This document shows positions 1 to 64,000 of a DNA stretch of 64,000 bases, piece by piece. Within the stretch, counting starts at the first letter, position 1, and every line of letters starts with the position of its first letter. Origin of the DNA: Treponema sp. (GTDB lineage: Bacteria > Spirochaetota > Spirochaetia > Treponematales > Treponemataceae); NCBI GenBank assembly GCA_016290335.1, contig JAEETM010000002.1, positions 1 through 64,000 of the forward strand, written 5' to 3'. Under the pieces are notes generated by a model. That model did not search any database. It saw nothing but the letters and a program-made list of their open reading frames with translations, and was not told where the DNA came from. The position numbers and the translations under genes were made by a program.

Positions 1-2
1 TT

Positions 3-3000
3 GACCTTAAATGGTCTGGAAAAAGTCTTGGAATATCCAGAAAACAAGACAAGTTATCAACTGGAACAAAGACAATTGTGCTTCCTGCCGAAAATGACTT
101 TTCCATAATCGATATAAATACAGAAAAAAAGAATACAATCCTTGTAAGCTTTTCAAAGCTGCTTGATTCTTCTCAGGATATAACGTCCTTTATCAGTGTA
201 AAAGATTCAGAAGGTAATAATAAGTCTAATTTTTCTGCATCAATTCACGGTAATACAATTTCCCTTTTCAGTGATTCTGACTGGGCAAATATACGAACAG
301 TTGCTTTTGAACAGGGAATAAAAAGCTCAGACGGCATTTATCTTGCAAAGGCTGATTCTGTAACACTTTCCGATAAGTGGGACATTCCTTCTGTTCGTTT
401 TATGAACAGCAATGTAATTCTTCCTACAACACAAGGTGCTGTTTTCCCAATTGAAACTAAAAATCTTTCCGGCGTAATTGTTCAGGTTTATCAGATTTAC
501 GAAAGAAACATAAATCAATTCCTGCAGGATAATGAACTTGATGAAACAAGTAACCTTTATAGAGTTGGCGAGCCTGTATGGGAAAAGAAAATAAACTTTA
601 ACTGGGATAATTCAATGCAGAATAAATATATTCCGCGCGGGCTTGACCTTTCTACTCTTGTAAAAAAGTATCCTGGTGGAATGTATCACATAAGGGTTTC
701 TTTCAGAAAAGACCAGATAAAATATGTATGTTCTTATTCACATGACTTTTCTGATTTACCAATGCCGCCTGATACAATAGAAACTTACTCTGTGCCGAAT
801 GAACGAAGCAGCTGGGATTATTATGAATCATCAAACAGAAATAGAAACAATTACTGGAATTACAGAAACGACCCGTGCCATCCGGCTTTTTATATTCCAC
901 GCTATAATTCATCAAATACAATTTCGCGAAATGTGCTTGTTTCTGATTTAGGTTTGATGGTCAAAAAGGATAATACTGGTACTGTTTATGTAACTGCTGC
1001 TGATCTTAGAACAGCTAAACCTCTTCCAAATGTTAATCTGGAACTGATAAATTACGTAGGTTCTGTAATTACTACCGGAAAAACAGATTCCAACGGACAG
1101 GCATTATTCAAAACAAAACAGAATGCTTTTATAATTACTGCAAAACTCGGAAATCAAACCTCTTATCTTAAGATTTCTGAAGGTACAAACCTTAGTACAA
1201 GTCATTTTGAAATTGGCGGTGAAAAGGTTACCGGTGGACTAAAAGGCTTTATTTATGGAGAACGAGGAGTCTGGAGACCGGGCGACAATCTTTACCTTAC
1301 TTTTGTTCTTCAGGATACCGACAAATCTCTTCCTAAAGATATTCCTGTAAAGTTTGAGCTTGTAGATCCATTAGGACACACAACAGATACTCAGGTTCTT
1401 ACAAAATCAGAAAACAATTTCTACCCTATTACTACAAAAACTACAGCCGATGCTCCAACCGGTTTATGGATTGGTAAAGTAACAATCGGTGGAAATACCT
1501 GGACACGTAATTTAAGTGTAGAAGCAATTGTTCCAAACAGACTTTCTGTAGAGCTTGATTCCGATACTGGAAAAGTTTCTGCAAACAACAATACCTTTAC
1601 ACTTAAAGGTGCATGGCTTCATGGTGCAAAAACACCAGATTATCAGGCAGATGTTTCTGTTGCCTTCTCTCCTGCAGAAACAACCTTCGACGGCTATTCA
1701 GAATATACATTTACAAACATTTCAAATGATATAGATTATTCAAGAAAAGAAATCTGGAAAGGAAAGCTTGATTCTGATTCACAGGTTAAGTTTTATCCGC
1801 GTTTTAATCCTGGTGATTATCTTCCAGGCAAGCTAAAAGCTAATTTTTTTTCAAGAATCTATGAACCTTCCGGTGCTTTTTCTACACAGTCAAAAACAAT
1901 GGATTATTCTCCGTTTACGCGCTATGCAGGAATTAAGCTTCCAAAGGGCGATGCTGCAAGAAATATGCTTCTTACAGATATAGACCATACTGCTGATGTA
2001 GTTCTTCTTACGGATGATGGAAAGCCTGTATCTACTGCAACACTTAATTATGCGGTTTATAAGATTGAATGGAAATGGTGGTGGGAAAAAGATGCTTATA
2101 CAAAAGCTACTCATGTTTCTTCACGCTATTACAGTAAGATTTCTTCCGGTTCTGTTGATATAAATAATGGTAAAGGCTCGTTCACCTTTAAGGTAAAATA
2201 TCCTGATTGGGGCCGTTATTTAGTAGAAGTAAGTGACGGTTCCTGGGGACATACTGCTTCTAAAATTGTTTACATTGACTGGCCTGGCTGGGCTGGACGT
2301 GCACAGGAAGGTGGTACTGGCAGTGCCGCCATGCTTCCTCTTACAGCCGATAAGAAAATGTACACTCCTGGTGATACAGCAAGCATTACCTTTAATTCCA
2401 ATTCACAGGCTTCTGCATATATCAACCTGGAAAAGAGCGGAAAAATAATTAAATCTATCCGCATAGATACAAAAGAAGGTACAAACGAATATAAGATTCC
2501 TATTACTGCAGATATGGCTCCAAACATTTATGTTCATCTTTCTCTTGTTCAGCCGCACATGCAGACCGCAAACAGTCTTCCAATAAGGCTTTACGGACTT
2601 ATTTCTGTGATGGTAGATAATCCTGCTACAACGCTTGCTCCTGTAATTACAGCTGCAGAAAAAATGGAGCCGAATAAAAAAGCAGCATTCACTGTATCTG
2701 AAAAATCAGGAAAACCAATGACCTATACTCTTGCAGTTGTAGATGAAGGACTTCTTGGTCTTACAAACTTCCATGCCCCAGATTTACGTTCACAGTTCTA
2801 CAAAAAAGAAGCTTCTGAGCTTGAAAACTGGGATATTTACAGATACGTAATAAATGCCTACAGCGGTAAGCTTGAAACTCTGCTTGCAATTGGTGGTTCG
2901 GAAGATGTAATTGATGCTTCTAAAAATAATGAAAACAGATTTACACCTGTTGTAAGATATTTTGGTCCATTTACTCTTGGAGCTGGCGAAAAACGAACTA

Positions 3001-4907
3001 CAGAGTTTGACATGCCTTATTACGTTGGTGCTGTACGTGCAATTGTAGTTGCCGGTAATAATGGAGCTTACGGAATGGCAGAAAAAACTGTGCCTGTAAA
3101 ATCTTCACTTATGGTTCAGCCTGCTCTTCCAAGAACTCTCGGAACTAACGAAACAATTCAGGTACCTGTAACAGTATTTAATGGTGACGAAGCTTCAAAG
3201 AATGTAAAGATTCAGCTTACGGCAAGCGGCGCAATTGATTATTCAAAAACAGAAGAAGTTAATGTTCCTGCTTTAGGAAATGTTGTTGTAAACTTCCGCG
3301 TTGATACAAATAAGGCCGGTCTGGCTAAGTTTGAAACTATAGCCGAAGACGGAACAAATAAAACACAGTCTTCAATCCCTATAGAAATTAAATCAAGAGG
3401 TTCGCCTGTTACTTATAAAAATTACTTTGTTGTAAAACCTGGTGAAGAAACCTCTACTGCTGTACTTTCGATTGTAGAAAAAGGAAGTGAATCATTGAAG
3501 GTTGAGCTTTCAACAATAAATCAGATTGATTTCTCTTCACGACTGGAATACCTTGTTCAATATCCTCACGGCTGTATTGAACAGATTACTTCAGGCGGTT
3601 TCCCTCAGCTTTATATTCCAGATTTTACAAAGCTTTCTCCAGACAGAATAAATGAAATAAAATCAAATATTATGTCTGTATTTGAACGCTATCCAACATA
3701 CCAGACTTCTGTGGGTGCTATGGGCTATTGGCCTGGTAATACAACACCTCATGCCTGGGGAACCTGTTATGCCGTTCATTTTATGACAGAAGCTAAAAAG
3801 CTTGGTTATACTGTACCGGATGCAGTTTATAATCCTGCACTCGACTGGCTTACTAACTCTGCTGCACAATGGAAGTATTCAAACAATGATGAACCAGACT
3901 CTATTCAGGCATACAGACTGTTTGTAATTGCGCTTGCCGGTAAAGCAGATATTGGTGCAATGAACAGGCTTCTTTCTCAGGGCGGGCTTAATAATGATTC
4001 AAGAATGCTTTTAGCTTCGGCTTATGCACTTGCAGGAAGAAAAGATACTGCTCAGCAGCTTCTGGATGGAGTAAAAACTGCAGTTTCACCGTATAGAAGT
4101 ATGGGTAATGATTTTGGTTCTTCCATAAGGGAAAAAGCTATGTATCTGTTTACTGTCAGTCAGATAAATGATGGTAATAAAACAGGCTCTGGAGCTGCTG
4201 ATACTCTTGCCAAAGAAATTGCTGATATTCTTGCTTCTGACAGATGGCTCAATACACAGGAAACTTCGTGGTCTCTCTTCTCTCTGCTGCCATATTATTC
4301 AAGCAAAAAATCAGCTGCTGCAAAATATACAATTTCTAATGCAGTTGAAGAAAAATCAGGAACATTTACTGAGTGCGTAATTACCGAAGAGCTTAATAGT
4401 AATTTCGATAGTCCTTTGCAGGATGTAACAATTAAGAACAATGGGGATATTACGCTTTATGGAACTCTGATTTGTTCCGGTATTTCAGAAGCAGGAACTG
4501 AACGTGTGGAAGCCAGTGGAATTGAATTGATTATTGATCGTCTTGATTCACTCAAAAATATTAAGCCTACGGATGAAATAACTATAAAAGTACGCGTTAA
4601 GAACAACAGCAGAAAAGACCTTAAGAATCTTGTACTTACTACTCCTACAGGAACCTGTTTTGAATATGCAAATGAAAGACTAAGTAATTCAAGCTATAAA
4701 GCTTCAAATTATACTTACCAGGATATAAGGGATGATTTAATCTATACATATTTTGATTTGTCTAATGGTTCAACTACTGACTTTTACTTTAGGGCAAGTG
4801 CTGCATACAGCGGAAACTTTATAGTTCCTGCAATTTATGTACAGGCAATGTATGACGATTCAATAAAAGCAGTTTCTCCTGGCTTTAAGGTAAATATGCT
4901 GAATTAA
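3..4907 (+). CDS. Bacterial alpha-2-macroglobulin, 5' end outside window
   Basis: Large exported protease-trapping protein thought to protect the periplasm or cell surface. The reading frame is open from base 3, so the gene begins upstream of the window; the in-frame GTG at 78 is internal and not a start. About 1,634 residues are visible. The thioester motif CIEQ, within a YPHGCIEQ context, has its Cys codon at 3573-3575, so the covalent-trap chemistry should be intact. Upstream lie Ig-like macroglobulin domains with repeated beta-rich blocks, and a helical thioester domain rich in Trp, Tyr and Gly follows the motif (about 3600-4350). The C-terminal part is again beta-rich. The stop is 3 bases before the pbpC start. 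This pairing with PBP1C is the classic bacterial arrangement (YfhM with PbpC in E. coli), suggesting a joint role in wall repair and defence. Signal peptide and lipobox cannot be checked because they lie off the window. Confidence 0.93.
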   Translation, partial: DLKWSGKSLGISRKQDKLSTGTKTIVLPAENDFSIIDINTEKKNTILVSFSKLLDSSQDITSFISVKDSEGNNKSNFSASIHGNTISLFSDSDWANIRTVAFEQGIKSSDGIYLAKADSVTLSDKWDIPSVRFMNSNVILPTTQGAVFPIETKNLSGVIVQVYQIYERNINQFLQDNELDETSNLYRVGEPVWEKKINFNWDNSMQNKYIPRGLDLSTLVKKYPGGMYHIRVSFRKDQIKYVCSYSHDFSDLPMPPDTIETYSVPNERSSWDYYESSNRNRNNYWNYRNDPCHPAFYIPRYNSSNTISRNVLVSDLGLMVKKDNTGTVYVTAADLRTAKPLPNVNLELINYVGSVITTGKTDSNGQALFKTKQNAFIITAKLGNQTSYLKISEGTNLSTSHFEIGGEKVTGGLKGFIYGERGVWRPGDNLYLTFVLQDTDKSLPKDIPVKFELVDPLGHTTDTQVLTKSENNFYPITTKTTADAPTGLWIGKVTIGGNTWTRNLSVEAIVPNRLSVELDSDTGKVSANNNTFTLKGAWLHGAKTPDYQADVSVAFSPAETTFDGYSEYTFTNISNDIDYSRKEIWKGKLDSDSQVKFYPRFNPGDYLPGKLKANFFSRIYEPSGAFSTQSKTMDYSPFTRYAGIKLPKGDAARNMLLTDIDHTADVVLLTDDGKPVSTATLNYAVYKIEWKWWWEKDAYTKATHVSSRYYSKISSGSVDINNGKGSFTFKVKYPDWGRYLVEVSDGSWGHTASKIVYIDWPGWAGRAQEGGTGSAAMLPLTADKKMYTPGDTASITFNSNSQASAYINLEKSGKIIKSIRIDTKEGTNEYKIPITADMAPNIYVHLSLVQPHMQTANSLPIRLYGLISVMVDNPATTLAPVITAAEKMEPNKKAAFTVSEKSGKPMTYTLAVVDEGLLGLTNFHAPDLRSQFYKKEASELENWDIYRYVINAYSGKLETLLAIGGSEDVIDASKNNENRFTPVVRYFGPFTLGAGEKRTTEFDMPYYVGAVRAIVVAGNNGAYGMAEKTVPVKSSLMVQPALPRTLGTNETIQVPVTVFNGDEASKNVKIQLTASGAIDYSKTEEVNVPALGNVVVNFRVDTNKAGLAKFETIAEDGTNKTQSSIPIEIKSRGSPVTYKNYFVVKPGEETSTAVLSIVEKGSESLKVELSTINQIDFSSRLEYLVQYPHGCIEQITSGGFPQLYIPDFTKLSPDRINEIKSNIMSVFERYPTYQTSVGAMGYWPGNTTPHAWGTCYAVHFMTEAKKLGYTVPDAVYNPALDWLTNSAAQWKYSNNDEPDSIQAYRLFVIALAGKADIGAMNRLLSQGGLNNDSRMLLASAYALAGRKDTAQQLLDGVKTAVSPYRSMGNDFGSSIREKAMYLFTVSQINDGNKTGSGAADTLAKEIADILASDRWLNTQETSWSLFSLLPYYSSKKSAAAKYTISNAVEEKSGTFTECVITEELNSNFDSPLQDVTIKNNGDITLYGTLICSGISEAGTERVEASGIELIIDRLDSLKNIKPTDEITIKVRVKNNSRKDLKNLVLTTPTGTCFEYANERLSNSSYKASNYTYQDIRDDLIYTYFDLSNGSTTDFYFRASAAYSGNFIVPAIYVQAMYDDSIKAVSPGFKVNMLN

Positions 4908-4910
4908 GCA

Positions 4911-7235
4911 ATGAAAAAGTTTGGATTGCAAAAAAATGATAATCACAAAAAAGCAGCAGTAAGAATTATCTTTCTCTGCTTGCTTGTGATTTTTATTGTC
5001 TTGGTCTTTTTACTACCTTCTCTTCTTCTTAAAAAATCGCGTGATTATTCCTATGCAGTTTATGATAAGGATGGAATGCTTTTAGGAGCTCAGGTGGCTT
5101 CTGACGAACAGTGGCGATTTGAGCCCGGAGAAGTTCCTCAAAAGTTTAAGGACTGCATCATCTTATATGAAGATAAACGTTTCCGCTATCATTTTGGAAT
5201 TGATTTAATTTCTATTGGAAGAGCTGTAAAGCAGAATATTCAGCAAAACAGAATTGTTTCGGGTGGTTCAACAATTACTATGCAGACAATAAGGCTTTTG
5301 TCTGGTAATCCTGAGCGTACATATACACAGAAAATTAAAGAAGCTTTTCTGGCTGTAATTTTTGAACTGCGGTTTTCGAAAAAAAAGATTCTTGAGCTGT
5401 ATTGTACTTATGCTCCCTTTGGTGGAAATGTAGTCGGACTTGAAGCTGCTTCATGGAGATATTTTAACAGGTCCCCTCAGGAGCTTTCCTGGGCAGAATC
5501 GGCAACGCTTGCTGTATTACCAAACCAGCCGGCACTTGTTTATCCGGGAGCTAATTCAATAATCCTTCTTGAAAAAAGGGACAGCCTTTTGCATAAACTT
5601 TATGAAAAGGAAATCATAGACAAAACGACTTATGAACTTTCGCTGCAAGAAAAGCTTCCCGAAAAGCCATATCCACTTCCCGGTATGGCTTCACATTATC
5701 TGGAGTTTTTAAAACGGAAGAATAATAAAAATGCAACAAAGTTTTATACAAAAATAGATTACGCTGTTCAAAAAAATACTTCCCGTATACTTGAAAACTG
5801 GTCCAGGGAATTAAGCAATAAAGGTATAAATAACGCTGCCGCTTTAGTTCTGGATACTAAATCTTTAGAAATACTTGCTTACTGCGGAAATACGGGTGCT
5901 GACGGAAGAAATATGGATTCGTATGCTGTTGATATAATTCAATCAAAAAGAAGCTCGGGCAGTCTGTTAAAGCCTTTTCTTTTTGCGGCAATGCTTGATG
6001 CAGGAGAACTTCTTCCAGACCAGCTTGTAATTGATGTACCTACACGAATTGGAAACTATAATCCAGATAATAATATTCCAAAGTACAGCGGAGTTGTTCC
6101 TGCTTCCGAAGCTCTAACCCGCTCTCTTAATATTCCTGCAATCAGGGAGCTTAGAAAATACGGCATAAATAGGTTTTTAGATATTCTACGCAAATGTGGT
6201 TTTACAACTTTTACACGCACTTCTGATGAATACGGCTTGCCTCTTATTCTTGGCGGCGGCGAAATTAAAATGACGGAAGCGGCTGTGGCATACGCAAACT
6301 TAATGAATAAAGCGCAGGATTTGCCTGTGAGTTCTCCTTTTTCTACAGGAAGTGCATGGATTACAATTGATGTTCTTTCTACCGGAATACGTCCTGATGA
6401 TGAAGCAAACTGGCAGAAGTATTTAAACTCAAAGCAGATTGCCTGGAAAACCGGTACTTCAAACGGTAACCGCGATGCGTGGGCAATAGGAACTACACCT
6501 GAGTTTACGGTTGCAATCTGGGCGGGAAATGCATCTGGAAAAGGTAACCCGGATTTAAAAAGCGTTTCAACTGCGGCCCCAATTTTATTCGATGTATTTT
6601 CATCACTGCCGCAAACTACATGGCCACAGATTCCTTACCAAAAAATGGTTTTTCAAACAGTTTGCGCTCATTCCGGTTATGCAGCTGGTCCTAACTGTAC
6701 GGAAACAAAAACAATATTCAGGTCTAAGGATGCTGTAGCTCCTGAACTTTGTCCTTACTGTACAACCGTTTCGTTTACCCCGGACGAAAAGTACCGTGCC
6801 ACCGCAGAAGACCTTATGGGAGAACAAGCTGGTATCTACAATGGAATGGTGCCGAAAATCAAAAAGTGCTTTGTACTTCCGCCAAATCTTGAATACTGGT
6901 ACAAAAATAATAATTATTCGTATATTACTTTACCAGATTTTGTCCCATGGCATACTTCCGAAACAAAAGACAATATAAGCATAGTTTTTCCTGAACCTGG
7001 GGCCAAAATCATCATTCCAATTGAACTTGATGGACGCCAGGGCGAAATTGTAATGCAGGCTGCAGCCCGTTCTTCAGAAACAATTATTTACTGGGATATA
7101 GACGGACAATACATTGATCTTACAGAAAAAAAGCATGAGGTTTCATTAAATCTGGAGCCAGGCAGACATATCCTTACCATTACCGATAACAACGGAAATA
7201 TTTTGAGAAGAAGCTTTGAGGTTTTGGAATCGTAA
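4911..7235 (+). CDS. pbpC: Penicillin-binding protein 1C (bifunctional transglycosylase/transpeptidase)
   Basis: Peptidoglycan synthase anchored in the inner membrane with its catalytic domains in the periplasm. One N-terminal membrane segment lies at about residues 18-40. The GT51 glycosyltransferase domain shows YEDKRF with the catalytic Glu at about 87, and the GGSTITMQ block at about 118-125. The transpeptidase domain shows SLLK (nucleophile Ser about 351), SLN (405-407) and KTGT (513-516). The remaining roughly 200 residues include a Cys-containing stretch and a beta-rich tail like the PBP1C C-terminal domain. Length (774 aa) fits the family. The gene starts 3 bases after the alpha-2-macroglobulin stop and so is almost certainly translated from the same mRNA. 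All four catalytic motifs are present. Confidence 0.95.
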   Translation: MKKFGLQKNDNHKKAAVRIIFLCLLVIFIVLVFLLPSLLLKKSRDYSYAVYDKDGMLLGAQVASDEQWRFEPGEVPQKFKDCIILYEDKRFRYHFGIDLISIGRAVKQNIQQNRIVSGGSTITMQTIRLLSGNPERTYTQKIKEAFLAVIFELRFSKKKILELYCTYAPFGGNVVGLEAASWRYFNRSPQELSWAESATLAVLPNQPALVYPGANSIILLEKRDSLLHKLYEKEIIDKTTYELSLQEKLPEKPYPLPGMASHYLEFLKRKNNKNATKFYTKIDYAVQKNTSRILENWSRELSNKGINNAAALVLDTKSLEILAYCGNTGADGRNMDSYAVDIIQSKRSSGSLLKPFLFAAMLDAGELLPDQLVIDVPTRIGNYNPDNNIPKYSGVVPASEALTRSLNIPAIRELRKYGINRFLDILRKCGFTTFTRTSDEYGLPLILGGGEIKMTEAAVAYANLMNKAQDLPVSSPFSTGSAWITIDVLSTGIRPDDEANWQKYLNSKQIAWKTGTSNGNRDAWAIGTTPEFTVAIWAGNASGKGNPDLKSVSTAAPILFDVFSSLPQTTWPQIPYQKMVFQTVCAHSGYAAGPNCTETKTIFRSKDAVAPELCPYCTTVSFTPDEKYRATAEDLMGEQAGIYNGMVPKIKKCFVLPPNLEYWYKNNNYSYITLPDFVPWHTSETKDNISIVFPEPGAKIIIPIELDGRQGEIVMQAAARSSETIIYWDIDGQYIDLTEKKHEVSLNLEPGRHILTITDNNGNILRRSFEVLES

Positions 7236-7255
7236 AAGTCTTAGGCTGTTTTAGC

Positions 7256-8902
7256 TTAGTCTTCTACCTTCAGCACTTCGCGTCTATACTTAGTTCCGAT
7301 TTCTGTAAGCTTGAACTTCTGAATCTTACCTGAACCAGTCATTGGGAACTCGTCCATAAACATAATGAGCTGAGGCCACTTAAACTTAGAAAGCTTGTCG
7401 CGGCAGAACTCAATTACATCCTGTTCTGTAAGTTTTTGTCCTTCGTGCAGAATGATAAAGGCACCGGTAATTTCGCCATAGCGCTCAGATTTTACAGCGG
7501 CTACCTGAATGTCTTTAATTTCTGGCATTTGAATAAGGAACTCTTCTATTTCACGAGGATAAATATTTTCACCACCACGGATAATCATATCTTTAATTCG
7601 ACCTGTGATGCGGAAGTTACCGTTTTCGTCTTTTACACCAAGGTCACCGGAATGAAGGTAACCGTTTTTATCGATTGTTTCTGCGGTAGCTTCAGGCATT
7701 TTGTAATAGCCCTTCATAACATTCCAGCCCTTACAGCACATTTCACCCTGCACTCCAACAGGACATTCCTTGCCAGTTTCCGGATCTAAAACCTTTACGT
7801 CAATTCCTTCAAAGGCATCGCCAACAGTTGTTGCCTTTACTTCTACACTATCATTCCAGTGACTCTGAGTCATTCCAGGGCTTGATTCCGTTAAACCATA
7901 AACAGAAGTGATTTCCGGCATGTGCATTTTTTCAATAACAGTTTTCATCAGCTCTACAGGAACGCCTGAACCAGCCATAATACCGGTTCGCAGAGAAGAC
8001 ATATCAAACATGCTGAACATTGGGTGATTCAACTCTGAAATAAACATTGTCGGTACACCATAAAGAGAAGTACATTTTTCCTTTTGAATTGAAGCAAGTG
8101 CAACAAGAGGATCAAAGCTTTCCAGTAAAACATGAGTTGCACCATGTGTAAGAACTGCCATAACTCCAAGAACAATTCCAAAGCAATGGAAAAGTGGCAC
8201 TAAAAGGCAAAGTCGGTCTGCGGCAGTGTAACGCATTCGTTCACCAATAATAAATCCGTCGTTGATAATGTTTCGGCTTGTAAGCATAACACCCTTTGGG
8301 AAGCCTGTTGTACCGGATGTATACTGCATGTTTACAACATCATGCTGGGTAACTTCGCTTTCTATTTTGTGGATTATTTCAATGTCAACGTGCTGGCCAA
8401 GTAATAAAAGCTCTGGTGTAGAATAAAGGCCACGGAACTTTTCCGGTCCCATAAATACTACATTCCGCAGGCATGGGAAACGCTTAGATTTAAGACAGCC
8501 GCGTTCATATTCATCAATTTCCGGAACAAGCTCTTTAATCATTGCAACATAATTTGAATCCTTTATACCGTCACAGAGACACAAAGTTGTTAAATCTGCT
8601 TGTTTTACAAGATATTCAAGCTCGTGTAATTTGTAGCTTGTATTTACAGTAACTGCTACCGCACCAAGACGTGCACACGCAAACATATAAGTAAGCCAGT
8701 CAGGAACGTTGGTAGCCCAGATTCCTACGTTATCACCCTTTCGAACACCAATTGCATATAGACCGCAAGCCAAATCATCAACACGCTTGTCAAACTGTGC
8801 ATAAGTAAAGCGTAAATCGCGGTCTGCATAAACCATAAACTCCTGGCTGGGATTTTCCTGTGTTTTTTGTCTTAATAATTGGGATAAAGTTAATTCAATC
8901 AT
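7256..8902 (-). CDS. AMP-forming acyl-CoA synthetase
   Basis: ANL-superfamily ligase that activates a carboxylic acid with ATP and joins it to CoA in the cytoplasm. The AMP-binding P-loop YTSGTTGFPKG is at residues 194-204, the YGLTE-type adenine motif follows at about 330-340, the hinge GRIKD region is near 430, and the catalytic Lys lies in GSGKIQKFKL (Lys about 526). The 548-aa length fits medium/long-chain or branched-chain acyl-CoA ligases; the substrate cannot be read from sequence. It stands alone, convergent with pbpC and divergent from the signalling operon. The nearby 2-oxoacid:ferredoxin oxidoreductase suggests branched-chain or aryl acids as substrates, but that is inference. The start has no Shine-Dalgarno sequence; a TTGATA/TAAACT promoter predicts a leaderless mRNA. 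Confidence 0.92.
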   Translation of the reverse strand: MIELTLSQLLRQKTQENPSQEFMVYADRDLRFTYAQFDKRVDDLACGLYAIGVRKGDNVGIWATNVPDWLTYMFACARLGAVAVTVNTSYKLHELEYLVKQADLTTLCLCDGIKDSNYVAMIKELVPEIDEYERGCLKSKRFPCLRNVVFMGPEKFRGLYSTPELLLLGQHVDIEIIHKIESEVTQHDVVNMQYTSGTTGFPKGVMLTSRNIINDGFIIGERMRYTAADRLCLLVPLFHCFGIVLGVMAVLTHGATHVLLESFDPLVALASIQKEKCTSLYGVPTMFISELNHPMFSMFDMSSLRTGIMAGSGVPVELMKTVIEKMHMPEITSVYGLTESSPGMTQSHWNDSVEVKATTVGDAFEGIDVKVLDPETGKECPVGVQGEMCCKGWNVMKGYYKMPEATAETIDKNGYLHSGDLGVKDENGNFRITGRIKDMIIRGGENIYPREIEEFLIQMPEIKDIQVAAVKSERYGEITGAFIILHEGQKLTEQDVIEFCRDKLSKFKWPQLIMFMDEFPMTGSGKIQKFKLTEIGTKYRREVLKVED

Positions 8903-8908
8903 ATAGTA

Positions 8909-8937
8909 AGTTTAAATAAAATAACTTAAAATATCAA
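8909..8937 (-). promoter_or_regulatory. Sigma-70 promoter of the acyl-CoA synthetase, predicting a leaderless mRNA
   Basis: On the minus strand TTGATA (8932-8937), a 17-base spacer and TAAACT (8909-8914) are followed by only six bases before the ATG at 8902. Transcription starting about seven bases after the -10 box would begin on the start codon. No ribosome-binding site is present. Confidence 0.65.
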
Positions 8938-9032
8938 TAGGTTTCTTTATTATTTATAAAGATATTTAATATAATTAAAGTTTATCAACTATTATCTTTC
9001 ACTTTTAAAGTGCATTTTTCCAATAATCGTTA

Positions 9033-9038
9033 TATAAT
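9033..9038 (+). promoter_or_regulatory. -10 box of the signalling operon
   Basis: A perfect TATAAT ends six bases before the ATG at 9045, again placing the expected +1 on the start codon, with no Shine-Dalgarno sequence. No good -35 box is visible at 16-18 bases. The rest of 8938-9032 is AT-rich and shows no gene. Confidence 0.5.
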
Positions 9039-9044
9039 TTTACT

Positions 9045-10712
9045 ATGAAAGAACGAAAAAATCTTTTTGAACAGAATATTCTGGTTGTTGATGATGAAGC
9101 TGTAAACAGAGAACTGCTTGGTTCAATTCTTGAAGCTTCATATAAAATCATTTATGCAAATAACGGTGAAGAAGCCCTTGAAATAATAGAAAAAAAAGGA
9201 AATCTTATTTCACTTGTACTCTTAGATATATTAATGCCTGGTCTTTCTGGTTTTGATGTTTTGGAAACCATGAAAACTAAAGGCTTTCTTTCAAAAATAC
9301 CGGTAATTGTTCTTACCTCAGAAAAATCAGCAGAAATACATAGTCTTGAACTGGGAGCCGCAGATTTTCTTACCAAGCCTTACGATTTACCTGAAGTTAT
9401 TCTTGCAAGAGTCTCACACGCCATACAGCTTTTTGAAAACTCCCGTCTTATTAAGGCTACCGAGTTTGATAAACTTACAGATCTTTATAGCCCGGACTTT
9501 TTTATGGAATATGCTCTGCAATATGACGAAAGAAATCCTGAGCTTATTATGGATGCACTTGTAATTAATTTTACCCGCTTCCATCTTTTGAATGAGTTAA
9601 AAGGCCGTAGATTTGGAGATAAAGTTCTTATTGCAATTGCTGATGGTATACGCAGTGTTATTCTTTCTTCTGGAGGAATTGCCTGCCGTTATGATGCAGA
9701 CACTTTTTATGTTTATATGCCTCACGCTGAAAACTATCAAAAGCTAATTGAAACAATAAATGAAAAGCTTTCTGATTTACTTAAAACTACAGAATTACGT
9801 CTTCGTGTTGGTGTTTATACAGATACTTCCCGCTCACTTCCTATAGTTCAGAGATTTGATAGAGCACTTCAGGCCTGTAATCAGCTTAGAGGAAAAAAAG
9901 GTGGAGATTTTATTGTATACAGCGACGAAATGGCAGATAAAGAGGTTTTTGCAGCCCATCTTCTTGAAGATTTTGAAGCAGCAATTCAGCAGAAACAGTT
10001 TAAAGTAAACTATCAGCCAAAGTTTAATATTACTGGCGAAAAACCTGTTCTTTGCAGTGCAGAAGCTCTTGTAAGATGGGAACACCCAAAGCTTGGATTT
10101 GTCCGCCCTGATTTATTTATTCCACTTTTTGAAGAAAACGGCCTTGTAACAATTCTTGACCAATATGTTTGGGAAGAAAGTGCTAAGCAAATCAGATGCT
10201 GGAAGGAAGAGCTTGGAGTTACAATTCCTGTTTCCGTAAATGTTTCTCGTGTTGATATTAATGCACCTGAAACTCCGGATTTTATTGCCCGAATTGTAAA
10301 AGAAAATAATCTGCTTCCTTCAGAATATCATCTTGAAATTACTGAATCTGCTTATACCGATAACCATGATAAAATTATTGAAGTTGTTAACAAAATGCGA
10401 CAGCTTGGCCATAAAATTGAAATGGATGATTTTGGTTCCGGCTACTCTTCTCTGAATATGCTTACAGATATGCCTATTGATGTAATTAAAATGGATAAAG
10501 CCTTTATCAGAAACATTCAGCCTGGAAATAAAGCAATGCGCCTTGTAGAGCTTGTACTTGATATTGCAAAATACCTTGAAGTTCCTGTTGTTGCAGAAGG
10601 TGTTGAAACAGAAGACCAGCTCAAGCTTTTAAAGGATGCCGGCTGCGACATAATTCAAGGCTATTATTTTTCTAAACCTATTCCACCTTCAGAAATGTCG
10701 AAGTTTGTATAA
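9045..10712 (+). CDS. Response regulator with degenerate GGDEF and intact EAL domain
   Basis: Cytoplasmic c-di-GMP regulator. The N-terminal receiver domain (about 10-125) has the acidic pair DD at 16-17, phospho-acceptor Asp61 and Lys111. The middle domain (about 140-295) has a GGDEF fold, but the signature is RYDAD (215-219), so it should not make c-di-GMP. The C-terminal EAL domain (about 305-550) keeps EAL (340-342) in EALVRW, ITES, DDFGSGYSS (461-469), the Lys of VIKMDK, VAEGVE and a QGYYFSKP end, so phosphodiesterase activity is likely. The hybrid kinase gene follows 26 bases downstream, making it the probable phosphodonor. Inference: the operon lowers c-di-GMP in response to a periplasmic signal. 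Confidence 0.93.
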   Translation: MKERKNLFEQNILVVDDEAVNRELLGSILEASYKIIYANNGEEALEIIEKKGNLISLVLLDILMPGLSGFDVLETMKTKGFLSKIPVIVLTSEKSAEIHSLELGAADFLTKPYDLPEVILARVSHAIQLFENSRLIKATEFDKLTDLYSPDFFMEYALQYDERNPELIMDALVINFTRFHLLNELKGRRFGDKVLIAIADGIRSVILSSGGIACRYDADTFYVYMPHAENYQKLIETINEKLSDLLKTTELRLRVGVYTDTSRSLPIVQRFDRALQACNQLRGKKGGDFIVYSDEMADKEVFAAHLLEDFEAAIQQKQFKVNYQPKFNITGEKPVLCSAEALVRWEHPKLGFVRPDLFIPLFEENGLVTILDQYVWEESAKQIRCWKEELGVTIPVSVNVSRVDINAPETPDFIARIVKENNLLPSEYHLEITESAYTDNHDKIIEVVNKMRQLGHKIEMDDFGSGYSSLNMLTDMPIDVIKMDKAFIRNIQPGNKAMRLVELVLDIAKYLEVPVVAEGVETEDQLKLLKDAGCDIIQGYYFSKPIPPSEMSKFV

Positions 10713-10738
10713 TTACAAAATAATGGAAAGCATAAATT

Positions 10739-13351
10739 ATGAAAAAAAAACTGATTATAATCATTAATTTTTTAATTGTACTTTTTACAATTTTCTTCGT
10801 TCTTTTTTATACCAGAAAGCAAAGTACTTCGATTATAGCCTATAACACTGATAACTTCATGACAATGTCAATCGGTATGGAACAGGTAACCACAAATTAT
10901 CTTGAAGGAGAACAACGCCTTTGCGATTCCTGGGCAGCATGCATCAACAGCCGCAAAATGAATATGACAGAGGCAATGTCTTATTTAAAAGTTGCCCAGC
11001 GTATTCAAAATATTTCTGCACACATAATAGAGCTTGATTCATTAACAGGCTATTCCAATAAACCAAAAATCAATAATCCCGATGAGTTCAAGGTTTCTTA
11101 TAAAGAAATAGACATTTTTTCTTCCCTGAACGAACTGCTTGGAAAACAGGATCAGGTACGCGTAACCCGTTCCTATACAAATCCAATGAATGGAGTTCAG
11201 TCAATTGCCTTCTGTGACCTTCTTGAGCTTAGAGTTGATGATGAAGATGATGCAGAAGCCTCCGCAAGCGAAATTAGTACAAGTAAAAGTAAGACTGCAA
11301 AAACAGAACGCGCAGTACTTATGAGGGTAATTCCTATAGATGTACTTGCAAGTAAATGGGTATTCCCGTCAGAAAAATACGTCGATGCACAGATTTCCAT
11401 AATTGATAGAGATGGAAATTATATCATAAAAGGAAAATCCTTTAAAAACTCTAATTTTTTTGAGTTTTACAAATCTTATAATCAGATTAATAAAGATGAT
11501 TTTGCCAACCTAAAAGAAAAGATTCACGAAACCGGTATGTTTACAATGCAGAACTCAAAGGCAGAAAGCTGTCTTATAGTTCATGTACCCATTAATACTT
11601 CCTTTGACTGGACTTTAATCACCTATATTCCTATGACAGACATAACTAAAAATAATATAGACTGGCTTTTAGTTATTGTTGTTTCTATATGTTTGATTAT
11701 TCTTTTAAACTTTGACCTTGTAGTAATTATGCATTACAACAGGAGTCTTGCCGCATCCGCTTCTGCTGCAGAGGCTGCAAACAAAGCTAAAACAGATTTC
11801 CTTTCTACAATGTCTCATGATATTCGAACACCAATGAATGCAATTATAGGCCTTACAACTATTGCAGAAAAAAATGTCCAGGATTCACAGGCTGTTTCAG
11901 ATAACCTCAGGAAAATTAAGCTTGCAAGCAATCATCTCTTAACACTTATAAACGATATTCTGGATATTTCTAAAGTTGAACGAGGAAACTTAAGTCTTTC
12001 ACCAGTTATTTTTTCTATTGTTGATTCTGCCGAAAATCTTGTAAATATCTCTCAACCCATGGTCCGCCAAAAAAATATTGATTTCAGATTCAGAAGCAAA
12101 AATATAAATTATGAGTATCTTTATGCAGACCAGCTTCGAATAAATCAGATTTTTATTAATATTCTTTCCAATGCTTTAAAGTATACACCAGAAAATAAAC
12201 AGGTTTATGTTGATTTATGCGAAGAAGCAAGCCAAAAAGAAAATCATATTAAGCTTATTTATAAGGTTGCAGACACAGGAATTGGAATGTCGCAAAGTTT
12301 TATGGATATTATGTATGAGCCTTTTATTCGTCAGACAGACAGTCGTATTAATTCAATTCAGGGAACAGGACTTGGGCTTGCAATCACAAAAAAAATGGTT
12401 GATATGATGGGCGGTACAATTGAATGTAAAAGTACAGAAGGCCTTGGAACAACATTTACGGTAACACTTGATCTTGAACTCTCATCAAAATCGGAAGCCG
12501 AACACAAGCTTCCACCAATTGAAGTTCTGGTTATTGATGATGATGAAGTGCTTTTGGAAACTGCCTGCAATACTCTCACAGCACTTGGAGCTAATGCAGA
12601 AGTTGCTGAATCAGGCGAAACAGCTCTTACAAAGCTTCTTGCTAAAAAACAGGCCCAAAAATCTTATGATGTTATTATTCTTGACTGGAAAATGCCCGGC
12701 ATGAGCGGTGTTGAACTTACAAAAAAGATTCGTGAAATTGCAGGTGATGACATATCAATATTGTTAGTTTCTGCTTACGACTGGACTCAGATTGAAGACG
12801 ATGCTAAACAGGCTGGCGTAAACGGCTTTATTTCAAAACCACTTTTCCGCTCTTCTCTGTTCAAAAAAATCAGCGAAGTTTTGGGACTTGAAGAAAATAT
12901 AATAACTCAGGAAGAAAATAATTCTGATTTAGCTGATATGAATATTCTTGTTGTAGAAGATATGGATGTAAACTGGGAAGTTATTTCTACCCTGCTTGAA
13001 ATGTATGGCATTCATAGTCGGCGTGCAGAAAACGGTAAAATTGCAGTTGATATGCTTCGCAATATTCAGCCTACAGATTATGATGTTGTGTTTATGGATA
13101 TTCAGATGCCGGTAATGAATGGACTTGAAGCAACACGTGAAATCAGAAAGCTGGAAAATCCGTATGCAGCCGGTATACCTATTATAGCAATGACAGCAGA
13201 TGCTTTTTCTGAAAATGTAGCTGAATGCTTTGAAGCTGGAATGAACGGACATATTGCAAAACCAATAGATATAAACAATGTTATTCGTGAACTTAGAAAA
13301 ATAAATCAAGCAAAACCAGATTTTGCAAAGAAGGAAGATTATGAAAAATAA
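10739..13351 (+). CDS. Hybrid sensor histidine kinase with two receiver domains
   Basis: Inner-membrane sensor kinase of 870 aa. A first membrane segment (about 5-24) and a second (about 307-331) flank a roughly 280-residue periplasmic sensor that contains a low-complexity acidic/serine insert (about 166-190). The HisKA H-box is SHDIRTPMN with His360. The ATPase domain shows the N-box (SNALKYT, about 477-483), DTGIGM and GTGLGLAI. Receiver 1 (about 595-715) has acceptor Asp649 and receiver 2 (about 734-855) has Asp787. There is no HPt domain, so phosphate must pass through a separate HPt or directly. A GGAAAG ribosome-binding site precedes the start. The gene overlaps the next one by 11 bases, tying the kinase to a solute-binding lipoprotein. 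Confidence 0.94.
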   Translation: MKKKLIIIINFLIVLFTIFFVLFYTRKQSTSIIAYNTDNFMTMSIGMEQVTTNYLEGEQRLCDSWAACINSRKMNMTEAMSYLKVAQRIQNISAHIIELDSLTGYSNKPKINNPDEFKVSYKEIDIFSSLNELLGKQDQVRVTRSYTNPMNGVQSIAFCDLLELRVDDEDDAEASASEISTSKSKTAKTERAVLMRVIPIDVLASKWVFPSEKYVDAQISIIDRDGNYIIKGKSFKNSNFFEFYKSYNQINKDDFANLKEKIHETGMFTMQNSKAESCLIVHVPINTSFDWTLITYIPMTDITKNNIDWLLVIVVSICLIILLNFDLVVIMHYNRSLAASASAAEAANKAKTDFLSTMSHDIRTPMNAIIGLTTIAEKNVQDSQAVSDNLRKIKLASNHLLTLINDILDISKVERGNLSLSPVIFSIVDSAENLVNISQPMVRQKNIDFRFRSKNINYEYLYADQLRINQIFINILSNALKYTPENKQVYVDLCEEASQKENHIKLIYKVADTGIGMSQSFMDIMYEPFIRQTDSRINSIQGTGLGLAITKKMVDMMGGTIECKSTEGLGTTFTVTLDLELSSKSEAEHKLPPIEVLVIDDDEVLLETACNTLTALGANAEVAESGETALTKLLAKKQAQKSYDVIILDWKMPGMSGVELTKKIREIAGDDISILLVSAYDWTQIEDDAKQAGVNGFISKPLFRSSLFKKISEVLGLEENIITQEENNSDLADMNILVVEDMDVNWEVISTLLEMYGIHSRRAENGKIAVDMLRNIQPTDYDVVFMDIQMPVMNGLEATREIRKLENPYAAGIPIIAMTADAFSENVAECFEAGMNGHIAKPIDINNVIRELRKINQAKPDFAKKEDYEK

Positions 13352-14606
13352 ATTATTTAAATCAACCCTATTGGGATTAATCGTAATCTGCATTATATCA
13401 TCTTTTTTTTCCTGCAAAAAGAAAAATGAGGAAACCGTATTCAGTCCTCAATTAGATACTCAGACAAAATGTGAAATTGAAATTGCAGGAAATTATAAAA
13501 ACTTCGAAGCACTGGAAGCTGAGTTTGACCGTTTTAATGATTTTTATCCGAATGTAGACCTTATTTATACTTATTTAGATAATTATAAAAAATCAATTTC
13601 TACATCTCTTGCCGGTACAAATCCTCCTGATATATTCATGACTTTCCCATGGATGCTTGATAAATCAAATTACAATCCACTTTTTGATTACGCAGAAAAT
13701 CTTTCCAGTCAAAATCTTTCATCAATAAACCAGAAGCTTTTATATCAAATGTCGGACGGTTCAATTCCAATGGTACCGGTTTTTTGTTCTGCCAGCGGTA
13801 TGCTTGTAAATGAGGATATATTCAAAAAAGAAGGAATCGAAATACCATCGAATTATAAACAATTAATTACTGTCTGCCAGAAGCTTAAGGATGCCGGTTA
13901 TAAAAGTCCTATTATGTCGCACAATGCTGAAACTTCAATTATGTCTTCTTTGCTTTATCCATATTTTACAAAAGAAGTTATGGAGAACAGGGATGCAATA
14001 GAAAAATTGAATGCGCTTGAACCTGAAGCCGGAGAATATATGAGACCGGTGCTTGAATGGATTGAAGACTTTAATAAATATGATTTTATTGATAAAGAGG
14101 AATGCAGCAAAATAAAAGACAATTATTCTGCAGTTATAATGCGATTTTTTGAAGGCGATGTTCCTATGATGCTTGCTTCTTCTGATGTTGTTTCAGGTAC
14201 AAAAAAACGTGAGTCTTTATCAGAAGCCTTTACAAATAATCCTTTTAAGTACCGTTTTTATGCAGTTCCTGTTATGGAAAAAGGAGGAGCTGTACTTGAA
14301 GTTCCGTCAATAGAGTTTTCTGTAAACAAAAACAGTAAGAATCTGGAAATGGCAAATGAGTTTATTCGTTTCCTTTTACGCACAGAAGAGCTTAATAATA
14401 TTGCAAAAGTAAAAGGACTTATAACTTGTTCAACAGATTATTCTTTTGATGATGTTTATGCGCCTATTGGAAAATCAGAACATCTTTATCAGCTGGAAAT
14501 TGGCCTTTTAGATAATACTTACACCCAGTTAAGATGGGCAGCCTATAAAGTATTTACAGGAAAAATGACTGTTGATGAAGCTGTAAAAAATTACGGTAAG
14601 TTTTAG
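13341..14606 (+). CDS. Family 1 extracellular solute-binding lipoprotein
   Basis: Sugar-type ABC substrate-binding protein anchored as a lipoprotein. The ATG at 13341 is chosen because GGAAG lies just upstream and it gives a clean signal peptide with lipobox ending SFFSC. A longer frame from a TTG at 13323 would run further into the kinase gene without a ribosome-binding site. The mature part has the family 1 pattern: FDRFNDFYPNVDLIY near the N terminus, NPPDIFMTFP, and a hinge region with Pro/Gly. No ABC permease or ATPase is next to it. The 11-base overlap with the kinase gene suggests it serves as a periplasmic ligand-binding partner of that sensor, which is inference. Its stop overlaps the stop of the convergent gene by 2 bases. 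Confidence 0.88.
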   Translation: MKNKLFKSTLLGLIVICIISSFFSCKKKNEETVFSPQLDTQTKCEIEIAGNYKNFEALEAEFDRFNDFYPNVDLIYTYLDNYKKSISTSLAGTNPPDIFMTFPWMLDKSNYNPLFDYAENLSSQNLSSINQKLLYQMSDGSIPMVPVFCSASGMLVNEDIFKKEGIEIPSNYKQLITVCQKLKDAGYKSPIMSHNAETSIMSSLLYPYFTKEVMENRDAIEKLNALEPEAGEYMRPVLEWIEDFNKYDFIDKEECSKIKDNYSAVIMRFFEGDVPMMLASSDVVSGTKKRESLSEAFTNNPFKYRFYAVPVMEKGGAVLEVPSIEFSVNKNSKNLEMANEFIRFLLRTEELNNIAKVKGLITCSTDYSFDDVYAPIGKSEHLYQLEIGLLDNTYTQLRWAAYKVFTGKMTVDEAVKNYGKF

Positions 14607-14845
14607 TTTTCTTTCTTTTCCATCAGCATTTCTGCATCTGCACTTCCCTGTCGTAATTCAAGGGATGTATAAGTCTGTGCATTGTCCGGCAATCCTGTGT
14701 TTTGTGATGGATTCCCGGTTTTCTTTGCGGAATCGTTTTTCTTTTTAAGAGCCTGCTGAAGCGCCCAGGATGATGAACGATTCATCAGGCTGTAATATTC
14801 TTTGTCATCCATGTGTAAGGTGTGTAAGGCCACTGGAAAAATCAT
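14603..14845 (-). CDS. Small conserved-looking hypothetical protein (80 aa)
   Basis: Not recognised. A hydrophilic 80-residue protein with a Lys/Ser/Asn-rich middle and an acidic C terminus; no membrane segment or Cys motif. The start codon overlaps the stop of the XRE-cupin gene in an ATGA arrangement, the usual sign of translational coupling, which is the main support for it being real. An internal ATG at residue 12 is an alternative start. As the last gene of the 2-oxoacid oxidoreductase operon it may be an accessory protein, but no function can be assigned. Confidence 0.5.
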   Translation of the reverse strand: MIFPVALHTLHMDDKEYYSLMNRSSSWALQQALKKKNDSAKKTGNPSQNTGLPDNAQTYTSLELRQGSADAEMLMEKKEN

Positions 14846-15417
14846 GCAGGCGTATATATAACAGCAAGTATTTTCGCAGGAGCTTCACCGTGGCTGTGAA
14901 CGTGGTGAGCAACAATTGATTCATAATAAATTGAATCACCTGGCTTTAACTCGTAAGTGTCTTTACCATATTTGATTTCTACTTCACCTTCGAGTACATA
15001 AATAAACTCTTCCCCCTCGTGAGTAGAAAGTTTTATTTCTTCTTCAGAGCTTGGGAAAATATCAATAATAAATGGATCCATGTGGCGACCAGCTTTGTTC
15101 TGAGCAAGTGTGTAAAAATCAAGGTCAGAATTAACTGCATTTCCGCGGTCACTAAAGCGTGTAACTTCCTTTTTATCGGCAGCTCTTGCAACAACTGGTC
15201 CAAGATTTTCATCATCATCCATAAAAGTACCAAGGCGAACACCAAGTACACGTGCAATTTTAATAAGAGGTGTAAGGTTTGGAACAAGACTTCCGTCTTC
15301 AATGCTTGCAATCTGTTCAACGCTCAGGTTCGTGCGTTCCGAAACATCTTCAATTGAAAGCTTGCGGTTTTCGCGTACAAGCTTTACCTTTGCACCAATT
15401 TTATTTTTCTCACTCAT
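14842..15417 (-). CDS. XRE-family transcription regulator with C-terminal cupin domain
   Basis: DNA-binding regulator of 191 aa. The N-terminal helix-turn-helix (about 8-62) reads as a typical XRE domain (KVKLVRENRKLSIEDVSERT start, then LSVEQIASIEDG). The C-terminal cupin_2 domain (about 115-188) has the HxGEEFIYVLEGEVE core and HHVHSHGE ending, suitable for binding a small ligand or metal. An AAGGAT ribosome-binding site precedes the ATG. The gene begins 4 bases after the gamma-subunit stop, so it is probably cotranscribed with the oxidoreductase and may autoregulate that operon. Such regulators often accompany 2-oxoacid:ferredoxin oxidoreductases and acyl-CoA ligases in anaerobes. Confidence 0.92.
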   Translation of the reverse strand: MSEKNKIGAKVKLVRENRKLSIEDVSERTNLSVEQIASIEDGSLVPNLTPLIKIARVLGVRLGTFMDDDENLGPVVARAADKKEVTRFSDRGNAVNSDLDFYTLAQNKAGRHMDPFIIDIFPSSEEEIKLSTHEGEEFIYVLEGEVEIKYGKDTYELKPGDSIYYESIVAHHVHSHGEAPAKILAVIYTPA

Positions 15418-15421
15418 ATAT

Positions 15422-15976
15422 TTATCCTTTTATTTCGTAATCTCTATTAAAAGCAGCTTCGATTGTAGCAATATTTATGGGATTGAACTTTTTGTTTCTT
15501 TCAGAAATTGCTTCGTCAAGCGCATATTCAAAAGGCTTTGGTCCGCTTATCATTCCCGGAATTACCTTTGCAAGACATCCAAGTACAACCATGTTTGCAC
15601 CGCGCGGATTGTTAGTTTCTGCAGCAAGTTCATTACATGGTAAAGCAAGTGTGCGGATATCTTTGCGTGCCGGAGTAATGTCGATAAGGCTTGAATTGTA
15701 AATTAAAAGTCCGCCTTTTTTCAAAAGAGGTTCAAACTTTGTCATACTAGGCTTATTCAAGGCAACTACTACATCAGGATTTTCAATTACAGGAGAAGCA
15801 ACTTCTTCATCACTCACAATTACAGAACAGTTTGCAGTACCGCCACGCATTTCTGCACCATAAGATGGAATGTGTGATACAAACTTATCTTCGCTCATTC
15901 CTGCAAGAGTAAGAATCTTTCCTGCAAGAATAACGCCCTGCCCGCCAAATCCGGCAAAAATTATTTCGGTTGTCAT
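15422..15976 (-). CDS. 2-oxoacid:ferredoxin oxidoreductase, gamma subunit
   Basis: Gamma subunit of a thiamine-diphosphate 2-oxoacid:ferredoxin oxidoreductase. The 184-aa protein starts with the hallmark FAGFGGQGVILAGKIL and has SYGAEMRGG at about 40-48, both typical for the CoA-binding gamma subunit. The start lies 4 bases inside the beta gene in an ATGA overlap and has a strong GGAGGTG ribosome-binding site. With the three genes upstream it makes a complete delta-alpha-beta-gamma set. Whether the substrate is 2-oxoisovalerate, 2-oxoglutarate or another oxoacid cannot be decided from this subunit. Confidence 0.94.
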   Translation of the reverse strand: MTTEIIFAGFGGQGVILAGKILTLAGMSEDKFVSHIPSYGAEMRGGTANCSVIVSDEEVASPVIENPDVVVALNKPSMTKFEPLLKKGGLLIYNSSLIDITPARKDIRTLALPCNELAAETNNPRGANMVVLGCLAKVIPGMISGPKPFEYALDEAISERNKKFNPINIATIEAAFNRDYEIKG

Positions 15977-16791
15977 TTTGCACCTCCTGCAGAAGCTGTT
16001 GCAGCGTTTCCTACTACTCCGGCTTTTGGTGCAGCAGCTTCAGGAATATTGCCGGCTGGAACATCGCGGAATACACCAAGCGGATAATAAGGTTCCATTG
16101 CATCTTTAACCCACTGAGCAGCGGCAACAGGATTAACACCCCAGTTTGTAGGACACATGGAAAGAATCTCAACAAAGCTGTAGCCCTTGCCTTCCTTCTG
16201 ATAAGTGAGTGCCTTTTTAATTGCAGCCTTTGTTTTGTTTATGTGCTGAACGTCGTAAACTGCACAGCGTTCAATGTATTTTGGTTCAACAAGTGTATTA
16301 AGAATCTCACAGGCTCGGATTGGATAACCAACATCGTTTGCGTCGCGGCCATAAGGTGTTGTTTTTGTTACCTGACCAACAAGTGAAGTTGGTGCCATCT
16401 GTCCACCAGTCATTCCGTAAATTGCATTGTTTATAAAGATTACGGTGATGTTTTCACCTCTGTTTGCAGCGTGAACTGTTTCTCCTGTACCGATTGCAAG
16501 CAAGTCGCCGTCACCCTGATAACTGATTACTATTTTATCCGGGTGAACGCGTTTAAGACCGGTTGCAACAGCAGGAGCTCTACCGTGAGCAGCCTCGCAG
16601 GAATCTACGTTTATATAATTGTAGGCATAAACTGCACATCCAACAGGAGCAACAAGAAGTACGTCGCTCTGAATATCAAGCTCATCAATTACCTGTGCAA
16701 TAAGCTTGTGAACAATTCCGTGTCCACAGCCGGCACAGTAGTGAGTCTTTACATCTTTCATTGATTTAGGGAATGAATATTTTTTAGACAT
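15973..16791 (-). CDS. 2-oxoacid:ferredoxin oxidoreductase, beta subunit (TPP-binding)
   Basis: Catalytic beta subunit, 272 aa, which binds thiamine diphosphate. The N-terminal HYCAGCGHG supplies conserved cysteines. The TPP motif reads GDGDLLAIG (about 94-102) followed about 25 residues later by FINNAIYGMTGGQ. A CPTNWG motif follows near residue 220. The C-terminal 35 residues are rich in Ala, Gly and Pro and look like an unstructured tail. The start overlaps the alpha gene by 8 bases. Together with the alpha subunit this resembles the VorAB/KorAB type more than one-chain pyruvate:ferredoxin oxidoreductase. Confidence 0.94.
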   Translation of the reverse strand: MSKKYSFPKSMKDVKTHYCAGCGHGIVHKLIAQVIDELDIQSDVLLVAPVGCAVYAYNYINVDSCEAAHGRAPAVATGLKRVHPDKIVISYQGDGDLLAIGTGETVHAANRGENITVIFINNAIYGMTGGQMAPTSLVGQVTKTTPYGRDANDVGYPIRACEILNTLVEPKYIERCAVYDVQHINKTKAAIKKALTYQKEGKGYSFVEILSMCPTNWGVNPVAAAQWVKDAMEPYYPLGVFRDVPAGNIPEAAAPKAGVVGNAATASAGGAK

Positions 16792-17842
16792 AGCTCTTTA
16801 CCTTCTCAATAATTGCATCGACTTTTGGAATAATTCCCCCCGGTTCTCCATAGAAATCAACATCACTAACCTTATGTCCGCTGTAAAGCTTAACATCCTG
16901 AACCATCTGGCCCATAGACATTTCTACTGTAAGGATTTTCTTAGCTTTTGCACAGGCGGCTTCCAGTTCTTTCTGAGGGAATGGCCACAAAGTTACAGGT
17001 CTGAAAAGTCCGGCTTTTACACCCTGTTCACGAAGCATTTTTACAGCCTTTTTGCAGACACGTGCTGCAGTTCCGTAAGCAGTAAGAACAACATCAGCAT
17101 CATCGCACATAAAGGTTTCACTGATTGTTTCGTTTGCCTGAATCTTTTCGTAATTTTCAAAAAGCTCTTTGGTATGTTTATTCAAATCGTAATCATCGCC
17201 ATTAAGTCTGAGAGACAATGCAATATTATTATCTCTGTCTGGAGTTCTGCCTGTTAATGCCCATGGTTTTGCAGGGAACTCTGTAACATAATCAGGGAGG
17301 ACGCAAGGTTCACTCATCTGTCCAAGATAACCATCTCCAAGAATCATGCAGACTACTCTGTAGCGGTCAGCAATTTCAAAAGCCTTTACTGTATAGTCAG
17401 CCATTTCCTGAACAGTTCCCGGAGCAATTACTACAACATGATAGTCACCATTTCCACCGCCACGAGTTGCCTGGAAATAATCACCCTGAGCACCAGAAAT
17501 ATTACCAAGTCCAGGGCCTCCGCGCATCATATTTACAATTACTGCTGGAAGCTGAGCACCGGAAAGATAAGAAAGACCTTCCTGTTTGAGTGAGATTCCA
17601 GGTGATGATGAAGAAGTCATAGCTCTTGCGCCGGCAGCACTTGCACCCATTACCATATTAATAGCGGCAAGCTCACTTTCTGCCTGTAAAAAGCATCCTT
17701 TTTCCTGTGGAAGTCTTTTTGCCATATAAGCCGGTATTTCGTTCTGCGGAGTAATCGGGTAAGCAAAATAAAAACGGCATCCAGCACGGATTGCAGCTTC
17801 ACCAATTGCTTCGTTTCCTTTCATTAAAACTTTTGTTCCCAT
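16784..17842 (-). CDS. vorB: 2-oxoacid:ferredoxin oxidoreductase, alpha subunit (VorB-like)
   Basis: Alpha subunit, 352 aa. It opens with KGNEAIGEAAIRAG and the FAYPITPQNEIP motif characteristic of the pyrimidine-binding domain of 2-oxoacid:ferredoxin oxidoreductases. Next come SSSPGISLKQEG and an MRGGPGLGN motif. The C-terminal transketolase-type domain includes a VEMSMGQMV segment. The short four-subunit form and gene order (ferredoxin-alpha-beta-gamma) match enzymes usually called 3-methyl-2-oxobutanoate (branched-chain) or 2-oxoglutarate:ferredoxin oxidoreductase. I favour the branched-chain assignment only weakly. The gene begins 3 bases after the ferredoxin-like subunit. Confidence 0.88.
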   Translation of the reverse strand: MGTKVLMKGNEAIGEAAIRAGCRFYFAYPITPQNEIPAYMAKRLPQEKGCFLQAESELAAINMVMGASAAGARAMTSSSSPGISLKQEGLSYLSGAQLPAVIVNMMRGGPGLGNISGAQGDYFQATRGGGNGDYHVVVIAPGTVQEMADYTVKAFEIADRYRVVCMILGDGYLGQMSEPCVLPDYVTEFPAKPWALTGRTPDRDNNIALSLRLNGDDYDLNKHTKELFENYEKIQANETISETFMCDDADVVLTAYGTAARVCKKAVKMLREQGVKAGLFRPVTLWPFPQKELEAACAKAKKILTVEMSMGQMVQDVKLYSGHKVSDVDFYGEPGGIIPKVDAIIEKVKSYV

Positions 17843-17845
17843 ACA

Positions 17846-18058
17846 CTACTCCTGTTCAATTTCTATAACGCAGTCAGGGCACATTGTTGCACAGAAAGCA
17901 CAGGCAATGCAGCTTGCTTCATCGGTACATACAGGATAATTAACACCCTGTCCATTTGTTTCTTTTGACATACTTAATATTTTCTTAGGACATACACCAA
18001 TGCAGAGCGCACAGCCCTTACATCGTTCTGTATTGATTAAAGGTCTACCTTTAGCCAA
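17846..18058 (-). CDS. 2-oxoacid:ferredoxin oxidoreductase, delta (2[4Fe-4S] ferredoxin) subunit
   Basis: Electron-transfer subunit, 70 aa, with two four-Cys cluster motifs: CKGCALCIGVCP and CIACAFCATMCP. The start is TTG at 18058: it is preceded at the right distance by GGAGG (18064-18068), and no ATG fits. It is the first gene of the oxidoreductase operon and delivers electrons from the TPP subunit to free ferredoxin. A TATAAT box at 18079-18084 lies about 20 bases upstream of the start. Confidence 0.94.
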   Translation of the reverse strand: MAKGRPLINTERCKGCALCIGVCPKKILSMSKETNGQGVNYPVCTDEASCIACAFCATMCPDCVIEIEQE

Positions 18059-18078
18059 TTTTAGCCTCCACTTTCGGG

Positions 18079-18084
18079 ATTATA
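18079..18084 (-). promoter_or_regulatory. -10 box of the 2-oxoacid oxidoreductase operon
   Basis: TATAAT on the minus strand; the expected +1 is near 18072, giving a short leader with the GGAGG ribosome-binding site. No strong -35 box is seen. Further upstream a perfect 11-base palindrome, AATACAGTATT (18123-18133), could be an operator for the XRE-cupin regulator encoded in the same operon, but only one copy is visible. Confidence 0.45.
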
Positions 18085-18163
18085 ATAATATATAGATAAT
18101 ATTAAAAAATGAGAATTATTACAATACAGTATTACTAAAAAAATGTAATATTATTAAAGTTCT

Positions 18164-19456
18164 TTAGTTAGACTGAATATCAGTTTCAGGCTTTTTCTTT
18201 TTACCAAGCCAGCCAGGCATTGCAAGTACAAGCTTATTTACATATTTATAAATAAATGCAAGTGCAATTGTTCCGGCAATTACAGCTACCTCGTAAATTG
18301 CAAGATTATAGTGTCCTGCCTTGTAAATTGGTACATGATTCTGGTTGTAAATGATAAAGCGGAATGCGCCCAATGCAATAAGGTTCATCATATAAGTTTC
18401 AAGTGAAAGATTTCCGAAAAACTTTAATACAGGATTCTGTACGTGATACTTCATCATAAGCATAAAAATCATAAGAACATAGAAGGTAACCTGTGGCAGC
18501 TGAGACAGATAACATACAAACTTATTCAGAATGCCAGGACCTTTTCCACTATATTCAGACCAGTAGCCGAGCTTCCACTGAGCAAGCATTGAAAGTCCGT
18601 TAAAGGCAAAATAAAGAAAAATTACTAAAAGTGTTTTCCACCACCAGCCTTTTTGAAGCCATTCAGTAATCTTTTCTTCATATTGGGCAACAAGCATACC
18701 TACTAAGAACGCAATTGAAGAATTAACCCACCATTCGCCAAAGAACCAGATTGTGCTTGACTGCATCCACCATTTTGCCTGCTGTAAAGCACCCGGCCTT
18801 ATCCACCAGTTTTTACCCTTTCCTGCCCACCATGCAAAATGACCGTTCCAGCAGAAATAAAGGCCCTGCAGGAAAATCACAAGGAACATAAGTACAAAAC
18901 GAAGCTTTTCATTTTTTATATACTTAAAGATAAAATAGAAAGCCAGATAAAGAAGAATAAGTACAACCGGATACCAGGCATAAGTATTCATCATTGTTAA
19001 ACCAAGGAAGTTACAAATCCATTGTGCAACAGGAAACTTATCACCGCAGATTATGTGCCAGACTCCATACATCAAAACATTTACATAAAAAGGAATTAAG
19101 ATTGTTTTTACAACACGCTTTTTCAAAAATCCGTCAAGGTAGTTTTCCTTTGTCATAAGGCTTTTAATAAGACCAAAGCCGGAACAGAAGAAGAAAATTG
19201 CAACAAACTTAAAACCGTAATTTACAAAAATTGAAAGCTCGCCTGGTTTTCCGTAGCCTCCGCCTGCACGCTGAAAAGCTCCTTCCTGCGAAATATGATG
19301 AAGAATTACTCCAAGAGCGGCCAGCCCCCTCAGGCATTTTGTTACATCAAGCGAAGTTGAATCCGTGTGAAACTGGTCTTTTTTGAAGCCGGCAAACTTT
19401 CCGCCCCAAATCATGAGTCCCAGAACAAGTGCATAAGTTACGTAAGTTGTGTACAT
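18164..19456 (-). CDS. Acyltransferase-3 family membrane protein
   Basis: Multi-pass inner-membrane O-acyltransferase of the acyltransferase-3 (OafA/WecH-like) family, 430 aa, probably modifying an exported sugar or lipid. The motif LAALGVILHHIS near residue 50 matches the family's catalytic RxxAxxxVxxxH region, and about ten hydrophobic helices follow. The ATG at 19456 is chosen because AAGGAG (19465-19470) sits eight bases upstream; the longer frame from 19480 lacks this. It starts 16 bases after the patatin gene stop and probably shares its transcript. Confidence 0.88.
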   Translation of the reverse strand: MYTTYVTYALVLGLMIWGGKFAGFKKDQFHTDSTSLDVTKCLRGLAALGVILHHISQEGAFQRAGGGYGKPGELSIFVNYGFKFVAIFFFCSGFGLIKSLMTKENYLDGFLKKRVVKTILIPFYVNVLMYGVWHIICGDKFPVAQWICNFLGLTMMNTYAWYPVVLILLYLAFYFIFKYIKNEKLRFVLMFLVIFLQGLYFCWNGHFAWWAGKGKNWWIRPGALQQAKWWMQSSTIWFFGEWWVNSSIAFLVGMLVAQYEEKITEWLQKGWWWKTLLVIFLYFAFNGLSMLAQWKLGYWSEYSGKGPGILNKFVCYLSQLPQVTFYVLMIFMLMMKYHVQNPVLKFFGNLSLETYMMNLIALGAFRFIIYNQNHVPIYKAGHYNLAIYEVAVIAGTIALAFIYKYVNKLVLAMPGWLGKKKKPETDIQSN

Positions 19457-19472
19457 TTTTACATCTCCTTTT

Positions 19473-21818
19473 TTATTCAAATGAACCTATATCAATTGCA
19501 AAGAATGGCGTAAACTTTTTTTCGTTAGTTGAGCCTAAACCAACTCTGGCAAGTACATTAAAGCCTTCTCGAAGTTTTAAAACAGAACCGATTGAAGTAC
19601 TCCACAAAAGAGGATTTCTTTCCCTTTCCTCTTCTGTTTTAGGAATCATATCCGACCATTTATAGGTAATCTTTCCGAGTGAAAAACTTGCGCGCAGAAA
19701 AACATCCCCGCCAAGAATTGTAATCTGTTCCCATGGTTCAAACTGGCACGATACTGTTCCTGCAATTTTATTTATACCAAACGTTGTTTTATTTGAAATC
19801 TGCGGGAAAAATACCCTGTCGTAATTTGAATAATATTCTGTCGGTATTATGCTTATGTTTTTAGTTCCGTTCTGTAGAATATCTGTTCCAAAGAATAATC
19901 CCGGATTTATGGAAACACTGTTTCCAAGTGGAATTGAGCCCTTTAAGTTTACGGAAGTGAGAATACTTGGACTTGCAAAACCTTTTGTGCTGAAAGGACT
20001 TATAAGCTTTGCATTAAGATTTATGTACATTCCGCTATGAGCAAAAGATTGTCTGTCCTGTAAATCGAGTGAATAATCAATAAAACAACCGAGACACTGG
20101 CCATTAAGTTTTCTATTCATATTAATTGCCTGAATCTCTTTTTGGGATTCTACATAATCAATAAAAAACTGGTCAGAAAGTAAGGAACCCCAGTATGTAG
20201 AAGTAGTGTTTAAAAAGCCGCCGATTTTTATAAGGTTTCCATTATTTGTACGGACACCGAATAAAATTGTATTAGTCCAGTTTGTAAATGATTTATAACT
20301 TGAACTGTTCAAGTTAGTTCTTGTGATTGTCGGATATCTGTCCTGAAAATAATTTGTTTCAATCTGAAGGAAAACATAAGGATTAAAAGGCTGCATGTAA
20401 AAAAGCGATATTCCCTGGTCGGTAATTGTTGTAGCACTGAGCGAAACAATCGAACCTATTCCTGTAAGTCCCCTGAGCTGAATGTCTGCCATAAGGTTGG
20501 CTACTGTTGAAAAGGACGAGCTGATTGTCTGATTCAAGCTTGCATTTAAAGAAATGCGGGCTTCTTTTAATTCTTTTTTAATGAGGATAAGCTCAAGTGT
20601 TGTTACAGAATCCTGTTTATAAACTCGTGGAAGCACACTTTTGTAGTTACCGGTTAGGTAAACATCCTCCAGAAAAGAAGAAAAGTTTTCTGTGTTTATT
20701 TCTTTATCATTTATCTTATTAAAGGAGTTTCTGATATATAATTCATCCTGTTCGTAAGCACCATTAATTATAAGTTTGGTAGGAATAAAATTAGGTAATC
20801 CACGGTACTGTCCTTTATTCCTTGGCTGACTGATTTCAGACTTTCTGATTCCGTTTTCATCATAATCATCAGGATAAATAAGCTTTCTGATTGCGGCAAT
20901 TTTTCCGATTGCTTTTTCTGCGGCAATTCTTCCTTCTTTGTAGATTGAATCAACCTTTTTAAAATCAAAGGTTGAAAATTTAGACATATCCGGCGAAATT
21001 ACAATTGTAGCATCCTGAAGCATTGATTGTGTAATTGTTGCCTGTGCAATTGTTATTGTGTTCAGGATTGCAACTGCGGGGTTTGAATCGTAAACATCAG
21101 GGTTATCGCGAATCTGCTGGGAAATATCTATTGCGATGATAATATCATAACCCATTTCTTTTGCAATATTTATTGGAAGATTGTAGCGCAAGCCGCCGTC
21201 CATATAATAATGACCGTCAATTTCGCATGGTTCAAAAATACCAGGAATACTCATGCTCGCACGGATAGCTTCTGCCAGATCACCATGGTCAAAAATTACA
21301 GCTTCGCCGTTGAGCATATCGGTAGTAACAGTACGGAACGGAATATAAAGGTTGTCAAAATCCATATTTGAAGGATATTTAAGAGTCAGCTTTTTGAGCA
21401 TCTGGTAAACGTTCTGACCGTTTGAAACGCCTTTTCCAAGATTTAAGGACATATCAAGATTGAACGTAAGGTTTATCATATTATTGTAAAGACTGTGACT
21501 GCCAAGAATGCTTTCATACGGAGAAACTTCGTAATCACTGAACAATGGAGCCCATTCAACATCACTTATAAAAGAATATATTTCTGGAATTGAATAACCT
21601 GCAGCATACAAGCCGCCTACAACAGAACCAAAGCTTGTACCGACAATCATATCTATAGGAATATCCATCTGTTCAAGCATTTCAAGAACTGGAAGCTCTG
21701 CAAAGCCTTTAGCTCCACCGCCGCCAAGAACTAAGGCAACACTCGGTCTGTCTTTTGCAAAACATTTTAGAGAGAAGATGATTAAGATTACAATTAAAAC
21801 TCTCTTTTTTAATTTCAT
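19473..21818 (-). CDS. Patatin-like phospholipase with POTRA and outer-membrane beta-barrel (type Vd autotransporter)
   Basis: Secreted or surface-displayed lipase of 781 aa. A signal peptide (about 1-21) precedes the patatin domain. That domain has the oxyanion block GGGGAKG (32-38), the nucleophile motif GTSFG with Ser62, and the catalytic Asp in DGG (207-209), so the Ser-Asp dyad is complete. A short POTRA-like segment lies at about 335-400. The rest (about 405-781) alternates like a BamA/TamA-type 16-strand barrel and ends in a Phe-rich strand (IDIGSFE). This patatin-POTRA-barrel order is the type Vd architecture known from PlpD and FplA. It lies between the HD-protein gene (26 bases upstream) and the acyltransferase gene in one operon. 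Whether the lipase domain is released cannot be told. Confidence 0.92.
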   Translation of the reverse strand: MKLKKRVLIVILIIFSLKCFAKDRPSVALVLGGGGAKGFAELPVLEMLEQMDIPIDMIVGTSFGSVVGGLYAAGYSIPEIYSFISDVEWAPLFSDYEVSPYESILGSHSLYNNMINLTFNLDMSLNLGKGVSNGQNVYQMLKKLTLKYPSNMDFDNLYIPFRTVTTDMLNGEAVIFDHGDLAEAIRASMSIPGIFEPCEIDGHYYMDGGLRYNLPINIAKEMGYDIIIAIDISQQIRDNPDVYDSNPAVAILNTITIAQATITQSMLQDATIVISPDMSKFSTFDFKKVDSIYKEGRIAAEKAIGKIAAIRKLIYPDDYDENGIRKSEISQPRNKGQYRGLPNFIPTKLIINGAYEQDELYIRNSFNKINDKEINTENFSSFLEDVYLTGNYKSVLPRVYKQDSVTTLELILIKKELKEARISLNASLNQTISSSFSTVANLMADIQLRGLTGIGSIVSLSATTITDQGISLFYMQPFNPYVFLQIETNYFQDRYPTITRTNLNSSSYKSFTNWTNTILFGVRTNNGNLIKIGGFLNTTSTYWGSLLSDQFFIDYVESQKEIQAINMNRKLNGQCLGCFIDYSLDLQDRQSFAHSGMYINLNAKLISPFSTKGFASPSILTSVNLKGSIPLGNSVSINPGLFFGTDILQNGTKNISIIPTEYYSNYDRVFFPQISNKTTFGINKIAGTVSCQFEPWEQITILGGDVFLRASFSLGKITYKWSDMIPKTEEERERNPLLWSTSIGSVLKLREGFNVLARVGLGSTNEKKFTPFFAIDIGSFE

Positions 21819-21844
21819 TTATCGGTAGTTCCGGTCTACAGTTT

Positions 21845-22552
21845 TTAAGCATTAAACCATTGAGAGGCGGTCTGGTCTGCAAGCTGCAAAAGTATTACAA
21901 GAGGATTATCAAGGAAATTGGAATAATTATATGATTCGCTTTCTGAAAGATCTGAAAATCCCATGTGTCGGCTTATTGCTTCGAGTACATAGCGTTTTTT
22001 AATAAATGAAGGCATTATTTCAAGCAGAATAAGTACCGATTCGTTTCCGTGGCCAAGATTGCGGGTTTCTGATTTAGTTTTATAGAAAGGCTGCTTGATC
22101 CAGTTGCCGGTAATGTCTTTTGTGTTTCTGTATTCTACGCCATAAAAGTTTGTTTTGCAGAAGTCGTGGCAAAGGGCCGCAATAAAAATGTCTTCTGCAG
22201 TGATTGTGTATTTTTGAGCATTAGGGCTGGAGAAAAAGTTTTCGAGCAGTGGGCGGGTAAAAATGAGGCTCTGCTGTACGACTTTAAGTGTATGAAGGCT
22301 TAAACCTGATTTAAAGTTGCCGTGGAACTTTGTAGATGCAGGTGCTGTCCAGAAGTCGGTTTTGTCCAGCCAGTCTTTTAAAGCTGCTGCTTCGTTTGAA
22401 TCTGAAACGGTGTAGTCAATCATTTCGTGGACGGTGGGCTTTATGGCTTCAAGAATATAGGTTCCGTCTTCTTTAATGGGTGAAAACTCGTTGAATATAT
22501 CTAAAAGCTCGTAAATGTCTGTATATAATTCTTGTTTCTGTTCGTCGTTCAT
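21845..22552 (-). CDS. HD-domain phosphohydrolase-like protein
   Basis: Cytoplasmic 235-aa protein with an HD fold: His87 (SLHTLKVV), His129-Asp130 (ALCHDFCK), His168 (GHGNES) and Asp226 (LADQTAS), enough for a metal-dependent phosphohydrolase. Substrate unknown. A GAGGTG ribosome-binding site lies upstream of the ATG. It is probably the first gene of the transcript carrying the patatin and acyltransferase genes. Confidence 0.8.
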   Translation of the reverse strand: MNDEQKQELYTDIYELLDIFNEFSPIKEDGTYILEAIKPTVHEMIDYTVSDSNEAAALKDWLDKTDFWTAPASTKFHGNFKSGLSLHTLKVVQQSLIFTRPLLENFFSSPNAQKYTITAEDIFIAALCHDFCKTNFYGVEYRNTKDITGNWIKQPFYKTKSETRNLGHGNESVLILLEIMPSFIKKRYVLEAISRHMGFSDLSESESYNYSNFLDNPLVILLQLADQTASQWFNA

Positions 22553-22593
22553 ATTTTCACCTCTAAATTAATATTTTACATCACTTTGTACTA

Positions 22594-23769
22594 TCATTCA
22601 AGAATTGTAATCTCTACACGGCGGTTTTTTGCACGGCCTTCCGGAGTTGAATTATCAGCAGCAGGTTTTGTACCGCCAGAGCCTTTGCAGAGGAACTTTT
22701 CCGGTGAAAGACCACGTTTTGTAAGTTCGGTAATAATGGTACGGGCGCGTTCTACAGAAAGCTTCTGTTCGCCATTTGGATTACCTGTGCTTGCAGTATG
22801 ACCTTCTACAAGGAACTGTGAGTTCGGGAACTTTTTGAGTATTTCTGCAATTTGTGTAAGTCTTGCCTGTTCGCCAGGTAAAAGCTCTGAACTGTCTGGC
22901 TTAAACTGAAGATTCTGCAGCTTCATCAACAGGCCGGCCTCTGTCTTCTCTACGTCAACATCATCAATTTTTGCAATTTCTGGAACAACTTTATCTTCAT
23001 CAATGGAAGGCGGATATTCAGTAAACAGAGAGATTGTTCCCTTAAAATTAACTTTGTTTCCATCTGCATAGGAAAAGGTTTCATCAACTGTATCACGCAC
23101 AACCACAACCTTACCGTTAGCCTTACTTATACAGATTGTTGCATTGTGATTTCCTGTTGCTGCTGTAAGTTCGGGGTCACCGCTTTCATCAATATATTTT
23201 GTTCCAATACCGTAACGCGTTGCCCATTTTGCAGAAAGAAGATAAACTTCTTCGTCATTATAAACTTCATCACGCAAATACGTATACTGAATGTAGATTG
23301 GCATTCGGGTAAAAACTTCTTTATTCAGCGGGTCAACTGCACGTTCAGCCTTTGCTTCCCAGCTTTGCCCTTTTTGAATATCCTTCTGCGGAAAAGACGG
23401 AAAGCTCCTGAACGACGGATACCCGTAATCCTCCAGCATTTCAAGGTTGCCATTATCATCCATAATAAAAGATGATGGAATTGCTTCGTGAATGCCTTTT
23501 GTAACGTAAGAAACGCCTTTTCGGGTGTCCTGATTTACATAGAAATTACCGTTGTATAAAAAGCCTTCATCCGACGACTGCGGCGTAATATAGGATTTTA
23601 CTTCACGACTCATAAGTCCAGAATACTTACCGTTGTCGTAGCGGCGTAAATCGGTGCGTTCCACGTAGATGTAGGTTTTGCTGCCGGTGTAACGGAAGGT
23701 TTCGGGGAAAAGCGGAACGAGTAAAAACAAAGCTGTTATTGCACACAAATAAGATTTCAACTTTGACAT
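22594..23769 (-). CDS. OmpA-family exported protein
   Basis: Envelope protein with an N-terminal signal peptide and a C-terminal peptidoglycan-binding OmpA domain (about 280-391). Key OmpA signatures are LQFKPDSSEL, VEGHTASTG and the RARTI...NRRVEITI ending. The middle about 250 residues form an unclassified beta-rich domain. The second ATG, at 23769, is preferred over 23775: an extended -10 box lies directly upstream, and transcription would start about at 23769. It likely tethers the outer membrane or a periplasmic assembly to the wall. Its end is 41 bases from the HD gene start, and it may be read into that operon. Confidence 0.9.
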   Translation of the reverse strand: MSKLKSYLCAITALFLLVPLFPETFRYTGSKTYIYVERTDLRRYDNGKYSGLMSREVKSYITPQSSDEGFLYNGNFYVNQDTRKGVSYVTKGIHEAIPSSFIMDDNGNLEMLEDYGYPSFRSFPSFPQKDIQKGQSWEAKAERAVDPLNKEVFTRMPIYIQYTYLRDEVYNDEEVYLLSAKWATRYGIGTKYIDESGDPELTAATGNHNATICISKANGKVVVVRDTVDETFSYADGNKVNFKGTISLFTEYPPSIDEDKVVPEIAKIDDVDVEKTEAGLLMKLQNLQFKPDSSELLPGEQARLTQIAEILKKFPNSQFLVEGHTASTGNPNGEQKLSVERARTIITELTKRGLSPEKFLCKGSGGTKPAADNSTPEGRAKNRRVEITILE

Positions 23770-23775
23770 AAACAT

Positions 23776-23781
23776 ATTATA
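23776..23781 (-). promoter_or_regulatory. Extended -10 promoter of the OmpA-family gene
   Basis: TATAAT with an upstream TGT (23782-23784) forms an extended -10 element. The ATG at 23769 is seven bases past the box, so the transcript would be leaderless. The ATG at 23775 would fall before +1, which argues against it as start. Confidence 0.55.
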
Positions 23782-23837
23782 ACATAAATAATTTAACTGA
23801 GGGAGAAAAGATACAAAGGATAAATTATGGTATATTT

Positions 23838-24308
23838 TTAATCTGTTACAGTAATTGTCTCATGTATACAAGCATTAAAAACAAAAACAGGATCGTTCTT
23901 ATCAGTACGTTTTATACAAAAATCATAAGTTCCTGCTTTTTTAAAAATCAAGCTTAGTTTGCAATAACAAACAAAATCATCATTTTCTTCTGAATCTGAT
24001 TCTATTTGATTTTCAGGTCTTACAAAATCGACAAACAACACACTTTCATCATCACATTCCAAAAGTGTTCCTTCCAAAAGTTGCATATCAACATCATTCA
24101 ACTTTTGAATTATATAAACTTCATCTTTATCCAATTCGCCAGAACAATACTTTATTACAAGATCCACAGGTTCATTTATTCTTATTTCTTCTTTTGAAAA
24201 CTTAAAAGCTAAATAGTTTACACCATAAGTTTTTTCCATAAATGGACAGCTTACTAATAAAAGGCAAAAGGAAAATACAATTATGTAAAATTGTTTTTGT
24301 TTTTTCAT
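23838..24308 (-). CDS. Putative lipoprotein of unknown function
   Basis: 156-aa protein with a lipoprotein signal peptide (hydrophobic run at about 8-20, lipobox LVSC). The mature part is acidic and beta-rich; motifs such as EEIRINEPVDLVIKY near the N terminus and KKAGTYDFCIKR near the C terminus resemble an Ig-like fold, but no family is recognised. It stands alone with its own promoter. The ATG at 24308 lies nine bases from the -10 box, so the leader would be one or two bases. Confidence 0.72.
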   Translation of the reverse strand: MKKQKQFYIIVFSFCLLLVSCPFMEKTYGVNYLAFKFSKEEIRINEPVDLVIKYCSGELDKDEVYIIQKLNDVDMQLLEGTLLECDDESVLFVDFVRPENQIESDSEENDDFVCYCKLSLIFKKAGTYDFCIKRTDKNDPVFVFNACIHETITVTD

Positions 24309-24316
24309 TAATGAAA

Positions 24317-24345
24317 ATTATAACATAAGATTATGGTTAAAACAA
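24317..24345 (-). promoter_or_regulatory. Promoter of the 156-aa lipoprotein gene
   Basis: TTGTTT (24340-24345), 17-base spacer, TATAAT (24317-24322) with an upstream TGT. The ATG is at 24308, so the predicted mRNA is leaderless or nearly so; no ribosome-binding site is visible. Confidence 0.55.
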
Positions 24346-24349
24346 TTTT

Positions 24350-25822
24350 TTAAAACCTGAAATAAATAAACGGATTATATGTTGAAGCTACAAGTAGACA
24401 AACTGAAACTGCAAATACAATAAATGCCCATACAAGTTCCAGGTTTTGTACGGTTGTTGATTCGTCTGACTTGGCGAAAATCTTTTTGTAAATCGGGAGG
24501 CTGCAGATAACAGCTGGAATAAGGAAAATAAGCTTACTGCACGTGTCGGCGTTTTGAGAAACAAAAGCTGAAAGTACAATTCCATCTGACGTAAACATTT
24601 TCTGCAGAATAAGTCCAAGGTTTGACAAATCAACGGTACGGAACAAAATCCAGCCAAAAAGAATGAGGAATAATGCGGCAATTCGAACGGCAACCTTCAA
24701 CGGAATCAACAGTCTGCGTGATTTGTTTTCTGCGGGCAGCAGCTCCAGTCTTTTTATGAGTTTTAGGACTGTGTATTTTTCAAAAATCAGAAGAATCGCG
24801 TAATACAAGCCCCAGAGAATAAAGTTCCAGCTTGCGCCGTGCCAGAAGCCAGTGAAAAGCCAGGTTATCAAAATGTTGCGGATATGCTTTAGAATGTTTA
24901 CTTTATTTCCACCAAGCGGGATGTAAACGTAATCACGGAACCAGCCTGAAAGTGTTATGTGCCAGCGCCGCCATAAGTCTGTGATGGAGCTTGCACAATA
25001 GGGATGATTGAAGTTTTCCGGGAAATCAAAGCCGAACATTTTACCAAGTCCAATTGCCATTCGGCTGTAGCCTGCAAAATCAAAATAAATCTGAAAGGCG
25101 TAACAAAGTGCGGAAAGCCATAGAATTGCGGTACAGGAATCTGATGGAGAATCCAGGAAACGGTCGGCAACAAGGGCAAGATTGTTTGCAAGAATTACCT
25201 TACAGCCAAGACCAATCATAAAATCCTTGAGTCCTTTTATCAGGCTGGCAAAATCATCATTTCTCTGAGCGAGAGCTTTTTCAATATCTGAATACCTTAC
25301 GATTGGGCCTGCAATCAGTTGTGGAAAAAGCGAAATGTAAAGTGCAAGCGAAATAAGATTCTTCTGCGGTTCAACTTTTTTGCGGTGTACGTCAATTATG
25401 TAAGAGAGTGCCTGGAAGGTATAAAAGCTGATTCCGATTGGCAGCTTGAGCTGAGGGATTCTTATTTGTAGTGTTTGAGATGTCTGTGCGGTTTGCTGTG
25501 ACAGAGCAGAAAGTATTTTGTTCAGATTTTCTACTGCAAATCCCAGATACTTAAAAACGAAAAGAAAAATCAGATTAAAGATGATTGCGAGGATGAATAC
25601 TGACTTACTGCGGCTTTTTGCAAAAAAGAAATTGCAAAGTATTGAAAGCAGCATTAGCAAAATGTAAGCGGGTTCGCCCCACGCGTAGAAAAAAAGTGAG
25701 CACAGGCAAAGGATTGAGTTTCTTATGATGATTTTGTTCGGGCAGATTTTTTTTGCTGCAAAATAAAGAGCTGTCACACCGGGGAGAAAAATGAAAATAA
25801 AGTACAGACTGCTGAAAACCAT
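24350..25822 (-). CDS. MBOAT-family O-acyltransferase (AlgI-like)
   Basis: Polytopic membrane acyltransferase, 490 aa, that passes acyl groups across the membrane to a polysaccharide or similar acceptor. The family-defining His lies in FWHGASWNFILWGLYY, preceded by the LWRRWHITLSGWFRDYVYIPLGG-type block that typifies AlgI/DltB relatives (about 285-330). The start at 25822 is chosen because AAGGAT lies five bases upstream; the longer frame to 25852 runs into the intergenic palindrome. The upstream DHHW gene encodes the usual periplasmic partner. Acetylation is the most likely activity, by analogy with alginate acetylation. Confidence 0.93.
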   Translation of the reverse strand: MVFSSLYFIFIFLPGVTALYFAAKKICPNKIIIRNSILCLCSLFFYAWGEPAYILLMLLSILCNFFFAKSRSKSVFILAIIFNLIFLFVFKYLGFAVENLNKILSALSQQTAQTSQTLQIRIPQLKLPIGISFYTFQALSYIIDVHRKKVEPQKNLISLALYISLFPQLIAGPIVRYSDIEKALAQRNDDFASLIKGLKDFMIGLGCKVILANNLALVADRFLDSPSDSCTAILWLSALCYAFQIYFDFAGYSRMAIGLGKMFGFDFPENFNHPYCASSITDLWRRWHITLSGWFRDYVYIPLGGNKVNILKHIRNILITWLFTGFWHGASWNFILWGLYYAILLIFEKYTVLKLIKRLELLPAENKSRRLLIPLKVAVRIAALFLILFGWILFRTVDLSNLGLILQKMFTSDGIVLSAFVSQNADTCSKLIFLIPAVICSLPIYKKIFAKSDESTTVQNLELVWAFIVFAVSVCLLVASTYNPFIYFRF

Positions 25823-25846
25823 ATCAATCCTTAATCTTAAACGAAA

Positions 25847-25873
25847 TGTCATATTCGGACTTGATCCGAATAT
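25847..25873 (-). repeat. CTTGA-loop palindrome, copy 1
   Basis: TGTC followed by a perfect 9-bp stem (ATATTCGGA/TCCGAATAT) around a CTTGA loop, read on the plus strand. It lies between the DHHW and MBOAT genes. Compared with copy 2 at 30329-30355 it differs only by one compensated base pair (A:T for G:C), and both share the flank AAATG before TC. Strand is nominal because the element is palindromic. Confidence 0.75.
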
Positions 25874-25877
25874 CTTA

Positions 25878-27221
25878 TTATTTATTTATCCTGTAGCCCA
25901 GCGAGCTTATATTTCCGATTATCACCATTTTTGAGATGTTGTTTTCCTCCATATATTTTTGCGCATTTATACGTTCGCCATATTGCTTTCTGTAATGACG
26001 GAAATCCAGCACGTGAGTTTTGTTGTAGTGGCTTGCTATGAGCTCATTTACCGAGTTTGTAAAGGATGTTCCCAGTATTAAAAGATTTTCCTTTTTGGGC
26101 TGGTTGAAATCGTAAACGACCTTTGCCCAGTCATCGCCGTAATACATTCCGTAATGATTTGAATATTTTTTATGCGGGAAATCTTCGTCGGAAACATAAA
26201 GGGAACGGTAGCCGTATTCTTTTTCCTGGTCGTTTACATAGGTTTTGTAAGGCGGAAGATCATATTCATAAACGGTAAACTTTTCTGTTGAGCAGGTCAA
26301 CAGATTGTCGCGGGCAAGTGAGCCGTTGTAGATTGTGTTGTAAACGTGGGTGCGAACTGGTTTAAGGACTTCAATATTTGAACCTTCGAGCATTCGTATA
26401 ATTTGGGTGTAGCCGATGTAGGAGCCGTAATAGTTCCAGTGGTGGTCAGTTTGATAGAAAAGTTTTTTATATTCCTCAAAAGAATTATAACTTAGTTTGT
26501 CGTAGCCAGTCATTGGCGGCATATGAGCTTTTATAAATTCAAAGGCATTATATTTCTGCAAGTCGTTAAAGTCAGCTGATTCTGAGCATTCAATAAAGTA
26601 AAGGTACTTTGGAAAAGTGACAGCTTCCAGCATTTTCGGGTCATAAAGTTCAAACTCATATTCTTCCGGTGCGTGTGGCTTTTCTACAATGTAACCGGAT
26701 TCGTCCAGTTTGTAGAGCTTGCCGGCAACAACTTCCTTGTAGGTGTAGCAGTTTTTGTCGGGTTGTTCTGGAGGTTCGACTGGTAATGATTTTGTTGTTT
26801 CTGATGGAATAATTACTGTTTCTGATAAAGCTTCTTCAGGTTGTATTACAGTTGTCTGTTTGTTTTCAGATGATGTTGTTGACGTAAGCTTTTGTCTGCT
26901 ACTTTTTCCGTCAAGCTTTGCGATTTGTGTTGTTAGATGATTAAAAACCTGTTTTACTCCATACTTTATTTGAATTGAAAACAAGATCTGGTCACCAATG
27001 GAATCTTCCATCTGTTTCTGGAATTGACCATTTATAAAACTTTTTACTGTAAATACCGGCACCTTTTGCAGTGTTCTGTTTTCTTCTATGGAAATATTTT
27101 TTTGTGGTCTGAACAAAAGTGAATAAAAAAGACAAAGGATTAGCAGACACGAGATTATAAAAAGAATCCCGCCTATCTTTCTTCCTCTCTTTTTATCTTT
27201 TTTGTCCACAGCTGAAATCAT
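25878..27221 (-). CDS. DHHW-motif protein, AlgJ/AlgX-like acylation partner
   Basis: Membrane-anchored periplasmic protein that probably finishes acyl transfer begun by the MBOAT protein downstream. One N-terminal membrane segment (about 18-40 of the 447-aa form) is followed by a Ser/Thr/Pro-rich linker (about 105-160). Then comes a SGNH-like domain with the signature TDHHWNYYGSY and, near the C terminus, LLILGTSFTNSV. The ATG at 27221 is chosen because a TATATT box ends six bases upstream. An ATG at 27257 would add 12 residues but overlaps the presumed -35 box. The family is the standard companion of MBOAT acyltransferases in polysaccharide acetylation. Confidence 0.85.
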   Translation of the reverse strand: MISAVDKKDKKRGRKIGGILFIISCLLILCLFYSLLFRPQKNISIEENRTLQKVPVFTVKSFINGQFQKQMEDSIGDQILFSIQIKYGVKQVFNHLTTQIAKLDGKSSRQKLTSTTSSENKQTTVIQPEEALSETVIIPSETTKSLPVEPPEQPDKNCYTYKEVVAGKLYKLDESGYIVEKPHAPEEYEFELYDPKMLEAVTFPKYLYFIECSESADFNDLQKYNAFEFIKAHMPPMTGYDKLSYNSFEEYKKLFYQTDHHWNYYGSYIGYTQIIRMLEGSNIEVLKPVRTHVYNTIYNGSLARDNLLTCSTEKFTVYEYDLPPYKTYVNDQEKEYGYRSLYVSDEDFPHKKYSNHYGMYYGDDWAKVVYDFNQPKKENLLILGTSFTNSVNELIASHYNKTHVLDFRHYRKQYGERINAQKYMEENNISKMVIIGNISSLGYRINK

Positions 27222-27227
27222 AACTGA

Positions 27228-27256
27228 AATATAACACAAAATGGACTTAATTTCCA
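27228..27256 (-). promoter_or_regulatory. Promoter of the DHHW/MBOAT pair
   Basis: TGGAAA (27251-27256), 17 bases, TATATT (27228-27233), then six bases to the ATG at 27221. Another predicted leaderless start. Readthrough from the S41 gene only a few bases upstream is also possible. Confidence 0.45.
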
Positions 27257-27264
27257 TTTAATCT

Positions 27265-28770
27265 TTAAGGCAATAACTGTTTTTCTATTCCATTCAAAAC
27301 ATGAGTTAGTTCTTTATCTTGAGTTACATATACTATTGTATCGAGTATATTTTCGTCAGTTGCATAATAGTCTGGATAAAAACCTAAAGTATCGCCGTGC
27401 CAGTGAGAATTGTGGGCTAGTCCAGCAATTTTTCTAAAATCAATTGTACTTAAAGATATTATAACTTTTGAATTAGGAAGTACATAATCATATACTCCTC
27501 CAAAATCAACTCTTCCACTTGTTTTATCTCCAATAAGAATAACAGAATCTTTATCTTCAAAGTAGGATAAAGCTATTCCATATTCAGCAGCAGACCCAGT
27601 TTGTATATCCATAAGAATAATAACTTTTCCATTGTAATCTTTAGTTTTTATCTGTGGTAATTGCCCCATAGGTAAAAATTCCAACCCATTATAAACACGT
27701 TTTGGTGTTTTTAATAATTCCTGATAATGTTCAAAAGCACTATTTACCCATATGTCAGGAAAGCCTTTATTTTCCAATGCAAATTCATATTGTTTTTTTG
27801 CAATTTCCAGGGAATCTAATGTAATCGACCCATAATCAAAAACTTTTAAAAAATTATTAAAATTTCTTGCTTTTATTTTGTCGTTCCCATAAAAATATGA
27901 AGATAATATCTCCGTAGGATAGTTTGGAAACCAACCACCGTTTCCGCGTAAATCTAAAATCAAATACTTTTTATAATTATTATTGCTTATTTTATTTAGT
28001 ACTTCCTCAAACTCATTTTCTAATTTTTCGTGTTTGTCTTTATCTTCAGATGCCAAACGACAATCACTTAATGAAACATAAATTGAATTATCAGTATCTA
28101 AATATCCAATATGATTTTCAATTTGATTAAAGTTATATATATAAGTAATTTCAACTTTAATATCTTTTCCATTAAAATTTAGTTTTGTTGTTTCGGAATA
28201 ATATTTTTGTTTTATACCAACACGATATATTTGTTTGCCCTCTTGTATCCATGGTAAAACATTTTCCAGATTCCCTGTATAAACACTGCCAATGGGGATT
28301 TCCTTTATATCAGATTTACAGACAATATATTTTCCGTCTAAATACTCAAGAAATATATTTGTATAAAATTGATAAAGTCTAGGATAAATACTACCATTAT
28401 TTATTTCACCAGTTATGTAAAAATGTTCATCTTTGTTTTCTTCAGGTAAATATTTAGATAAATTGCGTATTATGGCAGAGGTCATGGCTGTATTGTTAAT
28501 TCCATTATTATAAACATCATCTTTCTTTTGGTGTTTATGTTTGAAATTAATACGCTTATAATCTGTTTTAATTTTTCTGATACACCTGTCTATATTAAAC
28601 CCTTTCTGAACGGCTTCGTCATAACCAACCCAGCATTGTGTCAGATAGGTTTTTAAAGAATCTAAATCCTCGTTAATTTTTGTTTCTGAAACGTTATTTG
28701 TGCTTTCTGTAACAGAAAAAAGGAAAGAGTTTAAGAATAGGATAAAACAAAATAAAATCTTTTTCTTCAT
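27265..28770 (-). CDS. S41-family (C-terminal processing-type) peptidase, exported
   Basis: 501-aa protein with a signal peptide (about 1-19). The C-terminal half is an S41 peptidase core: LILDLRGNGGW-type strand and loop (about 229-238), then the serine loop TGSAAEYG and DKTSGR with the conserved Lys region. No PDZ domain is obvious; the N-terminal roughly 150 residues are unclassified. It probably acts in the periplasm. Its start is leaderless-like with a perfect TATAAT, and it is divergent from the diaminobutyrate operon. Downstream the acylation genes follow closely. Confidence 0.82.
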   Translation of the reverse strand: MKKKILFCFILFLNSFLFSVTESTNNVSETKINEDLDSLKTYLTQCWVGYDEAVQKGFNIDRCIRKIKTDYKRINFKHKHQKKDDVYNNGINNTAMTSAIIRNLSKYLPEENKDEHFYITGEINNGSIYPRLYQFYTNIFLEYLDGKYIVCKSDIKEIPIGSVYTGNLENVLPWIQEGKQIYRVGIKQKYYSETTKLNFNGKDIKVEITYIYNFNQIENHIGYLDTDNSIYVSLSDCRLASEDKDKHEKLENEFEEVLNKISNNNYKKYLILDLRGNGGWFPNYPTEILSSYFYGNDKIKARNFNNFLKVFDYGSITLDSLEIAKKQYEFALENKGFPDIWVNSAFEHYQELLKTPKRVYNGLEFLPMGQLPQIKTKDYNGKVIILMDIQTGSAAEYGIALSYFEDKDSVILIGDKTSGRVDFGGVYDYVLPNSKVIISLSTIDFRKIAGLAHNSHWHGDTLGFYPDYYATDENILDTIVYVTQDKELTHVLNGIEKQLLP

Positions 28771-28777
28771 ATATAAG

Positions 28778-28806
28778 ATTATAAATCATTTTTTAACTTT
28801 TGTAAT
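28778..28806 (-). promoter_or_regulatory. Promoter of the S41 peptidase gene
   Basis: ATTACA (28801-28806), 17-base spacer and TATAAT (28778-28783), then seven bases to the ATG at 28770. No Shine-Dalgarno sequence; a leaderless transcript is predicted. Confidence 0.6.
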
Positions 28807-28836
28807 ATTCTTTTTTCGCTTGCCCTTAACCCTTAT

Positions 28837-28864
28837 TTGTTGTAAAGTGGACTTCAACTATAAT
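28837..28864 (+). promoter_or_regulatory. Promoter of the diaminobutyrate/diaminopropane genes
   Basis: TTGTTG (28837-28842), 16-base spacer, TATAAT (28859-28864). The predicted +1 (about 28871) coincides with the first base of a 14-bp palindrome. A GGAG ribosome-binding site precedes the ATG at 28903, so unlike its divergent neighbour this gene has a normal leader. Confidence 0.55.
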
Positions 28865-28870
28865 TTTTTA

Positions 28871-28884
28871 CAGCGAATTCGCTG
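28871..28884. repeat. Perfect 14-bp palindrome at the predicted transcription start
   Basis: CAGCGAATTCGCTG is fully self-complementary and starts where transcription should start. It could be an operator or a 5'-terminal mRNA hairpin of the diaminobutyrate aminotransferase transcript. Confidence 0.6.
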
Positions 28885-28902
28885 CAGTAATGGAGAACGT
28901 CG

Positions 28903-30249
28903 ATGTCGGAAAAAGGCACCAATCAGTATTACATTACCAGACAGGATTCCACAGAATCTAATGCCCGGAGTTACCCACGCAAATTCCCGTTTGCGCTTGC
29001 TAAAGCTAAAGGCTCTTGGGTTGAGGACGTAGAAGGAAACAAATATCTGGATTTTTTGTGTGGCGCAGGAACTTTGGCCCTTGGTCACAATGATGATGAA
29101 GTTAATCAGGCAATGGTGGAAATGCTCACCTCAGATGCACCTTTGCATACACTTGATTTAACCACCCCGGTGAAAGACACCTTTGTAAGTACAGTGCTTT
29201 CACTTCTTCCTGATGGACTAAAGGAAAACGCAAAGATTCAGTTTTGCAGTCCTTCCGGTACAGATGCAACCGATGCAGCAATTAAGCTTTGTAAAACTGC
29301 CACTGGTCGTTCAGGCGTCATAGCCTTCCAGGGCGGATACCACGGAATGGGACACGGCGCCCTAGCCTGCACCGGAAATCTAAACGCAAAAACAAAAGTA
29401 AACGGACTTATGCCCGATGTTCACTTTTTCCCATATCCATATTCATACCGCTGCCCTTTTGGTCTTGGCGGAGAAGCCGGCGTAGATGCCTCTTGTGCAT
29501 TTTTTGAGCGCACCCTTAAAGACCCTGAAAGCGGAATTACAAAGCCAGCCTGTGTTATTATTGAACCGATTCAGGGCGAAGGCGGAGTAATACCTGCTCC
29601 AGAAAAGTTTTTGCAGACAATAAGACGAGTAACCCAGGAGCTTGACATTCCTTTGATTGTAGACGAAATACAGTGTGGTATAGGCCGCAGTGGAAAAATG
29701 TTCGCCTTTGAGTATGCCGGAATTGTGCCGGATGTTATTCTTTCTTCAAAGGCAATCGGTGGTTCGCAGCCTCTTTCAATCGTAATCTATAATAAAAAAC
29801 TCGATAAATGGACAGCCGGTGCACATGCGGGTACTTTCCGCGGAAACCAGCTTGCAATGAAAGCGGGAACAATTGTTCTTAATCGGGTTTCACAGCCTGA
29901 CTTCCTTGCTGACGTTGTAAAAAAAGGCGAAATCATTTACAAGAGAATGTCGGAGCTTAAAAAGAAAGTTCGCATTATCGGTGATATTCGCGGTAAAGGC
30001 ATGATGTTTGGAACAGAGTTTGTAAATCCAAACGAAAAGCCAGATATGCTGGGCTCTTATCCTGCAAGCGGCGAAATTGCAGCTCTTGTTCAGAAAAAAT
30101 GCTTTGAAAACGGACTTATCGTAGAAAAAGGCGGACGTTTCGGCTCAGTTATGCGCTGTCTTGGTCCACTTAATGTTTCTTACGAGGATTTGAACAAAGC
30201 TCTGGATATCTATGAACGCTGCATTATAAAAGTAGACAGCCTTTACTGA
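28903..30249 (+). CDS. Diaminobutyrate-2-oxoglutarate aminotransferase (class III)
   Basis: PLP enzyme of 448 aa that makes L-2,4-diaminobutyrate from aspartate semialdehyde. Class III signatures include SGTDATDAAIKLC (about 118-130), GGYHGMGHGA (144-153), the Asp254 of IVDEIQCGIGRSG and the PLP Lys283 in SSKAIGG. A GGAG ribosome-binding site lies eight bases before the ATG at 28903. The next gene encodes a matching PLP decarboxylase, so the pair most likely converts aspartate semialdehyde to 1,3-diaminopropane, a precursor of norspermidine-type polyamines. Ectoine biosynthesis is unlikely because ectA/ectC are absent. Substrate specificity is inferred from family resemblance and pairing. Confidence 0.88.
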   Translation: MSEKGTNQYYITRQDSTESNARSYPRKFPFALAKAKGSWVEDVEGNKYLDFLCGAGTLALGHNDDEVNQAMVEMLTSDAPLHTLDLTTPVKDTFVSTVLSLLPDGLKENAKIQFCSPSGTDATDAAIKLCKTATGRSGVIAFQGGYHGMGHGALACTGNLNAKTKVNGLMPDVHFFPYPYSYRCPFGLGGEAGVDASCAFFERTLKDPESGITKPACVIIEPIQGEGGVIPAPEKFLQTIRRVTQELDIPLIVDEIQCGIGRSGKMFAFEYAGIVPDVILSSKAIGGSQPLSIVIYNKKLDKWTAGAHAGTFRGNQLAMKAGTIVLNRVSQPDFLADVVKKGEIIYKRMSELKKKVRIIGDIRGKGMMFGTEFVNPNEKPDMLGSYPASGEIAALVQKKCFENGLIVEKGGRFGSVMRCLGPLNVSYEDLNKALDIYERCIIKVDSLY

Positions 30250-30275
30250 TTGTCGTATCAAGTACGACAATGACA
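30249..30275 (-). repeat. CTTGA-loop palindrome, copy 3 (inverted)
   Basis: On the minus strand TGTC plus a 9-bp stem (ATTGTCGTA/TACGACAAT) encloses a CTTGA loop. The stem differs from copies 1 and 2, but the TGTC flank and the loop are the same. It begins on the last base of the aminotransferase stop codon. Fragments of related sequence follow: a second ATTGTCGTA at 30291-30299 and CAAATGTCAT twice (30305-30314, 30325-30334). Confidence 0.65.
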
Positions 30276-30328
30276 GTCTAGTCAAATATCATTGTCGTAT
30301 TTTACAAATGTCATCGAAGTTGACCAAA

Positions 30329-30355
30329 TGTCATATTCGGGCTTGACCCGAATAT
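30329..30355 (+). repeat. CTTGA-loop palindrome, copy 2
   Basis: TGTC followed by a perfect 9-bp stem (ATATTCGGG/CCCGAATAT) around CTTGA. It sits just upstream of the AGGAG ribosome-binding site of the decarboxylase gene. It differs from copy 1 only at two positions that pair with each other. Confidence 0.75.
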
Positions 30356-30372
30356 CTTTCCAGGAGCAAAAA

Positions 30373-31821
30373 ATGAATCTTTTCCTTACCTCAAATAATG
30401 CGGATATTAAACAGTATAAAAATATCCTCGGACAGATTACAGAAGAAATAACAAAAGCTTTCTGTGATGATAAAGCCTATTCCGGGCTGACTCCACAGGA
30501 ATTAAAGGAAATAATTCACGAAAATACAATTCTCCCTGAAAAAGGACTCGGCTGGGAAACCGTTTTACAAAAGCTTAAGGAAAAAATCCTGCCAAATCTC
30601 CTAAGGACACCTTCTACAGATTATATGGCTCATCTTCACGGTCCTTCACTTATAGAAACAATTGCCGCAGAAGCAATAATTTCAACGTTTAATCAGTCAA
30701 TGGACAGCTGGGACCAGTCTCCTGTTGCTACAGAAATTGAAGTTGAAACAATCCATAATCTTTGCACCCTTTACGGTTACGACAGCACAAAATCAGACGG
30801 AGTTTTCACCAGTGGCGGAAGCCAGTCAAACCAGACAGCTATAATTCTTGCCCGCGACTGGTTCTGCAACGAAAAGCTCCATTATGATGTCAAAAAATAT
30901 GGACTAGATGAGAAATGTTCTAAGCTAAGAATGTACACCAGCGAGATTTCTCACTTCTCCATGGAAAAATCTGCACATATTTTGGGCTTAGGCTATAAAT
31001 CCGCAGTAAAAGTACCTGTAGATAAAAACAAAAAAATGGACCTTACTGCCCTTCGCAACCTCATTGCCCAGGACAAAAAAAACGGCAACATTCCATTCCT
31101 TATTGTTGCCACAGTCGGCACAACTGATTTTGGAAGCATTGACCCTTTAAAAGAGCTTGCCCAGATTACCACAGCAGAAGGTATGTGGCTCCATGCAGAT
31201 GCAGCATACGGCAGCGGTGTTATAATGTCGCAAAAATATAAATCCCGTGTTGCCGGCTTAGAGCTCTGCGATTCAATCACTGTAGATTTCCATAAAATGT
31301 TTGTTATGCCAATTTCATGCAGCGCAGTACTTGTAAAAGACGGAAGCACCTTTGATGCCCTTACAATCCACGCAGATTACTTAAACCGCGAAGAAGATGA
31401 AGAAGACGGCTATACTAACCTTGTAGATAAATCACTCCAGACAACTCGCCGTTTTGATGCATTAAAAGTCTGGACAAGCTTCCAGATGCGCGGAAAGGAT
31501 GGCTGGAATCAGATTATAAATACAAGTATGGAAAACGCAGCCTATCTTTACGAAAAGCTTTACAACGATAATTCCTTTGCCGTTGTCTGCAAGCCAGAAA
31601 TCAGCTCTGTTGTATTCAGATATTCAAACGGAAAAGCAGAACTGTGTGATGAAATAAATAAAAAAATCCGACGTAAGCTTATTCACGAACACGGAATTGT
31701 AATCGGTCAGACAGTAAGCGACGGAAGAGTTTGCCTTAAGTTTACGCTTTTAAATCCGCTCATAACACACGAAAAACTTGATGAACTGATAGTTCTGATA
31801 AAAAAGCTTGCGGAACAATAA
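30373..31821 (+). CDS. L-2,4-diaminobutyrate decarboxylase (PLP group II)
   Basis: 482-aa PLP decarboxylase of the group II family (glutamate/aromatic amino-acid/diaminobutyrate decarboxylases). Signatures: HLHGPSL near residue 87, FTSGGSQSNQTA (about 145-156), HADAAYG with Asp276, and the PLP Lys308 in VDFHKMF. The ATG at 30373 is chosen because AGGAG (30362-30366) precedes it. A longer frame from 30292 would translate the CTTGA palindrome and has no ribosome-binding site. Downstream of the diaminobutyrate aminotransferase gene, the natural reading is production of 1,3-diaminopropane. The gene is convergent with the GH57-like gene. Confidence 0.88.
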   Translation: MNLFLTSNNADIKQYKNILGQITEEITKAFCDDKAYSGLTPQELKEIIHENTILPEKGLGWETVLQKLKEKILPNLLRTPSTDYMAHLHGPSLIETIAAEAIISTFNQSMDSWDQSPVATEIEVETIHNLCTLYGYDSTKSDGVFTSGGSQSNQTAIILARDWFCNEKLHYDVKKYGLDEKCSKLRMYTSEISHFSMEKSAHILGLGYKSAVKVPVDKNKKMDLTALRNLIAQDKKNGNIPFLIVATVGTTDFGSIDPLKELAQITTAEGMWLHADAAYGSGVIMSQKYKSRVAGLELCDSITVDFHKMFVMPISCSAVLVKDGSTFDALTIHADYLNREEDEEDGYTNLVDKSLQTTRRFDALKVWTSFQMRGKDGWNQIINTSMENAAYLYEKLYNDNSFAVVCKPEISSVVFRYSNGKAELCDEINKKIRRKLIHEHGIVIGQTVSDGRVCLKFTLLNPLITHEKLDELIVLIKKLAEQ

Positions 31822-31871
31822 AAAAGTTTCGCTCAGACAATAAGTGTAAATAAGTGTAATTGATTAAAGCT

Positions 31872-33875
31872 TTATTTCGCCTTTGTTTTCTTTACAGTTG
31901 TAATTGTAAAGTTAATTGTTTTTTCAGTTTCCATACCAGGTTCAATTTCTACATTCCAGAACATAGTATTTAAGAATGTCATATGAACTGGTACAATGTT
32001 TTCTCCGTTGAAATCAGGACGTTTAAAAATCATAGGATAGTAACAGAAATTGCAGTTTTCATTCGGTTCAAATCCAAAGGAAATACCGCTTTCAGAATCT
32101 GTAAGACGTATTGTATTTACATTAGAAAGCTTGTTGCTGCGGTTTAAGGCTTCTGTGCTCTTATCAGCTTCTATAACAAGCTTTTCATCATTATCAATAA
32201 CTTCAAGATTATAATAGGTTAAATTATCTGAATCAAAATTAGTATGAGCAAAATTGTTTTCTACCGCAAAAACAGCCTTAAAAGGTCTGTCGCTGTCATT
32301 CTTCAAAATATATTGAATAATCATTCCGTTTGAATTGATTATGTATTTTTTGCGGAGATAAAGCTTTTGCTTTGTCGGCTTAAACACTGCTTCGGCATAA
32401 AGCTGAACCTCATGGTGATTCTGTGCATATTTTAATTCCGAATACCGTATTTTCGAGAAAACACCATCACCGGCCGGTTTTGCGGAAATGTATTTGTCAA
32501 AATCTTCTTGAGTAAAAATATGGTCAATAAACAATCCGCGTTCGTAATCATCTGAATAACCGTCGTATTCCTGAACCCGAGAATAATTGTCTGCATAATT
32601 TCCTGTATTTTTTAATACTTCAAGCTCCTGAATTGCTCCACCCATAAGTGAAATAAATGCAAAATAATTCTGCATACGGCAAACATATTCATCAAGACCA
32701 TCGTAATTATAATCAAAACAGTTTACAGATTCTGTAAAATTGGAGTTTTCACGGAGGATTTTTTCAACCTCCATAAGGTTCTTATAGGCAAGCTGTCTGT
32801 CTTTTGTGTTAAAGAATATTCCTTTAGGATTACATATTAAAGCAATTCCATTCTGTGCCTGCCACAGCTTTTCCCTGGCTGCTTTCTTGCGCATTTTATC
32901 TTTCTTATACATATTCACAAGCATGCTCATATAAATCACTTTATTATAAAGCTTGTGACTGAGAGGATAAGAGTTCATAAAATCACTGACAGTAACTGAA
33001 TAATTCTGTTTGTTTTCTGCATCTTGAACAGTCTGATTTGTCCACTTTGCAATAGTACTGTTTATGCCGGCAGAAATATTATATGGGATTCTTGTAGAAA
33101 CCTTTTTGCCATAAATACAAGGTGTAGAAAGATTGATTCTAGTCTCGTTGTTTTTCAGATAATCCAGTAAAGCTTCAAACCAGCCCTTTTCCATCAATGA
33201 CTTAAAGTGCTCGAGATTAAAACTTATATTTACAATTCTTTCCGGTTCATACTGGAGATATGTATCTTTCTTTTCAACCTTCTCTACCTGCTTGATTATG
33301 TTCTTAATAAAATCTTCAGGTGATGTTTCATCATCTGGTAAAAGATTATCATAGTAAGGATAAATGTCTACAGATTTTCCTAAATCACTCATTATGATTG
33401 GCAGGAATCTACGTTTATCTGGCGGAATAAGGCTGCTTTCAAGCAATGAATATTCAATACCGCAGCTCTGCAGGCTGTTTACTAATGATGAATCCCAGCA
33501 ATCTTCAAAAAGAGAAATACCACGCGGACGATTACCTGTTGTCTGACGTATTTCTGCAGAAAGTAAATCTATCTGACCGGTTCGGTCAACCGGATAAATC
33601 AAAGGAAGGACCGGAGCATAAAAACCACCGCCAAGTATTTCTACCTGTTTTCGTGCAACGAGATCTTTTAAAATTGAAATAAACTCATTTCTTTTCTTTT
33701 TAAGATACTGTAACTGAGGCCCTGTAAAAGATAATGATAAAGAAAAAGACTGATTTGAATATAAAAATCTTATTAAAGGCTTATATACACTCTGATAAGC
33801 TTTATCAAACTCATCCAAAGCGGTAAAAGTATTTGTAAACGATTTTAAACTAAAACAAACGTATATCGGATTCAT
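31872..33875 (-). CDS. Glycoside hydrolase family 57-like protein with C-terminal beta domain
   Basis: 667-aa protein like GH57 alpha-amylases/4-alpha-glucanotransferases. The region EILGGGFYAPVLPLIYP (about 79-95) is the conserved GH57 core, and LFEDCWD holds the presumed nucleophile Glu124. Where the family normally has a DDGEKFG-type segment with the catalytic Asp, this protein reads FNLEHFK (219-225), so the acid/base appears lost. A helical middle follows, and a beta-rich C-terminal domain (about 430-660) resembles the DUF1926 domain of such enzymes. There is no signal peptide, so it is probably cytoplasmic. It may be a glucan-binding or altered-specificity protein. A TATATT box ends five bases before the ATG. 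Confidence 0.78.
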   Translation of the reverse strand: MNPIYVCFSLKSFTNTFTALDEFDKAYQSVYKPLIRFLYSNQSFSLSLSFTGPQLQYLKKKRNEFISILKDLVARKQVEILGGGFYAPVLPLIYPVDRTGQIDLLSAEIRQTTGNRPRGISLFEDCWDSSLVNSLQSCGIEYSLLESSLIPPDKRRFLPIIMSDLGKSVDIYPYYDNLLPDDETSPEDFIKNIIKQVEKVEKKDTYLQYEPERIVNISFNLEHFKSLMEKGWFEALLDYLKNNETRINLSTPCIYGKKVSTRIPYNISAGINSTIAKWTNQTVQDAENKQNYSVTVSDFMNSYPLSHKLYNKVIYMSMLVNMYKKDKMRKKAAREKLWQAQNGIALICNPKGIFFNTKDRQLAYKNLMEVEKILRENSNFTESVNCFDYNYDGLDEYVCRMQNYFAFISLMGGAIQELEVLKNTGNYADNYSRVQEYDGYSDDYERGLFIDHIFTQEDFDKYISAKPAGDGVFSKIRYSELKYAQNHHEVQLYAEAVFKPTKQKLYLRKKYIINSNGMIIQYILKNDSDRPFKAVFAVENNFAHTNFDSDNLTYYNLEVIDNDEKLVIEADKSTEALNRSNKLSNVNTIRLTDSESGISFGFEPNENCNFCYYPMIFKRPDFNGENIVPVHMTFLNTMFWNVEIEPGMETEKTINFTITTVKKTKAK

Positions 33876-33968
33876 CCTTAAATATACGGTTCCCCACCCA
33901 AAGCTAATTTCCCCCTACCGCTCTGTTCTCCTGTATATTAAGTTTTTATAATAACTGTTATTTAATTG

Positions 33969-34595
33969 TTATTTAAATCTTACGCCCTCTAATAGTGGCT
34001 TTATAATTTTATAGCAATATGCCCATATTTTAAAGTACTTTTTTTCATTCCATTCAAGTTTTTTTACTTTTTGTTTAGAATTACAGCTTGTTAAATCATT
34101 TTCTGTATTTGTACAAAGGGCAAGCTCTTTTGTAGTTTTAGGTACAAGCTTTATTATTTTCTTTGGACAAACTTCTGCACAAATACCGCATCCAATACAG
34201 CTTGAAGTTACAACTGCTGTCTTGTTTTTTATAACTATAGCCTTCTGAGGACACGCTTTTGCACAATCCCCCAAACCAATACAGGCAAACTTACAGTCTG
34301 TACCCGAATCGCTTAGGGAGTTTACAAGAAAGCAGGAATGCTCAGAATTAAAGATTTCCCTTTTGCAATTAAAGGTTTTATCACAGGCACAAAGAACAAC
34401 AGCCTTATTTTCATTAGGAACAAAGCTTTCTCTTTCAGGCTTGATGTAATCCTTTTCAATATCAGAAATTACAGGGTCTTCTTTTACATCCTTTAAGTTC
34501 TTTCTAATTGATGGAAACAGAATGTAAAAAAGAAACAGAATCAGAAGAGTTGTTATAATTATGATTAAAATCAAAAGTATTGTGTATAAAATCAT
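33969..34595 (-). CDS. RnfB-like polyferredoxin subunit
   Basis: 208-aa membrane-anchored iron-sulfur protein. An N-terminal membrane helix (about 5-28) is followed by a Cys set matching the central part of RnfB: CACDKTFNC, then CKFACIGLGDCAKACP and CIGCGICAEVCP, i.e. at least two [4Fe-4S] clusters. The N-terminal cluster domain that opens RnfB proteins (GANCGxCGxxGC type) is absent, and the chain stops soon after the second cluster. The start overlaps the RnfA-like gene by four bases (ATGA). It is the last gene of the operon. Confidence 0.82.
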   Translation of the reverse strand: MILYTILLILIIIITTLLILFLFYILFPSIRKNLKDVKEDPVISDIEKDYIKPERESFVPNENKAVVLCACDKTFNCKREIFNSEHSCFLVNSLSDSGTDCKFACIGLGDCAKACPQKAIVIKNKTAVVTSSCIGCGICAEVCPKKIIKLVPKTTKELALCTNTENDLTSCNSKQKVKKLEWNEKKYFKIWAYCYKIIKPLLEGVRFK

Positions 34596-35152
34596 TTTAT
34601 TACCTCTGGATTAAGCCAAATTACATCCCAAACAGAAATAATGAATATCAGAATTGCAATGAACAGAAGGAATCTGCTGTAGAATTTTTCTTTTGAAATA
34701 TTATCATCTCTGGATCTTTCTTTGAATGAATAAATGAACGGACACAAAAGTACAAGTGCTGCAAGACAGCTTCCCGAAATAACAAGAGTGTTCAAAAGCG
34801 AAGTACTTTCCATAACTGATAAAAGAATTATCAGATAGCTGAACAAAAACTCTGAGGTTGATTTATTTGTGGTGATTCTTGTGAGCGCTTCCATAAAGGT
34901 TGTTACGCAGGTGTAGAGTAAAAAGCATACAACCGGAAACAGCTCAACTATATGAAGCGGTATGAGAATCATTGATGTAAGCAGCCAGGAGAAAACTGTA
35001 GAAAGCAGAATCGAAATAATAACCTTTATCATATAAGTTATTGTCTTTGTTTTGAAAAGGTTCAGATCGATTAGCTGATTTATACCTATTCCGTAAAAAA
35101 GAATTGTACTGGCAAAGCAGGTATAATATAAAAAGGAACTTAAAAGACTCAT
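34592..35152 (-). CDS. RnfA-like membrane subunit
   Basis: 186-aa protein with about six membrane helices, in the RnfA position of a C-D-G-E-A-B gene order. Known RnfA proteins carry one Cys in the first helix (GICPFLG type) and one in a later helix (NCAVLG type) that bind the membrane [2Fe-2S] cluster. Here the first-helix site reads YGIGINQLIDL with no Cys; a Cys near YTCVTTF may match the second. Assignment rests on position, size and topology. It overlaps both neighbours by four bases. Confidence 0.65.
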   Translation of the reverse strand: MSLLSSFLYYTCFASTILFYGIGINQLIDLNLFKTKTITYMIKVIISILLSTVFSWLLTSMILIPLHIVELFPVVCFLLYTCVTTFMEALTRITTNKSTSEFLFSYLIILLSVMESTSLLNTLVISGSCLAALVLLCPFIYSFKERSRDDNISKEKFYSRFLLFIAILIFIISVWDVIWLNPEVIK

Positions 35153-35766
35153 TTAGATTCCTCCGCTTTTTTTACAATGTCTGTTCTGTTTCTGTAGAAC
35201 GAGTGAATTGAAAGAAGTATTGCAGAAAAAATAAGGGCACCCGGAACAGAAGCAATTATTGAAAAAAGTCCTGTTCTTTCTGCCTTGATTATTACTTTTT
35301 CGTAAATCTGGTGGCCGGTACCAAAGAAGGTAAAAGTTCCGTAACCAAAAATATCTCGTACAAGGAAAAATAAAAGAGCGAAAACAGAATAAATCAGGGT
35401 TTGAATCATATTCTTATTAAGACGCTCTGAAAGCTTTTTTTCTGTATCTGAAAAAACATAACCGATTGAATAAAACGAAAGCGGTATTACATAAATTAAA
35501 AAGCCGAGTGTAAGGACAATCTCTGGCTGCATAAGAATGATTATCTGCCTGTACAGGATTGTGGCGGCCAGCATTAAAAACAATACTGTTACACTCTGCA
35601 ATTCATCCAGTTTAAGCTTTTTTACAAGCGAAACAGATAAGGTTCCCATAAGAACAATAAAGTTTAATTCAACTACAAGTACAAAGCCATAAACAAAACG
35701 GCCGGGAGCAAGAACAAGCATCATCAAGGCTGTGGCTAAAAAAACATAAGTAGATTTTCTTTTCAT
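35149..35766 (-). CDS. RnfE-like membrane subunit
   Basis: 205-aa polytopic protein in the RnfE position. About six hydrophobic helices; the sequence contains no cysteine at all. The two cluster-binding cysteines of known RnfE subunits are therefore missing. It begins 10 bases after the RnfG-like gene and overlaps the RnfA-like gene in an ATGA. Identity as RnfE rests on gene order, size and topology; sequence resemblance is weak. Confidence 0.62.
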   Translation of the reverse strand: MKRKSTYVFLATALMMLVLAPGRFVYGFVLVVELNFIVLMGTLSVSLVKKLKLDELQSVTVLFLMLAATILYRQIIILMQPEIVLTLGFLIYVIPLSFYSIGYVFSDTEKKLSERLNKNMIQTLIYSVFALLFFLVRDIFGYGTFTFFGTGHQIYEKVIIKAERTGLFSIIASVPGALIFSAILLSIHSFYRNRTDIVKKAEESK

Positions 35767-35776
35767 TTTCTCCTCT

Positions 35777-36247
35777 CTATTTACCTGTTTTTCCGATTAT
35801 CTGTGGAATCTTATTTTTCCAGTATTCAATCTGTTTTTCTGAATAATTATTCTGTAAAAGAAGATTTATTCTGCCGTGTAAAGATGAATAACCTATAAAG
35901 CTTACGTTATTTTCACTGTCGCAAACAAAAACAACTGCAAGGGGACCGTATAAGGTAGCACTTCTTATGATTACAGCATCATAAAGTTCGCCGTTACGTC
36001 TGTTTCTTGCTTCATAGCAGGCAGCATTCATACATACAGGATTTTTAATCGGCTTGCTGTTTCCTACTGTCCACTGGTTGGAATCATAATCATCAAGAAC
36101 TCTCTCAATTGAAACCTTAAGATTGTTATTCCACGATTTTTTTGAAACAAGAGAAAAGTAAACAAGAATCATCAGGACAAGTGCAACTATACCTATAAAT
36201 ATTCCGTAATTCTTAAAAAATGTTTTATAAGAAATATCATCCATCAT
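35777..36247 (-). CDS. RnfG-like periplasmic subunit, short form
   Basis: 156-aa protein with one N-terminal membrane helix (about 12-31) and a small periplasmic domain. The stretch AVIIRSATLYGPLAVVFVCD followed by GRINLL resembles the first half of the FMN-binding domain of RnfG. The chain then ends, without the C-terminal SGAT-type motif whose Thr carries covalent FMN. Position between RnfD- and RnfE-like genes supports the assignment. Confidence 0.65.
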   Translation of the reverse strand: MMDDISYKTFFKNYGIFIGIVALVLMILVYFSLVSKKSWNNNLKVSIERVLDDYDSNQWTVGNSKPIKNPVCMNAACYEARNRRNGELYDAVIIRSATLYGPLAVVFVCDSENNVSFIGYSSLHGRINLLLQNNYSEKQIEYWKNKIPQIIGKTGK

Positions 36248-36262
36248 TTTTCAATACATCCT

Positions 36263-37324
36263 TTACAAGTTTACTGTCTGCTTTAATAACAGGGCTTCAT
36301 TTCTTTTTTCTTCTACAACTCTAATAAGAAGATTAATAACATTGCATATAACAACTGTATAAATCATACCGATTGGAGAAGTTCCGCAGCCGGCTATTGC
36401 AAATGCAAGCACTCCGGCTAAAACTCCATATAAAATCTTTCCACTAACCGAAACTGGATGTGTGCCAAACCAGCATAAGAGGAAGAATGCTGTAAACAAG
36501 GTTCCACTTGTATTAAGTGCCAGTATCACGTCTCCCTGATTCACTACTCCACCAACAAGAATCGGGAATAAAATCCTTACAAGCAGAGCATAAGTAAAAA
36601 TAAAGATAAAAGGAATTATTCCTGAGTAATAATCATCTGCATATAAAACTACAGAAGCAAGCAAGGTGAGCAGATTAAACCTGAAGGCTGGGATTATTGA
36701 ATGAGTATCGCATAGTAAAGAAATATAGCCTTCCGGTAAAGTTACTTTAAGCCAGGAAAAAAGAGTGTTATTCAAAAAGTTTGTAATAAAAGTATCAAAG
36801 CCGTAAACTGGGAATACTCCGTTATTAATCATAATTGTAGAAGGATTTTTCAAAGCAATTATATCTGAGGTAATAAGAAAATCTGGGAAAAATCTTTTAC
36901 CAATAAACCAGGCAATTATAACGGCTATAGCAACAATGTTAATCCAGGTGGTAATGCATTTTTCAAAAACAAATCTGGAAAGAGTTATTACAAAAAAAGA
37001 AATACAGAAGGCTGTAAATACCGGATAAGTTTGTGGTAGAAGCATTCCAATTAGAATACCCTGAACAAGCGAAACTATTCCGGTGTAAAGGTGGCGCCGG
37101 TAAACAAGATAACTTAAGGCAAAAGCAGCTAAAGCACCTATTGTTGTTGCAATTATTACATTTATGGCCTGGAAGCTCTTTGTTATAAAAAGCATTACAA
37201 TCTGCAAAAGAAGAAGTACAAGTACCCTTATCATTACAGAAGAAATTGAAGGTGTTTTAAAAACAAAAGGATTCGGAGCAACTTTATTTTTTAGGATTTT
37301 GCTGTCTGAATAATTATTTTTCAT
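36263..37324 (-). CDS. rnfD: RnfD-like membrane subunit
   Basis: 353-aa polytopic protein of the NqrB/RnfD family, about nine helices. The family pattern is visible in the C-terminal half: QGDVILALNTSGTLFTAFFL followed by HPVSVSGKILYGVLAGVLAFAI and a final ICNVINLLI helix. The segment that should hold the flavinylation motif (SGATPL type, just before DTHSIIPAF) reads LKVTLPEGYISLL and has no SGAT. It overlaps rnfC by 11 bases and ends 15 bases before the RnfG-like gene. Confidence 0.8.
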   Translation of the reverse strand: MKNNYSDSKILKNKVAPNPFVFKTPSISSVMIRVLVLLLLQIVMLFITKSFQAINVIIATTIGALAAFALSYLVYRRHLYTGIVSLVQGILIGMLLPQTYPVFTAFCISFFVITLSRFVFEKCITTWINIVAIAVIIAWFIGKRFFPDFLITSDIIALKNPSTIMINNGVFPVYGFDTFITNFLNNTLFSWLKVTLPEGYISLLCDTHSIIPAFRFNLLTLLASVVLYADDYYSGIIPFIFIFTYALLVRILFPILVGGVVNQGDVILALNTSGTLFTAFFLLCWFGTHPVSVSGKILYGVLAGVLAFAIAGCGTSPIGMIYTVVICNVINLLIRVVEEKRNEALLLKQTVNL

Positions 37325-38624
37325 TCTTTTCTCCTGCGAGTTTTTCTTTTAAGATTGAAATTGTCTGTGTAAGAGGAAGTCTTGAAGGACATACTGAATT
37401 ACAGAGTCCACATTCTGTACACAGTGCAACAGATTTTATAAATGCTTCCGGAACAGCTTTTCTGTCATTCATATAAGCATAAATAATATCAGGCGAGATT
37501 TTTACCTGACAGGCAAAACGGCAGTTTCCGCAATGAATGCAGTTATAAATCTGATAGTCAAATATGTTTTTCTTTGAAATGAACTCAACAGATTTAACAT
37601 TTTTTGTAATTGGAACATCCATGCTGTTTACAGAGCTTCCACAGACTGCTCCGTTTATAATAATCATTGAAGGTTCGTGTACAAAACCGCCAAGCTGAGT
37701 AACAAGCTCCTTTAAGGTAAAACCGATTTTAACCTTTAAGAAGCAGGATGCAGAAAGACAGTTTCCTGTGAGCTGTACGTAAGTAGAAATCGAAGGAACA
37801 TCGTATACCAGAGCATTTTCTACGTTAAGCATTGTGTAGGAATCTGTAAAAAGATCTTTTGCAGAAATTGTAAAATCGCATGACTTTTTAAGGCTTTTAT
37901 TAAAGCTGCTTATAATTTCTCTTTTATATCCTGCAGGATAATGATTTATGCGGTTTTTAAGAAGATAGATTTTTTGTCCTTCAATAAGTGCTGATATTTC
38001 ATCAACGTTTGTTTTTACATCTGCTACAAGTACAATATTCCCTGTACCAATCATTTTTGCAGTAAGCTTTGCACCTTCTATAATTTTTGCCGCATAAAAC
38101 TTTGTCAAAAGCGAATCTGAAAGTCTGAGCTTATCTTCATCATAAAGCCTGATAATTAAAGTACGTTCTTTTCTGTTTTCCAGATTATTGATTTGCCACG
38201 AAAGAGATTCAGGTTTTGAGATTAAAAACGTATTTATGATTCCCTTATCAGCAATTTTTGTTAAAAGGTCCTTTGCAGGGATATTGGATAAATCTGCTTT
38301 TCTGAGTTTTTTACCGGTAAATGAAAACTTACCTTCCAGTTTGATTTTAACTGCTTTTTCATAATGGCCACTTGGAGTAAGCGTTGTTACAATATCAATA
38401 ACTTTACCGGGAATTGGTGAATGGATTTTTGAAAAGCTTTCTGCTTCTCTGTCTGGAATTGCTATAACGTCGCCTTCCTGAACAAAATCACCTGCTTTTA
38501 CAAGACAAAGATAATTACACTTTTTATCCTGCTTTAATTGAACGGTAACTACTTTTGGTAAAAAGGCATTTTCAGAAAACTTATATTTTTTCAGTTCTGT
38601 TGGTACAACCTGATAAGCAGCCAT
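37314..38624 (-). CDS. rnfC: RnfC-like iron-sulfur subunit
   Basis: 436-aa soluble subunit. The N-terminal barrel-sandwich region (about 20-95, with HSPIPGKVIDI) and two C-terminal [4Fe-4S] motifs (CIHCGNCRFACQ at about 365, CTECGLCNSVCP at about 402) match RnfC. The middle domain aligns in outline (EGAKLTAKMIG) but the NADH/FMN site of known RnfC (GGAGFPT followed by ECEPY) is replaced by KGIINTFLISKP and RLYDEDKL. It thus keeps clusters but lacks a recognisable nucleotide/flavin site. Its start overlaps the stop of the upstream membrane gene by one base. Confidence 0.85.
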   Translation of the reverse strand: MAAYQVVPTELKKYKFSENAFLPKVVTVQLKQDKKCNYLCLVKAGDFVQEGDVIAIPDREAESFSKIHSPIPGKVIDIVTTLTPSGHYEKAVKIKLEGKFSFTGKKLRKADLSNIPAKDLLTKIADKGIINTFLISKPESLSWQINNLENRKERTLIIRLYDEDKLRLSDSLLTKFYAAKIIEGAKLTAKMIGTGNIVLVADVKTNVDEISALIEGQKIYLLKNRINHYPAGYKREIISSFNKSLKKSCDFTISAKDLFTDSYTMLNVENALVYDVPSISTYVQLTGNCLSASCFLKVKIGFTLKELVTQLGGFVHEPSMIIINGAVCGSSVNSMDVPITKNVKSVEFISKKNIFDYQIYNCIHCGNCRFACQVKISPDIIYAYMNDRKAVPEAFIKSVALCTECGLCNSVCPSRLPLTQTISILKEKLAGEKNEK

Positions 38625-40066
38625 TATTTACCTCCCTTTCGTTTAATTACTTTATGTTTTATCATAGTTGAAAAATAAATAAAGAGTAACATAGCAAAGC
38701 ATACAAACATCATTATAATGCTGAAAAGACTTACATGATAAGAACCGGCAGAAACATAACCGCATGTAAAATCGCTTCCCTGAACCTTTATTACTTTTTC
38801 AATCGATTCAAAATCAAGGTCATCTATATTTTTAAAAATACTAGTTTTAAAGCCTTCATCATAAGTCAGATAATCATCTTTTTCTGTAATAATTCCATCC
38901 GTAACTACATAATCAGGAAAAACTACAGTTTCATCATCATAATAATTCAGATTAAGAGATTTATAAGGCAAAGTAACTACATCCCAGTTCCATCTGTAAA
39001 AATCTTCAAGCTGTGGCAGCTCCTGTGCCTGTACTTCAGCTTTTCCAGGTATAAAGATTGCCTTTGATTTTTTTGTAAGTCCCGAGTTTGTAACATTGGA
39101 AAAAGTAAAGTAAAGTATTACAAGAACAATACTTGCAGTTGCTATTGGCATTACAATTTTTCCGTTTCCGCCGAATACCTGAATCATTTTTGCAGGTCGG
39201 ATAAATACAGGATTAAAGGAATATCGTTTTGCGCGGGCTTCTTTTATTGCTAAGAAAAGATAAATTATCAGTGCTGTTGCAATAAGTGTAAGAATGAAAA
39301 ATACACCGGAAAGTATTGAACCTGCAAAAGCACTCAAAATTGAAAGCGCAATTATAAATGCAACAATAAGCCCTTTAGAAAGATATTTTATTACACCCTT
39401 TCTTCCAAGCAGGTTGGAAATAAAGAATAACGCTATGTAAAGAAGTATTACGGCTGCTGCAGATGAATAAAAAGGATTACAGAAAACGTATAAAACAGGA
39501 ATTAAACATTCAAAAACAAAGAAAAACTTGTTTTTAGAAAAGAAAGCAAGCATTATCATGAGGACTGAAACAATTATCGGAAGCAGCCAGGGATAGGAAT
39601 AGGAACTGTCTGATCCTGCTTCTATGTTTTCGTGTTCAAGAAAATGAATGCAGGCATCTATGTTTTTTTTGTATTCTTCCGGGATGTAAATAAGCTTGTA
39701 TTTTCCTGTTGAATCATAAAAATAATTGTTACGGAACTTAAGATAATCGGTAATGCTTTCATCTGAATTATTTTTGCCTGTGTGACTGCTGTAAAGTCCC
39801 ATTTTTAGCATTGCCATTTCTACGGAGTTTTCAGAAAGCATAATCGGTATGTGCTGTTCTTCAAGGCTTACATACTCTGTAATACCGGCGTTCTTTAAAA
39901 TATTAGAAACGACACCTGTATTGGCAGATGCCGGAACGTAAAGAACCGAGTAATTATTCCAAAGTTTTCCGCTGGGTACGGATCTGAAAATTACAAGCAG
40001 TGCAATTATGATTAAGACTGCCGGTAAAGCCATATATTTCTTTATATTTTCTTTTTTCAATTTCAT
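38624..40066 (-). CDS. Unrecognised membrane protein cotranscribed with the Rnf-like genes
   Basis: 480 aa, no family recognised. One N-terminal helix (about 10-28) leads to a periplasmic domain (about 30-150; contains YVPASANTGVVSN and a later KYKLIYIPEEYKK). Then come about six helices (about 155-325), a second periplasmic domain (about 330-440, acidic, Tyr/Asp-rich) and a last helix (about 450-470). There are few cysteines and no cofactor motif. It sits 4 bases after the PAP2-related gene and overlaps rnfC by one base, so it belongs to the same operon. It may be an extra subunit or assembly factor of the Rnf-like complex; this is inference from position only. Confidence 0.75.
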   Translation of the reverse strand: MKLKKENIKKYMALPAVLIIIALLVIFRSVPSGKLWNNYSVLYVPASANTGVVSNILKNAGITEYVSLEEQHIPIMLSENSVEMAMLKMGLYSSHTGKNNSDESITDYLKFRNNYFYDSTGKYKLIYIPEEYKKNIDACIHFLEHENIEAGSDSSYSYPWLLPIIVSVLMIMLAFFSKNKFFFVFECLIPVLYVFCNPFYSSAAAVILLYIALFFISNLLGRKGVIKYLSKGLIVAFIIALSILSAFAGSILSGVFFILTLIATALIIYLFLAIKEARAKRYSFNPVFIRPAKMIQVFGGNGKIVMPIATASIVLVILYFTFSNVTNSGLTKKSKAIFIPGKAEVQAQELPQLEDFYRWNWDVVTLPYKSLNLNYYDDETVVFPDYVVTDGIITEKDDYLTYDEGFKTSIFKNIDDLDFESIEKVIKVQGSDFTCGYVSAGSYHVSLFSIIMMFVCFAMLLFIYFSTMIKHKVIKRKGGK

Positions 40067-40070
40067 TATT

Positions 40071-40559
40071 CTACATGAGCAATGAGAATGAAAGGCCGAT
40101 TAAAAAACCAAGTACACAGCCAAGAATAACCTGTAATGGTGTATGACCGTCTACTTCCTTTATTGGTTTATATTTTTCAATTGCCTTACTTTCTGCAAGC
40201 TCCTTACCAAGTTCATTCAGTTTATGTGCCTGTATTCCGCTTGAATGACGAACACCAAAAGCATCTCGTATTGTTACAAAGAAAACTACAAGACATAACA
40301 TAAATAAATCGGAATTAATACCGTTTCTGAAGCCTATTGTTGTACAGATTGAAGCTACAAGAGCCGAATGACTTGATGGCATTCCTCCTGTTTTCCAGAA
40401 CAAATTCTGTGCAAGTTCAGAAAAGGAATGTATGCGTCCGTGAATAAGATTTATGATTGTTTTTATAAACTGAGCGCCTAACCAGCTGAAAATACCGGCA
40501 AGGAAAATCGGATTTGTAACAAACATTTTTAATTGTTCACGTGTATTAGATAACATCAT
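40071..40559 (-). CDS. Divergent PAP2-family (DUF212/YuiD-type) membrane protein
   Basis: 162-aa integral membrane protein related to PAP2 phosphatases. GGMPSSHSALV and FGVRHSSGIQAHKLN are the signature blocks of the divergent family. First gene of the Rnf-like operon. The start is one of two adjacent ATGs (40559 or 40556) after AGGA. Substrate unknown; lipid phosphate is the usual guess. An extended -10 promoter lies upstream at 40582-40587. Confidence 0.9.
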   Translation of the reverse strand: MMLSNTREQLKMFVTNPIFLAGIFSWLGAQFIKTIINLIHGRIHSFSELAQNLFWKTGGMPSSHSALVASICTTIGFRNGINSDLFMLCLVVFFVTIRDAFGVRHSSGIQAHKLNELGKELAESKAIEKYKPIKEVDGHTPLQVILGCVLGFLIGLSFSLLM

Positions 40560-40581
40560 TAATTCCTATTATTATCTTATA

Positions 40582-40587
40582 ATTATA
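40582..40587 (-). promoter_or_regulatory. Extended -10 promoter of the PAP2/Rnf-like operon
   Basis: TGA-TATAAT on the minus strand, with expected +1 near 40575 and AGGA ribosome-binding site 3' of it. No good -35 box, consistent with an extended -10 element. Confidence 0.5.
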
Positions 40588-40640
40588 TCATTAAACGGGA
40601 TTTTTTACTAGATTTATGAATAAAAACCTTAATTAAATGT

Positions 40641-40730
40641 TAGAAAAATACTCTCGCAAAGAACCGTATTTTGCTCCGCTATGCTTTATGACGCTCCACA
40701 AAATACGAACCTTTGCTACGTATTTTTCTA
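40641..40730. repeat. Interrupted 90-bp inverted repeat between divergent genes
   Basis: Three matched blocks pair in nested order: TAGAAAAATAC (40641-40651) with GTATTTTTCTA (40720-40730), GCAAAG (40656-40661) with CTTTGC (40711-40716), and CGTATTTTG (40665-40673) with CAAAATACG (40699-40707). The centre is 25 bases. Together they could form a long hairpin or cruciform. It fills most of the gap between the PAP2 and pseudouridine-synthase promoters. No coding sequence is seen here. Confidence 0.7.
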
Positions 40731-40757
40731 CACTTAATCTATTTATTATATTCACTC

Positions 40758-40786
40758 TAGAAATACACTTTTTTTGTAATTATAAT
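40758..40786 (+). promoter_or_regulatory. Promoter of the pseudouridine synthase gene
   Basis: TAGAAA (40758-40763), 17 bases, TATAAT (40781-40786), then seven bases to the ATG at 40794. No ribosome-binding site; leaderless start predicted. Confidence 0.5.
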
Positions 40787-40793
40787 ATAAAAT

Positions 40794-41795
40794 ATGGATT
40801 TTAGAACTTTTACGGCCGGGGAAAATGATGATGACAGACGGGTGGATAAGATTGTGCGCATTATTTGTCCGGAGATGGCGCTTTCGGAGGTTTATAAGGC
40901 TATAAGGAAGGGGCTGGTCAAAGTCAATGATAAAAAAGCTTCGCAGGAATACAGGGTTCATAAAGGTGATAAAATCTCAATAGCAGCATTCTTTTTTGAT
41001 GATGAAGCTGGAAAAACTGATGAAAATAATGCAGCCTCAAAAGTGTTGAAAAGTGATATTGAAGTTCCGGTTTTGTTTAAGAATGAAAATATAATTATTT
41101 ATAACAAACCAAAGAATGTTCTTGTTCACAGCAGTGGAAAATCATCCTCTGTACTTTCGCTGGAAGCTTATACTAAAGAATTATACGAACTGTACAAAAA
41201 ACAAAATCCTGAAAGTTTATCTTTAGCTTTTACTCCTGGGCCCTTGCACAGGCTTGACCGGTATACAACAGGAATTGTCGCCTTTTCCTGGAGTTTAAAT
41301 GGAGCCAGATGGTTTTCGGAAAATATAAAAAATCACACAATCCAGAAAAAATACGTTGGAATTATTCAGGGTAATCTAAAATGTATTCAGGAATGGAAAA
41401 GCATAATAAAACAGGACAATGAAAAAACAGGCAAATCATTCCACACAGTAACAGCTTTTGCTTATTCAGACAGTGAAACTGAGGAAAATGAGGATGGCAA
41501 AGAAGCTTATACCACGGTAACCCCTTTAGCTCACGGAAAATTAAACGGAATTGAAGTAACATACGCCGAGTTCTTTATAAAAACCGGCCGTCATCACCAG
41601 ATCCGCGCACAGGCCGCGCAAAATGGTTACCCTCTCTATGGCGATACAGCCTACGGTGCCTCTCAATCACTTCAAAAATCCTATTTTCTCCACGCCCTCT
41701 CCCTTATCATTCCACAAAATCCAATCGGTCTTCCAAATATAATTGAGGCTCCACTTCCATCGGATTTTCAGGAAGCATTAAACAGTTTTTTTTAA
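40794..41795 (+). CDS. RluA/RluD-family RNA pseudouridine synthase
   Basis: 333-aa enzyme that isomerises uridine in rRNA. The N-terminal S4 RNA-binding domain (about 15-65) ends in VHKGDKISI. The catalytic block is HRLDRYTTGIVAF with Asp155, preceded by YNKPKNVLVHSS. The C-terminal block GRHHQIRAQAAQNGYPLYGD is typical of the family. Which rRNA position it modifies cannot be read; the RluC/RluD group is the best fit. It has its own promoter and is followed by a separately promoted gene. Confidence 0.93.
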   Translation: MDFRTFTAGENDDDRRVDKIVRIICPEMALSEVYKAIRKGLVKVNDKKASQEYRVHKGDKISIAAFFFDDEAGKTDENNAASKVLKSDIEVPVLFKNENIIIYNKPKNVLVHSSGKSSSVLSLEAYTKELYELYKKQNPESLSLAFTPGPLHRLDRYTTGIVAFSWSLNGARWFSENIKNHTIQKKYVGIIQGNLKCIQEWKSIIKQDNEKTGKSFHTVTAFAYSDSETEENEDGKEAYTTVTPLAHGKLNGIEVTYAEFFIKTGRHHQIRAQAAQNGYPLYGDTAYGASQSLQKSYFLHALSLIIPQNPIGLPNIIEAPLPSDFQEALNSFF

Positions 41796-41828
41796 TTTTT
41801 TTTACTTATTACCAGATATTATATTTTG

Positions 41829-41857
41829 TTGAGATAACAACAATTATGCTTTATACT
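41829..41857 (+). promoter_or_regulatory. Promoter of the P-loop/Asp23 gene
   Basis: TTGAGA (41829-41834), exact 17-base spacer, TATACT (41852-41857). Expected +1 is about 41864, giving a leader of about five bases before the ATG at 41869, with no Shine-Dalgarno sequence. Confidence 0.65.
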
Positions 41858-41868
41858 ATACGTGCAAT

Positions 41869-42846
41869 ATGAAAAATCCTTTTAAGCTTATTTCCCAAAA
41901 GTTCCATCCAACCCTTGTTTATGCTTTAGTTGGAGAAAGCGGTACGGGTAAAAGTTATCATTCAAAGCTTCTCGCCGAAGAATATGGAATTGATGCCATT
42001 ATTGATGACGGACTTCTTATTCAGGATGAAAAAATTATTGCCGGCCATTCAGCAAAACGTGAAAAAACTTATATGGGAGCTGTTCGAGTTGCCCTTTTCG
42101 ATGATAAGGAACACCGCGATTCAGTCGCAAAAGTATTAAAAAAAGCCCACATAAAAAAACTTCTTATTCTTGGAACTTCAGAAAAGATGGTAACAAAAAT
42201 TGCCATGCGATTGCAGCTTCCCCAGCCTTCAAAAATCATACACATTGAAGAAATAGCATCCAAGGAAGAAATAGAAAAAGCCGTAAAATCTCGCCAGGTA
42301 GAAGGAAAACACGTAATTCCTGTTCCATCAATCGAGGTAAAAAAATCTTATCCGCAGATATTTTCAAACTCAATGCACGATTTTTTCAGCAAAAAAAACA
42401 TTTTCAGTAATTTGAGAAAAAACAGCGGAAAGATGATTGAAAAATCTATTGTTCAGCCTGAGTTTTCAAAAAAAGGTCGTGTAGAGATTTCAGAAGCTGC
42501 ACTAACCCAGATGGTAACTCATTGTGTTTCTGAATGTGACCCTGAAGTTAAAATCAAAAAAATCTCCATCAAAAAAGATTCACGCGGTTATAAAATAATT
42601 GTAACAATAGACGTTCCTTTCGGCACACAACTTACAGGAAAAGTTCATAAGCTTCAGCAGTATATAATTGACAAGATAGAAACCCTTACAGGCATTCTGA
42701 TTGAAGAAGTAAGTATTGTAATCGACAAAATCACAAAGGTAGAAACTCCTGTCGTAGAACCTGAAAAAAAGCAGAATCTAGACTTTTTAAAACAAACTCT
42801 CGCCCGCTTTCACATCGATAAAACTACCCCTGAAGACAAAAAGTAG
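41869..42846 (+). CDS. P-loop protein fused to an Asp23/Gls24-like domain
   Basis: 325-aa cytoplasmic protein. The N-terminal domain has a clear Walker A motif, GESGTGKS (22-29), then IIDDGLLI, suggesting a small nucleotide-binding or kinase-like fold (about 15-160). The linker is Lys/Ser-rich. The C-terminal domain (about 203-295) starts GRVEISEAALTQMV and continues through GYKIIVTIDVPFGTQL to ITGILIEEVSIVID-type sequence, the pattern of the Asp23 envelope-stress family. The combination is unusual. It sits between an rRNA pseudouridine synthase and a poly(A)-polymerase-type gene, hinting at RNA or envelope housekeeping, but no function is assigned. Confidence 0.8.
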   Translation: MKNPFKLISQKFHPTLVYALVGESGTGKSYHSKLLAEEYGIDAIIDDGLLIQDEKIIAGHSAKREKTYMGAVRVALFDDKEHRDSVAKVLKKAHIKKLLILGTSEKMVTKIAMRLQLPQPSKIIHIEEIASKEEIEKAVKSRQVEGKHVIPVPSIEVKKSYPQIFSNSMHDFFSKKNIFSNLRKNSGKMIEKSIVQPEFSKKGRVEISEAALTQMVTHCVSECDPEVKIKKISIKKDSRGYKIIVTIDVPFGTQLTGKVHKLQQYIIDKIETLTGILIEEVSIVIDKITKVETPVVEPEKKQNLDFLKQTLARFHIDKTTPEDKK

Positions 42847-42859
42847 CATTGTAACAATG

Positions 42860-42946
42860 TGCAGTTTTGCTTATTGCAAAACTGCAAGCGAAGGCTGTAT
42901 AAAGGTTTGTTAAGATTTAGCTTCAGCCTTCGCAGCTTTCGCTATT
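42860..42946. repeat. Composite hairpin repeat, copy A
   Basis: An 11-bp perfect stem, TGCAGTTTTGC (42860-42870) with GCAAAACTGCA (42876-42886), is followed by AGCGAAGGC. Then AGCCTTCGC and AGCTTTCGCTATT (42934-42946) lie inside the 3' end of the pcnB-like gene. The same stem, the following AGCGAA and the AGCTTTCGCTATT arm recur at 49896-49972. The hairpin lies between two convergent genes and has no T-run, so a repeat is more likely than a plain terminator. Confidence 0.65.
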
Positions 42947-44016
42947 TTTGGTTGAATCCTTATAGCAACTCCCAGACTGTTCATCGCTGCCCTAACCGCA
43001 TATTCAAGCTCCCTTCTCTGCGGATTCATAGGAAGTACAAAGTTACGGCATTCAGCCCAGGTTTTTGCATAAAGCTCGCTTGCAGAATACTTCTGAGAAG
43101 TTTCCTTTTTCCAGTCTGTAAGTGTTGTAACAAAATCATAAATCAGATAAAAAAGCTTCTTTCCAAGGCGTACAGAAGGATCAGACTTTACAAGCTCGTC
43201 AAGTTTTTTAAGGCTTGTAAAGTAAGCTTCTTCCAGTTCAGGATTATCAAAAATCATTGCGGCAGCAGAAGGCTGTAAATACATGAATAAATCTGTATCA
43301 AGAGCTTCTACAATTATGTCGTAGGAATGTCCGCTGTTTATGATTTTAAGCAATTCTTCTGTAAGTCTTGAAGGAGATATCTGACCTAAAAGTTCTGCAG
43401 ATTGTCTGATTTTTCTGCGCAAAGAAAAAGACATTTTTGCATGTGTCGTAGCTGAATATTTTATAGCCCTCAGCATTCGTACAGGGTCTTCAACAAAAAT
43501 AGTATCAATTGAAATTACAGGACGAAGAACGTGCTTTTTTATATCACGCATTCCGCCAACATAATCAATTACCTGTTCAAGAATCGGGTCGTAATACAGG
43601 GCATTGAGGGTAAAATCTCTTCGGTGAACGTCCTGTTCAATTGTTCCAAAATCATTACCGACTGAACCGTCTGCATTAGAACGGAATGTACTTACTTCGA
43701 ATATTTTCTGTCCGAAAACAACGTGAACAAGCCTAAACCTGCGTCCGATTATTCTTGAGTTTCTGAAAATCTTTTTAATTTTTGAAGGGGTTGCATCAGT
43801 AACAATATCAAAATCTTTCGGAGTGTTTCCTACTATCAAATCTCTGACTGCACCACCAACAATATAAGCGGTATATCCTGCATCTCTCAGCCTGTTGATT
43901 ATCTGGATGGCATCTGGATCGATTTTATTATTTGAAATAAGATGCTCATCCTTAGTGTAAACGACGGCTTTTTTTACAAGATTTCCTTTTACATCTGTAC
44001 CATATCGATATAACAC
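42910..44016 (-). CDS. Poly(A) polymerase / tRNA nucleotidyltransferase family protein (PcnB-like)
   Basis: 368-aa class II nucleotidyltransferase. YIVGGAVRDLIVG and the catalytic DFD (68-70) define the family; RRFRLVHVVFG just after is more like PcnB poly(A) polymerases than CCA-adding enzymes. HRRDFTLNALYYD and EDPVRMLRAIKYS follow. The start is GTG at 44016: no ATG is available in frame, and a TTGACT/TATTAT promoter places +1 about three bases before it. The last residues (AKAAKAEAKS) are encoded by sequence that belongs to the composite repeat. Whether it adds A tails or CCA cannot be settled here. Confidence 0.88.
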   Translation of the reverse strand: MLYRYGTDVKGNLVKKAVVYTKDEHLISNNKIDPDAIQIINRLRDAGYTAYIVGGAVRDLIVGNTPKDFDIVTDATPSKIKKIFRNSRIIGRRFRLVHVVFGQKIFEVSTFRSNADGSVGNDFGTIEQDVHRRDFTLNALYYDPILEQVIDYVGGMRDIKKHVLRPVISIDTIFVEDPVRMLRAIKYSATTHAKMSFSLRRKIRQSAELLGQISPSRLTEELLKIINSGHSYDIIVEALDTDLFMYLQPSAAAMIFDNPELEEAYFTSLKKLDELVKSDPSVRLGKKLFYLIYDFVTTLTDWKKETSQKYSASELYAKTWAECRNFVLPMNPQRRELEYAVRAAMNSLGVAIRIQPKIAKAAKAEAKS

Positions 44017-44025
44017 AATGAATGA

Positions 44026-44055
44026 ATAATATTGTGTTTAGGGAATGATAGTCAA
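44026..44055 (-). promoter_or_regulatory. Promoter of the pcnB-like gene
   Basis: TTGACT (44050-44055), 18-base spacer, TATTAT (44026-44031). The GTG start at 44016 lies nine bases after the box, so the leader would be only a few bases. Confidence 0.6.
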
Positions 44056-44062
44056 CTAGCAG

Positions 44063-45007
44063 TTACCCGATACATCCATTCAGCCAGGCAAGGAGGTCTG
44101 ATTCAACCACCTCTTTGTCTACTTCATTGAGGATTTCGTGACGGTCTTCCGGATATTCTTTGATTACGATGTTTTTAATTCCCTTTCGGCAGTAGATTTT
44201 GTAAAGCTTCTGGACTGTTTTTCCGTAATCACCTACAGGGTCCTGACCACCATAAATCATGTAGAGAGGAAGTTCTTTTGGAATGTTGTCTATATTGCTG
44301 CGATTGTGGATTGTACTGAGGCCGGTCATCATATCTGAATAGAATGATGTTGTGAGCGGGATATTGCACCACTTGTCGGAAAAGAACATCTGTACGTTCA
44401 TTTCGTTTCTTGAAAGCCAGTCATGGTTTGTTTTCTTTTCTGTTTTTTCGTTATAGTTACCGAAAGCAAGGGTATCAAGGAATGGAACAAAACTGTTTCC
44501 GCCGCGAATTGCTTTTATAAGTGAAACTGCAATCTTTCCAAAGAAAATCAAGGCATCTCTAGGACCTGCTGTACCGCAGAGAACACAACCGTCTATATCT
44601 TTTCCGTAATTTTCAATATAGCCCTGAGCAACAAAAGAACCAAAGGAATGACCAAGTAAAACAATCTTTTTTCCGGGATATTCTTTTTTGTAGGAATCAA
44701 TAACTTCGTGTAAATCTTCTACAACTCTTGCAAAACCGTCTTTATCTGCAAGTTTACCGAACATTCCAGTTTTTGCTTCTACGGCAAGTTCAGCAGTTTT
44801 TCCATGGCCACGCATATCATAAGCATTAAAAACATAACCATTTTCTGCTAGTATTGAGCCAATTCTATCATACCTAAGAGAATGCTCTGCAAGTCCGTGA
44901 TGAAGTTGAACAATTCCTTTAATATCTTCTTCAGGATCCGGTGCCCATCTGTTAATCCATAGTTCAGTACCATCATTTGCCTTAAATGCAAAACCCTTAA
45001 TCTGCAT
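44063..45007 (-). CDS. Alpha/beta hydrolase, lysophospholipase/monoacylglycerol lipase type
   Basis: 314-aa serine hydrolase of the Hydrolase_4 group. HHGLAEHS and YDMRGHGKT are the oxyanion-side motifs; the nucleophile elbow is GHSFGS (Ser about 121). A late Asp (GGQDPVGDYG) and His (EDRHEIL) complete the triad. The ATG at 45007 is chosen because TTGGAGG (45014-45020) precedes it by a normal distance; the TTG at 45022 lacks a site. No signal peptide, so a cytoplasmic lipase acting on lysophospholipid or monoacylglycerol is likely. Confidence 0.92.
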   Translation of the reverse strand: MQIKGFAFKANDGTELWINRWAPDPEEDIKGIVQLHHGLAEHSLRYDRIGSILAENGYVFNAYDMRGHGKTAELAVEAKTGMFGKLADKDGFARVVEDLHEVIDSYKKEYPGKKIVLLGHSFGSFVAQGYIENYGKDIDGCVLCGTAGPRDALIFFGKIAVSLIKAIRGGNSFVPFLDTLAFGNYNEKTEKKTNHDWLSRNEMNVQMFFSDKWCNIPLTTSFYSDMMTGLSTIHNRSNIDNIPKELPLYMIYGGQDPVGDYGKTVQKLYKIYCRKGIKNIVIKEYPEDRHEILNEVDKEVVESDLLAWLNGCIG

Positions 45008-45064
45008 AATAGTTGCCTCCAATATTCTATGTATTATTTTTAGAAAAAATGGTAAGATTTGTAT

Positions 45065-46300
45065 ATGAGCGGTATGAATACAGAAATTGTAACTACAGAA
45101 AAGACGGTATTTGGCGGAAATACAATTGCCAGAATCGACTCTAAAACAGTTTTTATCCCTTTTTCATTGCCGGGTGAAACCTTATCAATTAACATAGTAC
45201 AACACAAAAATGATTATGACAACGCAGAAATAGTAAAAATAATTGAACCTTCTCCATACAGAATTACACCGCCCTGTAAATATTATGGTCTTTGCGGTGG
45301 CTGTAATATGATGCATGTTGCTCCTGAATATCAGCGTGAATTACGAAAACAGATGCTTTACGATGCTTATAAAAGCAACAAGATTGAGCCTGAATGTGAA
45401 ATAGAAACTGTTTATGGTCCTGATTATAACTACCGTGCAAGATTCCAGCTTAATGAAGGCGGTTTATCTCAAAGAAGCGGAAATAATGTTGTCCAGATAA
45501 AAGAATGTCTTTGTGCAGAATCACCTGTAAATCAGTACTTTGCTGAAACACCTGCAGAAAAGCGTCCGTCTGGAAGATGCCATGTTTTTGGTAGTGAAAA
45601 ATCTGTTCAAAAGCTCACAATTGAAAAAATTGATGATTTTTCCGGTAAAAAAGTCTTAAATAATAGACAAGTTGGTAATAAATCTAAGAAACTGAAAAAC
45701 ATAAAAGAAAATCACTATTTTTCCGGTACGATTTTGTCGCCAGAAAATACGGTTACTGCTGTACTGAATGGCAAAAACATTGAGTTTGATGTACGGGGCT
45801 TTTTCCAGTCTAATCTTTTTGTATTCGAAAAGGTTGTAGATTTAATGATAAAACTTCTTCCTCCGGGTGAGAATGTTCTTGATATGTATTCGGGCTGCGG
45901 TTCACTTTCTGTTTTTCTTGCAGAAAGATTTGCCAACGTTGTTATGGTTGAACATAACCGGGATGCAGTTGTTTTTGCAGAAAGAAATATGAATGGAAAG
46001 CAGCATTTAAGCTATGGTTTAAGCGGTGAAAACTGGGTAAAAAACTGTGCTTCCTCCTGCCCTGCTTTTGATGCCTGTGTAATTGATCCTCCACGTTCCG
46101 GCGCAGAAAAAGCTGTAATTCAATATCTTTGTAAGAGTAAAATCCCTGTAATTCTTTATATTTCATGTAATCCGACAACACAGGCAAGAGATGCAAAAAG
46201 CCTTATAGAAGCAGGTTACTCAATGGAAAGGCTTTTTCTTCTTGATTTTTATCCGAATACAAGTCACATTGAAAGCATGGGGTTGTTTATTAAGTCATAA
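45065..46300 (+). CDS. TrmA/RlmD-family RNA (uracil-5-)-methyltransferase
   Basis: 411-aa SAM enzyme that makes 5-methyluridine in rRNA or tRNA. An N-terminal TRAM-like beta domain is followed by an iron-sulfur motif CKYYGLCGGC with a later Cys in KECLC. The SAM site is DMYSGCGSLSVFLA; the catalytic part shows DPPRSG and the nucleophile Cys in YISCNPTT. The ATG at 45065 is preferred to a TTG at 45059. A weak TAAGAT box six bases upstream would again give a leaderless message. The exact target uridine is not determined. Confidence 0.9.
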   Translation: MSGMNTEIVTTEKTVFGGNTIARIDSKTVFIPFSLPGETLSINIVQHKNDYDNAEIVKIIEPSPYRITPPCKYYGLCGGCNMMHVAPEYQRELRKQMLYDAYKSNKIEPECEIETVYGPDYNYRARFQLNEGGLSQRSGNNVVQIKECLCAESPVNQYFAETPAEKRPSGRCHVFGSEKSVQKLTIEKIDDFSGKKVLNNRQVGNKSKKLKNIKENHYFSGTILSPENTVTAVLNGKNIEFDVRGFFQSNLFVFEKVVDLMIKLLPPGENVLDMYSGCGSLSVFLAERFANVVMVEHNRDAVVFAERNMNGKQHLSYGLSGENWVKNCASSCPAFDACVIDPPRSGAEKAVIQYLCKSKIPVILYISCNPTTQARDAKSLIEAGYSMERLFLLDFYPNTSHIESMGLFIKS

Positions 46301-48151
46301 ATGTATAAGGAAAAATTAAAGGATAAAAAAATAAAAATGAACAGAAAGTTTTTTGCAGTTCTTATTTTGATTTTCGCTCCTCTGTTTTTTAATAATCAAG
46401 GCTTTTCTGTTTATTCTCAGGATAAATTAACAAACATAAATGCTTCATGGACAAGTGTATTACCAGGTAAGGTTGTATATCAGCCGGAAGTTTCATCTTA
46501 TGGTTTTGCAGTAATGACAGATGCCCGCGATGTTGAAGTTTTTTCGAATGATGGAAAACTTGTATGGGAAAAGCATCTTAAAAAGTTTAATTCACCTTTT
46601 TTTACTTTTCTGAAAGACGATTTTCTTACAATCATTACCGATTCGGGGAAGCATCTTGCCTTAATAAATCCTGATGGGACTGAGCTGTGGAATATTGATT
46701 TAGATTTTAAGATTACCGATAAACCTGTTTCCGGTAGAGACGGCCGTTTCTTTATCAGGGGACAGGACAGATTATGCTGCTACACTATAACAGGTCTTAG
46801 AAAATGGAGCATAAAAACTCCCGTTCAGTCTAAACTGCCGCTACAGACACTCACAGACGGGAGCCTTGTTGTGTTCTTAAATGAAATGCAGGACCATAAA
46901 ACAAAAGCTCTCCGCATAACACCTTTTGGCGAAATCATTGAAGAAATACTTTTTGCAGGAGAAGTTGTAACCTCAATCACAACACCTAAAGGCGTTCTTT
47001 TAACCTTTACGGACGGAAGCTGCGGACTTTTTGATTTAATCACAACCGATAATCAGAATCAGAAAATACAAAACGGAGTTGTTGAGCATAAATGGCTGCT
47101 TCAAAGTGACACCAAAGATAAACGCAACTTTTTTGTTCTTTCACAGAATAAAGACAAAATCATTTATATAAATCACCGCAGTTCATCAATAGAAATAGAC
47201 TATATTGATTCTTCTGATGGAAATATTTATCAGTCATTTTTTGTACAGAATGTGCAGCCTTCACCAACCTGTTTTTATAACGACGACGGTGTTTTGATTG
47301 CCGATAAAGAAAATGCATTTTTCTTCAACAACAATGGAAAGCAGCTGTGGTCTGGAAAAATGCCGCAGAAAGGAAGCCGCGAATATTACAATAACCTGCT
47401 TTTTACAACCGACAATCATTTTGTTCTGTTCGGTTTGAACTGGTCTATAAACGCATTCAGAACAAGTCAGACATCAAAGAAAAAGAATAAACAGGAAAAT
47501 CCGCCAAAGGAACGTGAAAACTATAATTCATTTTACAAATATGATCCGGGAGTTTATGATTTAATTCTTTATTCTAACAAAATAAACGAAGAAATGATTG
47601 ATGATGTACGTTTTAAAGCCCTGTCTGAAGGAAACTATGCTAAAGATGAAACAGCCTGGATTTCTAACCTTATGGGTTATAACTATCTTTATACTAATTT
47701 TCTGACGCTTTCAAATACAACCGCTGTACGTGTAGAAAAAACTGTTTTTGAAACGGATATGGTCGGCCTGGAAAAAATGCTTTATGAGCTTTCAGCTTTT
47801 AATTCAGATGTATTTACAGACCAGATATGCCTTTATCTGCGAAAAGAAAAGAACCGTACTCTCCTTCACTCTTTAATCTCCGGAATTGCAAAAAATGGTT
47901 ATGATTCCGATTACAGAATATTACAAAACTTATCTCAATTTGCCAAAAACTTAAATCCAAAAGATGATTTGCTTCTGGGAGATGTGTGTGATGCCGTATA
48001 TTCAATCTGCAGAACAATGGGAAGTGAAGCCATAAATCAGTACGGTAAAAACATTTATTCAGAGCTTTTATATCCAAAATATTCTTCTGTTACGCGTGTC
48101 AAAGCAAGGGAATCCCTGAAAAAACTTGCTGAAAGTATTTCAAGTAAATAG
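46301..48151 (+). CDS. Exported PQQ-like beta-propeller protein
   Basis: 616-aa protein with an N-terminal signal peptide. Repeats of the PQQ/WD type recur every 40-50 residues (DGKLVWEKHL, DGTELWNIDL, GLRKWSIKTP, NNGKQLWSGKMP), making a propeller of roughly residues 45-385. A Lys/Asn-rich linker and a helical C-terminal domain (about 410-616) follow. The first ATG touches the preceding stop (TAAATG), fitting translational coupling. The ATG at 46337 would give a shorter, more typical signal peptide. Function unknown; it precedes the P83/100 gene, which has its own promoter. Confidence 0.8.
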   Translation: MYKEKLKDKKIKMNRKFFAVLILIFAPLFFNNQGFSVYSQDKLTNINASWTSVLPGKVVYQPEVSSYGFAVMTDARDVEVFSNDGKLVWEKHLKKFNSPFFTFLKDDFLTIITDSGKHLALINPDGTELWNIDLDFKITDKPVSGRDGRFFIRGQDRLCCYTITGLRKWSIKTPVQSKLPLQTLTDGSLVVFLNEMQDHKTKALRITPFGEIIEEILFAGEVVTSITTPKGVLLTFTDGSCGLFDLITTDNQNQKIQNGVVEHKWLLQSDTKDKRNFFVLSQNKDKIIYINHRSSSIEIDYIDSSDGNIYQSFFVQNVQPSPTCFYNDDGVLIADKENAFFFNNNGKQLWSGKMPQKGSREYYNNLLFTTDNHFVLFGLNWSINAFRTSQTSKKKNKQENPPKERENYNSFYKYDPGVYDLILYSNKINEEMIDDVRFKALSEGNYAKDETAWISNLMGYNYLYTNFLTLSNTTAVRVEKTVFETDMVGLEKMLYELSAFNSDVFTDQICLYLRKEKNRTLLHSLISGIAKNGYDSDYRILQNLSQFAKNLNPKDDLLLGDVCDAVYSICRTMGSEAINQYGKNIYSELLYPKYSSVTRVKARESLKKLAESISSK

Positions 48152-48159
48152 GAAAAATC

Positions 48160-48187
48160 TTGCGTTATATTTTTAATGCGTTATAAT
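48160..48187 (+). promoter_or_regulatory. Promoter of the P83/100 gene
   Basis: TTGCGT (48160-48165), 16-base spacer, TATAAT (48182-48187). Expected +1 about 48194, leaving a leader with a GAGG site ahead of the ATG at 48218. This rules out the upstream in-frame ATG at 48176, which lies before the -10 box. Confidence 0.65.
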
Positions 48188-48217
48188 ATAAGAATACTAC
48201 TTTCCTACGAGGCGTTT

Positions 48218-49747
48218 ATGAAAAAAATAATATCTTTATCTTTAGTTTTACTTTGCTTATCTGCTGCTCTTTTTGCTTTGGAAGTTGATGAGCCAGAACT
48301 TCAATCAACAGGTACTCAGACAATTGAGTTTATCAACTACACAGGTCCACATAAGGTTATAGATTCAATCAGTGCTATTAAGAAAATCGGTTCCGACATG
48401 GGTAAAATGATTGTTCCGGAACAGGCTTCCGCAATCGGCGATAAAAATAAATATTATGTTGTACATGCAGTTGATGCAAATCAGAAAGATAAACTTGATG
48501 CAGATATTCTTTTTATTGGAAAAAATGCTTCTGTAGACCATATTACAAACCTCAGACGTATTATCAGTGCTTATCTTTCTACTGCTTATTCTTATTCAGA
48601 AAGAGATGCTGATACTCTTGCTGTTTTTATCACAGTTTATAATGCTGTTTACCGTGGAAAATATGATGTTTTCCAGTCAAAATATAAGAATGTAGTTATG
48701 AAAAATCTTTCTAAGAATAACTGCGGTCTTTCTACAAGCTATAAGGATTGGCCTGGTCAGTCAGAAATTGTAATTCCTCTTTATGATGTTAATGGTGGTC
48801 TTTCAACAGTAGATACTTCTGTAATCAGTGATGATAAAGTTATTGATTCAATGCAGGATGATGATGACAAGAATGTTGAAAAACGAAAAGACCTTGTTGA
48901 CTTGAAGGAAAGAGAAGCTGAAGATGCAGACGATAAGGCAAAAAAAGCTGAAAAGAAAGCTGATGACGAAAAGAAAAAGCTTGATGAAAAGAAAAAGGAA
49001 GCTGACGATGCCAAGAAGAAAGCAAAAGAAGAACCTACTCCTGACAACAAAAAGAAAGCCGAAGAAAAACAGAAAGAAGTAGAAGAACAGGAAAAGGTTG
49101 TTGAAGAAACTGAAAAAGAAGCTGAAGAAAAGCGTGAGTTTGCAGAAAAGAAACAGGAAGAAGCTCAGGAAGAACGAAAAGTGATAGCTAAAGACCAGAA
49201 GGATGTTCAGGACCGTGAAGCAGAAATTGCAAAGATGGGCTCTGAATATGGTATTATCCTCAGTGATGAAGCACAAATGCTTTCTCGTCTTGTTAAGTTC
49301 AATGTAGCTGATGGTGAAATCATTAAGAAGTCACCTGTTTCTGAAATCCGTAACAGAACTATTTATAAATCTGGCAAACAGTACATGGCTGTTGCAGGTG
49401 AAAATACTGGAAACGGTACTATAAAGCTTGTTCTTATTGACGACAACAATATGGAAATTGTAAGCGAAAGTAATGAAGTTGTTTCTGAAGATTCTGTTCT
49501 TGTACAGGACGGTGAAGATTTCTACTGTATCATTCAGGATGGAAACAACTGGGTTGTTGGTAAATATGATGCTAATCTTGCTTTGAAGCTGAAGTCCCCG
49601 GTTGCTGTAAAGAGCTCTACTCCAATTACAATTACCGATTCAGGAATTGTTGTTACATCTAGCAATGGCCAGCTCAGACTTCTTTCTAAATCTGATTTGA
49701 CATCAATTACTAAGGAAAAGAAAGCTGTATCGGATGATGCTAAATAA
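48218..49747 (+). CDS. P83/100-family exported antigen
   Basis: 509-aa exported protein resembling the spirochaetal P83/100 antigen. Signal peptide at about 1-19 (ends SAALFALE). A globular N-terminal part precedes a long Lys/Glu/Asp-rich alpha-helical, probably coiled-coil, region (about 215-345) built from DDKAKKAEKKADDEKKK-like repeats. A beta-rich C-terminal domain follows (about 350-505). The ATG at 48218 is set by promoter position and a GAGG site. Likely periplasmic or outer-membrane-associated. Confidence 0.85.
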   Translation: MKKIISLSLVLLCLSAALFALEVDEPELQSTGTQTIEFINYTGPHKVIDSISAIKKIGSDMGKMIVPEQASAIGDKNKYYVVHAVDANQKDKLDADILFIGKNASVDHITNLRRIISAYLSTAYSYSERDADTLAVFITVYNAVYRGKYDVFQSKYKNVVMKNLSKNNCGLSTSYKDWPGQSEIVIPLYDVNGGLSTVDTSVISDDKVIDSMQDDDDKNVEKRKDLVDLKEREAEDADDKAKKAEKKADDEKKKLDEKKKEADDAKKKAKEEPTPDNKKKAEEKQKEVEEQEKVVEETEKEAEEKREFAEKKQEEAQEERKVIAKDQKDVQDREAEIAKMGSEYGIILSDEAQMLSRLVKFNVADGEIIKKSPVSEIRNRTIYKSGKQYMAVAGENTGNGTIKLVLIDDNNMEIVSESNEVVSEDSVLVQDGEDFYCIIQDGNNWVVGKYDANLALKLKSPVAVKSSTPITITDSGIVVTSSNGQLRLLSKSDLTSITKEKKAVSDDAK

Positions 49748-49770
49748 CAGCAAAAGCTGCTACTGTATTA

Positions 49771-49792
49771 AAGCGGTAAACTTTTACCGCTT
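49771..49792 (+). terminator. Hairpin just downstream of the P83/100 gene
   Basis: Perfect 10-bp stem AAGCGGTAAA/TTTACCGCTT with a two-base centre, followed by TTG. A CAGCAAAAGCTG hairpin precedes it. It may help terminate the P83/100 transcript, together with the stronger terminator at 49834-49868. Confidence 0.5.
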
Positions 49793-49797
49793 TTGCT

Positions 49798-49822
49798 CAT
49801 AGTTTTACTGCGTAAAACTATG
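49798..49822. repeat. 11-bp palindrome CATAGTTTTAC...GTAAAACTATG
   Basis: Perfect 11-bp stem around a TGC loop, between the P83/100 hairpin and the main terminator. It resembles the composite repeat (AGTTTT core, tiny loop) but with different outer bases, so it may be a divergent relative. Confidence 0.55.
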
Positions 49823-49833
49823 CACTAAAAAAG

Positions 49834-49868
49834 CCGGCCATTTTGTTAAAATGACCGGTTTTTTTTAT
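49834..49868 (+). terminator. Rho-independent terminator of the P83/100 gene
   Basis: GCC-rich stem CCGGCCATTTT paired with AAAATGACCGG (one G-U wobble) around GTT, followed by eight T residues. Reads for the plus-strand transcript ending at 49747. Confidence 0.85.
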
Positions 49869-49895
49869 TTATCAACACTAAATTAACTAAGTGAC

Positions 49896-49972
49896 TGCAG
49901 TTTTGCTTCGCAAAACTGCAAGCGAAAGCAGATTATGTGGACGGTAAACAATACGCAGAAGCTTTCGCTATT
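49896..49972. repeat. Composite hairpin repeat, copy B
   Basis: The 11-bp stem TGCAGTTTTGC (49896-49906)/GCAAAACTGCA (49910-49920), then AGCGAAAGC, about 30 unrelated bases and the inverted arm GCTTTCGC (49961-49968) within AGCTTTCGCTATT. The stem and arm are identical to copy A at 42860-42946; the middle differs. It follows the dnaB stop codon on the minus strand. Confidence 0.65.
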
Positions 49973-51293
49973 ATTCGTCTTTTTGCAGATTGGCAAAGGT
50001 ACTATAGGCAGGCAGGAAGGAAATCTTTACATCGCCGGTGGCACCGTTTCGCTGTTTGGCAAGAATGATTTTTGCTTCCTGTACGGGAGTTTTATCATCC
50101 TTTAAGCGGGTACGGTGAATGAACATTACAACATCGGCATCCTGTTCGATTGAGCCGGAACCTCTAAGCTGGGCAAGGTTTGGTTCCTCACCTTCTGCAG
50201 CTCGTGCTACCTGACACAATGCTACAATCGGGATTTCAAGCTCTCGGGCAAGAGCCTTTAATGATTTTGAAACTTCAGAAACCTGATCGTATACCGGTGC
50301 CGAAGGATTTTCGGTAGTAATCAAACCGATATAGTCAATAAAAATGATTTTTACACCATGGTTGGCAACCATTCGGCGAGCCATAGCTCTTAATTCAAGC
50401 AACCTCATGTTCGGGGTGTCGACGGTATACAAGGGGGCTTCAAACCATCTTCCGGCGGCATCCTGGATTTTCATAATATCATCACGCTTAATAAGACCTG
50501 AACGCATTCTAGACATATCAACACGGGCTTCCATTGAAAGTATTCTCATACCTATTGATTCATAAGGCATTTCAAGTGAGAAAAATCCGCATGGAATCTT
50601 ACGTTCAAGGGCTATATGCTGCATCATTGAAAGTGCAAGTGCTGTTTTACCGATTGAAGGACGAGCACCTATGATTATAAGCTCTGATTTCTGGAAACCT
50701 GAAGTAAGTGAATCAAGATAAGCAAAGCCGGAAGGAACACCTGTGAACTGATTCTTGCTCTTATATCTTGCATCAATAATTTCGATTTCACGAATCATGA
50801 TGTTTTTTACTTCGTGTATTTTTGTCGTCTCATTTTTTTCGGCAATTGCAAATATTTTCTTTTCAGCTAAATCCAAAAGTGCCTTACTGTCCTGGTTTAA
50901 TTCAAAAGCTTCTGCTCTTAATTCCGAAGAAATCTTTATAAGCTCACGTCTTGTGGAACGGTCCAGAACAATATCTGCATAATAATTTATGTTTGCGGCT
51001 GAAGCTACGGTATTCGTCAAAGAAGCAATATTAGCCGGACCACCTGCTTTTTCGAGAGTTCCGTCTTCTGTAAGCTGATTTATTAAGGAAAGAGTATCCC
51101 CTCTTACACTTTTTGTATTAAGTTTAACTAATGCGTCGTAAATAATCTGGTTTTGAATTGAATAAAACCTGTCTGGACGGAGCTTGGAAACAACTTCTCC
51201 CATTGCGGACCAATCCTGTAATAAAGCGCCTAAAACGGCCTGTTCTGCTTCTATACTGTGTGGTGGTATTCTATCTTTTAAGGTTGTTTCCAT
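49971..51293 (-). CDS. dnaB: Replicative DNA helicase DnaB
   Basis: Hexameric replicative helicase, 440 aa. The N-terminal DnaG-interaction domain (about 8-110) opens PPHSIEAEQAVLGALLQD. The RecA-like motor has Walker A GARPSIGKTALALS, the family FFSLEM motif and Walker B IIFIDYIGLI, then QLRGSGSIEQDADVVMFIHR. An AAGGAT site precedes the ATG. It has its own TATAAT box after the terminator that separates it from rplI, so it can be expressed apart from the ribosomal genes. Confidence 0.97.
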   Translation of the reverse strand: METTLKDRIPPHSIEAEQAVLGALLQDWSAMGEVVSKLRPDRFYSIQNQIIYDALVKLNTKSVRGDTLSLINQLTEDGTLEKAGGPANIASLTNTVASAANINYYADIVLDRSTRRELIKISSELRAEAFELNQDSKALLDLAEKKIFAIAEKNETTKIHEVKNIMIREIEIIDARYKSKNQFTGVPSGFAYLDSLTSGFQKSELIIIGARPSIGKTALALSMMQHIALERKIPCGFFSLEMPYESIGMRILSMEARVDMSRMRSGLIKRDDIMKIQDAAGRWFEAPLYTVDTPNMRLLELRAMARRMVANHGVKIIFIDYIGLITTENPSAPVYDQVSEVSKSLKALARELEIPIVALCQVARAAEGEEPNLAQLRGSGSIEQDADVVMFIHRTRLKDDKTPVQEAKIILAKQRNGATGDVKISFLPAYSTFANLQKDE

Positions 51294-51321
51294 TTTTCTT
51301 ATCCTTATTTTTTATAGTTTT

Positions 51322-51327
51322 ATTATA
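51322..51327 (-). promoter_or_regulatory. -10 box upstream of dnaB
   Basis: TATAAT on the minus strand about 30 bases before the dnaB ATG, located after the rplI terminator. The -35 region is T-rich without a clear box. Confidence 0.45.
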
Positions 51328-51341
51328 CAGCATTTTATGCA

Positions 51342-51378
51342 TAAAAAAAAGCCGTTAATGTATTACATCAACGGCTTT
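51342..51378 (-). terminator. Terminator between rplI and dnaB
   Basis: Stem AAAGCCGTT (51348-51356)/AACGGCTTT (51370-51378), extended by ATGTA/TACAT after one mismatch, with eight Ts following on the minus strand. Ends most transcripts of the rpsF-ssb-rpsR-rplI operon. Confidence 0.85.
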
Positions 51379-51398
51379 TTCTGCAAAATTATTGATTA

Positions 51399-52004
51399 TT
51401 ATTCAGCAGAAGATTCAGCAACAGGTGCTTCGGCTTTTGGCTCTTCAGCAGCTGGTTCAGCAGGAGTTTCTGCTGGTGCTTCAGCTTTTGGAGCATCGTT
51501 GCGCTGGTATCTGTTTCCTTTAGCTGGTTTAGCAGGTTTTTCTTCTTTCTTTTCCTCTTCCTGTGCTTTTACAGTAAAGTGGATTTCTGCAACCTGTGAT
51601 TCATAAAGCTTAATTGTAGCTTTGAATGTACCAACTGTTTTGATTGCAATACCCATAAGATCGATTCGTTTTCTTTCGATTTCGAATCCAAGCTTTGTAA
51701 GTGCATCGCCTACAACATGAGTTGTAACAGCACCATAAAGTTTGCCGTTTGCTCCAGCTGGCATTGTAATTTCAATTACAGCTGATTCAAGTTTTTCTTT
51801 AAGGCTTGCAGAATCCTTTCGTTTCTGCTCTTTGCGTGCTTCGATTTCTGCCTTGCGGCTTTCGAAAAGTGCTACTGTTGTTTCATTGTATGGAACAGCA
51901 AGATTTCGTGGAAGAAGGAAGTTACGTGCATAACCGTTAGCAACGTTTTTTACATCTCCCTCTTCTCCAAGTGATTTAACGTCTACGTTAAGAATTACCT
52001 TCAT
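51399..52004 (-). CDS. rplI: 50S ribosomal protein L9 with C-terminal extension
   Basis: 201 aa. Residues 1 to about 148 are a normal L9: MKVILNVDVKSLGEEGDVKNVANGYARNFL-type N-terminal domain, long helix, then the C-terminal 23S-binding domain ending QVAEIHFTVKA. The remaining about 50 residues are an Ala/Glu/Pro-rich tail with little hydrophobic content, not part of standard L9. A GGAG site precedes the ATG. Third ribosomal gene of the operon. Confidence 0.96.
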   Translation of the reverse strand: MKVILNVDVKSLGEEGDVKNVANGYARNFLLPRNLAVPYNETTVALFESRKAEIEARKEQKRKDSASLKEKLESAVIEITMPAGANGKLYGAVTTHVVGDALTKLGFEIERKRIDLMGIAIKTVGTFKATIKLYESQVAEIHFTVKAQEEEKKEEKPAKPAKGNRYQRNDAPKAEAPAETPAEPAAEEPKAEAPVAESSAE

Positions 52005-52148
52005 TTCAAGCTCCTGTCATTAAGAAACGCGAGCAGTTGCGCAGCGTTTCATTGGTTTGTTTTATAAGAAATTTTTAATACCGAGTATAAAAAATTTTCC
52101 TTAATATAGCAGCTTCGGAGTATGAAGCAGCTCTTTATTTTTATAATT
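52005..52148 (-). other. 144-bp gap between rpsR and rplI with hairpins
   Basis: No gene. On the minus strand a 7-bp hairpin (GAAACGC at 52043-52049 with GCGTTTC at 52023-52029) lies just before the rplI ribosome-binding site. Further up are an AT-rich imperfect stem around ATACTCGGTAT (about 52068-52104) and a short GCTTC/GAAGC stem. They could tune rplI translation or mark processing sites. Confidence 0.4.
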
Positions 52149-52478
52149 TTAGTCAGCAACAAATGGAAGCAAGCTGATTGCTCTTGCTCTTTTGATTGCT
52201 TTTGCAACTTCACGCTGATGTTTTGCACATGTACCTGTAATACGGCGTGGAAGAATCTTTCCTCTTTCTGTCATATAGCGGCGGAGTGCATCTGCATCTT
52301 TGTAGTCAATTTTTGCCTTGTTAGCACAGAAACGGCATACCTTCTTGCGGAAGTAAGTCTTAGACTTAGCACGTCCGTCACGGTCATCATCACGACCTTC
52401 TGACTCAACTGTAATTTCATTCATTGCAGCTTCCTGTTCCTGTTTCTCTTCAAATTCCTGTGTATTTTCTTCAGACAT
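52149..52478 (-). CDS. rpsR: 30S ribosomal protein S18 with N-terminal extension
   Basis: 109 aa, longer than the usual 70-80. The core from about residue 40 ([22 protein letters not shown]) with CxxC and a later TCAKHQ is a zinc-type S18, ending [13 protein letters not shown]. The first about 38 residues are Glu/Gln/Asp-rich. GGAG lies just before the ATG; an internal ATG at residue 19 would halve the extension. Cotranscribed with ssb. Confidence 0.96.
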
Positions 52479-52522
52479 TTAAATCTCCTTAATTAAAATC
52501 TAAAATCATTACCTATCTTTTA

Positions 52523-53002
52523 TTAGAATGGAATATCTTCAGGGATATCCATACCTGTATCACCGTAAGAATCATTTGAATATCCAGATGAATATCCATT
52601 TGATGAATTATTAGCCGGCTGGAAATGTGGTGCACCAGAAGCTGGCTGTGAAGGGCCATCACCTCTTCCACCAATAAGCTGAACATTATTTGCAACAACA
52701 GTAACCTTGCTGAACTTCTGTCCATCTTTCTCCCATCGGTCTTGCTTTAAATAACCATCAACAACAATCTGTTTGCCCTTTGTAAGATAAGGCTTAAGAT
52801 TTTCTGCGGTTTTTCCCCAGATGGTAACGTCAAAATAATTAACCTCGTCAATCCACTGGTCACCATTTTTCTTACTTCTGTTGACAGCAATACTTATATT
52901 TGCCCTGGCCTGACCATTAGCAACGTAACCGAAGCTTCTTTCATCAGTTCCAAGATCCTTTGTAAGCCTTCCAACAAGAACAACATGATTTGTATCTGTC
53001 AT
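52523..53002 (-). CDS. ssb: Single-stranded DNA-binding protein
   Basis: 159-aa OB-fold protein. N-terminal HVVLVGRLTKDL, central INYFDVTIWG-like NYFDVTIWGKTAENL and YLKQDRWEKDG are typical SSB. A Gly/Ser/Asn/Tyr-rich linker (about 108-145) leads to the acidic partner-binding tip DIPEDIPF. AAGGAG precedes the ATG. Placed between rpsF and rpsR as in most bacteria. Confidence 0.97.
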   Translation of the reverse strand: MTDTNHVVLVGRLTKDLGTDERSFGYVANGQARANISIAVNRSKKNGDQWIDEVNYFDVTIWGKTAENLKPYLTKGKQIVVDGYLKQDRWEKDGQKFSKVTVVANNVQLIGGRGDGPSQPASGAPHFQPANNSSNGYSSGYSNDSYGDTGMDIPEDIPF

Positions 53003-53048
53003 AACAAACTCCTTCTAAAATGTAACTGGTGGCATTTACAGATTAAGA

Positions 53049-53333
53049 TTATTTTTCTTCAAGTTTTACAAACTGATATTTCAAAAGGTTCATATTGATT
53101 TTGAACTCTTTGCTGATATCAGCAACTTTTGCAGGGTTAAGCTTAATATTATAAATAATAAAGCGTCCTCTGTTCTGTTTTTTGATTTCGTAGGTAAGAT
53201 CGCGGTCACCAAATACTTTTTCTTCTTCGATTTCCGCACCGAATTTGGCGAGAGTGCCTTTCAAATCCTCGGCACCTTTTTTGGCTTTTTCATCATCAAG
53301 AGGGAAAATAGCCATAAGTTCATACTTTTTCAT
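53049..53333 (-). CDS. rpsF: 30S ribosomal protein S6
   Basis: 94-aa S6 starting KKYELMAIFPLDDEKAKK with RFIIYNIKLNP in the middle and a helical end. The ATG at 53333 is chosen because AGGAG lies eight bases upstream; the frame to 53354 begins in the leader. First gene of the rpsF-ssb-rpsR-rplI unit and preceded by an unusually structured leader of about 175 bases. Confidence 0.96.
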   Translation of the reverse strand: MKKYELMAIFPLDDEKAKKGAEDLKGTLAKFGAEIEEEKVFGDRDLTYEIKKQNRGRFIIYNIKLNPAKVADISKEFKINMNLLKYQFVKLEEK

Positions 53334-53421
53334 AAGTATCTCCTGTTTTTTCATTGCACATGCAATGTTTAGGAGGACATGTAATACAATCCTCTAATCG
53401 ACGATTATCTGACTGTACAAT

Positions 53422-53452
53422 AAAAAACTCAGCAATACCGATTTGCAGTGAG
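53422..53452 (-). promoter_or_regulatory. Terminator-like hairpin in the rpsF leader (possible attenuator)
   Basis: Minus strand: CTCA, one-base offset, TGCAA, seven-base loop, TTGC, TGAG (53428-53452), followed by TTTTTT. It lies between the predicted start of transcription and rpsF, so read-through must be controlled. Upstream in the leader is another stem (GGAAATC/GATTTTCC) and an isolated AAGGAGG not followed by a start codon. Confidence 0.5.
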
Positions 53453-53515
53453 TCTTTTATTCCTCCTTATGGACTAAGGAAAATCCTGTTACAGATTTCC
53501 AAGGGGTGTTCTGAT

Positions 53516-53544
53516 AATATAGATTAAATTTCAAATAACGTCTA
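53516..53544 (-). promoter_or_regulatory. Promoter of the rpsF operon
   Basis: TAGACG (53539-53544), 17 bases, TATATT (53516-53521); +1 near 53509. It abuts the divergent promoter region of the ankyrin gene (TATACT at 53543-53548 on the plus strand), so the two may compete. Confidence 0.45.
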
Positions 53545-53574
53545 TACTTATTATATATTTTATTTTTGGAAAAT

Positions 53575-55578
53575 ATGATGAAGAAACTTAGAAGTGTATT
53601 TTTACTCACAATATATTTACTGTTTGCCGGAACTTTTTTAAGTGCACAAGAGGCAAATAATCCGGCAAATTATAATATTGATTTAAGCAGTTTTGCAAGA
53701 AATATTTCTCTTACAGCTGATAATGATGAAGGTGCTTATTCTTGTACCATTAACCTTAAGTTTAAGAAAAATATACCTGTAAGGAATGATACACTTACAT
53801 TTTTCTTAAAGTTTGCTTCTAACTTTTCTTGTGAAAAACTTAATTATGAATTTTTGATTGATGATAAAGTAATATCTTCTGGGGTTATAAATAATACTAT
53901 TACTAAGGCAAAGTCTTTTGATTCTTCTGTAGTCATACAAATAAAAAATGATATTGGTGAATCAACTATAATTAAACTCAGTTTTACTGGAATCAGCGAA
54001 AAAAAGCCCTGGATTCAATTAAAAGAAGCTAAACTTCCTAAGGAACCAAAGGTTCAAAAAGAACAAAAAACACCGAAAGAGCCTAAAGAACCAAAACAAA
54101 AAGCTGAGAAAAAATCAAAGAAAGAAACAAAAACTCAAACTGAAGAACCTGAAATAATAGAATCTACTGAAAATAGTCAGCCTGAATCCCAGGTTTCAGA
54201 AACTTCATCAGAAACAGAATTCGTATCAGAAGCTGAAACTTCATCTGAATCTGAAAAAACAGTTGAAACTTCATCGCAATCTGAAACTCAAACAGAAACT
54301 CCAACAGTATCAGAAGCCGAAACCTCTGCTGAAAAAAACAAAAAGGGCAGTTTCTCAGCATGGCTTAAATCATTATTCTCTAAGAAAAACAAAAAGCTTC
54401 CAAAGGAAGTTCAAACTTATGTAGAAACCCTGGAAACAAATCAAAACAGTCTGTTTATCAATTCAATGAATAAAAAGAAAAAGCTTTCACAACTGACCGG
54501 GCCGTTTAATACAAACGAACAGGTTATTCTTGTGTGGATATATAAGGAATTGCCGGAAAATACAAAATATGCAGTTTCAAATAATGATAAATATATTACA
54601 GACTCCCCTTCAGTATTCTTTGCAGACAGTTATAAAGAAGTTACTGAATATATAACTGTTCACGGAATGGAAGAAGCTTTTAAGAAGTATTTCAGTGCTA
54701 ATACAGAGAAAAAAGAAGAACCTGTATTAAAAATTGAAAATAAAGAACCAGAAAAAACAGAAATACTAGAATCTGTAGTTGAAGAATCAAAACAGGAGCC
54801 GGAACCAGAACCAGTAATTGAGGAAACTCCTTTCTTTGAACTTCCACTTAATAACGATTCAAACTCTAATTATTCAAGCTACAAAAAGGAATACCTTCAG
54901 GATTACGCACCAAAGAAAAAGCTTGAACTTCCAAAAGAATCAATTTCGGAAAAAACAATTGATAATCCTGATGAATCAGACAGCTTTGGCCGCACCCTTT
55001 TGATGAAAGCCGCCCAAAACGGTAATAACTGGGAAATTAAATCCCTGCTTGCGTCCGGAGCAGATGTAAACCTTAAAGATAATGACGGCTGGACTGCGTT
55101 AATGTATGCAATCCGTTATCAGCAGAATATTTCAATAGTTGAAACACTCATAAATGCCGGAGCCAAAATCAAAGTTAAGAATAAGTATGATTTATCTCCA
55201 CTTATTCTTGCAGCCTCTTACAACGGAAACCCTGAAATTACAAAAAAGATTCTTTCGTATTATTCAGTTTCCGAAAAAGAAGTCTTACAGGCATTTGTTT
55301 TAATGTTATCAGATAATTCTTCATCTGATTTTGCCAAGCTTGCAAAGATTGAAGAGTTCCTGTACAAATCTATACCATTGAACACCTTCTACAATGGAAA
55401 AACACCGCTTATGTATGCAGCCCAGTATTCAGATTCAACAAAGATTTTGAACTGCCTTATGGAAGCCGGCGCCATAACTTCAATACGTTCAACAGAAGGC
55501 AAAACAGCCTTTGATTATGCACAGGAAAACAAGCTTCTTGAACACGATGACTGTTACTGGGCACTCAACAGGAAATAG
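53575..55578 (+). CDS. Exported ankyrin-repeat protein with long charged linker
   Basis: About 667 aa. Signal peptide (about 1-25, ends FLSAQE). A beta-rich domain (about 30-155) is followed by a Lys/Pro/Glu then Ser/Glu/Thr low-complexity region (about 160-255). Next come a basic segment, a second acidic linker and C-terminal ankyrin repeats (about 465-660; DSFGRTLLMKAAQNG, NDGWTALMYAIRYQ, NGKTPLMYAAQYS). Start at 53575 or the adjacent ATG at 53578; the TTG at 53566 is less likely. Probably a periplasmic or surface scaffold. RsmD starts 5 bases downstream. Confidence 0.85.
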   Translation: MMKKLRSVFLLTIYLLFAGTFLSAQEANNPANYNIDLSSFARNISLTADNDEGAYSCTINLKFKKNIPVRNDTLTFFLKFASNFSCEKLNYEFLIDDKVISSGVINNTITKAKSFDSSVVIQIKNDIGESTIIKLSFTGISEKKPWIQLKEAKLPKEPKVQKEQKTPKEPKEPKQKAEKKSKKETKTQTEEPEIIESTENSQPESQVSETSSETEFVSEAETSSESEKTVETSSQSETQTETPTVSEAETSAEKNKKGSFSAWLKSLFSKKNKKLPKEVQTYVETLETNQNSLFINSMNKKKKLSQLTGPFNTNEQVILVWIYKELPENTKYAVSNNDKYITDSPSVFFADSYKEVTEYITVHGMEEAFKKYFSANTEKKEEPVLKIENKEPEKTEILESVVEESKQEPEPEPVIEETPFFELPLNNDSNSNYSSYKKEYLQDYAPKKKLELPKESISEKTIDNPDESDSFGRTLLMKAAQNGNNWEIKSLLASGADVNLKDNDGWTALMYAIRYQQNISIVETLINAGAKIKVKNKYDLSPLILAASYNGNPEITKKILSYYSVSEKEVLQAFVLMLSDNSSSDFAKLAKIEEFLYKSIPLNTFYNGKTPLMYAAQYSDSTKILNCLMEAGAITSIRSTEGKTAFDYAQENKLLEHDDCYWALNRK

Positions 55579-55583
55579 TTTTT

Positions 55584-56156
55584 ATGAGAATTACAGGCGG
55601 AACTTTAAAAGGTAGAATTATAAAATGTCCTGACGGCATAATAAGACCAGCAATGGACAGAATGCGCGAATCAGTTTTTTCAATTCTTGGCGATTTATCG
55701 GGCAAATCCTTTTTAGATTTATTCTCCGGTTCAGGAACAATAGCAATAGAAGCCGTTTCCAGAGGTGCAGCCCATGTAGAACTGTGCGAAAAGGACAAAA
55801 TTAAGGTAAATACTGTACTGGAAAACGTTGCAATAACAGAATCAGACTGTAATGTAAAAATACAATGCCACTTTATGCCCGTGGAATACTTTATCAAACG
55901 CTGCAAAACCAGCTTCGATTACATTTTTTTTGATCCGCCCTTCCCTTACAAGTTTCATGAACAGCTTGTTGAACAGGCAGATAAAAATGGTCTGTTAAAT
56001 AAAACAGGCACCATTTTAGTTCATCGCCCGGAAGAACACAAAATGCCTGACAAAATCGGCAATCTTATCCGTTCAGACCAGCGTGTTTATGGCCGCTCAA
56101 TTGTAGATTTCTATACATATCCGGCAGAAACAACCAAAACAGCGGACGGAAAATAA
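55584..56156 (+). CDS. rsmD: 16S rRNA (guanine966-N2)-methyltransferase RsmD
   Basis: 190-aa SAM methyltransferase. RITGGTLKGRIIKCP opens the protein, RPAMDRMRESVFSIL and FLDLFSGSGTIAIEAVSRGA form the SAM site, and the catalytic motif is FFDPPFPYK. All match RsmD, which methylates G966 of 16S rRNA. It begins 5 bases after the ankyrin gene stop. Confidence 0.94.
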   Translation: MRITGGTLKGRIIKCPDGIIRPAMDRMRESVFSILGDLSGKSFLDLFSGSGTIAIEAVSRGAAHVELCEKDKIKVNTVLENVAITESDCNVKIQCHFMPVEYFIKRCKTSFDYIFFDPPFPYKFHEQLVEQADKNGLLNKTGTILVHRPEEHKMPDKIGNLIRSDQRVYGRSIVDFYTYPAETTKTADGK

Positions 56157-56160
56157 GTAT

Positions 56161-56188
56161 TTGACATATATAAATATTATGTTATTAT
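56161..56188 (+). promoter_or_regulatory. Promoter of the small TPR-like gene
   Basis: Perfect TTGACA (56161-56166), 16 bases, TATTAT (56183-56188). Expected +1 about 56195, so only about 12 untranslated bases before the ATG at 56207 and no ribosome-binding site. Confidence 0.55.
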
Positions 56189-56206
56189 AAATAATAGTAT
56201 AAAAAT

Positions 56207-56566
56207 ATGAATAGTAAAATGCAGGCAGAAGAAAAATTAAAAAATGCTTTATCTAACAAGGTGATTCCAGATGGATTCATCAAAGTAACAGATAACCCCG
56301 TCCAGGGGCTGACTTCCGAGCAAAAAGTAATTTTGAATCGCAAGGCAAATGCTATGTTCAATGCAGGAAACATTGAAGATGCCCGTCGTATTTTTATCAC
56401 TACAGGTTATTCAGATGGTCTTACCAGAGTCGGTGACTATTACATGAATAAAAATGAAGGGTTAAAGGCATTGAAAGCCTACTATCTCGCTCATAATAAG
56501 CGTGATGCAGAACCAATCTATGAATCTTTAGCTCAGATAATTTCGACTCTATTACAAGAACAATAA
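56207..56566 (+). CDS. Small helical TPR-like protein
   Basis: 119-aa soluble protein, not assigned to a family. Helical, with segments such as KANAMFNAGNIEDARRIFITTGYSDGLTRVGDYYM that resemble degenerate TPR units. Start at 56207 or an internal ATG four codons later. It lies 24 bases upstream of a larger TPR protein and probably works with it; AAGGGAG precedes that next gene. Confidence 0.72.
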   Translation: MNSKMQAEEKLKNALSNKVIPDGFIKVTDNPVQGLTSEQKVILNRKANAMFNAGNIEDARRIFITTGYSDGLTRVGDYYMNKNEGLKALKAYYLAHNKRDAEPIYESLAQIISTLLQEQ

Positions 56567-56590
56567 ATAAAGGGAGATTTAAAAAAAGCT

Positions 56591-57745
56591 ATGGAAAATA
56601 ATTATTCACAGCAGCAGGATATTTTTGAACAGCAGGATATTGGTTTATCAGCAGACACAATTACCGATAGCAATGAAAAAATTACTGAACTTTCAAAAAA
56701 AGGTTATCAGCTTCTTAAAGAAAATGATACAGAAGGAGCACGTGCAGCATTTATGTCAATCCTCGATATAGAGGAAAACAATAATTATGCTCTCGTTGGT
56801 CTTGGTGATATTGCAAGAAAACAGAATGATTTTAACGAAGCAATAGCTTATTACAACCGCTGTCTTTCATACTATCCTTCAAACAATTATGCATTATTCG
56901 GTCTGGCAGACTGCTACAAGGCCCTCAATCAGTTCTCAAAGGCTATTGATATCTGGCAGCAGTATCTTATGCATGATGATAAAAACATTACAGTTATCAC
57001 ACGCGTTGCCGATGCATACCGCAAAACAAAAGACTTCAAAAAATCAAAGGAGCTTTATCTTAAAGTTCTTGATATGGAAAAGGATAATCCTTACGCCTTA
57101 ATCGGTCTTGGACACCTCAGCTACGATTTTAAAGAATATAAGGATGCCCTTTATTACTGGACAAGGATTTACGACCTTAATCAGGATAACTCAGATATCC
57201 GTGTTCTTACTGCAATCGGTAACTGCCACAGAAAGCTCAAGACTTTTGAAAAAGGTACATACTACTTTGAAAAAGCACTTTACCGTGACCCTAAAAACTT
57301 CTATGCACTTTTCGGTCTTGCCGACTGTTACCGTGGAATGGGCCAGCAGATTAAATCAATTGAATACTGGAACAAGATTCTCGAAATAGACCCTCGAAAC
57401 AAAGTAATTCTGACTCGTGCCGGCGATGCCTATAGAACAACAGGCAATTACGAAGAAGCTGTAATTTATTACAACAAAGCTCTTGAAATTGACTTTGATA
57501 TTTATGCCGCAATCGGTCTTGCTTTAGTCTGCAAGTGTCAGGGAAAAACTGATGAAGCTATTACACGCTTCAAAACCCTCATTCAGAATGATCCAAGGAA
57601 CTCCCGTCTTTACGTTGATTTAGCCGAATGCTACATCCAGTGCAACAAAACAGACGAAGCAATCAAAATCCTTGAAAACTTCATCAAGAATGACGGTAAA
57701 AATATGCAGATTAAAAATCTCTTAGAGAGAATTAAACGGCATTAA
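56591..57745 (+). CDS. Tetratricopeptide-repeat protein
   Basis: 384-aa cytoplasmic protein made almost wholly of TPR units from about residue 35 to the end, roughly nine to ten repeats (NYALVGLGDIARKQNDFNEAIAYY, NYALFGLADCYKALNQFSKAIDIW, etc.). A Gln/Asp-rich N terminus precedes them. No catalytic domain. Likely a protein-interaction scaffold; partners unknown, perhaps the small helical protein upstream. Confidence 0.9.
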   Translation: MENNYSQQQDIFEQQDIGLSADTITDSNEKITELSKKGYQLLKENDTEGARAAFMSILDIEENNNYALVGLGDIARKQNDFNEAIAYYNRCLSYYPSNNYALFGLADCYKALNQFSKAIDIWQQYLMHDDKNITVITRVADAYRKTKDFKKSKELYLKVLDMEKDNPYALIGLGHLSYDFKEYKDALYYWTRIYDLNQDNSDIRVLTAIGNCHRKLKTFEKGTYYFEKALYRDPKNFYALFGLADCYRGMGQQIKSIEYWNKILEIDPRNKVILTRAGDAYRTTGNYEEAVIYYNKALEIDFDIYAAIGLALVCKCQGKTDEAITRFKTLIQNDPRNSRLYVDLAECYIQCNKTDEAIKILENFIKNDGKNMQIKNLLERIKRH

Positions 57746-57750
57746 TCATA

Positions 57751-57779
57751 TTCCATATTTTTTCATATTATGTTATACT
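57751..57779 (+). promoter_or_regulatory. Promoter of the hdr-flx operon
   Basis: TTCCAT (57751-57756), 17-base spacer, TATACT (57774-57779). The leader is about 43 bases and carries a TAGGAG ribosome-binding site before the ATG at 57830. Confidence 0.5.
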
Positions 57780-57829
57780 TTCCACCAAAATATTTTTAAA
57801 ATTGGTATAAATATTTTATAGGAGCAAGT

Positions 57830-58624
57830 ATGACATATTCGTATTTCCCAGGCTGCACGCTCAAAAACAAGGCAATTGACCTTGATAAGTATGCGCGCAT
57901 TTCTGCGGAAGCATTAGGATTCACACTTGAAGAAATCCCTGACTGGCAGTGTTGTGGCGGCGAATACCCAATGGGTAAAGATGAAATTGCTACAAAACTT
58001 TCTTCTGTACGAGCTTTGGCAAGTGCAAAAGATGCCGGTCATGAATTGGTAACCCTTTGTTCTGCATGCTACAACGTTATCAAACAGGTAAACAACGATG
58101 TTCTTACAGACGAAACGGTTGACTTTAAGGTGAACACTTATCTTAAACAGGATGAGATTGAGTATCATGGAGAAACAAAAGTCCTTCATTATCTGGAAAT
58201 ACTCCGTGATGTTGTTGGTTGGGACAAGGTAAAAGCTGCTGTTAAAAAGCCTTTTACAGGAAAGAAAATCGGTGCTTATTACGGTTGTCTTCTTCTCCGT
58301 CCGGGCAAAGTACTTCAGTTAGATGACCCGGAAAATCCAAAAATCATTGAAGATTTTATTAAAGCAATTGGTGGTACTCCAGTAATCTATTCACAGAGAA
58401 ATGAATGCTGCGGTGCTTACACAATGTTCGAAGATGAATCAATCCCTAAAAAACGCGCAGATAAAATATTAAGCAATGCAGAAGATATGGGAGCAGACTT
58501 CTTAGTTACTTCCTGTCCTTTGTGCCGCTATAACCTCATTAAAAACAAGGGTGAATCAAAGCTTGATGTTATTTATTTCACAGAACTTCTTGCAGAAGCT
58601 CTCGGTCTTAAGGAGGATAAATAA
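57830..58624 (+). CDS. hdrB: Heterodisulfide reductase subunit B (HdrB-like)
   Basis: 264 aa. Two CCG domains supply the noncubane cluster ligands of HdrB: C9 plus CC at 41-42 with CSAC (77-80), and CC at 193-194 with SCPLC near 230. This is the site where a disulfide substrate is reduced. It overlaps hdrC by one base. The disulfide partner in a fermenting spirochaete is unknown; a DsrC-like or low-molecular-weight dithiol is possible. Confidence 0.93.
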   Translation: MTYSYFPGCTLKNKAIDLDKYARISAEALGFTLEEIPDWQCCGGEYPMGKDEIATKLSSVRALASAKDAGHELVTLCSACYNVIKQVNNDVLTDETVDFKVNTYLKQDEIEYHGETKVLHYLEILRDVVGWDKVKAAVKKPFTGKKIGAYYGCLLLRPGKVLQLDDPENPKIIEDFIKAIGGTPVIYSQRNECCGAYTMFEDESIPKKRADKILSNAEDMGADFLVTSCPLCRYNLIKNKGESKLDVIYFTELLAEALGLKEDK

Positions 58625-59019
58625 TGCTTGCTAAAGAAATTGAACAAGTTAAAGAAGAGATTCTGCTCAAATCCGGCGTAAACCCTAAAAAATGTATGGT
58701 TTGCGGTAAATGCTCAGGCACTTGTCCAAACTACGATGCAATGGAATATCATCCACATCAGTTTGTACAGATGGTAGAAAATGGCGAGATTGAAAAGCTT
58801 CTCAATACAAAATCAATTTATGCCTGTTTAAGCTGCTTTGCCTGTCTTGAACGCTGTCCACGTCAGGTTGAGCCTGCTAAATTGATTGATGCTGTACGTC
58901 AGGTTGTAGAAGGAACTCGCGGACCTCACCGTCTGGATCCTGTACAGGTTCCTGAACATTTGGATGCTGATATGCCTCAGCAGGCTATAGTAAGTGCTTT
59001 CAGAAAGTACAAGAAATAA
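58624..59019 (+). CDS. hdrC: Heterodisulfide reductase subunit C (HdrC-like)
   Basis: 131-aa protein with two [4Fe-4S] motifs: CMVCGKCSGTCP and CLSCFACLERCP. Carries electrons from HdrA to HdrB. Start codon overlaps the hdrB stop in TAATG; HdrA follows 15 bases later. Confidence 0.93.
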   Translation: MLAKEIEQVKEEILLKSGVNPKKCMVCGKCSGTCPNYDAMEYHPHQFVQMVENGEIEKLLNTKSIYACLSCFACLERCPRQVEPAKLIDAVRQVVEGTRGPHRLDPVQVPEHLDADMPQQAIVSAFRKYKK

Positions 59020-59034
59020 GGAGTGACATAGAAA

Positions 59035-61047
59035 ATGGAAAGAATTGGTGTATTTGTATGTCACTGTGGTACTAACATTGCCGGCACAGTTGACGTAGAA
59101 AAAGTAACAGATGAACTTGCTAAAGTACCTGGTGTAGTTTATTCAACCCACTATACTTACATGTGTTCATCTGCCGGTCAGAAAATGATTGAAGACCATA
59201 TCAAAGACGACAAGCTTACAGGTGTTGTTCTTTGTTCCTGCTCTCCACGTATGCACGAAAAAACCTTCCGTTCATGTGCAGAAAGAGCTGGTCTTAACGG
59301 TTATAAAGTAGAAATTGCAAATATCCGTGAACAGACCTCCTGGGTTTGTAAAGATATTGAAGAAGGAACTAAAAAGGCAATCGCACTTGGAAAAGCTGCA
59401 ATTGCAAAAACAATGCTCAACACACCTTTAATTGAAGGTGAAACCCCAATGACAAAAAGAGCTTTGGTTATTGGTGGTGGTATTGCCGGAATTACAGCCG
59501 CACTCGATATTGCAGATGCAGGCTTCCCGGTTGACATTGTAGAAAAGGATTACACAGTAGGCGGTAAGATGGCTAAGCTTGATAAAACCTTCCCTACTCT
59601 TGACTGTGCTTCCTGTATCGTTACTCCAAAAATGACAGAAGTTAGCCAGAATCCTAACATCCGCATCTTATCTTATTCAGAAGTAACAGCTGTAAAAGGT
59701 TATATTGGTAACTTCGAAGTAGATATTAAACGTCATCCACGCTTTGTTGACGAAGAAAAATGTACAGGTTGTGGTGCATGTATTGAAAAGTGTCCTAACA
59801 AAAAGGTTCCAAATGCCTTCAACCTTAATCTTGATAACTGCAAGGCAATTAACATTCCTTTTGCACAGGCTGTACCAAAAGTTGCTGCAATCAATCCTAC
59901 ATACTGTCTTCACATGAAGGCTATGGAAAAAGGCAACGACAAGGTTTGTGGATTCTGTGAAAAAGCCTGTACCGCTGGTGCAATTGACTTTCATCAGAAA
60001 GAAACAACCCTTACAGAAAAATATGGTGCAATCATCGTAGCAACAGGTTATAACCCAATCAGCCTTGAAAAGTTTGATGAGTATGCCTATAACCAGAGCA
60101 AAGATGTAGTTTCATCACTTGAGTTTGAAAGACTCTGTAACGCTTCTGGTCCAACAAATGGTCATCTTCTCCGCCCTTCAGATGGAAAAGAACCAAAGAA
60201 CATTGTATTCATTCAGTGTGTTGGAAGCCGCTGTTCAGCAGATGCAACAAAAGGACACGAATACTGTTCAAAAATCTGCTGTATGTATACCGCTAAGCAC
60301 GCTATCCTTACACGAGACCATTATCCAGATACAAACATTACCGTATTCTATATTGATGTTCGAACACCTGGTAAAAACTTCGATGAGTTCTATCGCCGAG
60401 CAGTTGAACAGTATGGTGTTCACTACATTAAAGGTATGGTTGGTAAAGTTACTCCACAGGCAGATGGTACACTCGATGTTCAGGGAAGCGATTTGATTCT
60501 GAACAAACAGGTTCACATTAAAGCCGATATGGTTGTTCTTGCAGCATCAATCGAAGCAGATAAATCTGCACGACCACTTGCTACAATGCTTACAACTTCA
60601 ATGGATAACAACGACTTCTTCCTTGAAGCACATGCAAAGCTTAGACCTGTAGAATCACCTACAGCCGGTATTTTCCTTGCAGGCTGCTGTCAGGGACCAA
60701 AAGATATTCCTGAAACTGTAGCTCAGTCTTCTGGTGCTGCAGCAAAAGCAATCTGTCTTCTTGTTAAAGATAAGCTCAAGAACAATCCTTGTACAGCTAA
60801 TCCTAATGAAAATATGTGTAATGGTTGTGGACAGTGTGCTAACGTTTGTCCTTACGGAGCTATTTCTTATGTTGATAAAGACTTCCGTGGTCCTAACAGA
60901 ACAACAATTACACGCCATGTTTCACAGGTTAATACAGCTATGTGTCATGGTTGTGGTGCATGTACAGTTGCCTGTCCTTCTGGTGCTATGGATTTACTTG
61001 GATTTACGAATAAACAAATATTAGCGGAGGTAGATGCATGTCTGTAG
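59035..61047 (+). CDS. hdrA: Heterodisulfide reductase subunit A (flavin-bifurcating type)
   Basis: 670-aa flavoprotein hub. N-terminal CHCGTN and CSCSPRM region, FAD fingerprint GGGIAG (147-152) with the KLDKTFPTLDCASC block, a ferredoxin motif CTGCGACIEKCP (about 243), a second CGFCEKAC set, and C-terminal CNGCGQCANVCP and CHGCGACTVACP. Length and cluster set fit HdrA, in which the FAD splits electrons between ferredoxin and the disulfide. Overlaps the MvhD-like gene by 10 bases. Confidence 0.94.
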   Translation: MERIGVFVCHCGTNIAGTVDVEKVTDELAKVPGVVYSTHYTYMCSSAGQKMIEDHIKDDKLTGVVLCSCSPRMHEKTFRSCAERAGLNGYKVEIANIREQTSWVCKDIEEGTKKAIALGKAAIAKTMLNTPLIEGETPMTKRALVIGGGIAGITAALDIADAGFPVDIVEKDYTVGGKMAKLDKTFPTLDCASCIVTPKMTEVSQNPNIRILSYSEVTAVKGYIGNFEVDIKRHPRFVDEEKCTGCGACIEKCPNKKVPNAFNLNLDNCKAINIPFAQAVPKVAAINPTYCLHMKAMEKGNDKVCGFCEKACTAGAIDFHQKETTLTEKYGAIIVATGYNPISLEKFDEYAYNQSKDVVSSLEFERLCNASGPTNGHLLRPSDGKEPKNIVFIQCVGSRCSADATKGHEYCSKICCMYTAKHAILTRDHYPDTNITVFYIDVRTPGKNFDEFYRRAVEQYGVHYIKGMVGKVTPQADGTLDVQGSDLILNKQVHIKADMVVLAASIEADKSARPLATMLTTSMDNNDFFLEAHAKLRPVESPTAGIFLAGCCQGPKDIPETVAQSSGAAAKAICLLVKDKLKNNPCTANPNENMCNGCGQCANVCPYGAISYVDKDFRGPNRTTITRHVSQVNTAMCHGCGACTVACPSGAMDLLGFTNKQILAEVDACL

Positions 61048-61490
61048 AAACAAATGCTTCTAAAGAATGGACACCAAAAATCGTTGCTTTCTGCTGTAAC
61101 TGGTGTTCATATGCAGGTGCAGACCTGGCTGGAAACAACCGTCTGGAATATCCTGCAAACGTAAAAATTGTACGAATCCCATGCTCTTGCCGCTTGAATC
61201 CTTTGTTTATTTTGCGCGCATTCCAGCGTGGTGCTGATGGTGTAATTTTGTGCGGTTGTCATCCTGGTGACTGTCACTATTCAACAGGTAACTATTTTGC
61301 CCGCCGTCGTATGACACTTCTTTTCAGTATGCTTGATTATCTTGGAATTGAGCGTGGAAGAACCAGAGTTGAATGGTGTTCTGCTGCAGAAGGTGTACGC
61401 TTTGCCGGAATTATGAACAGTTTTGTAAAGCAGATTACAGAGCTTGGTGAATGTAAAAAGCTGGAGGATGTAAGATGCAAGAACAATTAA
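61038..61490 (+). CDS. flxD: MvhD/FlxD-like electron-transfer subunit
   Basis: 150-aa protein of the MvhD family: FCCNWCSYAGADLAG and CGCHPGDCHY are the [2Fe-2S] ligands. It passes electrons to HdrA. A GGAGG site seven bases upstream supports the ATG at 61038. Followed by FeS subunits rather than hydrogenase, which marks the NADH-linked Flx version. Confidence 0.92.
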   Translation: MSVETNASKEWTPKIVAFCCNWCSYAGADLAGNNRLEYPANVKIVRIPCSCRLNPLFILRAFQRGADGVILCGCHPGDCHYSTGNYFARRRMTLLFSMLDYLGIERGRTRVEWCSAAEGVRFAGIMNSFVKQITELGECKKLEDVRCKNN

Positions 61491-62431
61491 TTAAACGTGC
61501 AAAAGAACTCCTTGCAGAAGGAAAAGTACAGAAGGTTGTAGGCTGGAAAAAAGGTCTTTTTGATGAAGATATTACACCAGCTGTATTTACAAGTGCCGAA
61601 GAACTTGATAAAGATTTTGTATTCAATAAATACTGTGCTGCCAATCTTTCTAAATATCTTGTAAAGATTACTCGCGAAATTGAAATAAAGAAATCTACAA
61701 CAAGAATGAATAATACAATGGCTAAACAGCGCGACCCTAATGCCGCTGAAGCTCCAATTCCTAGCGAAGTTGTGCTTGTTTTCCTTAAGCCAAATGACAC
61801 TTATTCATTCACACAGCTTTTAAAAGAAAACCGCATTACACGCTCTGATGTTTATGCAATCGGAGTTCCATGTCAGGATACACTTGAAGGCGGCGAACCT
61901 TGCGTAAACTGCCAGAACAAAAAGCCTGTTTCCTGCGATGAGCTTATTGGTGTAGAAGCAGAAGCTCCTGCAGTTGAATCAAACAGAATGGAAATGGTAG
62001 AAAAGCTTGAAGCAATGACAGCAGAAGAACGCTATGCTTTCTGGCAGAATGAGTTCAGCCGCTGTATCCGCTGTAATGCCTGCCGAAACATCTGCCCAGC
62101 TTGTACCTGCGAAAAATGTGTTTTCGACAACAACGCTCTTTATACATCACAGAAGGTTGCTGAAACTTCATTTGAAGAGAGCCTTTTCCACATAATCAGA
62201 GCCTGGCACGTTGCCGGACGCTGTACAGACTGTGGAGAATGTTCAAGAGTTTGTCCTCAGGGCATTCCACTTCATCTTCTTAACCGCAAGTTCATTAAAG
62301 ATATTAATGAGATTTACGGACCTTATCAGGCTGGAGCAGATATGGAAACAAAACCTGCTATGCTCACTTTTAAGGAAGAAGATCCTGAAACCTCTATTAT
62401 CAGTGACCGCCAGGAAGGAGGAAATGAATAA
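61475..62431 (+). CDS. flxC: FlxC-like iron-sulfur protein
   Basis: 318 aa. N-terminal half resembles coenzyme F420-hydrogenase beta-like folds; C-terminal half has two [4Fe-4S] motifs, CIRCNACRNICP and CTDCGECSRVCP, plus extra cysteines (GEPCVNCQNK, CTCEKC). Start overlaps FlxD by 16 bases, stop overlaps FlxB by one. Assignment to FlxC is by gene order and cluster content. Confidence 0.82.
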   Translation: MQEQLIKRAKELLAEGKVQKVVGWKKGLFDEDITPAVFTSAEELDKDFVFNKYCAANLSKYLVKITREIEIKKSTTRMNNTMAKQRDPNAAEAPIPSEVVLVFLKPNDTYSFTQLLKENRITRSDVYAIGVPCQDTLEGGEPCVNCQNKKPVSCDELIGVEAEAPAVESNRMEMVEKLEAMTAEERYAFWQNEFSRCIRCNACRNICPACTCEKCVFDNNALYTSQKVAETSFEESLFHIIRAWHVAGRCTDCGECSRVCPQGIPLHLLNRKFIKDINEIYGPYQAGADMETKPAMLTFKEEDPETSIISDRQEGGNE

Positions 62432-63486
62432 TGCTGTCTATTTCTTCTAATAAAATAAATGATTTTTTCAAAGCCCTTGCTTCAAAACAGGACTTATTCA
62501 TTCCTGCAGATACAATCGAAGGCAAAGCTGACTTTAAAAAATGGTCAGAAGGCTTACAGTTAAGTTCACAGCTTAAAACTATTCGTTCTGCAAAAGACTT
62601 CTTCTTCCCAAAAACAGAGCACATGGTTAGCTACAAGTTTGTAGGAAAAGACGTTACTGTAGAAGATCCTCGTAAGGAATTAAATGATTTTGTAGTATTT
62701 GGTGTACGTGCCTGCGATGCAAAATCCTTTGGAATAATCGATAACGTATATTTGAACATGAAGCCGGTTGATTCTTATTACAAGAACCGACGTGAACACG
62801 GAATCATTATCACTCTTGCCTGTAACGAGCCTGCAAAAACCTGTTTCTGCTCTTCTTACACAATTGATGCTTCTTTAGCTGATAGTAAGAATACAGCTGG
62901 TGATGTAAGCTGCTGGCTTGCAGACGGTAAGTTCTATTTCAGAGCTGATACAGAAAAAGGAAAAGCTTTACTCGATTCAGTAAAAGCAGTTTTTGCTGAT
63001 GCTGATGAAAAAGCTGTTGCAAAAGTACAGAAAGAAATCTCAGAAAAAATTGAAAAGCTTCCATTTGCTCACCTTGATCTTTCAAAGGTTGGCGGCGTAA
63101 AGCCAGAGCAGATGCTTAAAGTTTTCAATTCTAAAATCTGGGATAAAGTTAGCGAAGCTTGTGTAGGCTGCGGAACCTGTACTTACATCTGCCCTACCTG
63201 TATGTGTTTTGATGTACGCGACTTTGATACTGGAAACGGTATCCGCCAGATCCGCTGCTGGGACTCTTGTATGTTCTCTGATTTCACTCAGATGGCTGCA
63301 GAAAACCCACGTCATACACAAAAGGAAAGAAGCCGACAGCGCTTTATGCATAAGCTTGTTTACTACCCAATGGCTCACGAGGATATTTTCTCTTGCGTAG
63401 GCTGTGGCCGCTGTCTTGAAAACTGTCCTGTAAACATGAACATCGTAAAGGTTATAAAAGCTATACAGGAGGATAAAGATATTTAA
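62431..63486 (+). CDS. flxB: FlxB-like iron-sulfur protein (sulfite-reductase A-type)
   Basis: 351-aa protein with a soluble N-terminal domain and two C-terminal cluster motifs, CVGCGTCTYICPTC and CVGCGRCLENCP, as in anaerobic sulfite reductase subunit A. It links the NADH-reactive FlxA to FlxC/FlxD. Starts in a TAATG overlap with flxC. Confidence 0.87.
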   Translation: MLSISSNKINDFFKALASKQDLFIPADTIEGKADFKKWSEGLQLSSQLKTIRSAKDFFFPKTEHMVSYKFVGKDVTVEDPRKELNDFVVFGVRACDAKSFGIIDNVYLNMKPVDSYYKNRREHGIIITLACNEPAKTCFCSSYTIDASLADSKNTAGDVSCWLADGKFYFRADTEKGKALLDSVKAVFADADEKAVAKVQKEISEKIEKLPFAHLDLSKVGGVKPEQMLKVFNSKIWDKVSEACVGCGTCTYICPTCMCFDVRDFDTGNGIRQIRCWDSCMFSDFTQMAAENPRHTQKERSRQRFMHKLVYYPMAHEDIFSCVGCGRCLENCPVNMNIVKVIKAIQEDKDI

Positions 63487-63488
63487 TT

Positions 63489-64000
63489 ATGGAAAACAAT
63501 GAATCTTTTATTCCTTATGTAGGAAAAATTATTGATATTAAACAGGAAACTCCTGATGTAAAAACCTTCAGCGTAGTTGGTCTTGATGGAAAAAAATTGT
63601 TTGAGCATATTCCTGGACAGTGTGCAATGCTTATTGTACCAGGTGTTGGCGAATCAATGATTTCCATTACTTCATCACCTACTCTTACAACTCACATGGA
63701 GTTTTCAATTAAGAAATGCGGTTGCGTTACCGACTGGCTCCACAATGCAGAAGTTGGTCAGCAGATTTGTCTTCGCGGACCAATTGGTAACGGCTTCCCT
63801 GTAGACACAAAGCTTAAGGGAAAAGACATTCTTGTAATTGCCGGTGGTATTGGAATTGCTCCAGTTCACTCTGTAGTAAACTATATGATGGACCACAGAA
63901 GTGATTACGGTAAGATTCAGGTAATATACGGTTCACGTTCAATGGCAGATTTAGTTCGCCGTGAAGAAATGCAGAACGTTTGGATGAAACAGCCTAACTG
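63489..64000 (+). CDS. flxA: FlxA-like FAD/NAD(P)-binding oxidoreductase, 3' end outside window
   Basis: First about 170 residues. The ferredoxin-reductase-type fold is clear: FEHIPGQCAML, SITSSPT for FAD and GGIGIAPVHSV for NAD(P). This is the NADH-reactive subunit of HdrABC-FlxABCD. It starts two bases after the flxB stop. The rest, including the C-terminal cluster ligands, lies beyond 64000. Confidence 0.88.
   Translation, partial: MENNESFIPYVGKIIDIKQETPDVKTFSVVGLDGKKLFEHIPGQCAMLIVPGVGESMISITSSPTLTTHMEFSIKKCGCVTDWLHNAEVGQQICLRGPIGNGFPVDTKLKGKDILVIAGGIGIAPVHSVVNYMMDHRSDYGKIQVIYGSRSMADLVRREEMQNVWMKQPN

What the first reader, a model, noticed from the sequence alone, without database searches (positions are those of the whole stretch)
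33969..38624. Rnf-like operon whose proteins have lost the canonical electron-carrying motifs
Seen: gene order C-D-G-E-A-B with RnfC-, RnfD- and RnfB-like proteins recognisable. RnfC lacks the GGAGFPT and ECEPY blocks of the NADH/FMN site; RnfG ends before the SGAT flavinylation motif; RnfD has no SGATPL; RnfE contains no Cys and RnfA lacks the first-helix Cys, so the membrane [2Fe-2S] cannot form as known; RnfB lacks its N-terminal cluster domain. Only the [4Fe-4S] motifs of RnfC and RnfB persist. Known: in characterised Rnf these sites carry electrons from ferredoxin to NAD. Inference: a different machine has evolved from Rnf, perhaps one that does not reach NAD or uses non-covalent cofactors.
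Basis: partly seen in the sequence, partly recalled or inferred. Interest (0 to 1): 0.8.

Follow-up and report, generated by a model that had tools for sequence, protein, structure and literature searches.

The report
Electron pump stripped of its wiring
Treponemes keep an operon descended from the Rnf electron-driven ion pump in which nearly all residues that hold the membrane electron carriers have gone while two cytoplasmic iron-sulphur sites are kept, so it likely no longer makes NADH or pumps ions as Rnf does and would work instead as a redox-responsive membrane machine.

Summary
C, D and B are clear Rnf homologues; A and E match RnfA and RnfE specifically, but only by profile; G has RnfG's place and, weakly, its fold. 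Across relatives the RnfC NADH/FMN motifs, the four membrane [2Fe-2S] cysteines and the RnfD flavin threonine are almost all lost, whereas the eight RnfC [4Fe-4S] cysteines stay (91 of 91). Canonical treponemal copies, aligned as controls, keep them. The order PAP2-X-C-D-G-E-A-(B)-GH57 is kept in 80 of 80 related loci; the genes are under purifying selection; RnfB is absent from some. Of 47 genomes with a strong match, 41 also carry canonical RnfA/E; 6 do not, and 5 of these lack any FMN_bind match and 3 lack ApbE. Other Spirochaetota have a canonical rnfCDGEAB directly before the same GH57 gene; synteny and a four-protein tree make the eroded operon its in-place descendant, with intermediates. 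A genome of Treponema pallidum's size has only the eroded form, without RnfB, at odds with the published NAD-reducing Rnf pump there. Function is inferred: a redox-gated membrane complex.

The parts
40071..40559 (-). PAP2-like (DUF212) membrane gene, first gene of the conserved cluster
   Evidence: PF02681 4.6e-39; found in 69 of 80 related loci, gap to X at most 60 nt in 68 of 69
38624..40066 (-). X, 480-aa membrane protein; predicted fold resembles a shortened half of an RND-superfamily transporter
37314..38624 (-). RnfC-like: two [4Fe-4S] motifs kept, FMN/NADH motifs lost
   Evidence: TIGR01945 1.7e-49; 8 Cys in 91 of 91 rows, ECEPY lost; best solved chain 7zc6_C RnfC 6.7e-29
36263..37324 (-). 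RnfD-like: covalent-FMN Thr and IGET Glu lost; one riboflavin Asn (N129) kept
   Evidence: PF03116 1.4e-29
35777..36247 (-). G: short protein in the rnfG position, RnfG-like in predicted fold, without an SGAT motif
35149..35766 (-). RnfE-like, no Cys at all
   Evidence: hhalign to canonical RnfE 96.9; family profile hits RnfE/NqrD of solved complexes, best 4.6e-07
34592..35152 (-). RnfA-like, both [2Fe-2S] ligand Cys lost
   Evidence: hhalign to canonical RnfA 91.2
33969..34595 (-). RnfB-like: two Fer4 cluster motifs kept, N-terminal cluster domain lost; gene absent in some relatives
   Evidence: NF005503 1.5e-18
31872..33875 (-). GH57/4-alpha-glucanotransferase-like gene that follows the cluster; active-site residues poorly kept in relatives
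   Evidence: PF03065 3.4e-21; 1k1w_A 1.1e-24; found in 70 of 80 loci, the other ten contigs ending before its place

Best explanation
By synteny and tree the operon is the in-place descendant of a canonical spirochaetal Rnf operon; it has lost nearly all ligand residues of its transmembrane electron path and its NAD/FMN motifs, and it likely acts as a redox-responsive membrane complex instead of an NAD-reducing ion pump. Shown by sequence: homology of C, D, B (strong) and E, A (profile level), loss of ligands, conservation of the two RnfC [4Fe-4S] motifs, conserved operon, purifying selection, presence in genomes without ApbE or FMN_bind matches, shared place with canonical rnf operons. Inferred: a low-potential carrier (ferredoxin or flavodoxin, through RnfB where it exists) reduces the paired clusters of RnfC; the electron stays on the cytoplasmic side, at most reaching a non-covalent flavin beside RnfD Asn129; reduction changes how RnfC holds the RnfD-E-A membrane barrel and so gates it, with G as periplasmic cap and X, where present, as a partner. 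No electron would cross to the periplasm and no NADH would form.
For: Ligand loss against canonical controls. RnfC 8 Cys in 91 of 91 rows and in 133 of 134 rows of a wider alignment that includes canonical rows (the exception, L157, is a doubtful RnfC). Gene order kept in 80 of 80 loci, most neighbours overlapping or within 60 nt. dN/dS 0.01-0.26 over all genes in the nine pairs computed (of 14 chosen); window versus L001: A 0.045, D 0.057, E 0.087, G 0.043, C 0.152. Of 47 genomes with a strong D match 6 lack PF02508; 5 of these 6 lack FMN_bind against 0 of 41, 3 of 6 lack ApbE against 0 of 41; G001, the genome of the locus nearest to the window, lacks PF02508 and ApbE. Canonical rnf-GH57 operons in other Spirochaetota (another order shown for G370/L155) and tree: eroded plus GH57-linked canonical rows support 99.9; eroded with treponemal canonical rejected, p-AU 0.000164. 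In A. woodii, mutating the membrane-cluster Cys, RnfG Thr185, RnfD Asn123 or Asp249 abolishes activity (PMC11889175, passages).
Against: No activity, cofactor or complex was measured. On RnfC alone the AU test did not reject a clade with the treponemal canonical copies (p 0.117). A and E homology is remote; G is positional plus a weak fold match. Loss is not complete everywhere: 5 of 93 RnfE rows keep the first Cys, and the early branches L164 and L153 keep all four membrane Cys. RnfD Asn123 equivalent is kept in 97 of 98 rows and Asp249 in 9 of 10 added early or deep rows, so a flavin and an electron step may remain. Conserved RnfC clusters and acidic residues at the old ECEPY site could mean a new electron acceptor rather than a switch. 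Most genomes are drafts of unknown completeness, so absences may be gaps. The gating step has no direct evidence.
Confidence: 0.5

Rival explanations
1. It is still an electron-transfer enzyme, shortened: electrons pass between the RnfC [4Fe-4S] pair and a single non-covalent riboflavin in RnfD, and on to an unknown acceptor, possibly still moving ions.
For: RnfD Asn123 (A. woodii numbering) kept in 97 of 98 rows and in 10 of 10 added eroded rows, Asp249 kept in 9 of those 10; C. tetanomorphum has riboflavin 11.7 A from RnfC cluster 2 (PMC9588780, passages); eight RnfC Cys conserved.
Against: Asp249 equivalent is Trp in 74 of 98 rows and its alanine mutant is inactive in A. woodii; no acceptor site was recognised; the [2Fe-2S] and both covalent FMN sites are gone in the window.
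Confidence: 0.22
2. It is redox-dead: the Rnf membrane barrel was recruited as a scaffold or transporter for envelope lipids or glycans with the RND-like X, the PAP2 protein and the GH57-like protein, and the RnfC clusters are only structural.
For: Steady linkage to PAP2, X and GH57-like genes; X resembles RND proteins in fold, weakly; RnfD topology is likened to urea and ammonium transporters (PMC9588780, passages).
Against: Eight conserved cluster Cys in an otherwise diverged protein argue for redox use; the GH57-like gene already stands beside canonical rnf; X was not found in L115 and several other loci.
Confidence: 0.2
3. It is an accessory or regulatory assembly of the canonical Rnf that most of these bacteria also have.
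For: 41 of 47 genomes carry both.
Against: It is present without a PF02508 match in 6 of 47 genomes, in G001 and G009, and in G029.
Confidence: 0.05
4. It is a decaying pseudo-operon.
For: Many canonical residues are lost; one match each in G050 and G108 spans a stop codon.
Against: Order kept in 80 of 80 loci with open frames found for most genes, dN/dS far below 1, its own invariant residues, kept in the 1.14-Mb genome G029.
Confidence: 0.02

Closest known systems
Rnf complex (RnfABCDGE, ferredoxin:NAD+ oxidoreductase)
   Same: Gene order C-D-G-E-A-B, homologous C, D, E, A, B, RnfG-like G; RnfC clusters
   Different: No FMN/NADH motifs in C, no [2Fe-2S] ligands in A/E, no FMN threonine in D or G, RnfB shortened or missing; extra X, PAP2 and GH57-like genes
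Na+-NQR
   Same: Also thought to come from an rnf operon that lost rnfB (PMC4014512, passages read)
   Different: Mirror image: NQR keeps the membrane [2Fe-2S], FMNs and riboflavin, and its RnfC homologue NqrA has no redox cofactors (PMC12174285, section 12 read); here the membrane sites go and RnfC keeps its clusters; no NqrF-like gene in the cluster
Two-subunit Nqr/Rnf-like flavinylation complexes
   Same: RnfD-like subunit without the covalent FMN site (PMC11334425, passages read)
   Different: Those keep a flavinylated NqrC/RnfG-like subunit and a NAD-binding domain; here neither is found, and RnfC, E and A remain
'Noncanonical RNF' proposed for Treponema pallidum
   Same: Very likely the same locus: tp0151 is named rnfD (PMC11371664, passages); G029/L115 carries the eroded operon
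   Different: It was proposed to pass electrons from flavodoxin to NAD+ and drive a gradient (PMC7512555, passages); the only Rnf-like genes found here lack the sites for that

Membership tests
Rnf complex | Homologous subunits C, D, G, E, A, B in one operon | tested here: inconclusive
Rnf complex | RnfC FMN and NADH motifs (GGAxFP, ECEPY) | tested here: not met
   0, 0, 1 of 91 keep Glu, Cys, Glu; canonical 18 of 18; GGAxFP lost in the rows shown
Rnf complex | Four RnfA/E cysteines for the membrane [2Fe-2S] | tested here: not met
   RnfE 5 and 2 of 93, RnfA 0 and 2 of 85; canonical 18 of 18; none in the window
Rnf complex | Covalent FMN threonines in RnfD and RnfG | tested here: not met
   RnfD Thr in 4 of 98, canonical 18 of 18; G of the window has no SGAT-like motif; canonical RnfG has Thr in 17 of 18 aligned rows, Ser in L140
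Rnf complex | Riboflavin ligands Asn123 and Asp249 in RnfD | tested here: inconclusive
   97 of 98 and 9 of 98; window has Asn129 and Trp285
Rnf complex | Two [4Fe-4S] clusters in RnfC | tested here: met
   motifs in 91 of 91
Rnf complex | Ferredoxin:NAD+ activity with ion transport | not testable with these tools
   needs biochemistry
Na+-NQR | NqrF (FAD and 2Fe-2S subunit) in the operon | tested here: not met
   no such Pfam match among the nine cluster proteins
RND superfamily (protein X) | RND-type fold | tested here: inconclusive

The most novel reading that the evidence does not exclude
A whole respiratory ion pump shed its electron wire in place, starting at the NAD end, and was kept across an order of spirochaetes, the syphilis agent included, as a new redox-gated membrane machine whose only redox centres are the cytoplasmic iron-sulphur clusters; T. 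pallidum then has no Rnf pump.
Probability: 0.4. Interest if true: 0.85.

Novelty: new variant of a known kind. Interest (0 to 1): 0.72.

Why it matters
Rnf and NQR are understood as chains of cofactors that carry electrons through the membrane and back. Here evolution removed the chain and kept the protein body, a natural test of what the body does without it. It also bears on an open question in syphilis biology: published models give T. pallidum a flavodoxin:NAD+ Rnf pump (PMC7512555, PMC10194888, passages read), yet the only Rnf-like genes found in the genome of that size lack RnfB, the NAD motifs and the membrane cofactor sites. Public records name relatives of this D 'RnfABCDGE type electron transport complex subunit D', so metabolic models of treponemes may credit this operon with a pump that is likely not there.

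Tried and rejected
Rejected: motifs present but displaced (merged alignments and hhalign: not found). Rejected: duplicate of the treponemal canonical rnf; RnfC alone did not decide (p-AU 0.117), so four proteins were joined and the test repeated (p-AU 0.000164). Rejected: unrelated membrane complex. Weakened: covalent FMN on another threonine of D (Thr181, kept in 90 of 98): L001 and L131 keep that Thr although their genomes G001 and G141 have no ApbE match. X as a late addition was dropped: an X-like ORF precedes a canonical rnf-GH57 operon too (L155, E 6.7e-16). GH57 as an active enzyme was doubted: residues aligned with the catalytic Glu and Asp of 1k1w (catalytic roles recalled) are kept in 4 and 8 of 86 eroded-locus rows, 3 and 1 of 7 intermediate rows, 1 and 2 of 11 canonical-linked rows; that alignment is loose. 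Promoter/terminator and tRNA scans gave nothing useful. Foldseek gave no match at E 0.001 or better for G or X. A search for NqrB N200/N203 found no paper.

Literature for novelty: the listings showed no paper describing this erosion; most subscription papers are not held, and Deka et al. 2015 (10.1128/mBio.00519-15) was not readable.

Rows dropped: ORFs under length limits and HMM hits above 1e-3 before the counts; early-branching loci L153 and L159-L168 were fetched later and are not in those counts but; RnfB not picked in 5 of 18 canonical loci; near-copies thinned before the trees; 5 of 14 dN/dS pairs not run.
Full report
WHAT IS THERE. The minus strand from 40559 to 31872 holds nine genes in one direction: PAP2-like, X, C, D, G, E, A, B, GH57-like. 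C, D and B are recognised by public Rnf or 4Fe-4S models, C and B below the curated Rnf cut-offs; A, E, G and X have no credible Pfam or NCBIfam match. A profile of 25 D relatives found 80 loci in the genome collection (85 matched, 80 kept), titled Treponema or other spirochaetal names. For the genes found, order and strand were kept in 80 of 80, with most genes overlapping or within 60 nt; several missing genes lie beyond contig ends. Nine close pairs gave dN/dS of 0.01 to 0.26 for the genes compared, which speaks against decay; some dS values are near saturation.

WHAT IS LOST AND KEPT. The control was the canonical rnf operon that many of these genomes carry elsewhere (18 regions). Aligned with it, the eroded family lacks RnfC ECEPY (Glu, Cys, Glu in 0, 0, 1 of 91), the membrane-cluster Cys of RnfE (5 and 2 of 93) and RnfA (0 and 2 of 85), the RnfD FMN Thr (4 of 98) and the RnfB N-terminal cluster (0 of 64 for each Cys); canonical rows have these in 18 of 18 (RnfB 13 of 13). 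RnfC keeps all eight cluster Cys in 91 of 91. At the ECEPY place an acidic motif took over. In RnfD the riboflavin ligand Asn123 of A. woodii (mapped through) is kept in 97 of 98, Asp249 in 9 of 98, replaced by Trp in 74. In A. woodii, alanine mutants of either, of RnfG Thr185, or loss of the membrane-cluster Cys gave strains unable to grow and enzyme without ferredoxin-dependent NAD+ reduction (PMC11889175, passages read). No Cys or His reaches 70% conservation in A, E or G, so a replacement cluster is unlikely.

WHERE IT STANDS WITHOUT CANONICAL RNF. Among 146 genomes of the order, the D profile hits 139 (weak hits to canonical RnfD included), PF02508 137, ApbE 139, FMN_bind 137. Of the 47 with a strong D match (E at most 1e-40), 41 also have canonical RnfA/E. 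The other 6 do not; 5 of these 6 lack FMN_bind and 3 of 6 lack ApbE, against 0 of 41 each (Fisher p 3.9e-6 and 0.0012, relatedness not corrected). So ApbE and FMN_bind proteins follow the canonical Rnf, not this operon. G001, the genome of the locus nearest to the window, lacks PF02508 and ApbE. The window's own genome is not held. A profile of eroded E matched 379 of 390 genomes of the order, about 300 of them at E of 1e-25 or better by my count of the table.

ORIGIN. Ten fetched loci (L151, L152, L154, L155, L156, L158, L170, L171, L172, L174) have a canonical rnfCDGEAB directly followed by the same GH57-like gene; L174 also has the PAP2 gene before it. One of them, L155, is shown to lie in another order (the 8 genomes of G370's order); the genomes of the other nine are not among the 390 drawn from the window's order, which makes it likely but not certain that they lie outside it. 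RnfC and RnfA/E sites are complete in these ten, RnfD has Thr in 7 and Ser in 3 at the FMN place, RnfG has Thr or Ser at its place. L173, also GH57-linked, keeps the RnfC and RnfD sites but has lost three of four RnfA/E Cys and has no RnfB: a separate erosion in another order of events. The four-protein tree joins eroded and GH57-linked canonical rows (support 99.9) and rejects a clade of eroded with treponemal canonical copies (p-AU 0.000164; RnfC alone p 0.117). So the eroded operon sits in the ancestral place, and the canonical Rnf of treponemes is another copy. Intermediates: L164, first branch, keeps all four RnfA/E Cys, the RnfD Thr and an RnfG AGAT motif, yet its RnfC motifs are changed; L163 and L165-L167 keep the RnfD Thr but have lost two to four RnfA/E Cys, L165 still with ECE; later branches lose nearly all. 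L153 keeps the four RnfA/E Cys but not the RnfD Thr, so the order was not strict. RnfB is missing in 10 of 70 loci that hold both A and GH57 and beside the operon in most deeper loci.

TREPONEMA PALLIDUM. Its locus L115 holds PAP2-C-D-G-E-A-GH57; X and B were not found. RnfC has its eight Cys and no FMN/NADH motif. The genome has no PF02508 match, no rnfB-model match, one ApbE and two FMN_bind matches. tp0151 is called rnfD in print (PMC11371664, passages) and the complex is proposed to pass electrons from flavodoxin to NAD+ and drive a gradient (PMC7512555, passages; PMC10194888, passages).

HOW IT LIKELY WORKS (inferred). What stays is RnfC with two clusters on a D-E-A membrane body and a G-like cap. 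Canonical Rnf already needs large conformational changes (PMC12174285, section 12). The simplest reading is that a low-potential carrier sets the state of the RnfC clusters and thereby gates the membrane body, without an electron crossing. A short path from RnfC to one riboflavin in RnfD is the strongest rival; a redox-dead scaffold for envelope work with X, PAP2 and GH57-like proteins is next.

VERDICT. Real, conserved, and not an Rnf by its defining sites; new variant of a known kind. The loss is firm, the new job is not known.

Noticed in passing
window 31872-33875 and GH57-like genes of related loci: The GH57-like gene has lost the residues aligned with the catalytic Glu/Asp of 4-alpha-glucanotransferase in most loci, even beside canonical rnf (1 and 2 of 11 kept), so it may be a pseudoenzyme tied to Rnf (loose alignment).
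   Followed up: partly
L173 (G385): A GH57-linked rnf with intact RnfC and RnfD sites but three of four RnfA/E Cys lost and no RnfB found: an independent erosion in a different order.
   Followed up: no
L176, L177: Otherwise canonical rnfC-D-E-A-B operons with no room for rnfG between D and E.
   Followed up: no
window 38624-40066: X looks like a shortened RND-type half transporter; a related ORF stands before a canonical rnf in L155.
   Followed up: partly
G004, G005, G062, G103: FMN_bind matches are numerous (13 to 34 per genome) in some genomes of the order, hinting at flavin-based extracytosolic electron transfer.
   Followed up: no
window 41869-42846: By eye, the P-loop gene near the cluster also lies upstream of the canonical rnf-GH57 operons in L155 and L151, extending the synteny.
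   Followed up: partly
G370 and its order: Eight of eight genomes have four or more PF02508 matches, so two or more canonical rnf/nqr-type operons coexist there.
   Followed up: no
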